Source of the DNA: Archaeoglobales archaeon
GTDB taxonomy: Archaea > Halobacteriota > Archaeoglobi > Archaeoglobales > Archaeoglobaceae
Length of the DNA stretch: 64,000 nt
Reading direction: 5' to 3'
Assembly (NCBI GenBank): GCA_030055525.1
Contig: JASFYJ010000006.1
Span: 1-64,000, forward strand
Below are positions 1-64,000 of this stretch, in pieces (within the stretch, counting starts at the first letter, position 1; the number at the start of each line of letters is the position of its first letter). Position numbers and translations under genes: made by a program. The notes beneath the pieces are model-generated. The model saw nothing but the letters and a program-made list of their open reading frames with translations. It made no database searches and was not told where the DNA came from.

Positions 1-101
1 GGACGAGCGAGGAGGTAAAAGTCTACACCGGCGCAGACGAGTGGGCTGATGATGCAGCTGTGGGTGTGAGGAAGATAAAGATGCTTGCCGGGGTGGGATG
101 A
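1..101 (+). CDS. mtoC: Corrinoid protein, C-terminal end only (MtoC-like)
   Basis: Only the last 32 or so codons are present. The reading frame is open from the window edge and stops with TGA at 99-101. The visible tail (VKVYTGADEWADDAAVGVRK) has the Gly-Ala-Asp...Tyr/Trp-Ala-Asp-Asp-Ala pattern typical of the last helix of the B12-binding Rossmann domain in methyltransferase corrinoid proteins (MtaC/MtbC/MtoC class). Its stop overlaps the next start as ATGA, so it is translationally coupled to the O-demethylase gene. By context it would carry the methyl group between demethylase MtoB and methyltransferase MtoA. The cobalt-binding DxHxxG motif and the helical cap lie outside the window, so the subfamily rests on operon context. 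Confidence 0.7.
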   Translation, partial: TSEEVKVYTGADEWADDAAVGVRKIKMLAGVG

Positions 102-1354
102 TGGAGGTTGAGGAGGTTAGGAGGGAAAAACTGCAGAGGATAGAGGATGTAATAAAAGGAAAGGAACCTGATAGAGTTCCAATAACTGGAGCTACAGCAG
201 TCTGGCATGGAACTTATGCAGGTTATACAACTCAGGATGTGCTCTTCGACTATGCCAAATGTAAAGACGCTTGGCTTAAGGTTGCAAGAGATTTCGATTT
301 TGATACATTCACAGTGATAGCCGGCCTTGAGGGAATGATCTACACTGTGGCTCTCCTTGAGCAGCCAGAAATGTCTGCAGCTGCGAGATTTATACTTGGA
401 AACACTCATCTTGTTCTCGGAGATGTATATTCAAAATGGCCTGGTTGCGAGTTGGATAAGAACGCCCATCCGCAGTTTATAGGAAAGGAAATAATGAAAA
501 TAAATGAATACAACCAGTTTATTGAAAATCCGCTTGAATTCATTAACAAGGTCGCTATGCCCAGAATCAACAAGAAGCTCAGTAGTGTTGGATCTGCAGA
601 ATACAACGCTGCACTTGCAAAGTATGGTGCAGAACTTGCAAAATTTGGGGCTTTTATGGCAGATACCTCGATGGAACTTGCAAAGATAGGTTACCCCACG
701 ATTCCGATGGCTTGGGGCTACGCACCTCTCGACCTGATAGGTGACTTCCTTAGAGATATAAAGAACATAGTTTTAGACCTTTACAGAGCTGGGGATAAAG
801 TGAAAGCAGCTGTGGAAGCTGTTAAACCTTTAATTATCAAAGCAGCAACTTATTCAGCTCCACCAGAAAATATTAGAAAGCAGGTATTTGGAACAGATGT
901 TGTAGAATGCTTCTTCCCGTTGCATCTTAACGAATACCTAAACCCTAAGCTTTACAATGAATTCTACTGGCCATCCCTTAAAGAAGTTTTTAAAGAGGTA
1001 ATAAAGCTCGGATTAACGCCTTTCGTTCTCTTTGAGGGTAAACACGATGCACACCTCGAAACTCTGCTTGAAGCACCGAAAGGAAAAATCGTTGGAGTTT
1101 TCGAAAAGACCGATGCAAGAAAGGTTAGAGATGTCCTAGATAACCATGTCGTACTCGTTAGCGGCCCACCAAATTCGCTGCTGATTAGCGGAACTCCACA
1201 GAAAGTTGAGGAATACATGAAGAAGTTGCTAGAGGATTGCAAAGAGGGCGGAATGATGATCTGGCCTGGCGTAGATGGTGGAATTTCGAGAGATGCAAAG
1301 CCGGAGAATGTTAGGGCTGTAATTGAGGCTGTAAAGAAGTACGGGAGATATTAA
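98..1354 (+). CDS. mtoB: URO-D-family corrinoid methyltransferase, probable methoxy-compound O-demethylase
   Basis: A 418-residue uroporphyrinogen decarboxylase-fold protein. The start is the first ATG of ATGATG; the second, at 101, is equally possible. The C-terminus shows the family pattern: a Gly-Pro-Pro loop where MtaA has GNVDP, then LLISGTPQKVEE and a GGMMIWPGVDGGI strand, ending in a helix like that of MtaA/MtbA. The His-X-Cys...Cys zinc motif of MtaA/MtbA is not visible: the segment around residues 313-319 reads EGKHDAH, and the usual PGC is PGV at 390-392. Setting it between a corrinoid protein, an MtrH-like protein and a reactivase matches the Mto system known from Methermicoccus shengliensis and Archaeoglobus fulgidus, in which MtoB moves the methyl of aromatic methoxy groups to the corrinoid protein. 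Substrate is inferred; a methylated amine or thiol is less likely. Confidence 0.78.
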   Translation: MMEVEEVRREKLQRIEDVIKGKEPDRVPITGATAVWHGTYAGYTTQDVLFDYAKCKDAWLKVARDFDFDTFTVIAGLEGMIYTVALLEQPEMSAAARFILGNTHLVLGDVYSKWPGCELDKNAHPQFIGKEIMKINEYNQFIENPLEFINKVAMPRINKKLSSVGSAEYNAALAKYGAELAKFGAFMADTSMELAKIGYPTIPMAWGYAPLDLIGDFLRDIKNIVLDLYRAGDKVKAAVEAVKPLIIKAATYSAPPENIRKQVFGTDVVECFFPLHLNEYLNPKLYNEFYWPSLKEVFKEVIKLGLTPFVLFEGKHDAHLETLLEAPKGKIVGVFEKTDARKVRDVLDNHVVLVSGPPNSLLISGTPQKVEEYMKKLLEDCKEGGMMIWPGVDGGISRDAKPENVRAVIEAVKKYGRY

Positions 1355-1374
1355 ATTTTTACCTTTGATTTTTT

Positions 1375-2607
1375 ATGAAATTAAAAATTGAAAAAGAGTT
1401 TCGAGGTTTCTATCCGGCATCAGTAGCTTTACTTTTGATATTCGGGATGGTAACCCTCATCTGGAGTCAGTTCTATCCCTATATTCTACAAAAGTATTCA
1501 CTGAAGGAGTTGTCACCTGTAGTCATCTCAGCATCTTTTATAGGCTTTGGGATGCTGATATTCCAATTGATTTCTGGATTTTTGGCAGATAAACGTGGTC
1601 CAAAGTTAACAATGACTTTTTCAAGCCTACTTTATTTCTTGGGAATGTTTATAATCTCAGTCATGTTTAACTTCGAAGAATGGGAAATTGCGAGATTGTA
1701 CTGGTATACAGGAAGCTTTTTCGTTGGTGCGGGTGCAGGATTGTTCGTAGGAACTTACCCCGTAGTTATAAGCAGATGGTACCCTGAAAATACTGGAAAA
1801 GCATTTGGAATTGCAATCTTTGGCCAGAACATCTCACCGCTGATAATGTCACCGCTTGTAGCCTTTTTAATCTCCAAATACGGAATTCAAGAAACTTACA
1901 TAGCAATAGGACTATTAGTGGCTGTATCTTTCTTCACCGTTGGCACTATACTCTGGAAAATACCCGAAGTGAAATCGAAGAACGAACAAAGTTTGAAAAG
2001 TGCTACGAAAGATGGAAGGTTCTGGATCCTCTTTACAGTCATGTTCTCAACAGCGACAGCTTGGTTTTTGATTTTGATGAATATAGCTACAATCGTCTCT
2101 GAAGGTTTGACGAGAGCATCCATAAGTTTGGAATACATTTCAGCTCAATTTATTCCACTATTTTTAGGGTTAACAGCAGTCGGTAGTGCTTTAGGTTCAT
2201 TGTTTTGGGGCAACTTCAACGATAGAAATGGAGGTCCGTTGAATACATTGCCAATTCTTTATGCAATGGCTGGAGTTGCGATTGCAATATTCGCAGCATT
2301 CTACTCAGATCTATGGCTAATATTAGTAGTAGGCATTTTTATGTACTTCTGTTTAGGTGGAGAGCCTACTGTGCATTTTACAGCAGTTCCAACGTTTTTT
2401 GGCCAGAAATTTACAGGTAGGATCACGGCAATGATGAACATTTCAGTTATGGTTTCTTCAATTTTAGGACCATACTTGGGAGCGGCTATAAGAGATCTAA
2501 CGTCATCTTACATCTCTGCTCTCTATTTAGCTTCGTTGCTTCACTTCTTCGCAGCTGCAGTTGTTTTTTTAGGTAGAAAATATGTTAAGGAGGTGAAAGA
2601 ATGCTAA
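1375..2607 (+). CDS. MFS transporter of the oxalate/formate antiporter (OxlT-like) type
   Basis: A 410-residue integral membrane protein with about 12 hydrophobic segments. The major facilitator motif between TM2 and TM3 is visible as ADKRGPKLT near residue 70, and the related second-half loop is seen as WGNFNDRNGGP. Family: MFS, OxlT-like. It begins 20 nt after mtoB with no obvious Shine-Dalgarno and runs 7 nt into mtoA, so it belongs to the operon. An OxlT-type transporter sits beside the methoxydotrophy genes of A. fulgidus too. The likely role is import of methoxylated aromatics or export of the demethylated product; direction and substrate cannot be read from the sequence. Confidence 0.8.
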   Translation: MKLKIEKEFRGFYPASVALLLIFGMVTLIWSQFYPYILQKYSLKELSPVVISASFIGFGMLIFQLISGFLADKRGPKLTMTFSSLLYFLGMFIISVMFNFEEWEIARLYWYTGSFFVGAGAGLFVGTYPVVISRWYPENTGKAFGIAIFGQNISPLIMSPLVAFLISKYGIQETYIAIGLLVAVSFFTVGTILWKIPEVKSKNEQSLKSATKDGRFWILFTVMFSTATAWFLILMNIATIVSEGLTRASISLEYISAQFIPLFLGLTAVGSALGSLFWGNFNDRNGGPLNTLPILYAMAGVAIAIFAAFYSDLWLILVVGIFMYFCLGGEPTVHFTAVPTFFGQKFTGRITAMMNISVMVSSILGPYLGAAIRDLTSSYISALYLASLLHFFAAAVVFLGRKYVKEVKEC

Positions 2608-3470
2608 GATTTGGTGATGTGAAAACTTTCGAAATTTGCGAGATAAAAGTTGGAGGAAATCCAGGAGAGAGCAAAACTTTGCTTATTGGCAGCATTTTTT
2701 ATAAGGGGCACAAGATAGTAGAAGACGAGAAGAAGGGAGTTTTCAACAAGGAGATGGCAGAGAAACTGATTAAAGAGCAGGAGGAACTCAGTGACAAAAC
2801 CGAAATCCCTGGCTTGGTTGATGTTGTAGGTATGAGTGAAGAAGCTCTCAAAAAATACATAGAATTCGTCGCATCAGTAACAGAAAAACCGTTCTTGATA
2901 GATTCGGCAATGCCCGATACAAAGATCTCCGCGTTGAAGTACGTAAAAGAAGTTGGGCTTGAGAAGAGAGTAATTTACAATTCAATCTCTCCAGAAGTTA
3001 AGGATAAAGAACTTAACGCTTTGAAGGAAAGCAACGTAGATTCCGCAATTGTTTTAACCTATACTATGAATGTCCTAAGCAGCAAGGCAAGAATTGACGC
3101 TCTCCAAAAAATTTTGCCAAAGCTTGAAGTTGCCGGGATAAAAAAGCCACTTGTAGATACCTTCGTAATGGATGTTCCAAGTTTACCTGCAGCCGTTAAA
3201 GCTGGAATCGAGATAAAGAAGAAGTTTGGATTTCCATGTGGTTCTGGTGCCCACAACGCTGTTGCAAGCTGGAAAGGGCTGAGAAATTTGCTTGGAAAAG
3301 AGGCCGAGAAGTATGCAGTACTGATTGCAAATACTCTACAGATAGCTTTTGGACTAGATTTCGCATTGTACGGGCCAATTGAAGATTGCAAAATCATATT
3401 TCCAGCTGTGTATACATTAAATACAGCCTACAAGAACTTCTTAAGAACAAAGGACTTTATACAGCTCTGA
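2601..3470 (+). CDS. mtoA: MtrH-like methylcorrinoid:tetrahydromethanopterin methyltransferase
   Basis: A 289-residue protein of the MtrH family, a TIM-barrel related to pterin-binding methyltransferases. It starts MLRFGDVKTFEICEIKVGGN and contains family segments such as FLIDSAMPDTKISALKYV and GFPCGSGAHNAVASWKGL. MtrH is the H4MPT-binding subunit of the membrane Mtr complex. Here it stands alone, without mtrA-G, inside a corrinoid demethylation operon, which fits MtoA: transfer of the methyl from the corrinoid protein to H4MPT. The start overlaps the transporter stop by 7 nt, and an AAGGAGGTG ribosome-binding site at 2588-2596 fixes the ATG at 2601. The next gene begins 5 nt downstream. Confidence 0.82.
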   Translation: MLRFGDVKTFEICEIKVGGNPGESKTLLIGSIFYKGHKIVEDEKKGVFNKEMAEKLIKEQEELSDKTEIPGLVDVVGMSEEALKKYIEFVASVTEKPFLIDSAMPDTKISALKYVKEVGLEKRVIYNSISPEVKDKELNALKESNVDSAIVLTYTMNVLSSKARIDALQKILPKLEVAGIKKPLVDTFVMDVPSLPAAVKAGIEIKKKFGFPCGSGAHNAVASWKGLRNLLGKEAEKYAVLIANTLQIAFGLDFALYGPIEDCKIIFPAVYTLNTAYKNFLRTKDFIQL

Positions 3471-3475
3471 GATCT

Positions 3476-5254
3476 ATGAGAGTTGTATTTGAGCCAATAG
3501 GTAGAAAGGTTGAGTGCGAATCAGGGACCATACTTGAAATAGCAAGAAACTCAAATGTTGGTATCAGATCAGATTGCGGTGGAAGAGGAGTCTGCGGAAA
3601 ATGTCGAGTTTTACTAATAAAAGGTTCTCTTAGTGAACCGAGTGATGCTGAGAGAAAAATCTTAAGCATTGAAGATCTTAACCAGAACTACCGACTAGCT
3701 TGTCAGGCAAAAATAACTGGAGACTCAACTATTTTTATACCCAAGGAGAGCAGACTCGAAGAGAGGAAAGTGGAAGAATCGACCATAGATCTCGAAGTTG
3801 AACTTGAACCGGCTTTGAGGAAGTTAACTATTCATCTTACACCACCAAGCTTAAGAGATGTTAGAAGTGACGTGGAAAGACTGAAAGAGAAGCTTGGAGA
3901 ATTTGAACTATCCTTGGATCTGCTAAAAAAACTTCCATTTTTGCTACGAGAAAAAAACTGGGTGATAAATGCCGTTCTATGGAAAAACAAGCTGATAGCA
4001 GTTGAAGAAGTCGATAATACCGAAATCTTAGGGTTGGCAGTGGATATAGGTTCATCCAAAATAGTATGTCATCTTGTAGATTTAAAAAGCGGAAAAACCA
4101 TCGCAAAAGCTTACGCCGAGAATCCACAGGTTGCTTACGGAGAAGACATAGTGTCGAGGATAAGCTATGCAAAAAACGAGCATAACTTGGAGAGATTACA
4201 GAGAATTGTAGTGGAAACGATAAACAGGCTTATAGAAGAAAACTGCAAAAAAGCAAAAAAGAGTCATGAAAATATTTACGAGGCTGTTATTGTCGGGAAT
4301 TCAGTGATGCATCACTTATTTTTTGGAATAACACCAAAATTCATAGGTGTTGCGCCATTTACACCTACAGTAAGCGAAAGTATAAGTTACAAAGCAAAAG
4401 AAGTTGGTTTAAAGATAAATCCTGAAGGTTTTATAACTTCTTTACCCCTTATAGCTGGCTTTGTCGGTGCTGACGCATCTGCGAATCTTCTACTAACAAA
4501 AATCTACGAAAATGATGAGGTATCGATGGTTATAGATATCGGAACAAACACAGAGGTAATTCTTGGAAACAAAGATAAGCTTTTTGCTTGCTCAACACCA
4601 TCTGGACCAGCTTTTGAAGGAGCACATATAACTTTCGGTATGAAAGCAGTAAGTGGAGCTATAGAGGAGGTAAAAATCGTAAATGGAGAAGTTTTTTATA
4701 AAACGATCGATGAAGAAAAGCCGAAGGGAATTTGCGGAAGTGGAATGATCGATCTGGTTGCAGAACTTTTTAAGAATGGATATATAAACAGAAATGGGAA
4801 ATTTATCAAAGAGGATGATAGAATCGTAAAAGAAGGTAATCCTCCAATCCCAAAGTTTGTTGTCGCAAAAGCTGATGAGACTGACTTTTTTAAAGCGATA
4901 ACAGTCAGCGAAAAAGATATAAACGAATTTTTACTAGCGAAAGCAGCAATAAAAGCTGGATGGACTATTTTATCAGCAAAGTTTGGAATAAAACCGGAAG
5001 AAATTCGCAAGATCTATCTTGCAGGATCTTTCGGCAAACATATTGATATAGAGAATGCAAGAACGATTGGTCTTATTCCCGCAAATGGTGAGATAATATT
5101 TGCTGGAGATTCAGCTGTAAGCGGTGCAAAGCTTGCGCTTAAATCTATACAGCAGAGGAATGAGATAGAAAAAGTAGTCAGAAAAGTTGAATACGTTGAG
5201 CTATCGGTTGAAAAAGAATTTCAGAGAGTTTATCTGCGTTCAATAATGCTTTGA
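3476..5254 (+). CDS. mtoD: Corrinoid protein reductive activase, 2Fe-2S plus ASKHA ATPase (MtoD-like)
   Basis: The start is placed at ATG 3476 (MRVVFEPIGRK, 592 residues). An in-frame upstream start at 3386 would overlap mtoA by 85 nt and adds no domain. Residues 1-80 form a plant-type ferredoxin domain with cluster ligands Cys34, Cys40, Cys43 and Cys76. Then come a linker with charged helices and, from about residue 185, the RACE/ASKHA ATPase fold, with phosphate-loop AVDIGSS near 188-194, VIDIGTNTEV and the C-terminal LAGSFGKHI. Enzymes of this family use ATP and low-potential electrons to reduce accidentally oxidised Co(II) corrinoid back to Co(I). The architecture is that of bacterial O-demethylase activases and MtoD, not methanogen RamA, whose 4Fe-4S clusters are C-terminal. 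It is the last recognisable gene of the mto operon. Confidence 0.85.
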   Translation: MRVVFEPIGRKVECESGTILEIARNSNVGIRSDCGGRGVCGKCRVLLIKGSLSEPSDAERKILSIEDLNQNYRLACQAKITGDSTIFIPKESRLEERKVEESTIDLEVELEPALRKLTIHLTPPSLRDVRSDVERLKEKLGEFELSLDLLKKLPFLLREKNWVINAVLWKNKLIAVEEVDNTEILGLAVDIGSSKIVCHLVDLKSGKTIAKAYAENPQVAYGEDIVSRISYAKNEHNLERLQRIVVETINRLIEENCKKAKKSHENIYEAVIVGNSVMHHLFFGITPKFIGVAPFTPTVSESISYKAKEVGLKINPEGFITSLPLIAGFVGADASANLLLTKIYENDEVSMVIDIGTNTEVILGNKDKLFACSTPSGPAFEGAHITFGMKAVSGAIEEVKIVNGEVFYKTIDEEKPKGICGSGMIDLVAELFKNGYINRNGKFIKEDDRIVKEGNPPIPKFVVAKADETDFFKAITVSEKDINEFLLAKAAIKAGWTILSAKFGIKPEEIRKIYLAGSFGKHIDIENARTIGLIPANGEIIFAGDSAVSGAKLALKSIQQRNEIEKVVRKVEYVELSVEKEFQRVYLRSIML

Positions 5255-5330
5255 GTACACTTATTAATAATGTCTATTTTATTTACAGAAATTCGAAAAT
5301 TTTTAATTTTTTAGAATGCTAGGAGGGGCG

Positions 5331-5552
5331 ATGAGCTATCTAGTGGTTGAGGTTAAGAACAAAAGATCTTCAGCCCTGATAGCTTTAAATCAAAAAAAAT
5401 ACGACGTAATAGACTGCAGCAACAGAAACAACTGTAAAATGCAGGGGTTGGGCATTAAATGTCCTGCATACTGTCCTTACATAGTGGAGGCTAAGAAGTT
5501 TTTCAGGGGTTTCAAAACTAACTTTAGAGTAGAGGTTTTGAGCAGCAGCTAA
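5331..5552 (+). CDS. Small four-cysteine protein of unknown function
   Basis: A 73-residue protein. The start at 5331 is fixed by GGAGGGG just upstream (5322-5328); an earlier in-frame ATG at 5316 lies before that site and is unlikely. The sequence has a beta-rich N-terminus and four cysteines at residues 29, 35, 44 and 48 (C-x5-C-x8-C-x3-C), a spacing that could hold zinc or an Fe-S cluster. No family recognised. It follows mtoD after 76 nt of AT-rich sequence that may carry its own promoter, and precedes the GPN-loop GTPase by 11 nt, so it may be transcribed with that gene rather than with mto. Confidence 0.6.
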   Translation: MSYLVVEVKNKRSSALIALNQKKYDVIDCSNRNNCKMQGLGIKCPAYCPYIVEAKKFFRGFKTNFRVEVLSSS

Positions 5553-5563
5553 TAATTTTGGTT

Positions 5564-6325
5564 ATGCAGATCAACGTGTATTTCGTCGGTACGGCTGGGT
5601 CTGGAAAGACGTTTTTCACAAAAGCGTTTGCAGAGTGGTTAGACTTAAAAAAACTCGACTACATGATAATAAACCTAGATCCCGGAGCAGAATATGTTCC
5701 CTACTCGGCAGATTTTGATGTAAGGGAGTACTACACCCTCGAAGACATAATGCACCGATACAAAGTTGGCCCCAACGGGGCACAGATAATTGGAGCAGAC
5801 ATGATAGCCACGATAATCGACGAATTGAAGTATGAGATCGAATACTCAAACTCGGAATACATTTTAATCGATACTCCTGGGCAGATGGAACTCTTCACAC
5901 TTAGAGAAAGCAGTAGAATGCTGGTGAATTCTTTAGGAGCTAAGAACAGTGTTATGGTTTTTCTTTTTGACCCAATTGTGTCAAAAACACCAAACGGATA
6001 TCTTTCACTGCTTTTTATGTCATCTTCAGCAGTTTTCAGATTGGAGATGCCTCAAATTCCGGTTTTAGCGAAATCGGATATCCTAAGCGATCAGGAGATA
6101 GAGATGATAAAAAACTGGAGCAGTAATCCAGACAGTTTACTTTCAGAGCTAGTTTTTGAAAGAAAAACCTTAAGTAGTGAACTTTTTGCAGTTCTTAAAG
6201 AGGTTGGATTTTTCAGACCGCTCATACCGGCTTCTGCAATTACTGGAGCCGGCATAGAAGATGTCTACGATGGCATTCAGGAGATATTTTACAGTGGAGA
6301 GGATTTAGAAAGGATCCTGTTTTAG
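5564..6325 (+). CDS. GPN-loop GTPase
   Basis: A 253-residue P-loop GTPase of the GPN family. Walker A is FVGTAGSGKTF near residue 10, the diagnostic GPN triplet is at residues 69-71 (KVGPNGAQ), G3 is DTPGQME, and the base-specificity motif appears as AKSD. Archaeal GPN proteins are homodimeric GTPases; the eukaryotic relatives help RNA polymerase II assembly and import, while the archaeal role is unsettled. The start is ATG 5564; a TTG two codons upstream is possible, and neither has a strong Shine-Dalgarno. The 3' end overlaps the convergent thiD by 4 nt. A divergent paralogue lies at 47275-47973. Confidence 0.88.
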   Translation: MQINVYFVGTAGSGKTFFTKAFAEWLDLKKLDYMIINLDPGAEYVPYSADFDVREYYTLEDIMHRYKVGPNGAQIIGADMIATIIDELKYEIEYSNSEYILIDTPGQMELFTLRESSRMLVNSLGAKNSVMVFLFDPIVSKTPNGYLSLLFMSSSAVFRLEMPQIPVLAKSDILSDQEIEMIKNWSSNPDSLLSELVFERKTLSSELFAVLKEVGFFRPLIPASAITGAGIEDVYDGIQEIFYSGEDLERILF

Positions 6326-7044
6326 GGATTTACGCATGGATAGCCTTTTCCTAAAATCACCGATTTTTTAACACTTTCGAGCACAAAAAGTCTGGCAAGT
6401 CTCACAGCATCTTCTAAGTTTCCTCTTTCAGCAAGATAGCATGCCAAAGCCGAACTATAAACGCAGCCCGTGCCATGTATTGTAATATTACTAAATTCAG
6501 CTTCCACCGTATAAAAGTTGCTTTCAAAGATGTGGTCTTTTCCCCCAAGTTCGCCACCTGTTATAACTACGGCTTTTACATGTTTCTTTAGTTCTTCTCC
6601 AGCCTCGAAAACCGAATTTTTCGAGCTTAGTATCTTAGCTTCGGTTAAATTGGGTGTTATAACGTCTACGTACCTCATCAGCATTCTGTAAGCATCTTCT
6701 GATCCCATCTTCGTTCCAGTTCCTGAGTAGATCACTGGATCGAGGACTTTAACAGCATCTAACTCTTTCAAGAAGGTGGCTATAACTTCAGATACTTTTA
6801 GATTCGGCAAAAGCCCAATTTTGATGGCATCTATTTCTAGATCTTCAACAATTTTTTTTATTTGTTCTTCAATTACTTCTGGATCAACCGGATAAATTCC
6901 ATAAACTCCACTTGTATTCTGTACGGTAAGAGTAGTGACGACACAGAGAGGGAAGAATCCTATGGATTTTGCCGTCTTTATATCTGCAACAACACCAGCT
7001 CCGCCGCATGGATCAAGTCCAGCTATGGTTAAAAAAGTTTTCAT
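6322..7044 (-). CDS. thiD: Hydroxymethylpyrimidine/phosphomethylpyrimidine kinase ThiD
   Basis: A 240-residue ribokinase-fold enzyme of thiamine synthesis, which phosphorylates HMP and then HMP-P to HMP-PP. Family marks: N-terminal TIAGLDPCGGAGVVADIKT (the usual Ser of AGxDxSGGAG is Pro-Cys here), VLDPVIYSGTG, DVITPNLTEAK, and the anion-hole/catalytic segment IHGTGCVYSSALACY, where Asp or Cys of GTGC is expected. It is about the length of a stand-alone ThiD, with no C-terminal ThiN or ThiE domain. It begins 11 nt after ftr on the same strand, so the two are probably co-transcribed. It converges with the GPN GTPase gene. Confidence 0.88.
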   Translation of the reverse strand: MKTFLTIAGLDPCGGAGVVADIKTAKSIGFFPLCVVTTLTVQNTSGVYGIYPVDPEVIEEQIKKIVEDLEIDAIKIGLLPNLKVSEVIATFLKELDAVKVLDPVIYSGTGTKMGSEDAYRMLMRYVDVITPNLTEAKILSSKNSVFEAGEELKKHVKAVVITGGELGGKDHIFESNFYTVEAEFSNITIHGTGCVYSSALACYLAERGNLEDAVRLARLFVLESVKKSVILGKGYPCVNP

Positions 7045-7055
7045 AAAAATTAGAA

Positions 7056-7949
7056 TTAGAACAGATCTTTCAGGTTTATTATATGCTTTCCAAGTTTTCC
7101 TCCGTAGTTGCCAGCAGTTATCTTTACAACCCCCGGTATCTTTGTAGCAGCTAAAATTCCAACCCTCATTGCATTCTTTACCGCATCTATGTTCAACCCG
7201 TTTATGACTATCTCATACACAGCCTTGACCCCCGGCGGTATTTGAGATCCCTCAACTTTATCTCTCAAAGTTGGACAGTACTTTTCGTTCGTTGAAGCTT
7301 TCAAGAATTTGTATTTATTTGCTCCAACTTTGGATCCAGAGGCTACTATTCCCCCTGGAAATGGAGTGATGACTCCTTCAACATCCGCAATTGCATCTAC
7401 AGCAGCTTTTGCAGCGGCAAGTGCTGATGGTTGTGTTTCAGCCATTATGAAGAAGTTCCCTCCAGCAATTCCAGGCTGATAGCCGAAGTGGCTCTCAACG
7501 ATGAACTCTCCTTGCATCATTGGTATTGCGTAGCACTTTCTTCCACCTACTTCGACTTCTCTTTCATACCCATCTCCAAAGAATTTCAACTTGAAACCCG
7601 TATCGAACTTCTCAGCCGCATTTGGTAGACCGTTAAAAGCTGCTGTTGTTGGAGCTGTAAGAACGCATTGTCCAATCCTAGCCAAAAGCTGTTCCTCAAG
7701 ACCCTTCTTACTCATATGACAGATCTGTATATAATATCCTGGTCTCCCATCTGGTGTTTCGCTTGGTTTTGCTTTTATTTCAATCCCAGCCTCAGCTGGG
7801 CACATGATAACAGACGTTCCAAAACCTGTGGCTTCATTAGCCGCAACCCAAGCCCAGTAGTAGTCGTACGCAGTTATCAAAATCCTAGCAATCTTTATAT
7901 CAAAGGCCTCCGCAAATGTCTCTTCAACCTCTACTCCATTTACCTTCAT
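7056..7949 (-). CDS. ftr: Formylmethanofuran:tetrahydromethanopterin formyltransferase
   Basis: A 297-residue cytoplasmic enzyme that moves the formyl group between formylmethanofuran and H4MPT, the second step of CO2 reduction to methyl-H4MPT or, reversed, of methyl oxidation. The start ([20 protein letters not shown]), the central [20 protein letters not shown] and the end ([19 protein letters not shown]) match the A. fulgidus enzyme as I remember it, nearly residue for residue, so this is a strong taxonomic marker. Full length, no gaps. A TATA-like box lies at 7980-7989 on the minus strand, and thiD follows after 11 nt. Confidence 0.95.
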
Positions 7950-7979
7950 GCAATCACCAGAATTTTTTAGCTTATACCA

Positions 7980-7989
7980 CTTTTAAACC
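7980..7989 (-). promoter_or_regulatory. Probable TATA box for ftr-thiD
   Basis: On the minus strand the sequence reads GGTTTAAAAG, about 31-40 nt before the ftr ATG at 7949, the right place for an archaeal TATA element with a short leader. The divergent MMP11 gene starts on the other side of the same intergenic region. Confidence 0.5.
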
Positions 7990-8085
7990 TTTTTATTTGG
8001 TCACACTATACAGTTGACAATAAAAAACATACATACAAAAAAACCATTGAGAAATTTTATTATCCTCCACCAGCTTGCGAAATTC

Positions 8086-9075
8086 ATGAGGATAGTTCTG
8101 AAATCCGAGGAAGTTAGAAGAAGATTCGGAAGAATGTTTTCAAATAGTATATTAACGATTGTTGATGAAAAAAATGCTGTTCTTGAGTTGATAGAGGAAT
8201 GCACAGCCAAAGGACCAGTAGAATGGGACCTCTTAAACAGACTTAGAGCCGGAGGGGCTGCTTATGCTGGTTGGATTGAGGGAAAAACTCTCTTCCTAAG
8301 AGCGAAAATTGGAAAATTCGATGTAAATTTTGGTCCTGCAGACTTTCAACGGGGAGGACAGGCTCTGGAAAGTGTGGAGGTTACAGAAAAAGAAGTTACA
8401 ACTACTTGGATTGGAATTGCAGGCGCCGGTTTGGGTTTAGCAGCCTGCTTGTCTCAAGCTCCAGGTGTTCTCGAAGCAGAATATCCTTCAAAAGATGATC
8501 TCGAAAAAGTAGGAGGAAGTTTTCAAAATAGAGTAAAAATAAAAACACCTAAATACAAGAAACTTGTCTTAGGAATTGACAACACGGATGTTAAGATGAA
8601 AGGTGCTACTTGGGCTTCAGCTTTAAAAGTAGCTTTGGATACAAGTGAAAAGATGGGATTAAAACTTATAAGCCATAGAATATTTCAGTGTTATCCAGAG
8701 ATCGAATGGAAAACCACAAATAACGTCTCATCCTCGGTAGTCTTTGCATTGCCCTGGAATGTTAGCAGTGAAGAAGTTTTAAAAGCTTTTGTGGAGAGGA
8801 TTAGACCGTTATGCTATTCCAATGAAGCATGCTTGGTGGCTTACGAAGGCATCGAAGTCCCAAAAGAGTTGAAGGACTTTGGTCTGAGGGTTAAAAAAGA
8901 GATAGTTGGTTTGGAAGAGGCTTTGGAACTCGCTGAGAAATTTAAATTAGATGTTATACCTATTACTGGCAAAAAGGGAGCTATAGGTGCGCTTGCAGCT
9001 TTAGCGTTGTACGATGAGGGTATAAAGTATGCGGCATTCGATGATGACCCTGCCTTAAGGAGAGTGAAAACTTGA
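8086..9075 (+). CDS. Methanogenesis marker protein 11 (MMP11)-like protein
   Basis: A 329-residue protein. The start is put at ATG 8086 because a TATA-like AAATTTTATTA lies about 30 nt upstream, which suggests a leaderless transcript; a TTG at 8014 would add 24 residues. A GIDNTD motif sits at 163-168, followed by GATWASALKVALD. GID(D/N)TD is shared by MMP11 and by TiaS-like nucleotide-binding proteins. Other marks are FGPADFQRGGQALE, a Gly-rich GIAGAGLGLAACL stretch and a C-terminal GKKGAIGALAAL. MMP11 is one of the proteins whose distribution follows methyl-coenzyme M reductase; its biochemical function is unknown. It is coupled to the MMP8 gene by TTGA overlap, supporting a joint role with MMP8 and AtwA. 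Confidence 0.75.
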   Translation: MRIVLKSEEVRRRFGRMFSNSILTIVDEKNAVLELIEECTAKGPVEWDLLNRLRAGGAAYAGWIEGKTLFLRAKIGKFDVNFGPADFQRGGQALESVEVTEKEVTTTWIGIAGAGLGLAACLSQAPGVLEAEYPSKDDLEKVGGSFQNRVKIKTPKYKKLVLGIDNTDVKMKGATWASALKVALDTSEKMGLKLISHRIFQCYPEIEWKTTNNVSSSVVFALPWNVSSEEVLKAFVERIRPLCYSNEACLVAYEGIEVPKELKDFGLRVKKEIVGLEEALELAEKFKLDVIPITGKKGAIGALAALALYDEGIKYAAFDDDPALRRVKT

Positions 9076-9896
9076 GTGAACACATAATGGAGATGCTTGG
9101 AAGAGCGAGAGTTGTTGTTGAAGATGGTAAGGTTATCGATGCTTCAGAACCGATAATTAGCTACTGTCCCCTTTTTGAAAAACTTCATAATATAAAAAGA
9201 ATAACAAAAATAGAAGTTATAAAAAATGCTGAATACAGGATCAAAAATTTCGGATTGTTTACAAAGAACAGAATAGTTGAAGACGAAAGAATTTACGCAA
9301 CTTTTGGAGCTTCTGAAATACTTTCATGCTGTTTAAGGAAAAAAATTCTCGATGCTGTCGTGATTGCTTCAGATTGTGCAGGTACAGTTGTAACTTCAAA
9401 TCCAAAAATTGTTCAAGGTCTAGGAGGGAGACTTTCCGGTTTAATTAAGACTTCTCCAATAGAAGAAGTCATTGAAAGGATCGAGAGGGCTGGTGGATTT
9501 GTGATAGATAAGAAGTTTGCTTCTATAGATCAAGTTAAAGGTGTAGAAGTTGCAAGAAAGATGGGTTTTGAAAGGATAGGAGTAACACTACTAAATCCTG
9601 AAGATGCCAAAAGGTGTGATGCCACGCTTAAATTTGCTGTACACACTACAGGTGTAAACTGGAGTGCGGAAGATCTAAAAGAGTTCGATCTGGTAACGCT
9701 GTGTGCATCAAAAAGACTCCGAGAATTAAGCAAAGATCTGGCAAAAGCTCAGGCTGGAGAATCGATCCCAGTAGTTGCTATATCAAAAATTGGGAAAGAA
9801 GCTTTGTTAGAGAGAGCCAAAGAAATTGACAAAATTCTTATTTCGAGCACCAATTTACCTAAGTTGGGAAAAAATCAGCCAGAACCACTTGTCTAG
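9072..9896 (+). CDS. Methanogenesis marker protein 8 (MMP8, DUF2099)
   Basis: A 274-residue protein starting at TTG 9072 (SEHIMEMLGRARVVV), with AGGAGAG at 9058-9064 as ribosome-binding site. The in-frame ATG 9087 would remove the conserved start. Diagnostic segments: PIISYCPLFEKLHNIKRIT and FGASEILSCCLRKKILDAVV, followed by ASDCAGTVVTSNPKIVQGLG and a C-terminal GESIPVVAISKIGKEALLE. Several cysteines (30s, about 85-86, 101) could bind metal. MMP8 occurs with Mcr in methanogens and ANME archaea; the role is unknown but may concern Mcr assembly or modification. The gene follows MMP11 with 4-nt overlap and precedes AtwA by 9 nt. Confidence 0.8.
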   Translation: MSEHIMEMLGRARVVVEDGKVIDASEPIISYCPLFEKLHNIKRITKIEVIKNAEYRIKNFGLFTKNRIVEDERIYATFGASEILSCCLRKKILDAVVIASDCAGTVVTSNPKIVQGLGGRLSGLIKTSPIEEVIERIERAGGFVIDKKFASIDQVKGVEVARKMGFERIGVTLLNPEDAKRCDATLKFAVHTTGVNWSAEDLKEFDLVTLCASKRLRELSKDLAKAQAGESIPVVAISKIGKEALLERAKEIDKILISSTNLPKLGKNQPEPLV

Positions 9897-9905
9897 GTGA
9901 GAGGT

Positions 9906-11543
9906 ATGATAATAAGGGTGAATAACCTAGTAAAGTACTATCAACTGAGCAGTGGAAATAAAATAAAGGCATTAGATATAGAAAAACTTGAGATCGAGAA
10001 AGGAGAAGTTGTAGGCCTACTAGGAAAAAGTGGTAGCGGAAAAACTACACTACTCAGAATCCTGAGAGGTGTTGAAAGATTCGACGAGGGTACAATTTAT
10101 GTAGATGGAATAAAACTAACTCCCGAATCTGAACCCCCAGCTTTCAGAGAAGTTAAGATGCGTACAGCGATACATCTGCAAAGAAGCTTTGGATTGTGGT
10201 CTGAAAAAGTTGTAGAGAACGTAATAAGAGCTTTAAGCTTCGTAAGATATGGCGATGAAATTCTACCAGCTCAGGCTGAGGATTACGAGGAGATGAAGGA
10301 AGTAGCTATGGATCTGCTGAGGCTTGTAGGCTTGGAACACAAGGCTGAATGTTGGGCTGAGATTTTAAGTGGTGGCGAGAAACAAAGACTTATCCTTGCA
10401 AGACAGTTAGCAAAGAACCCATCGATCCTAATCCTAGACGAATTTGGAACTATGACATGCAACGAAACAAGAAAAAAATCCATAGAGCTTATAAAAAAGA
10501 TAAACAAAGAACTAGGAACAACGATCGTTTTCTCCTCACACATGCCTGAGGTTCATAAAGATCTAGCAGATAGAGTTGTACTACTGGAAAGGGGTCGTGT
10601 AATATCTGAAGGAGATGCTAATGAGATGGTAGCCAGATTTTTATCAGAACTTGAGCCACCTTTGCAGAGAAATCCGAAAATAGAGGATGAGATAGTCAGA
10701 CTTGAAAATGTTTATAAAAAATACTACGTTGTTCCGGGAGGAAAAACTCTAGAGATGAAAGATGTAAACATCTCGATTCGTAGAGGTGAAATCATTGGAG
10801 TAATTGGAAAGAGCGGTAGTGGAAAGACTGTGCTTACTCGTTTAATAGCTGGTTTAGAATTGCCAGATAGTGGAAAAGTCGTTCTAAAAATAGACAACGA
10901 GGTAGTAGACTTTAAAGAGTTTGGCAGGAAAAGCATAAATGTTAGAAAGAAGATAGGTATACTACATCAAGAGTTCTCCCTTCCGTTTTGGGCTAAAGTC
11001 AGCGAATTAATAGCTTACAGGATTAGAACGAAGAAAAATGAGAACGTCGAAAATGCTATAAAAATGGCAAAAGAGATGGGAATAGATGAAAAGATTTTTG
11101 ATGCAATCTACAGATTAACGGACTTACCAAAAGATGAGGCTGAGATGAGGCTTCAAAGGCTGGGATTATCGTATCAGATAATTAAAACCCTTTTTCCAGA
11201 GGGAGAGGAGGATCTAAATTCTATAATACCAATGCTCGAGCGTCTGAATTTATCTACCGATATCTTGGAGAGGTTAAGCCATGAACTATCTGGTGGAGAA
11301 GCCGTAAGACTTGGAATTGCTCTTGCTGCTATAACAAAGCCAGAACTGTTGATACTAGATGAACCGTTTGGAGATATAGATCCAGTTACGCTAAGAAAGG
11401 TTGTGAACGTTCTTAAAGAGATAAACATCAAAAACGGGACTACAATGATAATTGTAAGTCACCAAATAGATGTTTTAAAAGAACTTGCAGACAGATTCCT
11501 GCTTGTTGAAGATGGCAGAGTAAGCTTCTTAAGTAGCTTTTAA
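9906..11543 (+). CDS. atwA: AtwA, component A2 of the methyl-coenzyme M reductase activation system
   Basis: A 545-residue soluble protein with two ABC-type ATPase domains in tandem and no membrane segment. Walker A motifs are GKSGSGKTT near residue 40 and GKSGSGKTV near 301; signatures are LSGGEKQRL and LSGGEAVRL; Walker B are ILILDEFGT and LLILDEPFGD. The inserted helical stretch before the second signature and the overall length match component A2. A2 works with an Fe-S complex to reduce Ni in coenzyme F430 of Mcr to the active Ni(I) state at ATP cost. The start at ATG 9906 has GTGAGAGG in front. It is the third gene of the MMP11-MMP8-AtwA unit. Alternative reading: a generic double-NBD ATPase, less likely given the neighbours. 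Confidence 0.84.
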   Translation: MIIRVNNLVKYYQLSSGNKIKALDIEKLEIEKGEVVGLLGKSGSGKTTLLRILRGVERFDEGTIYVDGIKLTPESEPPAFREVKMRTAIHLQRSFGLWSEKVVENVIRALSFVRYGDEILPAQAEDYEEMKEVAMDLLRLVGLEHKAECWAEILSGGEKQRLILARQLAKNPSILILDEFGTMTCNETRKKSIELIKKINKELGTTIVFSSHMPEVHKDLADRVVLLERGRVISEGDANEMVARFLSELEPPLQRNPKIEDEIVRLENVYKKYYVVPGGKTLEMKDVNISIRRGEIIGVIGKSGSGKTVLTRLIAGLELPDSGKVVLKIDNEVVDFKEFGRKSINVRKKIGILHQEFSLPFWAKVSELIAYRIRTKKNENVENAIKMAKEMGIDEKIFDAIYRLTDLPKDEAEMRLQRLGLSYQIIKTLFPEGEEDLNSIIPMLERLNLSTDILERLSHELSGGEAVRLGIALAAITKPELLILDEPFGDIDPVTLRKVVNVLKEINIKNGTTMIIVSHQIDVLKELADRFLLVEDGRVSFLSSF

Positions 11544-11641
11544 TTTTTGCTAATTTTTATTTTACCGAACCTGAGACTCCACCGAAATTTCGATCCTTCA
11601 AGAATCATTCATTTGAATGTCTATAAAAAACTGTGGTCGAA

Positions 11642-11653
11642 AGTTTTTTTAAC
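11642..11653 (+). promoter_or_regulatory. Probable TATA box for the structured RNA
   Basis: AGTTTTTTTAAC lies about 25 nt before the first paired base of the structured RNA at 11675, as expected for an archaeal TATA element. Upstream, 11544-11620, is the post-atwA region, which contains T-rich runs (11546-11563) that could terminate the atwA transcript and no other readable feature. Confidence 0.5.
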
Positions 11654-11674
11654 CCTTTCAGACTCTCTTTTATA

Positions 11675-11806
11675 GGCTCGCGGGATTTAGCTTCGCTAGC
11701 TGTGGAGTTAAATAAGAACATGAAAAAGACACCAGGCAGGTTAGGAGGCTCTAAATGCAAAGGGGGACTCTTAATCTGCCGATTTGGACTTAAATCCCGT
11801 TGAGCT
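11675..11806 (+). ncRNA. Structured non-coding RNA or long 5' leader upstream of rpoH, class unknown
   Basis: About 132 nt with long-range pairing. The outer stem is 11676-11679 with 11802-11805 plus 11681-11689 with 11791-11799 (9 bp, GGGAUUUA/UAAAUCCC core), with a small bulge between the two helices. An inner stem pairs 11735-11747 with 11768-11780: 13 bp including G-U pairs, with a 20-nt loop containing AAGGGGG. A short hairpin (UAGC-UUC-GCUA) follows the 5' strand. An AT-rich TATA-like element ends 22 nt before the first base. It has no tRNA arms, no box C/D pair, and no clear ACA at the 3' end. It is either an independent small RNA or the folded leader of the rpoH operon, whose ribosome-binding site lies 14 nt beyond. 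Function not recognised. Confidence 0.55.
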
Positions 11807-11831
11807 TGGTTTAATAATTAGGAGGAGACGC

Positions 11832-12062
11832 ATGAAAATCCGACTCCAAGACCACATACTTGTCCCAAAACATGAGATTCTAAGTAAGGAGGAGGCTGAG
11901 GAGCTTTTAAAGATACTTGGTATTAGTAAAGAACAACTCCCAAAGATAAAAGCTAGCGATCCAATAGTTGTTGAGATTGGAGCTAAACCGGGGGATATTA
12001 TAAAAATAACGAGGAAAAGTCTTACGGCCGGAAAGAGTGTTTTTTACAGATTGGTTGTATGA
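11832..12062 (+). CDS. rpoH: DNA-directed RNA polymerase subunit H (Rpb5 C-terminal homologue)
   Basis: A 76-residue subunit of archaeal RNA polymerase. The start is ATG 11832 ([18 protein letters not shown]), with AGGAGGAG at 11820-11827 directly upstream; a longer in-frame ORF from 11784 would run through the structured RNA and is not supported. The typical HxLVPxH motif near the N-terminus and [19 protein letters not shown] are family marks. First gene of the classical archaeal operon rpoH-B''-B'-A'-A''. It assembles at the jaw of the polymerase near the downstream DNA. Confidence 0.95.
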
Positions 12063-12083
12063 AGATGTTTGTGAGGTGAGCAG

Positions 12084-13625
12084 ATGTTAGATACAAGAAC
12101 TTTGGCAAGAGCTTACTTTACCCACGATCGTCTCGTAAAGCATCAGATAGATTCCTTCAACAGATTTATAGATGAGGGACTTCAGAGGGTTATAGATGAG
12201 CAGAAAGTTATAGAGCTCGATATACCCAACGTCTACGTAGAACTTGGTAGAATTAAGGTTGGAAACCCAATAGTTAAAGAGGCTGAGGGTACTAAAATCC
12301 CTTTGCTTCCAGCAGATGCAAGATTGAGGAACTTAAATTACGCTGCTCCAATCTATCTGGAATGCACTGTCTATGATGAGGGAAAGCCACTCGAAGTTGA
12401 ATACGTCGAAATAGGTATGCTTCCTGTGATGGTTAAATCGAAGATCTGCAATCTTACACCCGAAAATATAGATAACGCTTTAAGAATTGCAAGAAAGATA
12501 GAAAATCCAGAAAAGTTTGATTATGAAGAAAAGCTTTGTATAGCTGGCGAAGATCCCTACGATCCTGGAGGTTACTTCATTATAAATGGCAGTGAGAGAG
12601 CTCTTGTTACCTTAGAAGATCTGGCTCCAAATAAAATTTTGTTAGAAAGAGAAGAGAAATATGGAGAGATGGTAGAGATAGCAAAATGCTTCAGCCAACG
12701 CTCGGGATACAGGGCCCTAATCGTAGTTGAAAGAGGCAAGAACAACATACTTGAAGTGACGTTTCCGCAACTTCCAAAGCCTATAAAATTTGTAAACATG
12801 ATGAAAGCTCTTGGAGTTGAAACCGACCAAGAGATAATCGAGATGGTTAGCAACAATCCGGAAATAATTAAGTATATGCTTCAGAACCTTGAAGAATCGG
12901 ATGTTGATAATGCTGAAGATGCGATTGAATATATAGGTAGAAGGGTTGCTCCAGGACAAAGTAAAGAGTATAGAATCCAGAGAGCCGAACAGGTAATAGA
13001 CCAATACTTTTTACCACACCTTGGAACCGAAAAAGAAGCTAGGAGAGCTAAAGCCTTCTTCTTAGCGAGGATGGCGGAACTCATCTTTGAGCTATACCTA
13101 GGAATGCGCAGAGAGGATGACAAAGATCACTACGCAAACAAGAGACTTAAGCTTGCTGGGGATCTGATGGAGGAGATATTTAGAGTTGCATTTCTTAGAC
13201 TTGTAAAGGATGTAAAATACCAACTCGAAAGAGCTAAAGTTAGAGGCAGGCCCATGAAGATGAGTACGGCTGTTAGAAGTGATGTTTTAACAGACAGATT
13301 GATGCATCCCATGGCTACTGGGAACTGGGTTGGAGGAAGAACTGGAGTTTCGCAGCTTATAGATAGACACAACTATATCTCACTGATTTCTCATCTTAGA
13401 AGGGTTGTTTCACCCCTTTCCAGATCTCAGCCGCATTTTGAGGCGAGAGATTTGCATCCTACTCAGTGGGGAAGAGTTTGCCCTTCAGAAACACCTGAAG
13501 GTCCAAACTGTGGATTGGTTAAGAACTTTGCAGAATATGCGGAAGTTAGTGTGGGTACGAATGAAGAGGAAATCAAAAAACTGCTTTTAACATCTCTGGG
13601 TGTTGAGCCAATAAGAGGTGCTTAG
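12084..13625 (+). CDS. rpoB2: RNA polymerase subunit B'' (N-terminal half of Rpb2/beta)
   Basis: A 513-residue protein holding the N-terminal portion of the beta-like subunit, including protrusion, lobe and the start of the fork. The split into B'' and B' is typical of many Euryarchaeota. Family marks: [17 protein letters not shown], the [10 protein letters not shown] region, and near the C-terminus [20 protein letters not shown] followed by [11 protein letters not shown], part of the catalytic fork loop. It is separated from rpoH by 21 nt with GTGAGG upstream, and is followed after 2 nt by rpoB1, so both halves are translated from one message. Confidence 0.97.
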
Positions 13626-13627
13626 CT

Positions 13628-15442
13628 ATGAGAAAATGTAGAGTTTATGTAAATGGTGCGCTTATAGGTTTTCATGATAACGGTGCTGAACTTGCAAGAA
13701 AGATTAGAGAGTTAAGGAGGAAGGGGAAAATATCTAATCAAGTTAATGTGGCCTTTTACGAAGATTCTAACGAAGTGCGAATAAATACAGATGCAGGCAG
13801 AGCAAGAAGACCGTTAATAATTGTAAAAGATGGTAAACCTCTTGTTACGGAAAAAGATATAGAAAAACTCAAGAATGGGGAGATTACTTTCGAAGACCTC
13901 GTCAAGCAGGGCAAGGTAGAGTACATCGATCCTGAAGAAGAAGAAAACGCTTACATCGCTGTTTATGAACACGAAATCACACCTGAACATACCCACCTCG
14001 AACTGGATCCCTCGCTTATAGTCGGAATCTGCACAGGTAGTATCCCATATGCCGAATACAACGCATCACCACGCAACACGATGGGAGCTGCGATGATAAA
14101 GCAAAGCTTGGGATTGCCCTACTCAAATATAAATTGGAGAACAGACACAAGAGGTCACCTTCTGCAACATCCCCAAATTCCAATCGTTACAACCGACACT
14201 CAGCACGTAATAAAATTCGACATGAGACCTGCAGGACAGAACTTTGTAGTTGCAGTACTAAGCTACGAGGGTTACAACATCGAAGACGCAATAATTTTCA
14301 ACAAGGGAAGCATAGACCGAGGTTTGGGTAGATCTTTCTTCTTTAGAACTTACGAAACCGAAGAGATAAGATATCCTGGTGGACAGGAGGATAAATTTGA
14401 GATACCTGGAGCTGATGTTTCCGGATTTAGAGGTAGCGAAGCTTACAAGCAACTCGATGAGGATGGTTTGATATTTCCAGAGACCGAAGTTGGGCCAGAC
14501 GATGTGCTTATTGGAAAAACTTCTCCACCAAGATTTCTGGAAGAGCCGACCGAACTTGGAATATCTCCACAAAAGAGAAGAGAGACGTCAGTTACTATGA
14601 GAAGTAATGAAAAAGGCATCGTTGATGCCGTTTTTCTGATGCAATCAGAAAGTGGAATGAAACTTGCAAAGGTGAGGGTAAGAGATCTGAGGATACCTGA
14701 GCTCGGGGATAAATTTGCATCCCGTCATGGGCAGAAGGGGGTTGTTGGGCTTATAGTTCCAGAGGAGGATATGCCCTTCACCGAATCAGGAATAGTTCCA
14801 GACATGATACTGAACCCGCATGCAATTCCGTCCCGTATGACCGTTGGACATATACTAGAGATGATCGGAGGAAAAGTAGGTTGCTTGGAAGGAAGAAGAG
14901 TAGATGGAACAATATTCCATGGTGAGAAAGAAGATGATTTAAGAGCCATACTAAAAGCCTACGGTTTCAGCCACACAGGTAAAGAAGTGATGTACGATGG
15001 TATATCTGGAAAGAAGATGGTAGTAGACATATTTGTGGGCGTAATTTATTATCAGAAGCTCTACCACATGGTCTCAAGCAAGCTACATTCAAGAAGTAGA
15101 GGACCCGTGCAGATTCTTACAAGGCAGCCTACAGAGGGTAGATCGAGAAAGGGAGGTCTTAGATTTGGAGAAATGGAAAGAGACGTTTTGATAGGTCATG
15201 GCGCCGCGTTACTTCTGAAAGACAGATTACTTGAAGAATCAGACAAAGTTGAAATATGGGTCTGCGGTAATTGCGGACATATTGCGACCTATGACTACAG
15301 AAGAAACACCGCCTACTGCAATGTATGCAACGATGACAGCAACATCCACAGAGTAGAGATGAGCTACGCCTTCAAGCTTCTTCTTGATGAACTGAAGTCT
15401 ATGATGATCGCTCCAAGAATAATTTTAGGAGACAAGGCCTGA
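13628..15442 (+). CDS. rpoB1: RNA polymerase subunit B' (C-terminal half of Rpb2/beta)
   Basis: A 604-residue C-terminal half of the beta-like subunit. Conserved segments: [16 protein letters not shown], the active-site lysine region [31 protein letters not shown] and [21 protein letters not shown] zinc ribbon near the C-terminus has four cysteines (CGNCGH...YCNVC). These contribute to the catalytic centre and the RNA/DNA hybrid channel. It begins 2 nt after rpoB2 and ends 10 nt before rpoA1. No unusual insertion seen. Confidence 0.97.
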
Positions 15443-15452
15443 GGTGTAATTT

Positions 15453-19454
<4,002 letters not shown>

Positions 19455-19460
19455 TCTAAT

Positions 19461-19880
19461 ATGTCATTGAAGCTTTCGGATGAAAGTATAAGGTATCTTA
19501 CTCTTTTTGAAAACTTAACTGGAGCGAGCGTCAAAGACTGTCTTATTTTCGATGAAAAGGTGATCTTCGTTGTCAGAAAGGGAGACATGGGAGTAGCTAT
19601 AGGCAAGGGAGGCATAAACGTAGAAAAAGCAAAGGAATTAATTGGTAAAAAAATTGAGATCATAGAGCATTCAGATGATCCTGCAGAATTCATAGCCAAC
19701 ATTTTTAAACCGATAAGTGTAAAGGTCAAGATAATGGAAAAAGATGGAAAGAACGTTGCACAGATAAGCGTTAGTCCAGATTTAAAAGGGATAGTAATAG
19801 GAAAGGGTGGCAAAAACATTAATAAAGCCAAGGAGTTAGCAAGAAGACATCATGGTATTGAGGATATAATAGTGAAGTAA
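19461..19880 (+). CDS. nusA: NusA-like KH-domain transcription factor
   Basis: A 139-residue archaeal NusA homologue made only of two KH domains. The KH GxxG loops are visible as GVAIGKGGINVEKA and GIVIGKGGKNINKAKELA. Bacterial NusA has an extra N-terminal domain and an S1 domain that are missing here, as is normal in archaea. It binds RNA and is thought to act in transcription elongation or termination, or in ribosome assembly. It lies between rpl30e and rps12 in the conserved order. Confidence 0.93.
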   Translation: MSLKLSDESIRYLTLFENLTGASVKDCLIFDEKVIFVVRKGDMGVAIGKGGINVEKAKELIGKKIEIIEHSDDPAEFIANIFKPISVKVKIMEKDGKNVAQISVSPDLKGIVIGKGGKNINKAKELARRHHGIEDIIVK

Positions 19881-19894
19881 TGAGGTGAGATAAA

Positions 19895-20323
19895 ATGGGA
19901 AATGGCTTATTTGCAGCTCGCAAGCTCATTGAGAACAGAAAAAAATTTAGATGGAGCTATAAAAAGTTTGTAAGGAGAGCATTAGGTATAGCAAAGACAG
20001 CAGACCCTCTTGAAGGAGCGCCAATGGCGAGAGGTATCGTACTTGAGAAGATAGGAGTTGAAGCGAGACAACCGAATTCAGCTATAAGAAAAGCCGTTAG
20101 GGTTCAGCTTATAAAGAATGGTAGACAGATTACCGCATTCTGTCCAGGAGATGGAGCAATAAATTACATCGACGAGCACGATGAAGTTATTGTTGAGAAG
20201 ATCGGAGGAAGAATGGGTAGATCAATGGGAGATATACCTGGAATAAGATACAAAGTCGTTATGGTAAACGACACCAGCTTAAGAGAACTCGTAAGGGGTA
20301 GGAAAGAGAAGAAGATGAGGTGA
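19895..20323 (+). CDS. rps12: Ribosomal protein S12 (S23e)
   Basis: A 142-residue small-subunit protein with the decoding-centre segment [19 protein letters not shown] and the end [20 protein letters not shown]. Length and layout are those of archaeal/eukaryotic uS12. GAGGTGAG precedes the ATG. First of the streptomycin-type block rps12-rps7-EF2. Confidence 0.97.
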
Positions 20324-20327
20324 AGTT

Positions 20328-20912
20328 ATGAAATATGGATTCACAAAGGAAGATCTACTAGTTTTCGGGAAGTACGATGTCGAAAAAGTCGAGATTAAAG
20401 ATCCTGCATTGGTAAAGTACATCAGTCTAAAGCCTACCTATGTTCTTCACACTCATGGTAGACATGCTAATGAGCCATTTGCCAAACAAAACGTTTTCAT
20501 AATCGAAAGATTGATAAATAAGGTTATGAGAAAGGAGAAGAACACGGGAAAGAAGCACTTAGCTTACAACATAGTTAGAGAGGCTTTTGAGATAATCGAA
20601 AAGAAGACTAAGAAGAATCCTGTTCAAGTTCTCGTTGATGCAATTGTCAATGCTGGGCCAAGAGAAGAAGTTGTAAGACTTAAATATGGCGGTATTGCCG
20701 TACCAAAAGCTGTAGATACCTCCAGCCTTCGCAGAGTAGATGTAGCTTTGAGGAATATTGCCGAAGGTGCAAGATTGGCAGCATTTAAATCTCCAAAAAG
20801 CATAGCTGAATGTCTGGCCGACGAGATAATTGCAGCAGCTAACAATGATCCAAAGAGCTATGCAGTTGCAAAGAAGGAAGAAGTGGAGAGACTTGCTAAA
20901 TCAGCGAGGTGA
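20328..20912 (+). CDS. rps7: Ribosomal protein S7
   Basis: A 194-residue small-subunit protein uS7 of archaeal length. Conserved motifs: [40 protein letters not shown] and the C-terminal [18 protein letters not shown]. It binds the head of 16S rRNA near the E site. It starts 4 nt after rps12; the elongation factor follows after 5 nt. Confidence 0.97.
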
Positions 20913-20917
20913 ACTTG

Positions 20918-23104
20918 ATGGCAAGGGTAAGGAAAATAGAGAGGATCATAGAACTGATGAAACAGCCTGAGAGGATCAGAAATATAGGTATCGTAGCCCA
21001 TATAGATCACGGAAAAACTACACTTAGCGATAGTTTACTTGCTGGAGCTGGAATCATAAGTGAAGAACTAGCAGGACAGCAACTCTTTATGGATTTTGAT
21101 GAACAGGAAAAAGAAAGAGGTATCACGATAAACGCAGCAAATGCATCGATGGTACATGAGTATGAGGGACAAGAATATCTGATCAACCTCATTGACACAC
21201 CTGGTCACGTTGACTTCGGTGGAGATGTCACAAGAGCGATGAGGGCTGTAGATGGAGTCATCTTAGTTGTTGATGCTGTTGAAGGTATAATGCCACAAAC
21301 AGAAACTGTGCTAAGGCAAGCACTAAAGGAGGGCGTTAAACCAGTTCTTTTTGTTAATAAAGTTGACAGATTGATAAAAGAGTTGGAGTTGACCCCGCAG
21401 CAGATGCAAGAGAGGCTCATAAAAGTTATATCGGACGTTAACAAGTTACTGAAATCTATAAAACCAGAAAAATACAACGAGTGGAAGATAGACGTCGCAA
21501 GTGGTAGTGTCGCCTTCGGTTCAGCGTTGCAGAAATGGGCAGTGAGTGTTCCGGCTCAGAAAAAGACAGGAATAGGATTTAAGGAAGTTTACGAATACAT
21601 AAAAAGTGGAAATGTTAAAGAACTTTCAAAGAAAGTTCCCGTTCATAACATCATTCTCGATATGGTCATAAAGCACCTCCCATCCCCGCTTCAGGCTCAG
21701 AAGGAGAGGATCAAGATAATTTGGAGAGGAGATCTTAACAGCGAAATCGCAAAAGCGATGATCAACTGCGATCCAAATGGGCCAATAGCTTTGATGGTTA
21801 CGAAGATAGTTGTAGATCCTCAGGCTGGAGAAATAGCTGTTGGTAGGCTTTTCAGTGGAACGCTAAGAGCCGGACAGGAGTTATATATCGTAGACAGGAA
21901 AGCCAAAAATAGAGTTCAGAACGTTGGTGTTTTCATTGGACCCCATAGAGTTGAACTTGAGGAGGTTACAGCTGGAAACATAGCAGCAGTTGTAGGTCTG
22001 AAGGATGCTGTTTCAGGATCTTCTGCTTCAAATCTGGAGAATTTCGAGCCTTTTGAAAGCATAAGGCATTACAGCGAACCAGTTGTTACGATGGCTATTG
22101 AGGCAAAGAACCCGAGAGATCTACCAAAACTTATAGAGGTTTTGAGAAAGATAACAAAGGAAGATCCGACGCTTCGTGTAGTGCTAAATGAAGAGACTGG
22201 AGAACACCTGCTAAGCGGAATGGGTGAACTTCATTTGGAAGTTAAGGTTGAAAAGATAAGACGTGATTATGGATTGGAAGTCATAACTTCTCCGCCGATA
22301 GTTGTCTTCAGAGAAACGGTTACATCCAAATCACCAGTAGTTGAAGGGAAATCGCCAAACAGGCACAACAGGTTCTACATAGCTGTAGAACCGCTACCTG
22401 ATGAAGTAATTAAACTCTTCAAAGAGGGAGAGGTAGATCTCAAGAAGATGGACAAGACTGTAATAAGAAAGAAACTGCAAGCTGCAGGTTTAAGTTCGGA
22501 AGAAGCCGCTGGAGCAGTTGAATACTATGAAGGAAACCTTTTCTGTGATGTTACGAAAGGAATCCAGTATTTAAACGAGACCATGGAACTGATACTTGAG
22601 GGCTTTAGAGAAGCTATGGCGACTGGCCCGCTTGCAAGGGAGCCATGCATGGGGGTAAAAGTGAAACTCGTTGACTGCAAGCTGCATGAAGATGCTGTAC
22701 ATAGAGGGCCTGCCCAAGTTATACCTGCGGTAAGATCGGCAATATTTGCAGCAATTTTACAGGCGAATCCTACCTTCCTTGAACCTTACCAGAAGTTGTA
22801 CATTTCAGCTCCGCAGATGATGATGGGCAACGTTACAAGGGAAATACAGGGAAGGAGAGGGCAGGTGTATGAAATACAGACCGAGGGAGATCTTGTGATA
22901 ATCACTGCCAAGGCACCGGTTAAAGAACTCTTTGGATTTGCTGGAGCAATTAGAAGTGCAACTTCTGGAAAAGCATTTTGGAGTGCAGAGTTTGCTGGAT
23001 TTGAGCCCGTTCCTCAAAGTTTACTTGAAGAGTTCGTAATGGAAGTTAGAAAGAGAAAGGGGCTCAAGCTTGAGATCCCCAAGCCTGAGGATTTCTTGAT
23101 CTAG
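20918..23104 (+). CDS. fusA: Translation elongation factor 2 (EF-2)
   Basis: A 728-residue translocation GTPase. ATG 20918 ([20 protein letters not shown]) is chosen because GAGGTGA lies 7-13 nt upstream; a TTG at 20909 is not needed. G1 is [13 protein letters not shown]2 includes RGITINAA, G3 is DTPGHVDF and G4 is NKVD. The diphthamide loop near the C-terminus reads [19 protein letters not shown], with the modified His in HRGPAQ, so the cell should have diphthamide synthesis. It ends the operon; an AT-rich stretch follows. Confidence 0.97.
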
Positions 23105-23179
23105 TCGTAACATTTTTAAATAAAAATTTTTTGAGTTTGAAACGATAGTTTTTTATCTCTGTTGAGTACTTCGCAGCCA

Positions 23180-23533
23180 ATGAAAAAAAGGGTGCTTATA
23201 GTGGATGATGACAAATTCGTTCAGGATATCTTAGCAATGATGCTCTCCAAAAATTACGAAGTCATAAAAGCTTCGAATGGAAATGAGGCTATCGAAAAAT
23301 ATCTTGCCTACAAGCCGGATCTAGTTCTAATGGACATCGAAATGCCACAGATGGATGGTATCCAAGCTACAAAGGAGATTTTAAAGAGAGATTCCAAAGC
23401 AAAAATCGTAGGAATTACAGCGTTTGCACCGCAAAAAGGAGAGAACATGATTAAGGCTGGAGCTTTGGAAGTTGTAAGCAAACCGATAACCAAGTTAAAG
23501 CTCATCGAAGTTGTTAAAAGGCATATCGAATAA
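23180..23533 (+). CDS. Stand-alone response regulator receiver (CheY-like)
   Basis: A 117-residue receiver domain without an output domain. Acidic pocket VDDDKF near residues 7-12, phosphoacceptor Asp in LVLMDIEMPQMDG, a Thr switch residue in GITAFAP, and Lys in SKPI. The start is ATG 23180 (MKKRVLIVDDD); a TTG at 23162 would add six residues. Possible TATA at 23113-23122 (TTTAAATAAA). No histidine kinase is in the window. The next gene, a phosphoprotein phosphatase, follows after 34 nt in the same direction. Confidence 0.88.
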   Translation: MKKRVLIVDDDKFVQDILAMMLSKNYEVIKASNGNEAIEKYLAYKPDLVLMDIEMPQMDGIQATKEILKRDSKAKIVGITAFAPQKGENMIKAGALEVVSKPITKLKLIEVVKRHIE

Positions 23534-23567
23534 CGCTAATTTTTTAATTCAAAAGTTTAGTGAATCC

Positions 23568-24365
23568 ATGGACCTACTGGAACTGATCGATGATGCGATC
23601 TCTTCATTTCCGAAGAAGAATTTTTGTGAGATAGATAACAATCTAATAACCATACTCGGTGACACGCATGCTGATTATACAGCTCTCGAAAAAATACTCA
23701 AAGAGTCGAAAGGTAAAATTGTTTTCCTCGGAGACTACGCAGATAGAGGTGATGAGCCTGTAAAAGTTTATGAAAAAATTCTACAGCTCTACCTTGAGGA
23801 AAAGGCAATTCTGCTTAGAGGTAACCACGAAACAACAAACGTTTATCCGCACGAGTTGCCTCACATGCTGAAAAAGATATTTGGTAGTGATGAAGTTTAT
23901 AAAAAATTACAAGAATTCTGGGAAAAGTTGCCGGTTTTTGCAATTGCAAACGACATATTCCTAGTTCACGGCGGAGTTCCAACTAAAGGATGCAGAATAG
24001 ATGATGAAGGGATAAAATTTTCCGAGCTGAGGAGGCTAGATAAAGAGATGATGCTGGAGATGATGTGGAACGATCCATGGGAGAGAGATAGATGTGGAGA
24101 GAACTATAACAGGGGTGTCTTCTTCTTTTTTGGTAAAAAAGCTACGAGGATATTTTTAGATGAGGTCAGTTGCAGAGTTATTGTAAGGTCTCATGAACCA
24201 TACAAGGTGCTTAAAGTTGAACAGGATGGAATGGTTGTAACTGTTGGTTCATGCGCAAGACCTTACAAATTGCAAGAGTTTGCTGCATTGATCGTTGACT
24301 TCAATGAGCCTTATCGAGATGGTTACGAGTTCGTGGAAAAGTTCGGAAAGAAGTTTAAGCTTTAA
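23568..24365 (+). CDS. PPP-family serine/threonine phosphoprotein phosphatase
   Basis: A 265-residue calcineurin-like metallophosphatase with the PPP signature set: GDTHAD (GDxHG variant with Ala in place of Gly), GDYADRG, RGNHE, a VHGGVP metal-ligand loop and VRSHEPYK in the C-terminal half. Two metal ions are expected. The start is ATG 23568; the open frame runs upstream to 23511 but would overlap the receiver gene. It could dephosphorylate Ser/Thr phosphoproteins; the substrate is unknown. Placement after a receiver gene is noted but a functional link is only suggestive. Confidence 0.85.
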   Translation: MDLLELIDDAISSFPKKNFCEIDNNLITILGDTHADYTALEKILKESKGKIVFLGDYADRGDEPVKVYEKILQLYLEEKAILLRGNHETTNVYPHELPHMLKKIFGSDEVYKKLQEFWEKLPVFAIANDIFLVHGGVPTKGCRIDDEGIKFSELRRLDKEMMLEMMWNDPWERDRCGENYNRGVFFFFGKKATRIFLDEVSCRVIVRSHEPYKVLKVEQDGMVVTVGSCARPYKLQEFAALIVDFNEPYRDGYEFVEKFGKKFKL

Positions 24366-24384
24366 ATATTTGTCATTATTTAAG
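24361..24384 (+). promoter_or_regulatory. Possible promoter region of the fqo operon
   Basis: Two TATA-like stretches (TTTAAATATTT at 24361-24371 and ATTATTTAAG at 24375-24384) lie 70-90 nt before the fqoJ ATG. The whole fqo cluster is tightly packed and has no other obvious promoter, so transcription probably begins here. Which box is used cannot be decided by eye. Confidence 0.35.
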
Positions 24385-24452
24385 AAAGCTATCTTTCAAC
24401 ATTAAAAAACTTGGCAGTAAAGCTTATCAATAATTACTCATTGGTCGGAGAC

Positions 24453-24917
24453 ATGAGTGGGGATGTGATTGTACTACTGGCAGGTATACTTGCGATCCTT
24501 GGTGCCACAGGTGTCCTATTTACCAGAGACAACTTCTATGCAGCACTTTACCTTTGTCTAACGATGATCTTTGTTTCATCGATGTATGCTGCCTACAACA
24601 TACAGCAGGTCGTGGTTTTACTAACACTAATATTTGTTGGAGTTGTCGGAGCAGTAACAATAGTTGTAGCAGCTACGTATGAAACTAGATTACCAAGAGA
24701 ACCAAATAAAGTATGGGCAGCATTTACAGCATTAGTTTTTATAATCGTCGCTTCAGCCTACTATTCTATTACTACAGAGCTAAAAATCTCTGGTGATTTT
24801 GCGAAAGAGTTTGCAACCGTTCCAACTGAATACTTCTTAGTTTTGGTCGTCCTCTTTACCCTTATGATTCTCATAGTCCTCTCAGCAATAAAACTTGTGA
24901 AGAGGGTGGAGCTATGA
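24453..24917 (+). CDS. fqoJ: F420H2:quinone oxidoreductase subunit J (NuoJ homologue)
   Basis: A 154-residue membrane subunit with five hydrophobic segments. ATG 24453 (MSGDVIVLLAGILAILGATG) has CGGAG upstream; a TTG at 24411 is unlikely. The TM3 pattern VVVLLTLIFVGVVGAVTIVV is typical of the NuoJ pi-bulge helix, which links quinone chemistry to proton channels. First gene of the 11-gene fqo cluster. In Archaeoglobus, Fqo oxidises F420H2 with menaquinone and pumps ions. It overlaps fqoK by 4 nt (ATGA). Confidence 0.9.
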   Translation: MSGDVIVLLAGILAILGATGVLFTRDNFYAALYLCLTMIFVSSMYAAYNIQQVVVLLTLIFVGVVGAVTIVVAATYETRLPREPNKVWAAFTALVFIIVASAYYSITTELKISGDFAKEFATVPTEYFLVLVVLFTLMILIVLSAIKLVKRVEL

Positions 24918-25216
24918 ACATCTCAGCGATCATTCTAACTTCACTGGCAATTATATTCATAGCGTACGTAGAAGCTATATCAGCGAAAAATCTTGTCAGA
25001 TTGCTTATAAGCCTTGAACTCATGTTTGCAGGTGTTCTCGTAGCAATTCTACCACTTTTTTCAGTCGATCCAGCGATGGCATTTATATTCGTGATATTAA
25101 CGTTGTTCGTAAGCTGCAGTGAACTGCTCATATTGATAACTTCCATAATATTAATCGGAAAGCAGAAGAGGAGAACAGATGTAGATACTATTTCGGTTGG
25201 AGGTGATTCTCTTTGA
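24914..25216 (+). CDS. fqoK: F420H2:quinone oxidoreductase subunit K (NuoK homologue)
   Basis: A 100-residue protein with three membrane helices. Glutamates buried in the membrane are visible in AYVEAISAKNLVRLLISLEL and in SCSELLILIT; equivalent residues in NuoK take part in proton transfer. It overlaps fqoJ and fqoM by 4 nt each. Length is normal for NuoK. Confidence 0.9.
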   Translation: MNISAIILTSLAIIFIAYVEAISAKNLVRLLISLELMFAGVLVAILPLFSVDPAMAFIFVILTLFVSCSELLILITSIILIGKQKRRTDVDTISVGGDSL

Positions 25217-26652
25217 TTGAATATGCAATAATTATTCCGCTCGTATTTGCGATCTTTCTTCCTTTATTGGATGCGAAAAAAGCAGCAATAGTTTCAGCAA
25301 TTTCTTTTTTGATCCCTATGTTCATTTCTCTTCTCAACATTTTAACGTTTGCAAGCTATGAAGTATTCATTGAAAACTTCGGAGCTCCGATCGGTGAGTT
25401 CTACTTACTCGTCGACCCCGTAAGCAATGCGTTCGGTTTTACAATCTGTTTGGTTTCTGCAATGGTCGCGATTTATTCTCTACCATACATGAAGCATCGT
25501 TTTGAGGAGATGGTGCACAGTAAAGAGATTACAAATGTTGAGAGAGAATTCAAGAAGTACTGGTTCCTTTACAACGTTTATGCTGCCTCAATGCTTCTCT
25601 TAGTGTACTCCGGCAACTTCCTGCTGCTCTATATATTCCTTGAACTTTCGCTGATAGCGAGCTTCCTCCTTATATACTACTACGGCTATGGTAACAGACA
25701 GTGGGTGGGGATACTTTACTTTGTTTGGACACACATAGCAGGAGTTCTTGCACTTCTTGGTTTCCTAATAGTTGCGTTCGAGTCTCAGACTTTGGCTATC
25801 AATAACATATCAAAAATAAGCTTTTTAGCTTGGCTTTTGATCTTTCTGGGAATGTTAGTAAAGCTTCCTGGGTTTGGAGCGCATATATGGCTACCGTGGG
25901 CCCATGCAGAAGCTCCTACACCAGTTAGCGCATTGCTAAGCCCGTTAACAGTCGGTCTTGCAGGCTACGTTCTTTTTAGAGTTTACACAATAGATCCCTC
26001 TTTTATCATAGCTTACAGAGACCTAATACTTGCTTTCGGCATATTCTCAAGCGTCTATGCTGGACTTTCAGTCTTTAAGCAGAAGGACTACAAGAGATTG
26101 CTTGCATACTCAACAGTTTCGCAGATGGGTTATGTTTTGATAGCCCTCTGCGTTGGAAGCGCAGGACTTTTGGGACTTATAATTCAATACATGAGCCATG
26201 CGTTCGGTAAATCAATACTTTTCATGACTGCCGGAGCATTAATAGCTACTTACGGGTTGAGAGACCTGCGAAAAATGGGTGGATTGCATGAATATGTACC
26301 CACGATTTCAAACGCCGCTCTTCTTGGCTTTGCGACGCTAAGTGGGGTACTTACAATAGGTATGCTAGGTGAATTTTTCATCCTCGTAGGCGTAGCAGAA
26401 TTATACAAGCTGAATTTAGCAGTAATAGCTGCAATATCTCTCGTTTTTATACTTTCAGGGCTTTACAGTTTCTATACAATGAAGGTGATATATTACGGTA
26501 AGCCTGCACAACTCGAAAGACCGAAGATAAGTAGATTGCTTGATGCACCACTATACTTTATAGCCTTCTTTAGTGTTGCCTTCCTCTTCCCCCCGCTATC
26601 TACAGCACTTATAGAGGGTATTAACTACGTTTTAGGAGGTGTGATGCCATGA
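25213..26652 (+). CDS. fqoM: F420H2:quinone oxidoreductase subunit M (antiporter-like)
   Basis: A 479-residue membrane protein, about 14 helices, of the Mrp antiporter-like NuoM family. The start is TTG 25213, with a strong GGAGGTGAT at 25199-25207 setting it. Key pattern: FLGMLVKLPGFGAHIWLPWA followed by HAEAPTPVSALLSPLTVG, containing the channel Lys, His and Pro, and then YSTVSQMGYVLIALCVGS. It forms one of the proton channels of the complex. It overlaps fqoL by 4 nt. Confidence 0.9.
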   Translation: MIEYAIIIPLVFAIFLPLLDAKKAAIVSAISFLIPMFISLLNILTFASYEVFIENFGAPIGEFYLLVDPVSNAFGFTICLVSAMVAIYSLPYMKHRFEEMVHSKEITNVEREFKKYWFLYNVYAASMLLLVYSGNFLLLYIFLELSLIASFLLIYYYGYGNRQWVGILYFVWTHIAGVLALLGFLIVAFESQTLAINNISKISFLAWLLIFLGMLVKLPGFGAHIWLPWAHAEAPTPVSALLSPLTVGLAGYVLFRVYTIDPSFIIAYRDLILAFGIFSSVYAGLSVFKQKDYKRLLAYSTVSQMGYVLIALCVGSAGLLGLIIQYMSHAFGKSILFMTAGALIATYGLRDLRKMGGLHEYVPTISNAALLGFATLSGVLTIGMLGEFFILVGVAELYKLNLAVIAAISLVFILSGLYSFYTMKVIYYGKPAQLERPKISRLLDAPLYFIAFFSVAFLFPPLSTALIEGINYVLGGVMP

Positions 26653-28568
26653 TAGAAGTATTAGCAATTTTATTTCTTTCACCAATAATAACTAGCCTAC
26701 CGATAGCTTTAGCTTGGGGACTTGAAAAAAGACCTCCTTGGGCAGATAAGCTAGCATATTTGAGTGTCTTTGGATTGTTTTTATCTCTCGTTGCAGCAAT
26801 ATACATCCTGCTGAACGTTGGAGAGCTTACAGCGGAATCTGAACCCGTGAAGTATGTAATACCTTGGCTTCCTGCAGTGAACATAAACTTCGTCTTCATC
26901 TTCGACTATCTAAGCAAGATAATGGGAACTCTTACAGCCTTCATCGCTTTCTTGATTGGCATTTACGGTTTAGAATATATGAAACACGATTATAGGCTAG
27001 GATGGTACTGGTTCTTCTTCAACCTTTTCACAGCTTCAATGCTTCTAACCGTATATAGCGACAACATGCTGATGCTTCTGATCGGATGGGAGGGCTTAGG
27101 AATCGCTTCCTGGGGACTTATAGGCCACTGGTTCAGGGATGATGACCATCTGAGCTATGTTGGAATTATAGATAGGAAGGTATGGAAGCTAAACATGTTC
27201 TGGTCGCCGAGCAGTGGAGCTTGGAGGGCAATATCTACTATAAGGATTGGAGATATCCCGATGTTCTTCGCTGTTGGGGCTTTTATGGTTTTAGCCGGTA
27301 CTTTGAACATAAGCGAAATCGACTGGGTTGCGCTTGAACACAAGATCGGATTTACAGGTATAGCTATACTGATGATCGCATTTATGATGGGACCTTTTAC
27401 AAAGTCAGCTCAACTTCCCTTCAGCGAATGGCTGATGACTGCAATGACTGGTCCAACAACTGTCAGCGCATTACTTCATTCAGCAACAATGGTTGCGGCA
27501 GGTACTTACCTATTTATGCGTCTCAGCTGGTATATAGAGCCTTGGCATGCTGGAGAAGGCTATGAAGTGATTTATGCAGTTGTTTTATTCCTTGGACTGG
27601 CTTCAGCTTTTTATGGAGCTTTAGTAGCAGCGGGTTGTTTAGAAAGGAAAGTTCTACTTGCTGCATCAACGATGTCTAGTTTGGGTTTAATGTTCGCATC
27701 TACGGCAGCGAGTTATTGGGTCGGAAAGATTGCAATTCTCGTCGGCTTCTGGTATCTAGTAACGCATGCCTTTGCAAAAGCTACCCTGTTTCTTGTAGCG
27801 GGACATTTAATACACGAAACACACGACAGATTCTGCTGTGGAAATTTAGAACTTGCTAAAAAGCTCAAAATCGCTTTTATTGCAACGATCGTTGCAACGC
27901 TCTGCCTATCGGGAATTCCACCTTTAACAGCCTACTGGGTTAAATCGGCGATGGATGGCGTTATGCACTCCTTAGATGAGCACTTCGGAATTTTTCCCTT
28001 AATCCTGCTTGTATTAACCTCTGCAGTTTACTCAGCGTTTTTAGCCAAATTCCTAGCTTTGAACTTCTTGAAGGGGAGAGAAGTTGAAGTGCACGCACAT
28101 GGAGGTAGAGTGATGAGTTTTGCCTATGCATTAATGGTCTCGATGCTGCTAGTTCTTCTCTATTTCTACACTACAACTCACGAAGAACCATTTGCTGAAT
28201 TTCTACATGAAGGCTTTATGGTTTCATCATTTGCAGTGGGTTTGCTTGTATTAGTAACATACCTTTTTGCCCTCAGAAATCCTTCAATAAAAGCGCTTTC
28301 AAGAATTGGAATGTTTTTAAGCGATAGGATGTACCTACCTTTCCTGAACGATTACATTGTTCCAAAAATTGGGTGGATCATGGCAACAATCGTTGACTGT
28401 GGAAACAGACTTATAGATTACATTTGCCATTCTGCTTTTCCGAAGTTCTTTGAGATCATCTCATACAGCTTAAGGATGATACAAGATGGAAGAATTGAAA
28501 GGTACCTGAAGATAGTGATAGGATTCATACTGGTAGTTTTAGTTGCATCAACAACTGTGGGGTGGTAG
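26649..28568 (+). CDS. fqoL: F420H2:quinone oxidoreductase subunit L (antiporter-like)
   Basis: A 639-residue protein, about 16 membrane helices, with the longer C-terminus of NuoL, including the lateral amphipathic region. Recognisable parts: LIGWEGLGIASWGLIGHWFR, FTKSAQLPFSEWLMTAMTGP followed by TTVSALLHSATMVAAGTYL, and CLSGIPPLTAYWVKSAM. Distal proton channel of the complex. It overlaps fqoM by 4 nt and fqoN by 7 nt. Confidence 0.92.
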   Translation: MIEVLAILFLSPIITSLPIALAWGLEKRPPWADKLAYLSVFGLFLSLVAAIYILLNVGELTAESEPVKYVIPWLPAVNINFVFIFDYLSKIMGTLTAFIAFLIGIYGLEYMKHDYRLGWYWFFFNLFTASMLLTVYSDNMLMLLIGWEGLGIASWGLIGHWFRDDDHLSYVGIIDRKVWKLNMFWSPSSGAWRAISTIRIGDIPMFFAVGAFMVLAGTLNISEIDWVALEHKIGFTGIAILMIAFMMGPFTKSAQLPFSEWLMTAMTGPTTVSALLHSATMVAAGTYLFMRLSWYIEPWHAGEGYEVIYAVVLFLGLASAFYGALVAAGCLERKVLLAASTMSSLGLMFASTAASYWVGKIAILVGFWYLVTHAFAKATLFLVAGHLIHETHDRFCCGNLELAKKLKIAFIATIVATLCLSGIPPLTAYWVKSAMDGVMHSLDEHFGIFPLILLVLTSAVYSAFLAKFLALNFLKGREVEVHAHGGRVMSFAYALMVSMLLVLLYFYTTTHEEPFAEFLHEGFMVSSFAVGLLVLVTYLFALRNPSIKALSRIGMFLSDRMYLPFLNDYIVPKIGWIMATIVDCGNRLIDYICHSAFPKFFEIISYSLRMIQDGRIERYLKIVIGFILVVLVASTTVGW

Positions 28569-29785
28569 AAGTGGCAGACCAAGTAATATTTCTAATCTCT
28601 CTCGTTACTCTTGCAATCGCAGCAGCCTTTAGTTACTGGAGTGCAAGAATTTCGATGATCTTAAGCTTAGCAGTATTGATAGTGGCAAGCTTGAGCTACT
28701 TTAAGATGTTACCAACGTTGATATTCCTAGTAGCGTTTCTGAACGTTTTATCATTGCTTGCCTTGAAAAGCAGCCAGCTGAAGGGTATAGATTACGCGCT
28801 TGTGAGCTTTATGCTAATTGCAACACTCCTCATCTTCTACACCAGCGATCCGGCCATGCTTTTAGCCCTCTTCGTTGCAGCATCCGCACCAACCTACATA
28901 CTCATTATGATCGGAGAGAGGATGAACATAGATATAGGTGTAAAATATATAACTTTTATGATATTTGGCACAGTGCTTTTCATACTGGGTGCAGCTCTTC
29001 TTTACTACAACTTCGAACACAGATCTTCACTTATCTACTCTCTCGCAATGCTCTCCTTAATAACAGGATTAGCCATCGAAGTTGGCATAGCTCCTGCTCA
29101 CGAATGGGTCCCAGACGTTTTTTCAACCGCTGATCCAGTGCCAGTATCAATAATAGCTTCCTTAGCAAAATTCGTTCCGTTTCTTGTTGCATATAAAGTA
29201 ATCTCAGCCACGGCAGTTTCGGAAACACAGCAACTTCTCTTTCTGATTGCAATTATTGCTGCTCTCTCAATGTTCGTTGGCAACATCGGTGCTCTAACAA
29301 CAAAGGACCCTGCAAGAACTTTGGGTTACTCAACAGTAGCGAACATGGGCTACGTTTTGGCAACCTTTGCTGCAATAAATGCAGGAGAGTATGTCTATTT
29401 CGCAATAGCTGGTGGAATTTTACAGCTATTTGTAAACGCCTTTGGAAAAATAGGATTTTTCAATTCGATAAAGGAAGGGACATCTTCAACGTGCTCTTGG
29501 CTTTTAAGCGCATCCTTCATAGGTATCCCACCTCTTATGGGCTTCTGGAGCAAGTTCCTGATAATTTACTCTCTTGTCTTCTCAAACTACCTATGGCTTG
29601 CAATCTTGCTAGTTTTGAATTCGGCAATATCGGTACCATACTATGTCAGACTCGCGAGAATAACAGGAAAAGGCTGGAAGCCAAACATCACAAACTACGT
29701 TGTCTTAGTTGCAAGCCTTTTAATGCTAATAACTCTAATTCCTCCAACTTGGATTGTTGAAAGTGTTATGCAGCTGAGGTGGTGA
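28562..29785 (+). CDS. fqoN: F420H2:quinone oxidoreductase subunit N (antiporter-like)
   Basis: A 407-residue membrane protein of the NuoN family, somewhat shorter than many bacterial NuoN. The channel segment is GIAPAHEWVPDVFSTADPVP, followed by YSTVANMGYVLATFAAINAG and FIGIPPLMGFWSKFLI. GTG 28562 starts it; a second GTG at 28571 is possible. Third antiporter-like subunit, after M and L, giving three proton channels as in the Fpo and Nuo complexes. Confidence 0.9.
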   Translation: MVEVADQVIFLISLVTLAIAAAFSYWSARISMILSLAVLIVASLSYFKMLPTLIFLVAFLNVLSLLALKSSQLKGIDYALVSFMLIATLLIFYTSDPAMLLALFVAASAPTYILIMIGERMNIDIGVKYITFMIFGTVLFILGAALLYYNFEHRSSLIYSLAMLSLITGLAIEVGIAPAHEWVPDVFSTADPVPVSIIASLAKFVPFLVAYKVISATAVSETQQLLFLIAIIAALSMFVGNIGALTTKDPARTLGYSTVANMGYVLATFAAINAGEYVYFAIAGGILQLFVNAFGKIGFFNSIKEGTSSTCSWLLSASFIGIPPLMGFWSKFLIIYSLVFSNYLWLAILLVLNSAISVPYYVRLARITGKGWKPNITNYVVLVASLLMLITLIPPTWIVESVMQLRW

Positions 29786-29786
29786 T

Positions 29787-30152
29787 ATGGATATAGGGTT
29801 TGTCGAGAGCACGTTAGTAATCGCTGTAATAGTTGCAGTAGCGTTGTTGACCGATGTAGCTGTATTAATACTGGCAAAGATATTTCCTAAGTACACGATT
29901 ACCGATGTAAAGATAGCACGCTTTGAAGCTGGAAACGTGCCAATTGGCTGGCAAAAGTCAAAAGATCCAATGCAGTATATAGGTTTCATGCTTCTTTTTA
30001 TGTCTCTAGAACCCGTTACCGTGTTAATACTGCTGTTTGCGGCATTTCCAAGCATTGATGTTTATGCTCTAACTCTAACTGCCTTGATCATGTTTATCCC
30101 AGCGATATATGTTGGCTACAGGTATGCAGTTGAGATCGCAAAGTTGAGGTGA
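29787..30152 (+). CDS. fqoA: F420H2:quinone oxidoreductase subunit A (NuoA homologue)
   Basis: A 121-residue protein with three membrane helices. The NuoA-specific segment KIARFEAGNVPIGWQKSKDP corresponds to the conserved Y/FEcG...G.A loop near the quinone site. One nucleotide separates it from fqoN, and it nearly touches fqoBC. Length is usual for NuoA. Confidence 0.9.
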   Translation: MDIGFVESTLVIAVIVAVALLTDVAVLILAKIFPKYTITDVKIARFEAGNVPIGWQKSKDPMQYIGFMLLFMSLEPVTVLILLFAAFPSIDVYALTLTALIMFIPAIYVGYRYAVEIAKLR

Positions 30153-30157
30153 TCGAG

Positions 30158-31207
30158 ATGGAAGATAGATTTATAAAATTTCTTCATTCGGGAAAATTAG
30201 CCCCGATAAAAAAATGGGGTACATACTGGAGCTTATGGCCTGTTCATTTAGTCACTGCTTGCTGTGGCGTTGAGCTAGCACATACATTTGCCGCAGGCTA
30301 CGATGGAGAGAGAATCGGAGCACTAAACTACGGTATAGCAAGACAAACAAACCTGATAATAGTTGAAGGCGCAATCACAAGAAAGATGGCGAAAATTTTA
30401 AGAGTGACCTGGGAGCAGATGCCGGATCCAAAGTTTGTAATTGTGATGGGTGCTTGTGGTCTAAAAGGTGGTTTATTCTGGAATGGATACAACCTTGTAA
30501 AACCATCAGACGTTGTGCCTGTAGACTTTTATATCCCCGGCTGCCCGCCAACTCCAGAAGCTCTGCTTAGAGGAATAAGACAGCTGCAAGATAAAATAAA
30601 AAGTGGAGAAGCTAAAACTTCGGTAGAATTTACCGAAAAAGATCTTGGAGTAGGTAAACCAATAAAAATCGTTCCAAAACCCAAAAAAGTTTCAAAAACT
30701 GCCACGATAGTAGTCGATGTTCCGAGAAAAGTAGATGAAAGAACTAAAGAGATTGCAAAAAAGATAGAAGATAGTATAAAAAACATAAAAGTGATTGCAG
30801 TCAGTAAAAACAGAGTTGCCGTGAACGTAGAGAAGGAAAAAATGAAAGAAGTTGCTGCTTCACTCAAAAGTTTGGGATTCGACCATGTTAAAAATGTAAA
30901 CGTTATTGACGTTATAAACGAACAAAAATTCATCGTCGAATACCATCTAGGAAGTTACTCTACAAAAGACCTAATGCCAATTATTTTGAACCTCTACACT
31001 TCAATTTCAAGAGATGATCCGAAGTTAAAAAGTCTCTCAGACATCTTTCCAAGCGCAGATTATATGGAGAGAGAGATGCACGAATTCTTCGGAGTGTTTT
31101 TCGAAGGAAACCCACATATGGGCAGCAGATTTTTGTTAGCTCCAGACTCTCCAGAGTTTCCGCTAAGAAAGGACTTCAAGCTTGAGGAAGAAGTTTATTT
31201 GAGGTGA
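30158..31207 (+). CDS. fqoBC: F420H2:quinone oxidoreductase, fused subunits B and C
   Basis: 349 residues joining NuoB and NuoC. The N-terminal NuoB part has TACCGVEL (Cys35-Cys36), GACGLKGG and PGCPPTPEAL, the four ligands of cluster N2. A Lys-rich linker of about 80 residues (from about residue 145) leads to a NuoC domain ending with FPSADYMEREMHEFFGVFFE and PLRKDFKLEEE. The B-C fusion is the arrangement known in Archaeoglobus Fqo, whereas methanogen Fpo keeps them apart. ATG 30158 has GAGGTGA at 30144-30150; the earlier GTG 30149 is less likely. Confidence 0.92.
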   Translation: MEDRFIKFLHSGKLAPIKKWGTYWSLWPVHLVTACCGVELAHTFAAGYDGERIGALNYGIARQTNLIIVEGAITRKMAKILRVTWEQMPDPKFVIVMGACGLKGGLFWNGYNLVKPSDVVPVDFYIPGCPPTPEALLRGIRQLQDKIKSGEAKTSVEFTEKDLGVGKPIKIVPKPKKVSKTATIVVDVPRKVDERTKEIAKKIEDSIKNIKVIAVSKNRVAVNVEKEKMKEVAASLKSLGFDHVKNVNVIDVINEQKFIVEYHLGSYSTKDLMPIILNLYTSISRDDPKLKSLSDIFPSADYMEREMHEFFGVFFEGNPHMGSRFLLAPDSPEFPLRKDFKLEEEVYLR

Positions 31208-31212
31208 TGTTT

Positions 31213-32463
31213 ATGGGTAAAACAGATTATTATGACGAATATGAAATCCAAGTTCATTTAGAGCCTTGGTCGGAACTTGAATCACTCTTCATCCCCATTC
31301 CATCTAAATATGTCGAAGAGATATACAGAAGCGAGGACTTTCTAGTTTTGGTAGGTCCGCAACATCCGGGGAGCGGACACATGCGTTTGATAGTAAGACT
31401 GCATGGAGATATAATTAAGGAAGTTATTCCAGATCCTGGCTACGTTCACAGAGGTATGGAAAAGCTTGCAGAAAATAGAACATACATCCAAAATATTCCC
31501 TTAGTCGAAAGACCGGCGATAATGGATGCTCCAAACTACAACTTGGGCTACGTGAGGGCAATAGAAGATGCATTGGAGATCGATGTTCCGGAGAGGGCGA
31601 AGTACCTAAGAACTATACTCGCCGAACTAGGAAGAATTGGAACTCATCTTTACGATGCTGCAATTCTTGCCATCTTTTTAGGGCATAGTACTGGATTCAT
31701 GTACCCATTCGCCATAAGAGAGTTGATATGCGAAGCTTTTGTCAGAATGACAGGAGCAAGGGTAACAACTTCCTTTATAATCCCTGGAGGAGTAAGGAAG
31801 GATGTACCCGAAAACGTTTTGAAGTTCGTTTATGATGCAACCTTCGAAATAGAAAGAAGACTTAAACCATTTGAAAGGATCTTCATCCACAACCCAACAG
31901 TCTTTGCTAGGCTTAGAAACGTTGGAACTTTAAGCAAGGAGGATGCGATCAGGTACGGCCTGGTTGGCCCCTTCTTAAGGGCGAGCGGTGTTGAGTACGA
32001 CGTGAGAAAAGTTGAACCTTACGAAGTATACGATCGGTTAGATTGGGACATCGTTGTAGCTGACGAGTGCGACTCATATTACAGGTTCCTAGTCAGAGTA
32101 AATGAGGTTTCGCAGAGTCTGAAGATTATAAGACAGTGTATTAAAGATATACCAGAAGGGAGAGTTATAAGTGAGCAGATAAGCGAAAACGGCAAGGAAA
32201 TTCGTGGAGAGCTGTTCGATAAGTTAGCAAACGTTGTTTTACCAAAGGGAGAGTATACAACTCTCACAGAAGCTGCAAGAGGTAGTCTGATATACACGCT
32301 TGTAAGCGATGGGGAGTCGAACTTGCCATACAGACTGAGAATAGTGACTCCTGGATGGTTGTACCTTAGAGGGTTTATGGAATCGCTGAAAGGTGGAAGA
32401 CTTGCAGACTTGCAAGCTATATACGGTAGTTTTGGTTATTTCCCACCAGAAGCGGACAGGTGA
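31213..32463 (+). CDS. fqoD: F420H2:quinone oxidoreductase subunit D (NuoD homologue)
   Basis: A 416-residue peripheral subunit related to hydrogenase large subunits, lining the quinone pocket. Visible marks: VGPQHPGSGHMRLIVRLHGD, the quinone-site His and Tyr region PDPGYVHRGMEKLAENRTYI, and the C-terminal PGWLYLRGFMESLKGGRLAD. The NiFe-binding Cys pairs of hydrogenases are absent, as expected. ATG 31213 has GAGGTGATG 6 nt upstream; ATG 31207 is an alternative. Confidence 0.92.
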   Translation: MGKTDYYDEYEIQVHLEPWSELESLFIPIPSKYVEEIYRSEDFLVLVGPQHPGSGHMRLIVRLHGDIIKEVIPDPGYVHRGMEKLAENRTYIQNIPLVERPAIMDAPNYNLGYVRAIEDALEIDVPERAKYLRTILAELGRIGTHLYDAAILAIFLGHSTGFMYPFAIRELICEAFVRMTGARVTTSFIIPGGVRKDVPENVLKFVYDATFEIERRLKPFERIFIHNPTVFARLRNVGTLSKEDAIRYGLVGPFLRASGVEYDVRKVEPYEVYDRLDWDIVVADECDSYYRFLVRVNEVSQSLKIIRQCIKDIPEGRVISEQISENGKEIRGELFDKLANVVLPKGEYTTLTEAARGSLIYTLVSDGESNLPYRLRIVTPGWLYLRGFMESLKGGRLADLQAIYGSFGYFPPEADR

Positions 32464-32472
32464 GGTGTAGTT

Positions 32473-33585
32473 ATGGACGTAATTGGGATCGATATCTTCG
32501 GGATTGTTAGCTTCCTTTTCAACATCTTCAAATCAAACATGCTGAATATACCACTGCTAAAGCCGTTGATAGATTTCCTTATGGGTATACCTATTTTAAA
32601 TCTCATAGTGGCACTTGTCCTTTGGAGACCGTTCTTCGGCGTTGTAATCTTACCCGGCCTAACAGGACTCATGCTTTACCTTCTCTGGATAGTCTATTTC
32701 GAGAGAAAGCTTGCAGCTCGTGTTCAGTGGAGAGTCGGGCCAATAGAGGTCGCAAGACCTTTAAGAGGGGCCATTCAAGCGCTGGCAGATGGAATTCGAT
32801 ACTTCTTCCAGGAAGTGATTGTTCATAGAGAAGCTCACACACCCTACTTTGTTCAACTTCCAATACTTTCCTTCATACCAATTTTACTACCCTTAGCCTT
32901 CATACCTGCAGGAGCCGTGGTTGGTATTAGGACTCCATATGCATTACCTCTAACAGTAGCTTTTATATCACTGATACCGATATTCGTTATCGCTATTGGA
33001 TGGGCTTCAAACAGCAGATTTGCGTTCATCGGAAGTATGAGAGAAGCTTTTATGTATTTCGCCTACGAAATTCCCTTCGTTTTGGCAGCGATTTCAATGG
33101 TTTATGTATATGGAAGTGGGGATCTTTACGTAGCTGTAGAAAAGCAAACGATTCCTGGCATTCTACTTAATCCTCTAGCTTTCATTGTTTATTTAATTGT
33201 CATGCTCATGGCTACGTCTCGTCTACCCTTCGAAATTCCAGAAGCTGACCAGGAGATAGCATTTGGACCGTTTGTAGAATACAGTGGAATTTTATTTGGC
33301 TTAGTGATGGTTTTGGCTTACGAGAAGCTGTACCTCATGAGCCTGCTGTTCGTAATCCTCTTCCTTGGCGGATGGAGTGGAGTGGAAATTCCACTTCTCG
33401 GCGACCTTGTGGCACCCCTCGTACTTTTCATAAAAGCTGTAGTAGTCATTTCTATATTAGTAATAGTCAGAGCTGTCTATGCACGATACAGGCTTGATCA
33501 GGCGATAAGATTTGGCTGGAGTAATCTCTTTGGACTTTCAGTCGCTTCGCTGATCTTTGGGATAATGGTGGGGTGGTTGATGTGA
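32473..33585 (+). CDS. fqoH: F420H2:quinone oxidoreductase subunit H (NuoH homologue)
   Basis: A 370-residue membrane subunit with about nine helices, carrying FERKLAARVQWRVGPIEVAR, the typical first cytoplasmic loop of NuoH near the quinone channel, and RLPFEIPEADQEIAFGPFVE, the conserved acidic loop. It has an N-terminal extension of roughly 50 residues before the loop helix that looks like an extra hydrophobic segment. GAGGTG lies just before the ATG. Confidence 0.92.
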   Translation: MDVIGIDIFGIVSFLFNIFKSNMLNIPLLKPLIDFLMGIPILNLIVALVLWRPFFGVVILPGLTGLMLYLLWIVYFERKLAARVQWRVGPIEVARPLRGAIQALADGIRYFFQEVIVHREAHTPYFVQLPILSFIPILLPLAFIPAGAVVGIRTPYALPLTVAFISLIPIFVIAIGWASNSRFAFIGSMREAFMYFAYEIPFVLAAISMVYVYGSGDLYVAVEKQTIPGILLNPLAFIVYLIVMLMATSRLPFEIPEADQEIAFGPFVEYSGILFGLVMVLAYEKLYLMSLLFVILFLGGWSGVEIPLLGDLVAPLVLFIKAVVVISILVIVRAVYARYRLDQAIRFGWSNLFGLSVASLIFGIMVGWLM

Positions 33586-34307
33586 AGCTTGCAAGAGTTG
33601 AAGTGAAGAGAGCTGAAAGCCTAAAGAGACATACAATTGCGATCGCAGAAGCTTTTATACAGGCTTTGAAACCTCTAAGAATCACAATAGAATATCCTAG
33701 GGAGAGAAGAAAGTATCCAGATACTTTTAGGGGTTTTATCGTTTTTAACCCAGAAAGATGCATAAGCTGCTTTAGATGTGCTCAAATTTGCCCGGCAAAC
33801 GCTATACAGATGAGCGTTTATAAAAGAGCCTATCCTGGCATTGATTATTCGAAGTGCATATTTTGTCATTTTTGCGTAGACAGTTGTCCAACTGGAGCTT
33901 TGAGTTCGAGCAAAGTTCATGATGTTGCATTCAAAAACATGGATGAAATGTTTGTAAAAGCAAACCAAATGACCTCTCTGCCAAAGCTCCATAGAGAGGA
34001 TGAGGTCACGGTTGAGTACGAAATAGAAAAAGGTGTTTTAAAGCTTAAAAAAGAAAAAATTAGAGAAGATTTATCCTTGCCCGCCATCTTACCAGCTGTA
34101 AAAGCTAAAAAAGTTGTATGTGTTGATCCAGAGAGCTGCATCGGATGTAAGCTGTGCGTCCAAGTATGTCCCCACGAAGCTCGCGAAGCTTTGGTTTTCG
34201 AAAAGGATGAAAACAAAATAAAAATAGTAATCGATAAATGCTTTGGATGCGGATTGTGCGTGAGAGTATGCCCGATGAACGTGTTGCGTTTGGAGGTGGT
34301 AAAGTGA
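33582..34307 (+). CDS. fqoI: F420H2:quinone oxidoreductase subunit I, with duplicated ferredoxin part
   Basis: About 241 residues from GTG 33582 (GTGA overlap with fqoH; GTG 33573 is also open). The first half is a normal NuoI: RCISCFRCAQICP and KCIFCHFCVDSCP bind two 4Fe-4S clusters. After a charged linker a second pair follows, SCIGCKLCVQVCP and KCFGCGLCVRVCP, making four clusters in all. Typical NuoI/FpoI has two. The subunit passes electrons from FqoF to cluster N2 in FqoBC. It ends in a GTGA overlap with fqoF. Confidence 0.88.
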   Translation: MKLARVEVKRAESLKRHTIAIAEAFIQALKPLRITIEYPRERRKYPDTFRGFIVFNPERCISCFRCAQICPANAIQMSVYKRAYPGIDYSKCIFCHFCVDSCPTGALSSSKVHDVAFKNMDEMFVKANQMTSLPKLHREDEVTVEYEIEKGVLKLKKEKIREDLSLPAILPAVKAKKVVCVDPESCIGCKLCVQVCPHEAREALVFEKDENKIKIVIDKCFGCGLCVRVCPMNVLRLEVVK

Positions 34308-35506
34308 GCTCTGGATGCGTAGAGCCTGGAAGCTGTCTAGGATGCAGATTGTGTGTAAACATTTGTCCCGAAACTGCTTTAGTTTTTTTAGAGCCAGATA
34401 CTATGAAAGTACACGCGGAGAAATGTATATTCTGCGAGATATGTGCGGAAGTCTGTCCTATGAAGATATTAAGTATAAAGGGGGATGAGAAAATGCTTGA
34501 GTGGAAGATTTTTGTACCGGAAAGGAGACATAAAATGAAATTCTTCGGAAACTTAGAAGCAGAGGTAATATCGAAGGGAATTTGTAGCCATTGCACTGCG
34601 TGTGCTTCAATTTGCCCAGTAAATGGTATCACTGCAGGCGATAAACCTATAAGCTTTCCGGAATATATTAAATACTGTGTAGATTGTGGAGCTTGCATAA
34701 GAGTATGCCCAAGGTGGGATTATAAACCGAAAAGTGGTATCGGCAACTACATTGAAGCTTTTGCTGGAAGATCAAAGAGATTTAGCGGCCAAGATGGTGC
34801 GATGGTTACAGAAGTCATAGCTACAGCATTTGAAATTGGTGCAATAAATGCCGCAGTTCTTGTTTCGAGAGATGAGGACTGGAACACTAAAGTTGTTACC
34901 GTGACGAGTGTTGAACAGTTGAAGAACGAAAAATTACGCGGCTCTAAGTACAGCTTTGCAGATGTTATGCCAGCTGTAAAGGATGCTGTGCTCAGATACA
35001 ACTCGATAGCTTTTGTTGGCACACCTTGCATGATCACAGCTTTAAGAAAAATGCAAGAAAACTTCAAGAAGTTTGAAAGAGTAAAGTTGGCTATAGGTAT
35101 ATTCTGCACCGAGAACTTCTACTATCATGACCTAAGCAAATTCCTACTCGAAAAGAAGAAGGTAGACATTAGGAATGCCTTGAAGACGAACATATCGAAA
35201 GGTAAATTTATTGTAAATCTAAAGAGTGGTGAGGTTGTAAGCTTCTCAGTCAAAGAACTTGACGAAATCGTACCAAGCGGCTGCAAAGTTTGCCAAGATT
35301 TTAGCGCTGTAGATAGCGACATAAGCTTCGGAAGTTCTGGCAGTCCAGATGGCTTCTCAACAGTAATTGTAAGAAGCGAATTTGCAAAGAAGATTACAGA
35401 CACAATTAAGGAGAGGGGAAGCGCAGAATTAGGACAGGTCAATATCGAAGCAGTTAAAAAATCCTGCGAATATAAAGTGAAGATCCATCCATATTCAACA
35501 AAATAA
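34304..35506 (+). CDS. fqoF: F420H2-oxidising subunit FqoF with extra N-terminal ferredoxin domain
   Basis: 400 residues from GTG 34304, preceded by GGAGGTGG. An ORF from 34238 would overlap fqoI by 70 nt and is not favoured. Residues 1-60 carry a dicluster ferredoxin (SCLGCRLCVNICP, KCIFCEICAEVCP). Then comes the FrhB/FpoF-type core with its own clusters (CSHCTACASICP, CVDCGACIRVCP) and a flavin/F420-binding domain (GTPCMITALRKM, GIFCTENFYYHDLSKFL, SGCKVCQDFSA). It oxidises F420H2 and feeds electrons into the complex. Usual FpoF is about 340 residues with two clusters, so the front domain is additional. Confidence 0.9.
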   Translation: MSSGCVEPGSCLGCRLCVNICPETALVFLEPDTMKVHAEKCIFCEICAEVCPMKILSIKGDEKMLEWKIFVPERRHKMKFFGNLEAEVISKGICSHCTACASICPVNGITAGDKPISFPEYIKYCVDCGACIRVCPRWDYKPKSGIGNYIEAFAGRSKRFSGQDGAMVTEVIATAFEIGAINAAVLVSRDEDWNTKVVTVTSVEQLKNEKLRGSKYSFADVMPAVKDAVLRYNSIAFVGTPCMITALRKMQENFKKFERVKLAIGIFCTENFYYHDLSKFLLEKKKVDIRNALKTNISKGKFIVNLKSGEVVSFSVKELDEIVPSGCKVCQDFSAVDSDISFGSSGSPDGFSTVIVRSEFAKKITDTIKERGSAELGQVNIEAVKKSCEYKVKIHPYSTK

Positions 35507-36130
35507 TAATTCTTCTATTTTTCCACTTAGCCCTTGGAAAACGAATTCCACAGCTAAGGCGGCAAGGAAGATTGCAAGGACTCTTGCTATTATGTCTGAA
35601 CCACTTCTTCCTAGCAGTTTTATAATCGGTTCGCTGTAAACATGACTGAGTCTTACAAGAATGTAAACTAGCACAGCGGCTATAAGCACGATCATCTTCG
35701 ATAAGATATCAACAGCTTGAGAAAACATAACTATTCCCGCCGTTATAGCTCCTGGACCTGTGTAAAGAGGTAATGCAAGCGGAAAAACTGCAATAGAGTC
35801 GGCTTCTAAATTTTCTTCTGCTTTTCTTCTATAAACTTCTTTTCTTGTCCCACCAAAGAGTATGTCTATAGATATTATAAAAAGTAGTACCCCTCCTGCT
35901 ATTCTGAGCCCATCTATGGAAACGTGGAAGAAATCTAAAATAGCTCCACCACTAACCGTCAAAACTAGCAGTAAAAAGAGGGCAATCAAGGTTGTTTTTA
36001 TAGAGATCTTGTCTCTAACTTTTTTACTGAATCTCTCCGTGAGGCCAATAAAGATTGGCAAATTACCTGGCGGATCAACAATGACGAAGAATGTTGTAAA
36101 GCATTTTAAAAAGAAGCTTAGATAATCCAT
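35495..36130 (-). CDS. MarC-family integral membrane protein
   Basis: A 211-residue protein with six predicted membrane helices of the MarC (UPF0056) family. The N-terminal VIVDPPGNLPIFIGLTE and the central PLALPLYTGPGAITAGIVMF are its hallmarks. Transport function is assumed but no substrate is known. It converges with fqoF, the 3' ends overlapping by 12 nt, and overlaps the metE start side by 13 nt, so it is probably expressed from the metE/leuA side. Confidence 0.88.
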   Translation of the reverse strand: MDYLSFFLKCFTTFFVIVDPPGNLPIFIGLTERFSKKVRDKISIKTTLIALFLLLVLTVSGGAILDFFHVSIDGLRIAGGVLLFIISIDILFGGTRKEVYRRKAEENLEADSIAVFPLALPLYTGPGAITAGIVMFSQAVDILSKMIVLIAAVLVYILVRLSHVYSEPIIKLLGRSGSDIIARVLAIFLAALAVEFVFQGLSGKIEELLFC

Positions 36131-37074
36131 TCTTTAAACCTCTCGATCGCTTTTTTTGTGTTCTCAAGCAACCTTAGAGCAACCTGTTGCGATGGGGCTG
36201 AAAAAAGCCCACAATCTGGACCAACATAAGCTATCAGCTCTCCAAACATGTCGTAAGCCCTTTTAATTCGATTTAAAATTTTTTCGGGATTTTCAATTTC
36301 ATCCACCGCCATCAACATAAGATCCTCACTGTTCCAAGCGTTTACACCGTACATTGTATTAAATTCTGCAATAATTCCATCTATATCACTCCTCGAAATT
36401 CCAATTCTTAGTTTTTTTATGGAAGATTCCAACTCCATAGCATCTATGAACTCAAGATTTTTCGGTGTTTTTGCAGACTCTATCCCGATAACGTCTATCT
36501 TACTTTCAAGCAACTTTTCATAAAAGAGTGGATCGTGGAGGTGGATCTGGATATCACAACGCAGATTGTAATCGTAAGCTTTTTCTATCAGCTCTTTATC
36601 TGGTTGCAATTCTGGATTCAACCCTAAACTTGGCTCATCGATGCTGATGCATTTCACATTCTCGTACCTTGCAGCATTCTCTGCGAATCTCTTTACAGAC
36701 TCGGCAAAGTTCAGCAGAACATCTTCATATATCTTTCCGCCGAATTCTCTGTAGTACAACTCAAAAGGCCCAGTAATACAAACTCTAACGCTTTCAACTT
36801 TCATCTTTTCTACGTACTCAAGCTCTGGTATTTTCGCAAACTTCTTTGCAACCAGGTAAGCATCATCCTGCTTATCAGGATCTTTTATCGATTCGAGGAA
36901 CATTTCTACCATATCCCTGAATTGCGGATAATTCGGCAACTCAACGAATTTGGCTTTCATAAGAAAAGCTCTTTTCACAATTTCCTCGTATTCTCTACTC
37001 TCAAGATTCTTTTTAACCCATTCTCTGTTGATTCCCTTTGGCAAGGGAAAGCTACCTATGTCGTCAAAGATCAT
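36118..37074 (-). CDS. Core-type cobalamin-independent methionine synthase-like protein (MetE C-terminal domain)
   Basis: A 318-residue TIM-barrel protein corresponding to the catalytic C-terminal half of MetE. DDIGSFPLPKG opens it. Zinc-ligand candidates are His in IQIHLHDP and Cys in YVGPDCGLFSAPSQ, with SIDEPSLG in between. The N-terminal half of full MetE is missing, as in archaeal core-MetE (Mes) enzymes. Those may use a methylcobamide protein or another methyl carrier, not polyglutamyl folate. The likely reaction is methylation of homocysteine; the methyl donor is inferred. Overlaps marC downstream by 13 nt. Confidence 0.75.
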   Translation of the reverse strand: MIFDDIGSFPLPKGINREWVKKNLESREYEEIVKRAFLMKAKFVELPNYPQFRDMVEMFLESIKDPDKQDDAYLVAKKFAKIPELEYVEKMKVESVRVCITGPFELYYREFGGKIYEDVLLNFAESVKRFAENAARYENVKCISIDEPSLGLNPELQPDKELIEKAYDYNLRCDIQIHLHDPLFYEKLLESKIDVIGIESAKTPKNLEFIDAMELESSIKKLRIGISRSDIDGIIAEFNTMYGVNAWNSEDLMLMAVDEIENPEKILNRIKRAYDMFGELIAYVGPDCGLFSAPSQQVALRLLENTKKAIERFKEWII

Positions 37075-37102
37075 AAGATATGTTCGTTCGGGATTTAAAA
37101 AG

Positions 37103-38569
37103 TTAGAGGAGCATATTCAAACCTTCTACAAAAGCTTCGACCGAAGCCATTACTATGTCTGTCCTGGCCCCTCTTGCGGTTACAGTCTTATTTCCCCTCT
37201 TAAGCTGAACAACAACATCAACTAGTGCATCTGTTCCTCCAGTTATCGCATCTACGTGGTAGCTCACAAGCTTGACATCGGCAAAATCTTTTATAGCTTT
37301 CCTAATGGCGTTAATTGCTGCATCCACTGGGCCAAGTCCGATTGCTGCTTCAATTTTCTCTTCTCCATTTATTTTTAGCTTAACACTGGCCATAGGCATA
37401 GATTTCATTCCGCTGAATATTGCCAAATCTTCAAGTTTTACCTTTTTTTCTCTCTGGATCTGTAAAACTGTCTCCACTATTGTTCTGACGTCTGCATCTG
37501 TAACTCTCTTTCCCCTATCTCCAAGTTCCTTTATCCTATCTAGTATCTCCTTCATCTGTTCTGGAGTTGCTTTGTATCCAAGTTCCTTCATTATCGCTTC
37601 AACACTTGCTTTTCCCGCATGCTTTCCAAGAACCAGTACTCTTTTTCTTCCAATGGTCTCCGGAGATATGGGTTCGTAAGTCTTCGAATCTTTGAGGATC
37701 GCTGAAGTGTGTATACCACTTTCATGTGCAAATGCATTCTCTCCAACGATTGGCTTGTTCGGTGGTACAGTTACTCTCGTTAACCTCTCAACAAGCTGCG
37801 ATGTATCGTATATTTTCTCTTTCTTGACCTTCGTCTTTATTCCATAAAGAAATTCTATAGCCATTACAACCTCTTCAAGCGCTGCATTTCCAGCCCTTTC
37901 TCCTATTCCATTAATTGTAGCGTGAAACTCATCAGCTCCAGCCTTAACAGCAAAAACAGTATTCGCTGTAGCTAATCCAAAATCGTCATGGCAATGGATT
38001 GCTAAAGGTACGCTAAACCTCTCTTTCAGTTTTTTAATTACTTCTTCAACCCTTTCAGGAGTCATGACTCCTACTGTGTCTGCAAAAGTTAAACGATCAG
38101 CTTTAGCACTAACAGCCGCATCAAAAAGTTTGATTACAAAGTCTAGATCTGCTCTCGAAGCATCTTCAGCACCGAATTCTACGATCAACCCCCTCTCTTT
38201 TGCATATTCAATCGCTTCAACGCTTTTTTCTACAACATAGTCGTAGCTTTTTCCAGGAAACTTTGCCCTTATGTGTATATCTGAAGAAGGCGCTACCATA
38301 AATATCGAATCTGCTCCAGCATCTGCTGCAGCATCGATATCAGATTTGACGATCCTTGCAAAACTGCATATCTCAGCATTCAGGTTTCTCGATGAGATCT
38401 CCTTAATAGCTTCAAAATCTCCCTTTGAAGTTACAGCTGTTCCAGCTTCTATGATATCTACTCCTAAAGCGTCGAGCGCATCTGCGATCATCACTTTCTG
38501 CTCCACGGTAAGTGAAACCCCCGGAGTTTGCTCCCCATCTCTAAGTGTCGTATCAAGTATCTTGACCAC
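37103..38569 (-). CDS. 2-isopropylmalate synthase / citramalate synthase family (LeuA/CimA)
   Basis: A 488-residue enzyme with an N-terminal TIM barrel (LDTTLRDGEQTPGVSL; IHCHDDFGLATANT) with the metal-binding HxH-type site, a linker (ENAFAHESGIH, LGKHAGK) and a C-terminal regulatory domain with GLGPVDAAINAIRKAI and SYHVDAITGGTDALVDV. It condenses acetyl-CoA with 2-oxoisovalerate (leucine) or with pyruvate (isoleucine via citramalate). The barrel alone does not let me decide which, so I give no symbol. It is divergently placed to fae-hps, with a TATA-like GATTTATC on its strand about 30 nt upstream. Confidence 0.9.
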   Translation of the reverse strand: MVKILDTTLRDGEQTPGVSLTVEQKVMIADALDALGVDIIEAGTAVTSKGDFEAIKEISSRNLNAEICSFARIVKSDIDAAADAGADSIFMVAPSSDIHIRAKFPGKSYDYVVEKSVEAIEYAKERGLIVEFGAEDASRADLDFVIKLFDAAVSAKADRLTFADTVGVMTPERVEEVIKKLKERFSVPLAIHCHDDFGLATANTVFAVKAGADEFHATINGIGERAGNAALEEVVMAIEFLYGIKTKVKKEKIYDTSQLVERLTRVTVPPNKPIVGENAFAHESGIHTSAILKDSKTYEPISPETIGRKRVLVLGKHAGKASVEAIMKELGYKATPEQMKEILDRIKELGDRGKRVTDADVRTIVETVLQIQREKKVKLEDLAIFSGMKSMPMASVKLKINGEEKIEAAIGLGPVDAAINAIRKAIKDFADVKLVSYHVDAITGGTDALVDVVVQLKRGNKTVTARGARTDIVMASVEAFVEGLNMLL

Positions 38570-38639
38570 GAGGCTAGATTGTAGTCGGAAAGATAAATCT
38601 TTGCAAGGAAAGAAGTATGTCGATCCTTTTTTGGCGGAA

Positions 38640-38652
38640 CATATTTATTTAA
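38640..38652 (+). promoter_or_regulatory. Probable TATA box of the fae-hps / tpiA unit
   Basis: CATATTTATTTAA lies 20-32 nt before the Fae-Hps ATG, so the transcript would be leaderless or nearly so. No Shine-Dalgarno is seen in front of that ATG, which agrees. Confidence 0.5.
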
Positions 38653-38671
38653 TGAGGGTCTCAACATCTAC

Positions 38672-39853
38672 ATGGAATTCAGAGTTGGTGAAGCGTTGAT
38701 TGGAGAAGGATATGAGGTAGCTCATGTGGATCTTCTAATCGGCACTAAAGATTCCCCAGTTGCACAGGCATTTGCAGGCGCTCTTTCAAATCTTTCTGCA
38801 GGCCATACCCCACTTCTAGCCGTACTAAGACCCAACCTGATTACAAAACCTCCCGTTGTTATCGTACCCAAGGTTACAATAAAAAACATGGAACAAGCAG
38901 AACTTGTTTTTGGGGCAGCTCAAGCAGCTGTTGCTAAAGCTGTAGCAGACGCTGTAGAAGAAGGAATCATACCGAAAGATAAAGCTGAAGATTATTTGGT
39001 AATTGCAAGTATTTTTATCCACCCAAACGCTAAGAACAAGCATAAGATATACTACTACAACTACGGTGCCACAAAACTTGCCTTAAGAAGAGCTATGAAC
39101 AACTTCCCGGACGTTGATACAATGCTGAAAGAAAAAGATAAGAGCTTCCATCCACTAGTTGGCAGGAAGCTAACAAAACTCTGGGATCCACCTTACCTGC
39201 AGATAGCAATAGATATCCCTAATTTGGAAGAAGTGCTAAACATACTATCCCAAATACCTGAAAGCGACCACATAATCTTTGAAGTCGGAACACCGCTGGT
39301 AAAGAGGTATGGAAGTGAAGTGATCCTTAAACTCAGAGAAGTGAAACCGGATGCATTTTATGTCTTAGATCTGAAAACTCTCGACGTGGGCAACCTCGAA
39401 GCGCGAATGGCTGCCGATGCGACGGCAAATGCTGTGGTAATCTCAGGTTTGGCTCCGGTATCTACTATAGTTAAGGGAATAAAAGAGGCTGAGAAGACGG
39501 GAATCATGAGCTACATAGATATGATGAACGTCGAAGATCCCATCTCAACACTTCAAAAAATAATGTCATCAAACGTAAAACCGGACGTAGTTGAACTGCA
39601 CAGAGCGATAGATAATGAGCTTTCTCCCCCACCATGGAGTTTAGTGAAAGAGATCAAAAAATTCAAAGTTATAGTTGGCGTAGCGGGAGGTATAAGGCCG
39701 GAAAACGTTGCTGAAGTAGTTTCAGCGGGAGCAGACATAGTTGTGGTTGGAAGAGCGATAACGAAAGCGAGAGATATAGAGGGGGCAGTAAGGAGGTTCA
39801 TGAGCGTCTTGAAACCAGACACGGACCAGTTTAGAATCATGACAGACTTCTAG
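38672..39853 (+). CDS. fae-hps: Bifunctional formaldehyde-activating enzyme / 3-hexulose-6-phosphate synthase
   Basis: 393 residues. Residues 1 to about 165 are Fae (GEALIGEGYEVAHVDLLIGT, AFAGALSNLSAGHTPLLAVL), which joins formaldehyde to H4MPT. Residues from about 170 are Hps, a KDPG/OMP-decarboxylase-type barrel with YVLDLKTLDVGNLEARMAAD and GVAGGIRPENVAEVVSAGAD. The fusion is known in archaea that use the reversed ribulose monophosphate route to make ribose-5-phosphate, with the released formaldehyde captured by Fae. It also links sugars to the C1-H4MPT pool used by the mto and ftr genes. tpiA follows after 8 nt. Confidence 0.95.
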   Translation: MEFRVGEALIGEGYEVAHVDLLIGTKDSPVAQAFAGALSNLSAGHTPLLAVLRPNLITKPPVVIVPKVTIKNMEQAELVFGAAQAAVAKAVADAVEEGIIPKDKAEDYLVIASIFIHPNAKNKHKIYYYNYGATKLALRRAMNNFPDVDTMLKEKDKSFHPLVGRKLTKLWDPPYLQIAIDIPNLEEVLNILSQIPESDHIIFEVGTPLVKRYGSEVILKLREVKPDAFYVLDLKTLDVGNLEARMAADATANAVVISGLAPVSTIVKGIKEAEKTGIMSYIDMMNVEDPISTLQKIMSSNVKPDVVELHRAIDNELSPPPWSLVKEIKKFKVIVGVAGGIRPENVAEVVSAGADIVVVGRAITKARDIEGAVRRFMSVLKPDTDQFRIMTDF

Positions 39854-39861
39854 GTGTCGGG

Positions 39862-40524
39862 ATGGGTGTAATAATCATCAACTTCAAAGCATACAGAGAG
39901 AGTTTCGGAAAGAGAGCTTTAGAGCTTGCAAAAATTGCAGAAGACGTTTCTGAGAGAAGCGGGGAGTATATTGCGGTGGCTGTATCTTATTTAGATCTAC
40001 CTTTAATTGTAAAAAGTGTTAAAATAGATGTTTTTGCCCAGCATGTCGATGCAGTGGATTTTGGAAGTTATACAGGAAGGATAAATGCAGAAATGATAAA
40101 AGAGTATGGAGCAAAGGGTAGTCTAATAAACCATTCGGAAAGAAGGCTGACTTTGGCTGAGATAGAATTTTTAGTAACGAAGCTTAAGGAAAACAACCTA
40201 TTTTCAATTGTTTGTACAAACAACGTTCTATCATCTAAAGCTGCAGCCGCCATGGAGCCGAATTTTGTAGCCGTTGAGCCACCGGAGTTGATAGGTTCAG
40301 GAATTCCTGTAAGTAAGGCCAGACCAGAGGTTGTTGAAAATTCTGTAAAGGCCGTGAAAAGTGTGAGTAAAAACGTCAAGGTTCTGTGCGGTGCGGGAAT
40401 AACCACACATGAAGACTACGCAAAGGCCCTTGATCTTGGAGTAGATGGTGTACTTTTGGCAAGTGGGATAGTTAAGGCAAAAGATCAAAAAAAGGCGCTC
40501 GAAGAGCTAGTAGGGTTGATCTAA
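39862..40524 (+). CDS. tpiA: Triosephosphate isomerase, archaeal short type
   Basis: A 220-residue TIM, the compact archaeal form (bacterial about 250). Start INFKAYRESFGKRA has the catalytic Lys of NFK; the catalytic His is in INHSERR, and Glu in VAVEPPELIGSG; the phosphate loop is CGAGI and VDGVLLASGIVKAKD. Interconverts dihydroxyacetone phosphate and glyceraldehyde-3-phosphate. It forms a unit with fae-hps. Its stop region overlaps the end of a possible small gene on the other strand. Confidence 0.95.
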   Translation: MGVIIINFKAYRESFGKRALELAKIAEDVSERSGEYIAVAVSYLDLPLIVKSVKIDVFAQHVDAVDFGSYTGRINAEMIKEYGAKGSLINHSERRLTLAEIEFLVTKLKENNLFSIVCTNNVLSSKAAAAMEPNFVAVEPPELIGSGIPVSKARPEVVENSVKAVKSVSKNVKVLCGAGITTHEDYAKALDLGVDGVLLASGIVKAKDQKKALEELVGLI

Positions 40525-40655
40525 GCAGTACCTCTACGTCTCTTCTTTCTTTTGTCCATGTTTTTAGGATTGCCATTCAATAGCTCTTCGAGCTCTTCAT
40601 CTGTAACCGGACGAATCTCTTCAAAGAACTCCTTATACCTTTCCTTCCCCTTCAT
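40521..40655 (-). CDS. Possible 44-residue charged small protein
   Basis: A complete ORF on the minus strand beginning MKGKERYKEFFEEI and ending KRKKRRRGTA. It has an acidic middle (TDEELEELL) and a strongly basic tail (residues 35-41). It fills most of the 176-nt gap between tpiA and apgM. A TATA-like TTTTTATATTTC at 40677-40688 on the same strand lies about 22-33 nt before the ATG, suiting a leaderless message. No family recognised; the basic tail suggests nucleic acid or ribosome binding. Too short for most gene callers. Confidence 0.5.
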   Translation of the reverse strand: MKGKERYKEFFEEIRPVTDEELEELLNGNPKNMDKRKKRRRGTA

Positions 40656-40676
40656 GTATCCAATAATCGTTTTGCT

Positions 40677-40688
40677 TGAAATATAAAA
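40677..40688 (-). promoter_or_regulatory. Probable TATA box of the 44-residue small gene
   Basis: The minus strand reads CTTTTTATATTTC ending about 22 nt before the small ORF's ATG at 40655. It lies right after the apgM stop codon, so it gives the small gene its own start independent of apgM. Confidence 0.4.
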
Positions 40689-40700
40689 AGTTTTTGGACT

Positions 40701-41915
40701 CTATGCACCAAATTTCTTAGCAAGATCGAGCAGATCTAGAGCTATGTTCATGACATCTAAACCTCTAATCCTGCACAAGCCACCTTTAAACGCTTCAAAT
40801 TCTGAGAATTTCGTGACTTCATCTCTTCTAACGTTTTCATGCACCATAGCTATGGGCACTGGGTCTGCGGTATGTTCTCTTGTTTTCACTGGTGTTGAGT
40901 GGTCGGACGTCAAAATTATACACGCATCAAGATTTAGCAAATCCTCGAAAGCTGAGTCAACTTTTTCGATGAATTCCCTTTTTCCATCGAAATCTCCATC
41001 GTGGCCAAGTTCATCTGTAGCTTTGAAGTGCAACAAAACTACATCAGAGTGCTTCAATTCTCTTAAAGCACATTTTAACTTCGCATTGACGTCTGTGAAC
41101 TTGTTTCCCGTGGCTCCATCTGGTGTAACCGTTTTTCCACCGACTATAGCTCCAACACCTTTAACGATGGCTGCAGCGGCAATAACACAGAGTTTTAGAT
41201 TATACTTATCTTTAAAACTCGGAATTCGTGGTGCTATACCTGCCCCTCGTAATAACAAAGCATTTGCCTTTGGTAAACCAGCTTTTTGTCTTTCTTCATT
41301 TATCGGATGCTTGTCAAGTACCTCATGTACTTTTTGAACAAACTCGTTTACAATTTCAGCTGTCTTTTGTGCTTCTTCATTTAAAGCGTTAGCTTTCTTA
41401 ACTTTAGCTCCGACAACTTTTGGATCAACATCTGAAACTTCAGCTTGCAAACCTTCTCCTCTAAAAACTACTGCAGCTCTGTGGCCGCTGCCTCTCTCTA
41501 TGTAAAAATCTACAGGAAGTTCAACTTCTTCCCTTATCGCCTTTATCAGCTCTTTCGTATCTTGGATTCTTCCGGCTCTTCTATCCACTACAACTTTCTC
41601 AAATATGCTTCCCTCTCCCTCAACGGTTGCAAAGTTAGCTCTGAAAGCTACATCTCCTGGCTTAACCTCTATTCCAACACCAGCAGCTTCAATTGGTCCT
41701 CTGCCGGTATAATATTTATATGGATCGTAGCCAAGAAGCGCCAAATGACTCGTATCACTTCCGGGTCTAACTCCGGGCGCTACTACATCCATTATACCGT
41801 TAACACCTAAATCTGCTAAGGCATCCATGTTTGGCTTCTTCGCCACACTCAGCGGTGTTTTCCCATTCAACGACCTATCTGGCATCCCATCGAGTATTAC
41901 CAAAAGTAAAGGCAA
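40701..41915 (-). CDS. apgM: Cofactor-independent phosphoglycerate mutase, archaeal ApgM type
   Basis: A 404-residue alkaline phosphatase-superfamily enzyme converting 3- to 2-phosphoglycerate. The N-terminal metal site is [37 protein letters not shown] holds the catalytic Ser/Thr region; later [12 protein letters not shown] and [20 protein letters not shown] carry metal-binding His and Asp. The start is TTG 41915, set by GAGGTGG 4 nt before it. Part of glycolysis/gluconeogenesis, like the nearby tpiA. Confidence 0.95.
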
Positions 41916-41963
41916 AGTACCACCTCAAAAAAGTTGGGGAAAGAAATTTAAAAAATTTAATTT

Positions 41964-42233
41964 TTACTTCCTAACAAGCAGGATTTCAATCGCCGAAACG
42001 TTTGCGGTTCCCTGCTCGCCCTCTATCTTCTCGGTAGATATCTTTATGTCCTTCACATCTACATCCGGCAAGAAGCGCTTCCTGACTATCTCTGCAACAT
42101 CGACCGCCCTGCTGATAGCTTTTCCGCGAGCTTTTACGGAAACTTCCTTTGCTCCGCTGTTAAACTGCGTAAGTACGGCTAATACATAATTCATTACCGG
42201 CTTGTTTCCAACAAATACCGCATTCTCTGCCAT
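41964..42233 (-). CDS. albA: Alba, archaeal chromatin / RNA-binding protein
   Basis: An 89-residue protein of the Alba family. [19 protein letters not shown] holds the Lys that in many archaea is acetylated, and [17 protein letters not shown] is the nucleic acid-binding helix. It binds DNA and RNA as a dimer and compacts chromatin. AAGGAGGTCGAG is directly upstream of the ATG, and a TATA-like element lies at 42273-42287. Confidence 0.96.
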
Positions 42234-42272
42234 CTTCTCGACCTCCTTGTTTTTTGTGTTCAGCTGTGGATA

Positions 42273-42287
42273 GTTATATTAAACTTT
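42273..42287 (-). promoter_or_regulatory. Probable TATA box of albA
   Basis: The minus strand reads AAAGTTTAATATAAC, 40-54 nt before the albA ATG, leaving a leader of about 15-25 nt that contains the AAGGAGGTC ribosome-binding site. Confidence 0.5.
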
Positions 42288-42318
42288 CGTTGGATGTCCA
42301 AAGATTACGATCAAAAAA

Positions 42319-42328
42319 ATTATATATC
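42319..42328 (+). promoter_or_regulatory. Probable TATA box of the MFS-radical SAM unit
   Basis: ATTATATATC lies 21-30 nt before the MFS ATG at 42349, preceded by an A-run that may serve as BRE. No Shine-Dalgarno follows, so the message is probably leaderless. Confidence 0.5.
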
Positions 42329-42348
42329 TCTATCGAAATTCAAGTCTT

Positions 42349-43587
42349 ATGGCTTATCTCGCTCAAAAAACCAGATACCGCTGGCTAATGCTTATGGTTC
42401 TGTCTTTATTGTACTTTCTAGCTTACTTCCATCGAACTTCTTCAGCAGTTGTTGCCAAAACTTTGATGAGCGAATTTGCAGTTTCTGCATTGGCTATAAG
42501 CTTGATGGCTTCTCTTTACTTCTATCCTTACGCCTTTATGCAGGTTCCGGTTGGTTTTCTCTCTGATACAGTAGGAGCTAGAAGAACAGTTACAGTATTC
42601 ACTTTCGTAGCTTTTCTTGGATGTGTTCTCTTCTCTATAGCCACCGAATTCAACATAATTTTGATTGCAAGAACTCTCATTGGAATCGGTGTTTCTGGTG
42701 TCTTTATTCCAGCTGTAAAAGTCATATCGAGATGGTTCGAAAAAAACGAGTTCGCCACGGCATTAGGAACTTTTAAAACTTTTGGCGCACTTGGAGCTGT
42801 AACTTCTGGGTATTTTTTAGCTCTGATGGTCGTAATTTTTGGATGGCGGTCCACCTTTGCGATTTTGGCACTCTTTACGATAATCTTAGCTTTTCTGTGC
42901 TTCTTCCTAATTAAAGACTACCCAAAAAATGATCCAAAGGTTAGTTCTGAAAAACTCGATTTCAAAGATACTGCCAAAATCATCCTGAAGAGCAGATACT
43001 TCTGGATATTTGCCTCCTTTCAGTTCTTCCTCAACGGAGCCCTTATGGGTTTTCAGGGGCTCTGGGGTGGACCTTACCTTATGGACGTATACAAACTCGA
43101 TGAAGTTGGAGCAGGAAAAATACTAACTACTATAGGTATCGGTTTACTTTTTGGAGCCCCAGCTATAGGTTTGCTTTCAGACAGAGTACTTCAAAGTAGA
43201 AAGATAGCTTTATCTGCCTTTTCATTAATTTTCATGCTATCTTGGATCCCTCTAGCCTTTTTTACCGCCTCCCTTTCCAAGGAGGTATTGTACGTGGTAT
43301 GCTTTACAATGGGATTCACAGGTAGCGTTGTTGTAATAGTTAACACGATGATAAAAGAGATTTTTCCACTCTCTATCACAGGAACCGCAGCAAGTTCTGT
43401 CAACATTTTCCCCTTTATAGGTGGGGCGATCTTTCAAATGTTGATGGGTTTCATAATAGAAAGCTTCGACAGTGAATCTTACTCTGCATTCAGCTACTCT
43501 GTAGCATTTAAATTGTGCTTTCTTGGAGCTTTAATAGCTTTCATCTGTTCACTCCTTACCAGAGAAACCTATGAAAAGGTTAATTGA
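42349..43587 (+). CDS. MFS transporter next to a radical SAM maturase
   Basis: 412 residues with about 12 membrane helices. The MFS motif after TM2 is FLSDTVGARRTVT near residue 68, and the equivalent of the second half is GLLSDRVLQSRK. The N-terminus (YFLAYFHRTSSAVVAKTLM) resembles the phthalate/hexuronate-type (ACS-like) branch. Its last 17 nt overlap the radical SAM gene, so the two are coupled. It may export the radical SAM product or take up its precursor; a nutrient uptake role unrelated to it is also possible. Confidence 0.8.
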   Translation: MAYLAQKTRYRWLMLMVLSLLYFLAYFHRTSSAVVAKTLMSEFAVSALAISLMASLYFYPYAFMQVPVGFLSDTVGARRTVTVFTFVAFLGCVLFSIATEFNIILIARTLIGIGVSGVFIPAVKVISRWFEKNEFATALGTFKTFGALGAVTSGYFLALMVVIFGWRSTFAILALFTIILAFLCFFLIKDYPKNDPKVSSEKLDFKDTAKIILKSRYFWIFASFQFFLNGALMGFQGLWGGPYLMDVYKLDEVGAGKILTTIGIGLLFGAPAIGLLSDRVLQSRKIALSAFSLIFMLSWIPLAFFTASLSKEVLYVVCFTMGFTGSVVVIVNTMIKEIFPLSITGTAASSVNIFPFIGGAIFQMLMGFIIESFDSESYSAFSYSVAFKLCFLGALIAFICSLLTRETYEKVN

Positions 43588-44632
43588 CCTAGATGGTATT
43601 TCTAGCATGCTTTACATAGTAATAGTGACCCCAAGATGCAATTCAAATTGTATTTACTGCGGGGGCTTTGATAAAGATGCTATGCCGGAGGAGATTCAAT
43701 ACAGCCTTGATGATCTAAAGTATTTTATAGACTCTGTAATGAAAGACAAAAACCCTTCAATCGCCTTCTACGGCGGGGAACCACTGCTTGAGATTGAGAA
43801 AATCAAAAATATCATGGACAAAATCCATGCCGAGCATTACATCTTACAAACGAACGGTCTTCTACTTGATAAAGTAGATAGAGATTACTTGGAAAGGTTC
43901 TCTACAATATTGATCTCTTTCGATGGTAGGAAAGAGACACATGAATTTTACAGAGGCAACTATACAAAAGTCTTGGAGAACGTTAGGAGAACAAGGAGAT
44001 ACTTTAACGGAGAGCTCATAGCTAGAATGACTGCAAGCAAAAAAACAGACATATTCGAAGACGTTAAGCATATACTATCTCTGGATCTCTTCACTCATGT
44101 TCACTGGCAAATAGATGCAGTATGGAGCGAGTACAGCGACGAGTTCAAAAGGTGGGTGGAGTTTTACAATGCTGGTATTCGAAAGCTGGTAGATTTTTGG
44201 GTAGATGAGATCAGGAGAGGCATAATGCATAACATAGTTCCATTTTTAGGCGTTGCTACCGCGATTACTAAAGGCTACACTTACCCACCTTGCGCGTCGG
44301 GAAAACGGTCTTTTGTCATAGCACCTGACGGAAGAGTTTTGGCGTGCCCAATATGTCCGGAACTCGAATGGAACGTATTGGGTGATATTTACAGCGGAGT
44401 TAAAAGAGAGATAGAGATCCTTGACCCCTGCCCAAAATGCAGTTACTTCAAATTCTGCGGCGCTAGATGTCTTTTCTTTAACAGGGAGAGACTCTGGGGA
44501 GAGGAAGGATTTAAACTTGTATGTTCGACTGTAAAAAATCTTGCGGATTCTGTTCTACAGTACAAGGAAGAACTCAGGGAACTTAAAATCAACTATCCAA
44601 AATATTTAAATACAACAGAGATAATCCCGTGA
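43571..44632 (+). CDS. Radical SAM/SPASM protein, putative peptide- or cofactor-modifying (AF0577-type)
   Basis: A 353-residue radical SAM enzyme. The cluster motif is CNSNCIYC near residue 20, the SAM-binding Gly motif is FYGGEPLLEI, and a C-terminal SPASM-like region has Cys in PPCASGKRS, CPICPE, CPKCSYFKFCGARC, enough for one or two auxiliary 4Fe-4S clusters. The AF0577-type archaeal family fits. Such enzymes often mature small peptides, but no clear precursor gene is next to it: MFS overlaps upstream and a DUF5611-like gene starts 30 nt downstream. Substrate unknown. Confidence 0.82.
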   Translation: MKRLIDLDGISSMLYIVIVTPRCNSNCIYCGGFDKDAMPEEIQYSLDDLKYFIDSVMKDKNPSIAFYGGEPLLEIEKIKNIMDKIHAEHYILQTNGLLLDKVDRDYLERFSTILISFDGRKETHEFYRGNYTKVLENVRRTRRYFNGELIARMTASKKTDIFEDVKHILSLDLFTHVHWQIDAVWSEYSDEFKRWVEFYNAGIRKLVDFWVDEIRRGIMHNIVPFLGVATAITKGYTYPPCASGKRSFVIAPDGRVLACPICPELEWNVLGDIYSGVKREIEILDPCPKCSYFKFCGARCLFFNRERLWGEEGFKLVCSTVKNLADSVLQYKEELRELKINYPKYLNTTEIIP

Positions 44633-44662
44633 ACTTTTTATTCAGCCCGTCTTTTTTTCCTT

Positions 44663-44971
44663 ATGCGAGAATACAAGTTCAAAAGGGGATTTAAAGCTAC
44701 AAACGAGAGACTTGAAGAAATGTTGAGAAAGTACTTCGGGAACTTTGAAGTTGATGGGGATTCCTACGTTGTAAGAAACTTTGGAGCTCTTGAAGAGCTT
44801 AGAACAAAGCTTTCAAATGGGAAACTTATAGTATCTTCAAAATCAAAGTCAGTAGATAATGAGCTGGCCTATCAAACGATAAAAACGTACAACAAATTTT
44901 TGGAAGAGCTTACAGGTTACACAGCAAAGGAGAGACAAAAGCTGTTGAGGAAAGAGGTAGAGGGTGAGTGA
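44663..44971 (+). CDS. Small archaeal protein, DUF5611-like
   Basis: 102 residues beginning MREYKFKRGFKATNERLEEM, followed by a beta-rich part (SYVVRNFGALEELRTKLSNG) and a helical C-terminus (TYNKFLEELTGYTAKERQKL). It resembles the archaeal DUF5611 family; no function is known. No Shine-Dalgarno; TTTTTATT about 25 nt upstream could be its TATA. It stands between the radical SAM gene and ftsZ, and is too large and too helical to look like a typical radical SAM precursor. Confidence 0.65.
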   Translation: MREYKFKRGFKATNERLEEMLRKYFGNFEVDGDSYVVRNFGALEELRTKLSNGKLIVSSKSKSVDNELAYQTIKTYNKFLEELTGYTAKERQKLLRKEVEGE

Positions 44972-44973
44972 AC

Positions 44974-44988
44974 AAAGTTTAAATAGTA
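44974..44988 (+). promoter_or_regulatory. Probable TATA box of ftsZ
   Basis: AAAGTTTAAATAGTA lies 31-45 nt upstream of the ftsZ ATG. The leader contains GAGAGGGG about 6-13 nt before the start. Confidence 0.5.
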
Positions 44989-45018
44989 TGATTTTTAAAA
45001 GAAGAGAGGGGATACTTT

Positions 45019-46119
45019 ATGAAATCCATAGTCGAAGAGGCTCTTGAAAGAGCTGAGAGGGAGAGAAAAGAAAGAGAAAGCATGAAAGCAGCTGAAAATG
45101 TTGAAGACGAAATTTTACAGGTTCTTCGTGAACTTAAAACAGTAATAAAGGTCATAGGTGTTGGAGGGAGCGGTTGTAATACAATTTCACGTATCTATGA
45201 GGAGGGAGTAGAGGGGGCTGAGCTTATAGCTATGAACACCGACGCGCAGCATCTATACTATACTAAAGCTCATAGAAGAATCCTTATCGGAAGAAGAAGG
45301 ACCCGCGGCCTAGGTGCTGGTAGCTTACCTCAGGTTGGCGAAGAAGCCGCAAGAGAGAGTGAAGAAGAGATAAAAAAACTTGTTGAGGGCTCGGATATGG
45401 TCTTTATAACTTGCGGCTTGGGTGGAGGTACAGGTACTGGTGCTGCACCTGTTGTTGCGGAAGCTGCTCAAGAAGCTGGAGCTTTAACAATAGCAGTTGT
45501 AACTTTTCCATTTTCTGCTGAAGGATCTGTTAGACGAGCGAACGCCGAAGCCGGATTAGAAAGACTTAGAGAAGTTTCAGACACAGTTATAGTTATTCCA
45601 AATGATAGGTTGCTTGAAGTAGTTCCAAATTATCCCCTACAACTTGCATTCAAGGTAGCCGACGAAATTTTGATGAGAGCTGTTAAAGGGATAACTGAAC
45701 TAATAACAAAACCAGCGCTAGTAAATCTTGACTTTGCTGACGTCAGAACAGTCATGGAAAAAGGCGGAGTTGCAATGATTGGTCTTGGTGAGGCTTCCGG
45801 AGAGGATAAAGCTGCTGAATCAGTTAGAAAAGCTTTGAAGAGTCCTTTACTTGATGTTGATATCTCTGGTGCTAAAGCTGCCTTAGTTCACGTTGCAGGT
45901 GGACCAGATATGACCATCGAAGAGGCTGAAAGCGTTGTGGAAGAGATACATAGTAAAGTCGACCCAGATGCAAGGATAATATGGGGTGCGATGGTTGAAC
46001 CCGAACTTGAAAACACAATGAGAACGCTAGTGATAGTTACGGGCGTAAAAAGCCCACAGATACTCGGCAAGAAAGGATATCCTGTAACGAGAAAGTATGG
46101 TATAGACTTCGTAAGGTAA
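45019..46119 (+). CDS. ftsZ: Cell-division GTPase FtsZ
   Basis: A 366-residue tubulin-superfamily GTPase. Nucleotide-binding parts: [11 protein letters not shown], the tubulin signature [18 protein letters not shown], and the T7 synergy loop area with [15 protein letters not shown]. The N-terminal 35 residues are highly charged and helical, typical of archaeal FtsZ. It forms the cytokinetic ring. The order ftsZ-secE-spt5-rpl11 follows. A second superfamily member (CetZ) is at 51158-52333. Confidence 0.96.
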
Positions 46120-46150
46120 AAGTTAATAACAGCTTCATATCCCTATTTTT

Positions 46151-46336
46151 ATGCAACTCTCAGAGATACGTGAGAAGCTCATGGAATACTATAACATAAT
46201 CAAGATGGCCAGAAAACCTGATTGGGAGGAATTCAGCACAACAGCGAAGATAGCCATAGCTGTGATCTTCATAATAGGCTTCGTAGGATTTGTTGTTTAT
46301 CTGCTAATGGAGATCTTGCCGGGGGCTTTAAAATGA
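46151..46336 (+). CDS. secE: Protein translocase subunit SecE (Sec61 gamma)
   Basis: A 61-residue protein with one C-terminal membrane helix (IAIAVIFIIGFVGFVVYLLM) after an amphipathic helix (MARKPDWEEFSTTAK), the standard SecE layout. It clamps the SecY channel. It overlaps spt5 by 4 nt (ATGA). Confidence 0.93.
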   Translation: MQLSEIREKLMEYYNIIKMARKPDWEEFSTTAKIAIAVIFIIGFVGFVVYLLMEILPGALK

Positions 46337-46782
46337 CGAGGTTCTTTGCAATCAAAACAACAGCAAACCAAGAAAGGATCGTTGCAAACCTTCTTGAGTT
46401 AGCTGTAAAAAAGAATCAGCTTGCCATATACTCTATCCTCGAACCAAAAGAGCTAAAGGGATACATAATCGTTGAGTCAGAGAGTTATGAGGATGTTTTA
46501 AGAGCTATAAGAGGTATGCCACATGTAAGAGGAGTTATAAAGAAAGAGATAAGTTTTGCAGAGATAGAGCATTTTCTGACCCCAAGAAAGGCTGTGGAGC
46601 AGATTAAAGAAGGGGATACAATCGAAGTTGTTTCTGGGCCATTTAAAGGGGAGATGGCTATAGTGAAGCGAGTTGATGAGGCAAAGAATGAAATAACTGT
46701 AGAGCTTCTAAATGCTGTAGTACCCATACCCGTAACAGTAAAAGCTGATCATGTTAGAATAGTCAGTAAAAGGGAGGTGTAA
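46333..46782 (+). CDS. spt5: Transcription elongation factor Spt5 (NusG homologue)
   Basis: 149 residues from ATG 46333 ([20 protein letters not shown]). A longer ORF from 46222 is out of frame with secE and has no support. An NGN domain (about 1-85) binds the polymerase clamp, and a KOW domain starts at [20 protein letters not shown]. It travels with RNA polymerase and raises processivity. It is coupled to secE and followed by rpl11 with GGGAGGTG in between. Confidence 0.95.
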
Positions 46783-46784
46783 AA

Positions 46785-47258
46785 ATGCCGCAGGAAGTTG
46801 TTGTGCTTGTACCGGGAGGAAAAGCAACTCCAGGACCACCCTTAGGTCCTGCAATTGGTCCGCTAGGATTGAATGTGAAGCAGGTGGTTGATAAGATAAA
46901 CGAAGCAACGAGGGAGTACGATGGCTTGAACGTGCCGGTGAAGATAATAGTTAAGGAAGATAGGACTTTCGAGATAAAAGTCGGGATTCCCCCAGTTTCG
47001 GCGTTGATAAAAAGAGAACTAAAGATAGAGAAAGGTTCATCAACTCCGCAGAAGGATTTCGTTGGAAACCTAAGTTTTGAACAGGTGCTTAAAATTGCTA
47101 AGATGAAGAAAGAACAGTCTTTATCCTACAATCTGAAGGGAGTTGTAAAAGAAGTTCTTGGCACATGTGTTTCGATGGGTATCAAGGTAGATGGAAAGCC
47201 GCCAAAAGAGGTTTTAGCCGAAATAGAGGAGGGCAAGAGACAAATTCCAGAGGAATGA
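46785..47258 (+). CDS. rpl11: Ribosomal protein L11
   Basis: 157 residues, uL11. [20 protein letters not shown] is the conserved start; the C-terminal domain that binds the GTPase-associated rRNA contains [20 protein letters not shown]. In many archaea rpl1, rplP0 and rpl12 come next, but here the neighbour is a convergent GTPase gene, so those stalk genes lie elsewhere. Confidence 0.96.
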
Positions 47259-47274
47259 AAGATCTCATTTATTT

Positions 47275-47973
47275 TTAAGATATGTCTCCGCACGCACAGA
47301 AAAGCTCGTTCAAAGCATCAAACAAATCCTCAAATCCATCTTTTGTAACGTTGGAAACTTTGATCATCCTCTGCCGAATGCTTGTATAGCCCACTATGTT
47401 CAATCTTTCCAAAATTTCTGCAAGTAAACCTTGACAACTTTCTATTTCTTCCATTACTTTAGAAAATTCAAAGTTAATCAGATCAGACTTTGTGAAGACA
47501 GTAAGAGTAGGTAAAGATAATCTTAGAGATACAACCAGATTCTGAAAAATCGCTGCCATAAACCCCTCCGGGTCTTTTGCTAAGTTTGAGTCTATAAGAA
47601 AAAGACTGCATGTGAAAGAGTCAGAAAGAAACTTAACTATTCTTCTACCGCTCTCCGAATAAATAAAAAGCTCCATCTGGCCTGGGGTGTCGTAGATTAC
47701 AAAATCTGCCGATAAATTAAATTTTTCTATAATTTTTTCGGCAAGCTCGATGGATTTTAGTAGAGCTCCATTTATTCCAAGGTCGTAGCTTTTCATAACT
47801 TCTTCCGTCTTCAAGAAATCTCTTATGTTTGCTGATGTCTTAAATACCGGATCCGTCGCTGGATCGAGATTCACACATAAAACATCGTAACCTTTCTGCT
47901 CCAAAAACTCAGAAAAATTTTTAACAAAGGTGCTCTTACCGCTCCCAGCCGGACCTGTTACGAAGATCTTCAT
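47275..47973 (-). CDS. GPN-loop GTPase paralogue with altered GPN triplet
   Basis: 232 residues from ATG 47973 (MKIFVTGPAGSGKSTF); TAGGTGAT before it serves as ribosome-binding site, and a longer frame to 48054 overlaps the next gene and is not supported. The family elements are Walker A at 5-15, VNLDPATDP, DTPGQMELF and FTKSDLI. But the loop that defines the family reads GIN at 66-68, with Ile in place of Pro. Together with the gene at 5564-6325, the genome has two members. GTPase activity is likely; the role is unknown. Confidence 0.83.
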   Translation of the reverse strand: MKIFVTGPAGSGKSTFVKNFSEFLEQKGYDVLCVNLDPATDPVFKTSANIRDFLKTEEVMKSYDLGINGALLKSIELAEKIIEKFNLSADFVIYDTPGQMELFIYSESGRRIVKFLSDSFTCSLFLIDSNLAKDPEGFMAAIFQNLVVSLRLSLPTLTVFTKSDLINFEFSKVMEEIESCQGLLAEILERLNIVGYTSIRQRMIKVSNVTKDGFEDLFDALNELFCACGDIS

Positions 47974-47974
47974 A

Positions 47975-48658
47975 TCACCTACGCAAGAATGAGAAAACAA
48001 GACCAACGAGCATTGAAGTTGCGAATATAAAGAGGCTTTCGTAGTAATAAGCAAAATTCTTCATCTTCTCTGCTTCTAGTTCAAGTAGATTCAACTTTTC
48101 TTTCAACTCTGAAGTTGTATTCTGAAGTTCATTTAAAGTCTCTTCTCTAGACTTTAGCTCATTTTGAAGCCTTTCTATTACGCTACTATAATTTCCAGCC
48201 TGCTCTTTCCAAATAGAGAGCTCGTTAGTGAGATCGCTTACCTTGCTGTTGCACTTCATCAACCTGTCGTGAAGATCAACGTTTATGCGATTTATGGCAT
48301 CCAAAACGTATTTTAAATACTCGTTCTCATTTTTAAGCGCCTTTATCTGCTTTTTAAACTCTAAAATTTCCCCTTCTAGCTTTATTACATCTTCAGCAGC
48401 GTTAGACTTTTTAATGTAAATCGAAACTTCTTCTGCACTTCCATTGGCGAAGATTCTTATCCTCTTTTCTCCTTCACAAATGTGCGTTATATAGATTTGA
48501 TAATTTCCTGCACTTAGATTCTCGACGCTTGTGTAATAATCCTCGAAGTACATACATTCGTCAAGTACGACCTTTGCATCACTCGCGAGAGTTAAATTAA
48601 CGATTTCGCCTTGAGAAGCAGTCATTGTTGATAGAAATGCAATTAAGAGCAGTATCAA
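47975..48658 (-). CDS. Membrane-anchored coiled-coil protein of unknown function
   Basis: 227 residues. A signal peptide (MILLLIAFLSTMTASQG, cleavage near 17) leads to a short beta-rich domain (about 20-85) with Cys in DECMYFEDYY and HICEGEKR that could form a disulfide. A long heptad-rich coiled coil (about 90-200) and one C-terminal helix (LFIFATSMLVGLVFSFLRR) follow. The protein should be anchored at the C-terminus with the body outside the cell. Not recognised; the layout recalls S-layer-associated or secretion-related archaeal proteins. It overlaps the next gene upstream by 4 nt and ends 1 nt before the GPN paralogue. Confidence 0.7.
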   Translation of the reverse strand: MILLLIAFLSTMTASQGEIVNLTLASDAKVVLDECMYFEDYYTSVENLSAGNYQIYITHICEGEKRIRIFANGSAEEVSIYIKKSNAAEDVIKLEGEILEFKKQIKALKNENEYLKYVLDAINRINVDLHDRLMKCNSKVSDLTNELSIWKEQAGNYSSVIERLQNELKSREETLNELQNTTSELKEKLNLLELEAEKMKNFAYYYESLFIFATSMLVGLVFSFLRR

Positions 48659-49023
48659 GTCAAAACACCTCTTACCAGCGACCAGATCTCAGCGAAATCC
48701 CTCATCGATACCAATTTTACCTTCACATATATAGAATTTTTTCCCTTCTCGACGATGTATCTGAACTCATTACCAGATATTAACAGGAGCTCCTTGGAAT
48801 TCATTAACTTAAGTTTCTCCATCACTTCCTCAAATTCCCTCTCCTCAACACCTGAAACTATCTTTTTTCCCGCAATATTTATATATGAGTCTGCGAAATA
48901 TTTTTCTCTCAGGTATTTAGGAAGATCCTCTAAGTTTAAGCGTTTTTTTTCTATTCTTGCCCTTAAACCCTTTTTATTCATCAAGTGATCTCCAACAAGG
49001 AATCCCAACACAACTCCAACCAC
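48655..49023 (-). CDS. Unknown protein with N-terminal membrane helix
   Basis: 122 residues from GTG 49023. The first 15 residues (VVGVVLGFLVGDHLM) are hydrophobic and followed by positive residues (KKGLRARIEKKR), so the rest should lie in the cytoplasm. A mixed alpha/beta domain (NIAGKKIVSGVEEREFEEV, YIVEKGKNSIYVKVKL) follows. No family recognised. The start is uncertain: the hydrophobic stretch continues upstream in frame, and a GGGGGG run at 49053-49058 could be a ribosome-binding site for an earlier non-ATG start. It overlaps the coiled-coil gene by 4 nt (operon). Confidence 0.6.
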   Translation of the reverse strand: MVGVVLGFLVGDHLMNKKGLRARIEKKRLNLEDLPKYLREKYFADSYINIAGKKIVSGVEEREFEEVMEKLKLMNSKELLLISGNEFRYIVEKGKNSIYVKVKLVSMRDFAEIWSLVRGVLT

Positions 49024-49098
49024 GGCAACTACGAACTGAAGCGTGTTACCAGCCCCCCTTTTTGATATTGAGTCACCAATATTTAAGCTTGAGGGAAC

Positions 49099-49110
49099 AA
49101 ATTTTTATAT
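49099..49110 (+). promoter_or_regulatory. Probable TATA box of the small wHTH gene
   Basis: AAATTTTTATAT lies 22-33 nt before ATG 49132, which suits a leaderless start. On the other strand a TTAAATATT at 49079-49087 could drive the two membrane-protein genes, so the 108-nt gap holds divergent promoters. Confidence 0.45.
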
Positions 49111-49131
49111 TCTACAAGATGAATATCTAAC

Positions 49132-49314
49132 ATGAGCGATACAAAAAAGCTCGTGCTTGATGCGATGAACAAGCTTGGAAAACCGGTCAGACCTTTGGAT
49201 ATAGCAAAAGAGACTGGATTGGATAGCAAAGAGGTCTCAAAGATAATACAGGAACTGAAAAAAGAGGGTTTGGTTTATTCTCCAAAAAGATGCTTTTATG
49301 CTATCAAAAAATAA
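49132..49314 (+). CDS. Small winged-helix DNA-binding protein
   Basis: A 60-residue protein consisting of one winged helix-turn-helix: VRPLDIAKETGLDSKEVSKI is the HTH, EGLVYSPKRCFYAIKK the wing. It is of the kind seen widely in archaea as single-domain transcription factors of the MarR/ArsR-like group. Target unknown. It is alone on its strand, its stop lying 2 nt before the thiolase end on the other strand. Confidence 0.8.
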   Translation: MSDTKKLVLDAMNKLGKPVRPLDIAKETGLDSKEVSKIIQELKKEGLVYSPKRCFYAIKK

Positions 49315-49316
49315 AA

Positions 49317-50579
49317 TTAAACCCTCTCCAAAACCATAGCCATACCCATACCGCCGCCAATACATAAAGCTGCTAAACCATAATCAACTGCCCTTTTTTC
49401 CATCTCATGAAGAAGTGTAGTCACTATCCTAGCTCCCGTCGCTCCTATTGGATGTCCAAGCGATATTCCACTGCCGTTTACGTTGGTTATGCTCAGATCT
49501 AAGTTCAGCTCTTTAATGCAAGCCAGAGCCTGAGCAGCGAAAGCTTCATTCAGCTCTACAAGTCCGATATCACTTAAATTTAAATTCGCTTTACTTAGAA
49601 CTTTCCTTATTGCTGGAATCGGGCCGAGCCCCATGTATGCGGGATCTATGGCTGCAGAAGAGAAGGCAACTATCTTAGCTTTTGCATCGAGTCCAAATTC
49701 TTTAGCAGCTTTTTCATCAGCTATTAGCACAGCTGAGGCACCATCGTTAACTCCGCTAGCATTTCCTGCAGTTACAGTCCCATTCTTTTTGAAAACAGGA
49801 GGGAGAGAAGCTAATTTTTCCAGACTTGTATCCCTTCTCGGATGCTCATCCGTATCAACAATCCTATCCTTCAGCTTCACCTGCACTATTTCATCTTTGA
49901 ATTTTCCACTGTCTATCGCTTTTACAGCTCTCATGTGGCTTTCGTAGGCAAGTTTATCCTGCTCCTCTCTGCTTATCCTATATAGCTCAGCTATGTTCTC
50001 CGCAGTAAATCCCATGTGATAACCGTAGAACTTCTCCCACAACCCATCGAAGACCATCACATCTACAACCTCATCGAATGCATTCACACTCATTCTGTAG
50101 CCCCATCTCGCTTTTCTAAGCGCATAAGGAGCGTTGCTCATGCTTTCCATTCCTCCAGCAACGATGAATTTCGCATTTCCAGAATCTATGCTCTGCGCAG
50201 CTAAAGCTAAAGCCTTCATTCCACTCGCACATACCTTGTTCACGGTAAATGCCGGAACCTCTTTTGGTAAACCAGCAAAGATCGTTGCCTGCCTTGCAGG
50301 ATTCTGCCCTTGAGCTGCCTGCAGAACGTTACCCATTATAACTTCATCCACTGGAACCTCAATTCCATCGAAATCTTCAAACTTTTCGAGCGGTATTTTT
50401 CCCTTTGGTAGCTTTTCAGGGTAGAAATCAATAGATTCCTTAGTTGGAACAGGCTTTATTTTCACTTTCTTCATCAGTCCATTTATAGCTACAGCCCCAA
50501 GCTCAAAAGCTTGCAGATCCTTCAAAGCTCCTCCAAATCTGCCTACCGGAGTTCTGACTGCATCTATTATGACTGCCAT
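49317..50579 (-). CDS. Acetyl-CoA C-acyltransferase (thiolase)
   Basis: A 420-residue thiolase of the biosynthetic/degradative class. Catalytic Cys is in VNKVCASGMKALALAAQ, the second pair in ISLGHPIGATGARI and CIGGGMGMAM; NEAFAAQ is also conserved. Compared with bacterial enzymes (about 390) it has an insertion of about 40 residues after the first helix (roughly 40-75). Either acetoacetyl-CoA formation or fatty acid beta-oxidation is possible; Archaeoglobus has several thiolases. It begins 33 nt after ubiX on the same strand. Confidence 0.93.
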   Translation of the reverse strand: MAVIIDAVRTPVGRFGGALKDLQAFELGAVAINGLMKKVKIKPVPTKESIDFYPEKLPKGKIPLEKFEDFDGIEVPVDEVIMGNVLQAAQGQNPARQATIFAGLPKEVPAFTVNKVCASGMKALALAAQSIDSGNAKFIVAGGMESMSNAPYALRKARWGYRMSVNAFDEVVDVMVFDGLWEKFYGYHMGFTAENIAELYRISREEQDKLAYESHMRAVKAIDSGKFKDEIVQVKLKDRIVDTDEHPRRDTSLEKLASLPPVFKKNGTVTAGNASGVNDGASAVLIADEKAAKEFGLDAKAKIVAFSSAAIDPAYMGLGPIPAIRKVLSKANLNLSDIGLVELNEAFAAQALACIKELNLDLSITNVNGSGISLGHPIGATGARIVTTLLHEMEKRAVDYGLAALCIGGGMGMAMVLERV

Positions 50580-50612
50580 GTGATCAGTTTTTCTGTAACC
50601 TAAAAAGCTTTT

Positions 50613-51161
50613 TTATTTCCATCTCTCATATTCAACATCCAACCCAAGGTGTTCCATAATTCTTGAAACCGTAAAATCGACCATATCTTCTATCGTCTTG
50701 GGCTTTGTATAAAAACTCATAACAAGTGGAAAAACTATAGCACCGAGTTCACACAACTTTAGGAGGGTTTTAAAATGTCCAGCATGCATTGGAGCTTCTC
50801 TAACGGCCAATACTAATTTTCTTCTCTCCTTTAAAGCAACATCTGCAGCTCTTGTTACAAGATTGTCTGCTATTCCGTTTGCTATAGCTGAAGCTGTTTT
50901 GATGCTACAAGGAACGATCGCCATACCATCGAACTTGAAACTTCCACTAGAGAATGGTGCATATATCTCATCCTCGTCGTAATACTTCGTTGCTAATTCT
51001 CTGATCCTGTATTCATCGTATTCTGTTTCTGCTTTCAAAGTTATTCGAGCAGCCCTCGTAGAAACCAAATACACTTCAGCACCTATCTCTCTAAGCCTCT
51101 CTACAAGCCTAATACCAACTATCTGTCCCGAAGCCCCCGTTAATGCTACGATGAATTTCAT
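50613..51161 (-). CDS. ubiX: UbiX-family flavin prenyltransferase
   Basis: 182 residues. LTGASGQIVGIRLVERLREI is the FMN-binding start, SGSFKFDGMAIVPCSIKTAS and VREAPMHAGHFKTLLKLCEL are family marks. It makes prenylated FMN, the cofactor of UbiD-type decarboxylases used in quinone synthesis and aromatic metabolism. No ubiD lies near. It overlaps cetZ by 4 nt. Confidence 0.92.
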   Translation of the reverse strand: MKFIVALTGASGQIVGIRLVERLREIGAEVYLVSTRAARITLKAETEYDEYRIRELATKYYDEDEIYAPFSSGSFKFDGMAIVPCSIKTASAIANGIADNLVTRAADVALKERRKLVLAVREAPMHAGHFKTLLKLCELGAIVFPLVMSFYTKPKTIEDMVDFTVSRIMEHLGLDVEYERWK

Positions 51162-52333
51162 ATCAGTGGCTCGATATCTTCATCAAAAAGCTCAACCGTC
51201 TTCTCCATTCTCATTTTTTCTGCAGCCTCAACTCCTTCCTTAGCTTCTGCAGCCAGTCTTTGCAGCTCTTTTACACGTGGTATTTCGGTAACGTTGGCCA
51301 AAACGACGAGAGCTGCAACGTACTTGGTTCTTCTTGTTGGGTAATCTCCAGCCCTAACTTCTACACCAGAAATCTGCTCCTCTATCCACAACTTTGCTTT
51401 TTCAAGTCCTTTTCTGTCTAACTGTTCTGGAGGGCCAGCAATAAGTATCAAAGCCCTTTCAGCACTCCTTATATCACATGGAATTGTCAATCTCCCTAAA
51501 GCAGCCCTTTTTACTAGAGTTGCAATCTTCATTGGCTTATCGTTCTCTAATGCTTCTATCTCTTCTTTCTTTTTCCCAATTGGAAGTAATTTTCTTTTTG
51601 GAGCAGATTCGGCAAGGGTTGTTGCATAGCCGATCGAAGATATTCCACCCCCTCTTAAGGTGTTTATAACCTCACTGCTGTCAACGACCATCTCTCCTAC
51701 TATGTCCTCTTCTATCGGTTCACCAGCCCTAGCTAGTACTCCTAACCTTCTTACAATCTCTTCGTTGATCTTTGCAAACGATTCCTTTAAACTTAACCCT
51801 TCAAACTTCCAAGCTCCATTGTCGACCAGTATTAGGTTGTCAACGTACTTCAAGAGAGATACCATACTTCTTGCAGCATTTAAAGAATAAAGTTTTCCTT
51901 CTTCCGGAGCTGGTAGTATTCCCACAGCGTAAACAGGTTCAGAATACATTTCAGAGAGATATTTAGCGATAACCGGGGCACCACCACTTCCAGTACCGCC
52001 ACCAAGGCCAGCTATTATAAGAAAAGCGTCCATGTCGTGTGTACCCCTTTCATCTATTGCATTCAAAATAGTTTCAATCTCCTCCTCAGCAATTTTGGCT
52101 CCGAGCTTGTTGTCTGTACCAACTCCGTGGCCCTTAACGATTGTCTGACCTATTAGAATTCTATCTTCGATTGGAACGTATTTTAAACCTAGAAGATCTG
52201 TTCTTGCTGTATTTATAGCAAGATGTCTCAGCCTTATATTCGATCCTCGTCTTTTTTCGCTTTCAAGAAACATGTCGAGTACTTTTCCACCTGCTTGTCC
52301 GAAGCCGATAATGAAGAATCTCAAGTTTATCAC
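51158..52333 (-). CDS. cetZ: CetZ-type tubulin/FtsZ-like GTPase
   Basis: 391 residues, tubulin superfamily but distinct from FtsZ. The start MINLRFFIIGFGQAGGKVLD, the signature IAGLGGGTGSGGAPVIAKYL and AINTARTDL fit the CetZ group, which controls cell shape in haloarchaea. The C-terminal tail (about 350-391) is charged and helical. A TATA-like GTTTAAAAAT lies on its strand about 25 nt upstream. Start of the unit cetZ-ubiX-thiolase. Confidence 0.88.
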   Translation of the reverse strand: MINLRFFIIGFGQAGGKVLDMFLESEKRRGSNIRLRHLAINTARTDLLGLKYVPIEDRILIGQTIVKGHGVGTDNKLGAKIAEEEIETILNAIDERGTHDMDAFLIIAGLGGGTGSGGAPVIAKYLSEMYSEPVYAVGILPAPEEGKLYSLNAARSMVSLLKYVDNLILVDNGAWKFEGLSLKESFAKINEEIVRRLGVLARAGEPIEEDIVGEMVVDSSEVINTLRGGGISSIGYATTLAESAPKRKLLPIGKKKEEIEALENDKPMKIATLVKRAALGRLTIPCDIRSAERALILIAGPPEQLDRKGLEKAKLWIEEQISGVEVRAGDYPTRRTKYVAALVVLANVTEIPRVKELQRLAAEAKEGVEAAEKMRMEKTVELFDEDIEPLI

Positions 52334-52447
52334 CTTTTTCCACTACTAACGATTTTTAAACCTGCACAAGAGAATATAAAACTTGTGAGCAAAAGTCTTA
52401 AAAGCTTACAGATGATGAAACAAGTTTAAAGTGTTTGGAGGGTAAAA

Positions 52448-52918
52448 ATGAAAGCTGTAATTGTTATGGGTTCTAAAGCTGATTTGGACTATGGAAAGGA
52501 AATAAAAGAGAAACTTAAAACTTTTAACATCGAGACTGAACTAAGAATAGCTTCAGCTCACAAAACCCCGGAGTACCTTATTGAAATTTTGAAGAGTTAC
52601 GAAAAAGAAGACGTCGTTTTTGTTACAGTAGCAGGAAGAAGTAACGCGCTGAGTGGTTTTGTTGATGCAAATACTGTAAAGCCTGTAATAGCATCCCCTC
52701 CCTACAGCGACAAATTTGCGGGAGCGGATATATTCTCAAGCATAAGAATGCCATCAGGTGTGGCACCGATGCTTGTACTCGAAGCTGAAAATGTAGCCTT
52801 GGCTGTTGCAAAGATATTTGCGATGAAAGATGAGAAAGTAAGAGAGGCCGTTGAAAGATACCAGAAGAAAAAGAAAGAAGAGATAGTTAAATCTGATAAA
52901 GAGGTGGGTTATGGGTAG
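52448..52918 (+). CDS. purE: Phosphoribosylaminoimidazole carboxylase PurE
   Basis: 156 residues. MGSKADLDYGKEIKEKL and IASAHKTPEYLIEI form the N-terminal active site. VAGRSNALSGFVDANTVKPV and FSSIRMPSGVAPMLVLEAEN resemble the class II enzymes, which carboxylate AIR directly with CO2 and need no PurK. No purK is seen nearby. GGAGGG sits 8 nt before the ATG. It overlaps purC by 8 nt. Confidence 0.9.
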   Translation: MKAVIVMGSKADLDYGKEIKEKLKTFNIETELRIASAHKTPEYLIEILKSYEKEDVVFVTVAGRSNALSGFVDANTVKPVIASPPYSDKFAGADIFSSIRMPSGVAPMLVLEAENVALAVAKIFAMKDEKVREAVERYQKKKKEEIVKSDKEVGYG

Positions 52919-53903
52919 TGTAAAGGATTTGATAGTTCTTAAAGCTCCAAATAGTGGACTCGGAGAAGGGATCTTTGAATTTTCCGACCGATATTCTGTC
53001 TTCGACTACGGAGAGATGCCCGACAAGATCGATGGAAAGGGAGCATCACTTTGTCTAATCTCCGCATTCTTCTTCGAAAAGCTCGAAGAAGAGGGGATAA
53101 AAACGCATTACATTGGGCTAATAGATGAGAACAAAGTCAAGAAGTTTGAGGAAATAGATAACGTCACAAACAAAATGAAGATAAAGCTTGTGAGAGTTTT
53201 AAGGCCTTTTGGCAGAGATTACTCAATTTTTCAAAAAGAAAGATCAAACTTCTTAATACCTCTCGAAGTGATCTACAGAAACAAGATTCCAGAAGGGTCA
53301 TCTCTGCTTAGAAGAGTTGCAAGTGGGGAAGTGAAGCCTGAAGATTTTGGTTTGAAAGAGATAAAAGTCAACATGAAGCTTGAAAAACCCATAGTCGACT
53401 TCAGTACAAAACTTGAAGATATAGATAGATATCTCAGCCACGAGGAGGCGAAAAAAATTTCTGGACTGAGCGATGACGAGTTTGAACTGCTAAAGGACAT
53501 CGTTTTAAAGGTTGATGAACTCATAACTTCTGAAGTCGCAAAAGCGGGCTTAGAGAACGAAGATGGAAAAATAGAGCTTGCTTTTGATGAAAAAAGAGAT
53601 CTTATAGTTGTGGATGCAGTTGGAACCCCAGATGAATGCAGATTCAGCTTTGATGGATTTGAAGTAAGTAAGGAGATTCTTAGAGGGTACTACAAGAAAA
53701 CAGAATGGTACGAAAAGGTAAAAACCTATAAAGGTAAAGAAGGATGGAGAGAACTCGTAGGCAAACCACCAAAACTTAGCCAGAATGTAAAAACAGCCAC
53801 CTCAAAGCTTTACATGGCTCTCTGCAACGAAATAACTGGTAGAAGGTTCTTCGATGTACCAAAGCTTAAAAAGGTTGTTAAGGAGTTGAGGGAGCTGATA
53901 TGA
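52911..53903 (+). CDS. purC: SAICAR synthetase PurC
   Basis: 330 residues; ATP-dependent ligation of aspartate to CAIR in purine synthesis. GEGIFEFSDRYSVFDYGEMP is the SAICAR-type N-terminal motif and LVRVLRPFGRDYS follows. FLIPLEVIYRNKIPEGSSLL and VDAVGTPDECRF hold substrate and Mg sites. It is longer than bacterial PurC (about 240), the extra part being helical inserts. It overlaps carA by 4 nt. The order purE-purC-carA-carB couples purine and arginine/pyrimidine synthesis. Confidence 0.93.
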   Translation: MGSVKDLIVLKAPNSGLGEGIFEFSDRYSVFDYGEMPDKIDGKGASLCLISAFFFEKLEEEGIKTHYIGLIDENKVKKFEEIDNVTNKMKIKLVRVLRPFGRDYSIFQKERSNFLIPLEVIYRNKIPEGSSLLRRVASGEVKPEDFGLKEIKVNMKLEKPIVDFSTKLEDIDRYLSHEEAKKISGLSDDEFELLKDIVLKVDELITSEVAKAGLENEDGKIELAFDEKRDLIVVDAVGTPDECRFSFDGFEVSKEILRGYYKKTEWYEKVKTYKGKEGWRELVGKPPKLSQNVKTATSKLYMALCNEITGRRFFDVPKLKKVVKELRELI

Positions 53904-54970
53904 AAGCAGGTTTAGCTTTGGAGGATGGTACGTATCTTGAGGGCAAAGCCTTTGGAGCGGAGAAGATAGGAGTAGGAGAAATCGTCTTTTGCACTTCGAT
54001 GACTGGCTACGTTGAAGCTTTGACCGATCCTAGTTACAAAGGGCAGATTCTGATGATGACTTACCCATTAATAGGAAACTACGGTGTTTGCAGAGAGGAT
54101 TTTGAAAGTGATGGAGTTAAGGTTGAAGGCTTTGTTGTTAGAGAACTTTGTAAAAACCCTAGCAATTGGAGAAGCGAAATGAGTGTCGATGAATTGCTGA
54201 AGCAGTATGAAGTTGTTGGAATTGAAGGCGTAGATACAAGAATGCTGACCAAGAAGATCAGGATGTATGGATCGATGAAGGCTGCAATAGGTGTTGATGT
54301 AGATAAGGAAAAACTGATAAAGATTGCAAGAGATCAACCTTTCATCTCTGATATCGATTTGGTAGACAAAGTTTGCGTCAAAGAGCCAAGGAGAATCGAC
54401 GTAAAAGGAAAATTTGAAGTCGTTTTGATAGATTGTGGAGTTAAAATGAGCATAATTAGGCAGCTTTTAAAGAGAGGAATAAACCTAACGCTCGTTCCAT
54501 ACAATTATCCCGCTGAAAAGATTTTCGAAATGAATCCAGATGGTATTTTTATCTCCAATGGCCCAGGAGATCCGGCAAGAGTGAAGGAGACGATTGATAC
54601 CATTAAAAAACTTGCTGGAAAATTTCCGATTGCTGGTATATGCCTTGGACATCAGCTTACGGCACTCGCCTTTAATGCAAAGACGTTTAAATTGAAGTTT
54701 GGCCATCATGGAAGTAATCAGCCAACAAAGGATCTTGAAAGCGGTAGAGTGTTCATATCTAGTCAGAACCACAATTTTGCCGTTGATGAAAAAACTTTGC
54801 CAAATGGTTTTGAGGTCACTCAGATAAATTTGAACGATAAAACAGTAGAAGGGTTGAAGCATAAGGAGTTGCCGATTATAACCGTCCAATATCACCCCGA
54901 AGCAGGTCCGGGGCCACATGATACTTACTTCTTCTTCGATAGATTTGTAGACATGCTTAAAGAGTGGTGA
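53900..54970 (+). CDS. carA: Carbamoyl phosphate synthase small subunit
   Basis: 356 residues. The N-terminal CPSase domain ([20 protein letters not shown]) is followed by a class I glutamine amidotransferase with nucleophile Cys in [13 protein letters not shown] and His-Glu in [17 protein letters not shown]. It supplies ammonia to CarB. Stops 2 nt before the CarB ATG. Confidence 0.96.
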
Positions 54971-54972
54971 AG

Positions 54973-57900
54973 ATGCCAAAAAGGGAGGATATTAAGAAGA
55001 TAATGGTTATAGGTAGCGGGCCAATAGTCATTGGACAGGCTGCAGAGTTCGATTATTCAGGAAGCCAGGCCTGTAAAGCCCTACGCGAGGAAGGATACGA
55101 AGTTGTGCTTGTGAATTCAAATCCAGCAACCATAATGACAGATCCGGAAATGGCAGATAGAGTTTACATTGAACCACTTGAAGCTGAAATCGTGGCGAAG
55201 ATAATTGAGAGAGAGAGGCCAGATGCTTTACTCCCAACACTTGGTGGCCAAGTTGGGCTAAATTTGGCTGTCCAGCTTCATGAGATGGGGATTTTAGACA
55301 AATACGGAGTCGAACTTATAGGTGCAAAGGTTGATGCGATAAAGAAGGCTGAGGACAGGGAGCTTTTTAAACAATGTATGCTCAAGATAGGTCTGGAAGT
55401 ACCTAGAAGCGTTGCTGTAAACGATTTAAGCGAGGCTTTAAGTTTTGCTGACGAAATTGGTTTTCCGATAATAGTTAGACCTGCGTTTACTTTAGGTGGA
55501 ACTGGAGGCGGAATAGCATACAACAAAGAAGAACTGAAAGAGATAGTAACAAAAGGGCTTAAATTATCGATTATAAAGCAAGTACTCGTTGAAGAGAGCG
55601 TTATTGGCTGGAAAGAATTCGAACTTGAAGTTATGCGAGATTTGGCTGACAATGTTGTCATAATTTGCCCAATAGAGAACTTCGATCCAATGGGTATCCA
55701 TACTGGAGACAGTATAACTGTTGCTCCAGCCCAGACACTTACAGATTACGAGTATCAGCAACTTAGAGATGCCGCGATAAAGATCATTCGCGAAATAGGA
55801 GTTGAAACTGGGGGTAGCAACATCCAATTTGCAGTGCATCCGAGGGATGGAAGAATATTTGCAATTGAAATGAATCCAAGAGTAAGCAGATCTTCAGCTT
55901 TAGCTTCAAAAGCAACTGGATTTCCGATTGCAAAGATTGCTGCAAAACTTGCAGTCGGTTATACATTAGATGAGATTCCAAATGATATAACAAAGGAAAC
56001 TCCTGCAAGCTTCGAACCCACGATAGATTACGTCGTAGTAAAAATACCACGTTTCGCTTTCGACAAATTCCCCGCTGCTAACCCCATTTTAGGAACACAG
56101 ATGAAAAGTGTTGGCGAAGTGATGGCGATCGGCAGAACCTTTGAAGAGGCTCTACAGAAAGCTCTAAGGAGTCTTGAAATCGGCAGATATGGGTTGGGTT
56201 GCGATGGAAAAGATAAAAATCCGAGTAGAGAAGAGATAATTCGGAAACTTAGATTTCCAAGCCATGATAGAGTTTTTTACATACGGTATGCATTCCAGAA
56301 CGGCTTCAGTGTTCAAGAGATATACGAATTGACAAAGATAGATCCCTGGTTCCTTGAAAAGATCAAAAATATCGTTGAATTTGAAGAAAAGCTTAAGAAA
56401 CTTGCAAAAGAGAAGAGGATAGAAGATTTGCCAAAGGATGTTCTGCTCGAAGCTAAAAAACTTGGATTTAGTGATAGACAGCTAGCAAATATTTTCAAAT
56501 GTAATGAGAGAGATGTTAGGAAAGTTAGAAAAGAAAAGGGCGTAGTAGCAGTGTTCAAAATGGTAGACACGTGTGCGGCGGAATTTGAAGCAAAAACTCC
56601 GTACTTCTATTCCACTTACGAAATGGAGAACGATGCAGTCCCAACAAAGCGTAAAAAAGTTATGATCCTTGGCAGTGGACCAAACAGAATTGGTCAAGGC
56701 ATTGAGTTTGACTACTGCTGCGTTCATGCTGTTAAAAGCTTAAAAGAAGACGGCTACGAGACAATAATGGTGAACTGCAATCCCGAAACCGTCTCAACAG
56801 ATTATGACACCTCTGATAGACTCTACTTCGAACCAATAACCCACGAAGACGTTATGAACATCTGGGAAAACGAGCAGCCCATTGGTGTAATGGTGCAATT
56901 TGGTGGTCAGACTCCATTAAATATTGCAGAAGAGCTCGAAAAGAGTGGAGCAAAGATATTAGGTACCTCAGTAGATTCAATAGATATTGCAGAAGATAGA
57001 AAAAGGTTCGAAGAGTTGATGAAAAAGCTTGGCATACCAAGACCACCAAATGGGATAGCTTTCAGTGTTGAAGAAGCTAAGAGAATCGCAAAAGAGATCG
57101 GCTATCCTGTACTTGTACGTCCAAGTTACGTTCTAGGTGGTAGAGCAATGGAGATCGTATACGATGATGAAGAGCTTGAGAGGTACATCAACGAAGCTCT
57201 AGAAGTCAGTCCTGAAAAGCCTGTTCTGGTTGATAAATTCTTAGAGGATGCTATAGAGCTTGAAGTAGATGCACTTTGTGATGGAGAGGATGTCTACATT
57301 GGAGGAATAATGGAACATATTGAAGAGGCGGGAATTCACAGCGGTGATTCTGCGTGCGTTTTGCCGCCAGTTTCCCTTTCTCAGGATGTTATAGAGAGGG
57401 TTGTTGAGTATACGAAAAAGATAGCTTTGGCTTTAAAGGTTGTGGGGCTGGTAAACATCCAATACGCTTTGAAGGATGATATCCTTTACGTCCTTGAAGC
57501 AAACCCGAGGGCAAGCAGGACTGTTCCGTTTGTAAGCAAAGCAACTGGCGTTCCTTTAGCTAAGATAGCCGCAAAACTAATGATGGGTGCAAAGCTTAAA
57601 GACTTCAAGCTTAAAAATCCGAATTTAAAACATGTATCTGTAAAGGAAGCGGTTTTCCCGTTTATAAAACTTCCAGGCGTTGATCCAGTGCTTGGGCCAG
57701 AAATGAAATCCACTGGAGAAGTTATGGGCATAGATTATGACTTTGGTGTTGCCTTCTACAAGGCAGAACTAGCCGCTGGCATGAAACTGCCAATCTCAGG
57801 CTCGGTTTTAGTCAGTTTAAGAGACAAAGATAAGAACGAAAAAGCCATAAAGCTCGTCAAAAAATTTGAAGAGCTGGGTTTCAAGATCCTTTCAACAAAA

Positions 57901-58209
57901 GGTACGGCAGAATTTTTACAATCCAACGGCATAAAAACAGAAGTAGTTATGAAGATAAGCGAAGGGAGACCGAACGTTGTGGATATGATAATAAACGGTC
58001 AAGTTAGCCTGATAATAAACACACCAAGTGGGAGAAGGGGTAGAAGCGAGGGTTATGAGATAAGAAGAACTGCTGTGGATTTTGGTGTGCCCTACATAAC
58101 AACCTTGGCCGGAGCTTACGCGGCTGTTAAAGCAATTGAGGCTATAAAGAATAGATCTATAACAGTTAAGTCCTTACATGAGTACCATGAAGAGATTGGT
58201 CAATCCTGA
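54973..58209 (+). CDS. carB: Carbamoyl phosphate synthase large subunit
   Basis: About 1078 residues from ATG 54973 ([20 protein letters not shown]); GTG 54964 or 54967 are alternatives. Two ATP-grasp halves: [17 protein letters not shown] and [20 protein letters not shown] in the first, [20 protein letters not shown] and [20 protein letters not shown] in the second. A C-terminal MGS-like allosteric domain ([19 protein letters not shown]) follows. It makes carbamoyl phosphate from bicarbonate and glutamine nitrogen. larB overlaps its end by 23 nt. Confidence 0.96.
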
Positions 58210-58849
58210 CTTTGATAGATTTGAAAGAATTGGCAAACCAGAAGCAGTATACGCCGAAGGAAAGAGCATTGAAGATCTGGTAGAAATAGTCAAAACTTAC
58301 ATAGATACCAAAAAACCACTTTTGATTACAAGGTTGAACAACGAACAGATGGAGGTTATGAAAAAACTTGGAATGAGAGTAAACGAAAAAGCAAGAACGG
58401 CTTCGATGGGGAAGATTGCAGAAAATTCTGGAAAAACAGTTATACTTACAGCTGGTACTTCAGATATACCGATAGCTGAAGAAGCTTTTGAAACCGCCAC
58501 CTTTTTAGGTCTTGAAGCTGAAAGATTCTACGATGTAGGCATCGCCGGGATCCACAGAATAAATGAACCAATCAATTATATAAAAAATAACGATGTTGAT
58601 TCAGTTATAGTTGTTGCAGGAATGGAAGGAGCTTTGCCTTCAGTCATTGCAGCTTTAGTTGATTTACCAATAATAGCGGTTCCAACATCGGTTGGATACG
58701 GTGTAAACTTTAAAGGTATTACAACGCTATTTTCAATGCTACAAAGCTGTCCAAGTGGCGTAGCGGTTGTTAATATAGACAATGGATTTGGAGCTGCAGT
58801 ATTTGCTTACCTGATCTCAAGAGTTAGAAGAAAAAATCAAATCCGCTAA
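58187..58849 (+). CDS. larB: LarB-like protein (AIR carboxylase-related, NPN cofactor synthesis)
   Basis: 220 residues from ATG 58187 ([14 protein letters not shown]); an ATG at 58178 is also in frame. The second half is PurE-like: [40 protein letters not shown] and [20 protein letters not shown]. These are LarB features; LarB carboxylates the pyridinium ring of nicotinate adenine dinucleotide in synthesis of the nickel-pincer nucleotide. larC and larE are not in the window. It overlaps carB by 23 nt and the convergent methyltransferase by 4 nt. Confidence 0.85.
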
Positions 58850-59553
58850 ATTTTTTCCTTCTTTTCTTCAAGGCTTTTTCTAATAAAAGATGTCGTTTTG
58901 TTGAAGATACCATGTATCGTCATCATTTCATCTTTTCTAATCTTTGCCCTCCCCAGAACTCTCCTAAAGACTACCAAAGTTCTTTGCAATCTGTGCTTCG
59001 GAAAATCTATCAACTCGAGCAACTCCTTTAGATTTCTAACTGCAACTTCTATCTCCATGGAGGTTGCAAATTCTTCTTTCTTTTCAATTCTAAATTTATT
59101 TTTGGATAGAACGTAAAGAATTACAGCTACAGCGTGGCTAACGTTCATTATTGGATATTCTTCACTAGTTGGGATTTTTACAAGAAGATGACACATCTCT
59201 ATTTCTTCTCTTGACAAACCAAAATCTTCTCTACCAAAGAGTATTGCTACTTCACCCTTTAAAAACCTCCGTAACTTCTCTGGTCTAACGATTGGCTTTC
59301 TTAGGAACCTGTAATCTCCCCCCTCAACTCCCGTAGTCCCAACAACAAGGTTCATAGAAGATAAAAAAGACAAGTCGTTAACTATCCTTGCATTTTCAAG
59401 CAGATCCTTTGCATGCGCAGCTGTATGAAAGCTAACTTCAGTCAAATTGCAGTTGTAAAGGACTATACTTTTGACTCCAAAGTTCTTTGCAACCCTTGCT
59501 ATGAAACCTATGTTCTCAGGAACCTTCAGACCAACTAATACTAAGTGGATCAT
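58846..59553 (-). CDS. SPOUT-class RNA 2'-O-methyltransferase (TrmJ-like)
   Basis: About 235 residues from ATG 59553. LVGLKVPENIGFIARVAKNF is the SpoU motif 1, GEVAILFGREDFGLSREEIE motif 2, and PTSEEYPIMNVSHAVAVILY motif 3, which forms the SAM-binding knot. TrmJ proteins methylate position 32 of tRNAs. A C-terminal helical extension is present as in TrmJ. Its start lies within the 3' end of the cytochrome gene (38-nt overlap), an unusual coupling of an RNA enzyme to a respiratory operon. Confidence 0.85.
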   Translation of the reverse strand: MIHLVLVGLKVPENIGFIARVAKNFGVKSIVLYNCNLTEVSFHTAAHAKDLLENARIVNDLSFLSSMNLVVGTTGVEGGDYRFLRKPIVRPEKLRRFLKGEVAILFGREDFGLSREEIEMCHLLVKIPTSEEYPIMNVSHAVAVILYVLSKNKFRIEKKEEFATSMEIEVAVRNLKELLELIDFPKHRLQRTLVVFRRVLGRAKIRKDEMMTIHGIFNKTTSFIRKSLEEKKEKI

Positions 59554-60052
59554 GGGCATCGTGGCAAACCACGCATTTTACTCCCGGATAGTGATTTTCA
59601 TCAACCGTCACAATTGCCTCTCTACCGCTTACATTCAAATGGCAAGACATGCAGGCGTCTCTTGATCTATCCACCACTATACTCCATGCAGTCCTCAGCT
59701 TGCTGTGCTCCTCCCCCACTCCATGGCAGCTTTCGCAGGCGAGCGATGAATGATTACTCGAAATTATTAGATCCAAGTATTCCTTATGACATTCTCCGCA
59801 TACTTCATTCTCCTTATATTTGGCTTTTTTTGAGAGCTCTTTTTCAAACCAGTTTGAAATGTAACCTTTCTCTACTCCAGCGACGATATCACGAACGATT
59901 GGCAGTTCTTTGATCTGCACAGGAACTATGCTTCCGATCCAAGGAACACCCTGTTCAAGTATTATAGGGGAAATCAGAAATATATAGGAAAATGCAAGCG
60001 CATACACTATCGCTGTTATACCGATTCCTATTAAAAGTGCCTTTTTCCTCAT
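59516..60052 (-). CDS. Membrane-anchored tetraheme c-type cytochrome
   Basis: 178 residues from ATG 60052, with GGAGTAAT before it. One N-terminal helix (KKALLIGIGITAIVYALAFS) anchors it outside. Four CxxCH sites at 85-89, 106-110, 134-138 and 160-164 bind covalent heme. Likely an electron carrier between the membrane quinone module (the next two genes upstream) and an extracellular partner. DsrJ has three hemes, so it is not a plain DsrJ. Needs cytochrome c maturation elsewhere. Confidence 0.85.
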   Translation of the reverse strand: MRKKALLIGIGITAIVYALAFSYIFLISPIILEQGVPWIGSIVPVQIKELPIVRDIVAGVEKGYISNWFEKELSKKAKYKENEVCGECHKEYLDLIISSNHSSLACESCHGVGEEHSKLRTAWSIVVDRSRDACMSCHLNVSGREAIVTVDENHYPGVKCVVCHDAHDPLSISWSEGS

Positions 60053-60053
60053 A

Positions 60054-60770
60054 TTACTCCACCACCGTTGTATCAAGGTTTATATAGAAGACCCTCGGAT
60101 ACGTACCCATTTCAGGCTTCAACACTGCAACCCTGCTTTCCTTTAGAAGTCTATATACCTCACTGTTTTTATCGTTTATATTTCCAAACTTTCTAGCTCC
60201 GGTTGGACAGACAAGAACGCAAGCCGGTTTTAGGCCTTTGCTTATCCTGTGGTAGCAGAAAGTGCATTTATCCGTAACCTTCTGCTCTGGATGGACAAAG
60301 GTAGCTCCATACGGACAAGCTGTTACGCAGTATTTGCAGCCTATGCAGCTATCCTTGTCTACCAATACAACACCCTCCTTTGTATAAAACCTCGCATACA
60401 CTGGACAGACCTGAACGCATGGTGCTGAACTGCACTGATTACAAAGTTTTGGAACGTAAAAGACTGTTTTATACTTCCACTTCATCTTTATAAACGGATT
60501 CTCGGTGGTGTTCATAACAACCTTTTGCACTTGAGTTCTGCTGTAAGGAGAGGAGTAATCCGCCGAATAACCCTCTATCCAAGTTCTTGAGATCGGCATT
60601 TCTTTTGGAACGTCGTTTTCGATTTTGCAGGCTACAACACATTTTCCGCAGCCGATACATTTACTAACATCCACTACCATTGCGTAGCTTACACCCTCCT
60701 TACCTAAGCTTGCCAGCAACGAAAGGCCTGGAAGTATCAGAACACTTTTAAGAAAATCCCTACGCTTCAT
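60054..60770 (-). CDS. Tat-exported 4x[4Fe-4S] ferredoxin subunit (DsrO/NrfC-like)
   Basis: 238 residues from ATG 60770 (MKRRDFLKSVLILPGLSLLA), with a twin-arginine signal (RRDFLK), hence on the outer face. Four cluster motifs: KCIGCGKCVVACK, LCNQCSSAPCVQVCPV, SCIGCKYCVTACPYG and KCTFCYH...CVLVCPTGA. This is the ferredoxin subunit of the CISM family (DmsB/NrfC/DsrO). It overlaps the NrfD-like gene by 11 nt and ends one base before the cytochrome ATG. It moves electrons between the quinone site and the cytochrome. Confidence 0.88.
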   Translation of the reverse strand: MKRRDFLKSVLILPGLSLLASLGKEGVSYAMVVDVSKCIGCGKCVVACKIENDVPKEMPISRTWIEGYSADYSSPYSRTQVQKVVMNTTENPFIKMKWKYKTVFYVPKLCNQCSSAPCVQVCPVYARFYTKEGVVLVDKDSCIGCKYCVTACPYGATFVHPEQKVTDKCTFCYHRISKGLKPACVLVCPTGARKFGNINDKNSEVYRLLKESRVAVLKPEMGTYPRVFYINLDTTVVE

Positions 60771-61989
60771 GCTCCACCTCCACTGGTAATAGTTTATACA
60801 GAACATAGTAGAGTAACACTACAAGCGCACCTGCACCAATAGCCGTCATAACTTCGAATGGATGGATTGGCGTATTACCGACGTTTACACCGCTTATCAG
60901 CTTCACAACCTGTCCGCCAAGCACCAAGTCTATCCTTGAAAAGATTATTCCTGTTATGGCCAGTATTGCCGCTAACAAAATTCCCGAGATGCTTTTACCA
61001 GCAGGGCTTACAAGTAGCAGTAGGGGTATCAACATACCTATCCCTACTTCGATTATCCAGAAGTTGAAGGCGAATTTTCCCGTAATATATGCAGCCATCG
61101 CTTTACTGGCAAGTTCACCTGCAGTAGGATAAGCAGTTATGAGCATCTTCCACCCAACGAAGAAGGCCTGAACAATTAAAGCAAAACCCAAAAGGAACTT
61201 TAAAGCCTGCAGAGATTCGTATCTCTTAAGAACATCTCCCCTTACCCAATCAGAGGCTACAGTAGTTATTATAGAGAGTGAAGAACCCGTTACAACTGCT
61301 GTAACGACGAATAAAATCGGAAGTAGTGGCCCATGCCAGGCAGGTAGATAATTTGCAGCAAACAGTGCACCCAGATTACTGTAGGCAATAATTGCTGTGA
61401 AGAGGGTTGCAAATCCCATGACTACTGCTATTTCATGGTTCAGTCTTTCATCCTCAAGAAACTTCAGTCTTAGAAATCTCAGAGTTACGATCTTTGCAAA
61501 TATACCTCTCAATCCCCTCTCCTCGCACTGCTTCAACAATCTGTTACGGAAATGGAACCACATCTCTATTATCAAAAGCACAACTTCGATTATGTAGAAC
61601 ATTATCATCCAGAACATTACACTCCCCGCATTTACGTGGCCTAAGGTGGCGTAGGCTCCCCTTTCTACCCTTTCGAGATCAAGTGCTATAACTGTAAGTC
61701 CGACAACTACAGTTACGAGAGAGAGTATTAACGCTTCATCTGCTATAGCAGTAAATTTCTTAATTCCAAAGACCTCACTGAGCGATGCAATTATGCATAG
61801 CCCCGAAAGAACAAAGAAAAGATAAGTAGCGACAAGTAACCTCCATGGAATACCTATAGCTGATTCAAATGGCTCAATTGGTACAATTGGTTCCGTATGC
61901 ATCTGTATAACGCCAAACGCACCTATACAGATTAAAACGATCATCAAACCTACGAAGATAGCTTCCCTCAAGCTATCACCCGTGGCCAC
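60760..61989 (-). CDS. NrfD/DsrP-like membrane quinone-interacting subunit
   Basis: 409 residues from GTG 61989, with about ten membrane helices. NrfD-family marks include GLTVIALDLERVERGAYATL and the TM-loop GPLLPILFVVTAVVTGSSLS. NrfD proteins react with menaquinol and pass electrons to the partner ferredoxin subunit; they contain no heme. Order P-like, O-like, cytochrome, with no catalytic subunit (molybdopterin enzyme or DsrMK) nearby. Confidence 0.85.
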   Translation of the reverse strand: MATGDSLREAIFVGLMIVLICIGAFGVIQMHTEPIVPIEPFESAIGIPWRLLVATYLFFVLSGLCIIASLSEVFGIKKFTAIADEALILSLVTVVVGLTVIALDLERVERGAYATLGHVNAGSVMFWMIMFYIIEVVLLIIEMWFHFRNRLLKQCEERGLRGIFAKIVTLRFLRLKFLEDERLNHEIAVVMGFATLFTAIIAYSNLGALFAANYLPAWHGPLLPILFVVTAVVTGSSLSIITTVASDWVRGDVLKRYESLQALKFLLGFALIVQAFFVGWKMLITAYPTAGELASKAMAAYITGKFAFNFWIIEVGIGMLIPLLLLVSPAGKSISGILLAAILAITGIIFSRIDLVLGGQVVKLISGVNVGNTPIHPFEVMTAIGAGALVVLLYYVLYKLLPVEVEHEA

Positions 61990-62050
61990 ATATGTAAGGG
62001 TATTTTAAAGTTTTCCAGAATTTTTTTATCCCCCGCACGAATTTGTAATT

Positions 62051-62794
62051 ATGTGGAACAAAGTTGCAAGTACAATAGAAGAGTTCATAAGAAGGAAAGT
62101 ATATGAAGCAGGGGTTGATGGTGTTGTTTTTGGTTTAAGTGGGGGTATTGATAGTACAGTTGTAGCTTATCTGTGCAAAAGGGCTTTAGGAGCTGAAAAA
62201 GTTTTAGCACTTATAATGCCAGAAAAGGGAGTAACCTCTGAAGAAGATATTTTAGATGCTATAAGCATAGCGGAGAGCCTTCAAATAGATTACAAGATCG
62301 TCGAGATATCTGAGATCTTGAAAAAATTTGTCGAGTTGGTTGGAGATGGGAGTAGAAATGCTATCGCAAACATAAAGCCCAGAATCAGAATGGCCATCAA
62401 CTATTACTTTGCAAACAACCTGAAAAGGCTAGTAGTTGGTACTTCAAATAAAAGCGAACTGATGGTTGGTTACTTCACGAAGTACGGGGATGGAGGAGTA
62501 GATATAATGCCAATCGCCGACCTTTACAAAACAGAAATATTTGAATTTGCTCGCTATTTGGGAGTGCCTGAGAAGATAATAAAGAAAAAACCAACCGCAG
62601 GCTTATGGATAGGACAAACGGATGAAGATGAGATGGGAATAACTTACCAGCAACTCGATAAAATACTTAAGAAGATTGAAAGAGGTGAAAAAGAGGATAG
62701 CGAAGAGTTTAGGAAAGTCGAAAGGATGGTGGTAACATCAAAGCACAAACGAGAGATGCCAGAAATTGCAAGAGTAAGGCATTTACTATCCTAA
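62051..62794 (+). CDS. nadE: NAD synthetase
   Basis: 247 residues. FGLSGGIDSTVVAYLCKRAL is the PP-loop; GTSNKSELMVGYFTKYGDGG and PTAGLWIGQTDEDEMGITYQ bind NaAD and ATP. It amidates deamido-NAD. There is no glutaminase domain, so ammonia is the likely nitrogen source. TTTTTTTATC 20-30 nt upstream suits a leaderless start. Its end overlaps the signal-peptide frame of the next gene. Confidence 0.94.
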   Translation: MWNKVASTIEEFIRRKVYEAGVDGVVFGLSGGIDSTVVAYLCKRALGAEKVLALIMPEKGVTSEEDILDAISIAESLQIDYKIVEISEILKKFVELVGDGSRNAIANIKPRIRMAINYYFANNLKRLVVGTSNKSELMVGYFTKYGDGGVDIMPIADLYKTEIFEFARYLGVPEKIIKKKPTAGLWIGQTDEDEMGITYQQLDKILKKIERGEKEDSEEFRKVERMVVTSKHKREMPEIARVRHLLS

Positions 62795-63396
62795 TTCTGT
62801 TTTTATTATTCATAAATGTCTCCTCTGCTGACGAGATCTACGGATACGTCTACCGGTGGGATACGCTTGAAGAGATAAACGCCATTGTAGAATTACATGA
62901 TGGTGTTACCCAGAGGGTGATAGCTAAGAATGGATTCTACAGCTTCAACGTCAGTTCTGGTGATTACAAGATCGTTGCTAAATGGAAGAATCTTGTTGCC
63001 GAAGAAAAAGTCAGTGTAAAAGGTAGCGTTCAATTCGACTTGATCCTTTTTCCGGAGATAGCATCGGAGCCGGAACCCGTAATTGAGGAGCCTAAATTTG
63101 ATGAACCGCCATATTATCTACTATCCATTGCAGTAAGTGGTGCTTTAGTTCTGTTTCTCGTTTATCTCAAAAGAAGGGATAAAAAGGAAGACCTAAAAGT
63201 GCTACCAGAAGATCTGGCAAAAGTAGTTGAGGTAATTAAAAAGGATGGGGGAAGGATCACGCAAAAGGATCTAAGAAAAAAGCTCGGCTACAGTGAGGCA
63301 AAGATGAGTTTGATAATTGCAGATTTGGAGAGGAGGGGTATAATTGAAAAGGTTAAAAAGGGGAGAGGAAACATAATATTCTTGAAGGGGAAATGA
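62788..63396 (+). CDS. Membrane-bound winged-helix regulator with extracytoplasmic domain (COG2512-like)
   Basis: About 200 residues. The frame is open from 62713, but no ATG, GTG or TTG occurs before 62917, where the protein would lose its signal peptide. The translated stretch TILILFLLFINVSSADEIYG is a good signal peptide, so translation probably starts at a rare codon such as ATC 62788 or ATT 62794 (AAGG at 62776-62779). Then: a beta-sandwich domain, a membrane helix (YYLLSIAVSGALVLFLVYLK) and a C-terminal wHTH (RITQKDLRKKLGYSEAKMSL). Such archaeal proteins may relay outside signals to DNA. Overlaps DUF166 (ATGA). Confidence 0.7.
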   Translation: MLILFLLFINVSSADEIYGYVYRWDTLEEINAIVELHDGVTQRVIAKNGFYSFNVSSGDYKIVAKWKNLVAEEKVSVKGSVQFDLILFPEIASEPEPVIEEPKFDEPPYYLLSIAVSGALVLFLVYLKRRDKKEDLKVLPEDLAKVVEVIKKDGGRITQKDLRKKLGYSEAKMSLIIADLERRGIIEKVKKGRGNIIFLKGK

Positions 63397-64000
63397 AGTT
63401 TGCAGTACTCTATGGCAACGAGTTCGGAGAAAGGATAATATGTAACCTTGCTTATCCAGAATCCTGCCCCCAGTTTGGAGCATGTGGTATAGATTTTTGT
63501 GATCTTTGTAAGAAATACGATAACTCGAAGGACCTAGTACTTGCAGCTAAGCTTCCAGAAGCTAATTCAAACGAGCAGATAGAAGATATCAAACAGTATT
63601 TGGACGATTTTAGCTGTGATGTAGTTGTAGCAATAAACATACATCCAGACATACTACTCGATCTTCATAAGATTGCAGAATTCAAAGCTTTGATAACTCC
63701 TGCCGAAAATCATCGCTGGATATTACCGGGATTAAGAAACCAGCTTTTCGAAAGATACAGAGAGTTAGGGATTGAGTTCTGCTCACCTAAACCATTTTGC
63801 TCTCTTAAAGGTGATGGAGTTATAGGGAAATTTTGCGAGGAGCTTAAAATAGGAATGCCAGAATTCAGGGTTAAAATGGAAGATAATGTAATTTTGAACG
63901 TTGAAATAATTTCCAGCGATCCCTGTGGATGCTCCTACTATGTAGCTAAAAGGATGAAAGGCTATTTCATCGATGAAATAAGTGATTTTTATAAAACAAT
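63393..64000 (+). CDS. DUF166 family protein, 3' end outside the window
   Basis: The frame is open from ATG 63393 to the window edge, at least 202 residues. MKFAVLYGNEFGERIICNLA, with Cys in ESCPQFGACGIDFCDLCKKY, is the typical start of the archaeal DUF166 family. PENHRWILPGL-like and DPCGCSYYVAKRM segments also fit. The family has sometimes been labelled thymidylate synthase, but I know of no settled function. The clustered cysteines suggest an Fe-S or zinc site. Coupled to the upstream regulator gene by ATGA. Confidence 0.8.
   Translation, partial: MKFAVLYGNEFGERIICNLAYPESCPQFGACGIDFCDLCKKYDNSKDLVLAAKLPEANSNEQIEDIKQYLDDFSCDVVVAINIHPDILLDLHKIAEFKALITPAENHRWILPGLRNQLFERYRELGIEFCSPKPFCSLKGDGVIGKFCEELKIGMPEFRVKMEDNVILNVEIISSDPCGCSYYVAKRMKGYFIDEISDFYKT

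Follow-up and report, generated by a model that had tools for sequence, protein, structure and literature searches.

The window analysed here is a 64,000-nucleotide stretch of DNA from an Archaeoglobales archaeon, in which the ORF calls place three intact, tightly coupled open reading frames on the plus strand at 8086-11543, with ftr lying divergently alongside. The features of the region are as follows.

2601 to 3470, plus strand: MtrH-family methyltransferase (PF02007, 344.7 bits; NF002142, 372 bits), context only
3386 to 5254 (start also given as 3476), plus strand: RACo-type [2Fe-2S]/ASKHA corrinoid reductive activator (PF14574, PF17651, PF17650, PF00111), context only
7056 to 7949, minus strand: ftr, formylmethanofuran--H4MPT formyltransferase of the Wood-Ljungdahl/methanogenesis C1 branch (TIGR03119, 479.7 bits)
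8086 to 9075, plus strand: MMP11-like gene, a divergent second copy encoding a TiaS TCKD-domain protein of 329 aa (TIGR03280, 194.7 bits, under the cut-off)
9072 to 9896, plus strand: MMP8 (methanogenesis marker 8, DUF2099), single copy, TTG start (TIGR03275 and PF09872)
9897 to 11543, plus strand: ABCw, an AtwA-paralog twin-ABC ATPase, start at GTG 9897 or ATG 9906 (TIGR03269, 302.7 bits, under the cut-off)

The MMP11-like frame opens with an ATG at 8086 (an in-frame TTG lies at 8014), the MMP8 gene overlaps it by 4 bases, and the ABCw gene abuts the MMP8 gene (9896/9897). The best NCBIfam families of the three frames are MMP11, MMP8 and component A2, with E-values that rule out chance (TIGR03280, 1.8e-57; TIGR03275, 4.1e-94; TIGR03269, 4.6e-90). 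Only MMP8 exceeded its curated cut-off (314.6 bits against 232.7, full length), the MMP11-like protein falling short of 255.8 bits and the ABC protein of the equivalog cut-off of 517.1 bits. An earlier note on this DNA had read the genes as an MMP11-MMP8-AtwA cluster beside ftr. The location beside ftr is as it described, the three genes are real and coupled, and the HMM comparison upheld the identity of MMP8; the names MMP11 and AtwA have to give way, as both of these genes are paralogs that score under the cut-offs.

The RACo-type gene was considered as a possible part of an Mcr module, as RACo follows ABCw in Thermoproteota (see below). This assignment is not supported. An order-wide search found close orthologs (60-65%) of the window RACo in Mcr-free g2 genomes, and the gene sits within a UROD-MFS-MtrH-RACo row.

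The MMP8 protein also matched PF09872/DUF2099 (304.6 bits), and its structure model is confident (pLDDT 90). In the PDB the model came closest to F420/flavin proteins of the FrhB type, although the E-value was 1.7e-3 and the TM-score 0.35. MMP8 may be redox-active, although the likeness to FrhB-type proteins is weak and serves as a lead only.

An authentic MMP11 is encoded elsewhere in the same genome (G000, C8:205647-206516, 342 bits). Among the Archaeoglobales genomes examined, the nearest relatives of the window's MMP11-like protein, at 40-43% identity, are in the Mcr-free g5 genomes G019 and G020, and MMP11 scores above the cut-off in 19 of 57 Archaeoglobales genomes, many of them without mcrA. 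Because authentic MMP11 is found in Mcr-free Archaeoglobi, MMP11 is not an Mcr marker, and its presence alone should not be taken to indicate methane metabolism in this group. The Mcr signal is carried by MMP8 and ABCw and not by MMP11. We infer that the MMP11-like gene either is carried along as a passenger at this locus or is a paralog that does something else.

The genome itself, which has a completeness of 98.5% and totals 1.56 Mb over 16 contigs, encodes an Mcr system. The mcrB, D, C, G and A genes lie together on contig C11, with mcrA in one intact copy (an open frame of 555 aa), and around them are MMP2 and the F430-synthesis genes CfbB, CfbC, CfbD and CfbE, several of which scored under cut-off but were the best or expected matches. 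The canonical AtwA is encoded on the same contig (C11:59698-61425, 575 aa, Zn loop kept) and exceeds the TIGR03269 cut-off with 575 bits from a 434-residue piece alone. A second cluster, at C9:5715-15606, contains full-length frames for MMP3, MMP6/5, MMP15, MMP17 and MMP7 together with mtrE, D, C, B, A and H, the families being named via the homologous cluster of G051. This is an Archaeoglobaceae genome with mcrABG and mtr, and it is an Mcr-bearing member of the Archaeoglobi in the genus of Ca. Methanomixophus/Methanoglobus, which includes Ca. Methanomixophus WYZ-LMO2 (G046). The suggestion of the earlier note that the DNA came from an Mcr-bearing Archaeoglobi lineage was thus borne out, although such Archaeoglobi have already been published (PMC7380581, PMC10945360, PMC6474303). 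Of the genes that the note proposed to seek in the rest of the genome, mcrBDCGA, cfbB-E, MMP3 and MMP7 are present. The argument that led to it, namely that AtwA, as the reactivator of F430, makes sense only with Mcr, does not hold for the gene on which it was built, since the window's ABC gene is an AtwA paralog and the canonical AtwA is on C11.

Judged by its sequence, the ABC protein of the window, ABCw, is a paralog of AtwA, distinct from component A2 itself. With its MMP8-adjacent counterparts in relatives it shares 67-70% identity, with the canonical AtwA of those relatives only about 32%, and in a tree of 58 proteins ABCw and AtwA formed separate clades (100/100). The N-terminal CxxC...CxxC Zn loop is absent from the window ABCw and from 62/62 ABCw rows, whereas a strict pattern found it in 11/15 AtwA rows, those missed comprising a fragment, a row cut short and rows in which the spacing varies. 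The distance from the Q-loop to the signature in NBD2 is 112-114 residues in ABCw and 62 in AtwA, an insertion of about 50 residues; the second Walker B reads LDEPFGD in ABCw and LDEP[ST]G in AtwA; and the NBD1 D-loop differs between the two. The Walker A motif of NBD1 is intact in ABCw. In component A2, residues P396 and F399 contact the N-terminal latch of McrA, an unfolded McrA helix (PMC12176620). At the corresponding site of ABCw, which is located approximately because the alignment there adjoins the insertion, the Pro is retained and the hydrophobic F/L is mostly replaced by Glu.

One could argue that ABCw is nevertheless a mere isoform of component A2 that could stand in for AtwA and differs in the conditions of its expression. 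An identity to AtwA of about 30% and the best solved-structure match of ABCw, which is A2 (8s7v_K; the ABCw structure model itself is weak, pTM 0.51), are in keeping with this, and the Mcr-only distribution described below would fit an isoform as well. However, the ABCw clade is deep and separate, the Zn loop, the latch hydrophobic residue and the NBD1 D-loop differ and NBD2 carries its insertion, and AtwA and ABCw are both retained in the window-genus genomes where both regions were read. We therefore regard the isoform as improbable. Annotations as "AtwA" and "MMP11" evidently mix paralogs.

Within the 57 Archaeoglobales genomes, mcrA was found in 7 and MMP8 in 8, and the ABC profile matches the same 8. 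Seven of the eight genomes with MMP8 and ABCw have mcrA, and the eighth (G050) has a completeness of only 73%. Of the genomes with mcrA, five belong to the window's genus and two (G055 and G056, with two mcrA genes each) are of the Polytropus type; G049, a 99% complete genome of the window's genus, is without mcrA, MMP8 and ABCw. The earlier note would have been contradicted by a complete genome without mcr together with the same three genes in Mcr-free strains. For MMP8 and ABCw the distribution runs the other way, but MMP11 proper turns up often in Archaeoglobi that lack Mcr.

The same association was seen in Thermoproteota, where ABCw (E<=1e-60) and mcrA each occur in 27 of 398 genomes and the two lists are identical; kinship among these genomes inflates any simple co-occurrence probability, and we claim none. 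In 22 of these 27 genomes ABCw is flanked by MMP7 and a RACo-like protein, all on one strand; in one it comes after MMP7 where the contig ends, and in the other four its flanking genes are mcrD and mcrA. In longer stretches, the operon MMP3-MMP6-MMP17-MMP7-ABCw-RACo adjoins mcrD, and in one genome (G379) MMP8 is found two genes beyond it. A second Thermoproteota arrangement, spanning about 16 kb, holds mcrBGA, ABCw, mcrD, MMP17-6-3, MMP5-15, MMP7 and canonical AtwA. In the Polytropus-like G055, ABCw has an mcrD-like gene and an AtwA as its neighbours. In Halobacteriota, ABCw was detected in 93 of 247 genomes at E<=1e-85; several MMP8-bearing Halobacteriota families gave no match at this threshold and may hold more divergent ABCw copies. 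No mcr was found near ABCw in two Halobacteriota loci (L218 and L220) read to 19 kb, and the window copy is not adjacent to mcr.

Alternatively, ABCw might be the ATPase of an importer, or of some other process, that merely co-occurs with methanogenesis. Many transporter ATPase models do score against ABCw, and the gene lies away from mcr in some Halobacteriota. Nonetheless, the loci read showed no recognisable permease or binding protein next to ABCw, and all 27 Thermoproteota copies either have MMP7 as a neighbour, mostly with RACo on the other side, or are enclosed by mcrD and mcrA. We consider this alternative very improbable. Almost no weight can be given to the idea, also raised in the earlier note, that the three genes are relics left without a present Mcr function after Mcr loss: authentic MMP11 has indeed been kept by Archaeoglobi that lack Mcr, but the intact mcr operon refutes a relic in the window genome, all three reading frames are intact, and MMP8 and ABCw are absent from mcrA-free genomes apart from the incomplete one.

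MMP8 and ABCw are coupled in 6/6 window-genus genomes with MMP8, and among the loci examined this adjacency was seen only in that genus. MMP8 followed directly by an A2-type ABC gene was found in none of 20 Halobacteriota loci and 33 named loci outside the genus, although in one Polytropus-like locus AtwA lies one gene beyond the position next to MMP8. The supposition that the trio "normally" follows mcr was not borne out. In the tree, the window-genus ABCw groups with Thermoproteota (95/93); transfer from Thermoproteota was considered but not established, as holding all euryarchaeal ABCw together was not rejected (p-AU 0.175). In a quick tree, the window-genus MMP8 groups with Halobacteriota (SH-aLRT 94). 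If MMP8 and ABCw are indeed of different origins, then their joining would speak for a shared job.

How might ABCw act on Mcr? The MMP11-MMP8-ABCw cluster is best explained as part of the equipment with which a methane-metabolising member of the Archaeoglobi supports its Mcr. We think it quite probable that ABCw is an Mcr-directed ATPase distinct from A2, most likely a second ATPase of the twin-ABC kind that serves to assemble or activate Mcr. A2 attaches to the core of Mcr and contributes to keeping the unfolded McrA helix open beside F430, the same part of McrA is recognised by McrD prior to F430 entry, and a complex of A2, MMP7, MMP17, MMP3 and McrC activates Mcr with ATP; neither ABCw nor MMP8 is among the named proteins of the activation complex purified from M. 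maripaludis (PMC12176620). ABCw would be a second soluble twin-ABC ATPase on Mcr that works alongside A2 and does not replace it, and it would probably use ATP to bring about a conformational change, either in the F430 pocket or at the McrA latch. Because ABCw is found repeatedly beside mcrD and MMP7, its timing would suit F430 loading (the McrD stage) or reductive activation (the MMP7 stage); to name either one of these as its step would be a doubtful choice. MMP8 would be the partner of ABCw, possibly a redox partner.

How the F430 of Mcr is brought to the Ni(I) state is understood only in part: the activation complex works slowly once purified, and further factors are suspected (PMC12176620). 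Concrete candidates for these factors are provided by a second AtwA-family ATPase whose distribution matches that of Mcr exactly in two lineages and whose operons include MMP7, mcrD and a RACo-like reductase. One could envision a bolder scenario, which as a whole we think unlikely. ABCw would be a second obligatory ATPase of Mcr biogenesis, and the Thermoproteota unit, with MMP3, MMP6, MMP17, MMP7 and the RACo-like [2Fe-2S]/ASKHA protein, would supply the missing low-potential electrons for reduction of Ni(II)-F430. Activation of Ni(I)-F430 and of Co(I)-corrinoid would then share a type of reductase, and the ABCw of Archaeoglobi would have been recruited to work with MMP8. No paper linking Mcr to RamA and Mmp7 came up in the literature searched, and within the limited set of literature searched we found no description of the corrected identities, the exact tracking of Mcr by ABCw, or the ABCw operons.

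The closest known system is component A2/AtwA (TIGR03269; M. maripaludis A2, PDB 8s7v and 9h1l), which, like ABCw, is a soluble twin-ABC ATPase of Mcr-bearing archaea; the motifs LQRxFxLxSE and QE[YF]xL are common to both. ABCw also resembles AtwA-related, methanogen-specific second ABC proteins mentioned in two sources: ProPhylo flags a "paralog of AtwA" in 28/28 methanogens (PMC3226654), and two or three AtwA genes, AtwA1/AtwA2, are described for Methanothermobacter (PMC3087415). One Methanobrevibacter genome examined here has one AtwA-type and one ABCw-type copy, and ABCw is putatively the ProPhylo paralog. Set against the MMP8 family (TIGR03275, DUF2099) in general, the window's gene differs in its coupling to ABCw, which was seen only in this genus. 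The genome resembles Ca. Methanomixophus and Ca. Methanoglobus, which are Mcr-bearing Archaeoglobaceae, with Mtr in Methanomixophus (PMC7380581, PMC10945360). Unlike in these relatives, MMP8-ABCw here adjoins ftr and a divergent MMP11, and the MMP-mtr cluster is on a different contig from mcr, whereas the relatives have these in one stretch.

The predicted fold of MMP8 (window 9072-9896) weakly resembled F420-flavin proteins of the FrhB/FdhB/HCAR/Fsr type, which made up all of the top 17 solved matches; the best of these had an E value of 1.7e-3 and a TM score of 0.35. The genes around MMP8 were read in Polytropus-like genomes and in G064, a distant member of the Halobacteriota.

L118:909-4441 and L117:7998-10301, MMP8-containing loci of Polytropus-like genomes
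L071:7345-9870, ftr-like gene and the adjoining MMP8 in G064

In both Polytropus-like loci, a 4Fe-4S ferredoxin-like gene lies upstream, and MMP8 is followed by an uncharacterised protein of 318-322 aa, the L117 copy of which gave zero matches in a Pfam search, and then by an AtwA-type ABC protein. The ftr-like neighbour in G064 recalls the arrangement in the window.

ABCw, the AtwA-paralog twin-ABC ATPase, has a recurrent companion in Mcr-bearing Thermoproteota.

L214:9378-11306, RACo-like [2Fe-2S]/ASKHA protein, directly after ABCw

The same gene follows ABCw within an MMP3-6-17-7 operon in L214 and in 21 other Thermoproteota loci, and its product is a candidate for the factor that supplies electrons when Mcr is activated. 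The window also encodes a RACo-type activator, orthologs of which were found in Mcr-free genomes too, in a row that looks like a corrinoid methyltransferase operon.

Window 98-5254, consecutive genes for a UROD-family protein, an MFS transporter, an MtrH-family protein and the RACo-type activator

Mcr itself is not universal in the window's genus. G049 (1.2 Mb) lacks mcrA, MMP8 and ABCw and is 99% complete, which indicates that the genus includes members that lost Mcr or never acquired it. All three genes are also missing from G047, G048 and G054, which are less complete.

In the window's source genome, G000, two further gene groups accompany the mcr/cfb cluster on contig C11.

G000:C11:62044-64588 (L018:2045-4588), three-gene NitT/TauT-like ABC importer between AtwA and cfbE
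G000:C11:50524-58312 (L033), hydrogenase and Hdr/Qmo-like genes immediately upstream of the AtwA region

The importer has the same flanking genes within the cluster in four members of the genus (G000, G051, G052 and G053; ~70% identity) and might take up nickel or else a sulfonate, for example coenzyme M. The upstream genes resemble the Mvh-Qmo-Hdr cluster described in Ca. Methanoglobus (PMC10945360).
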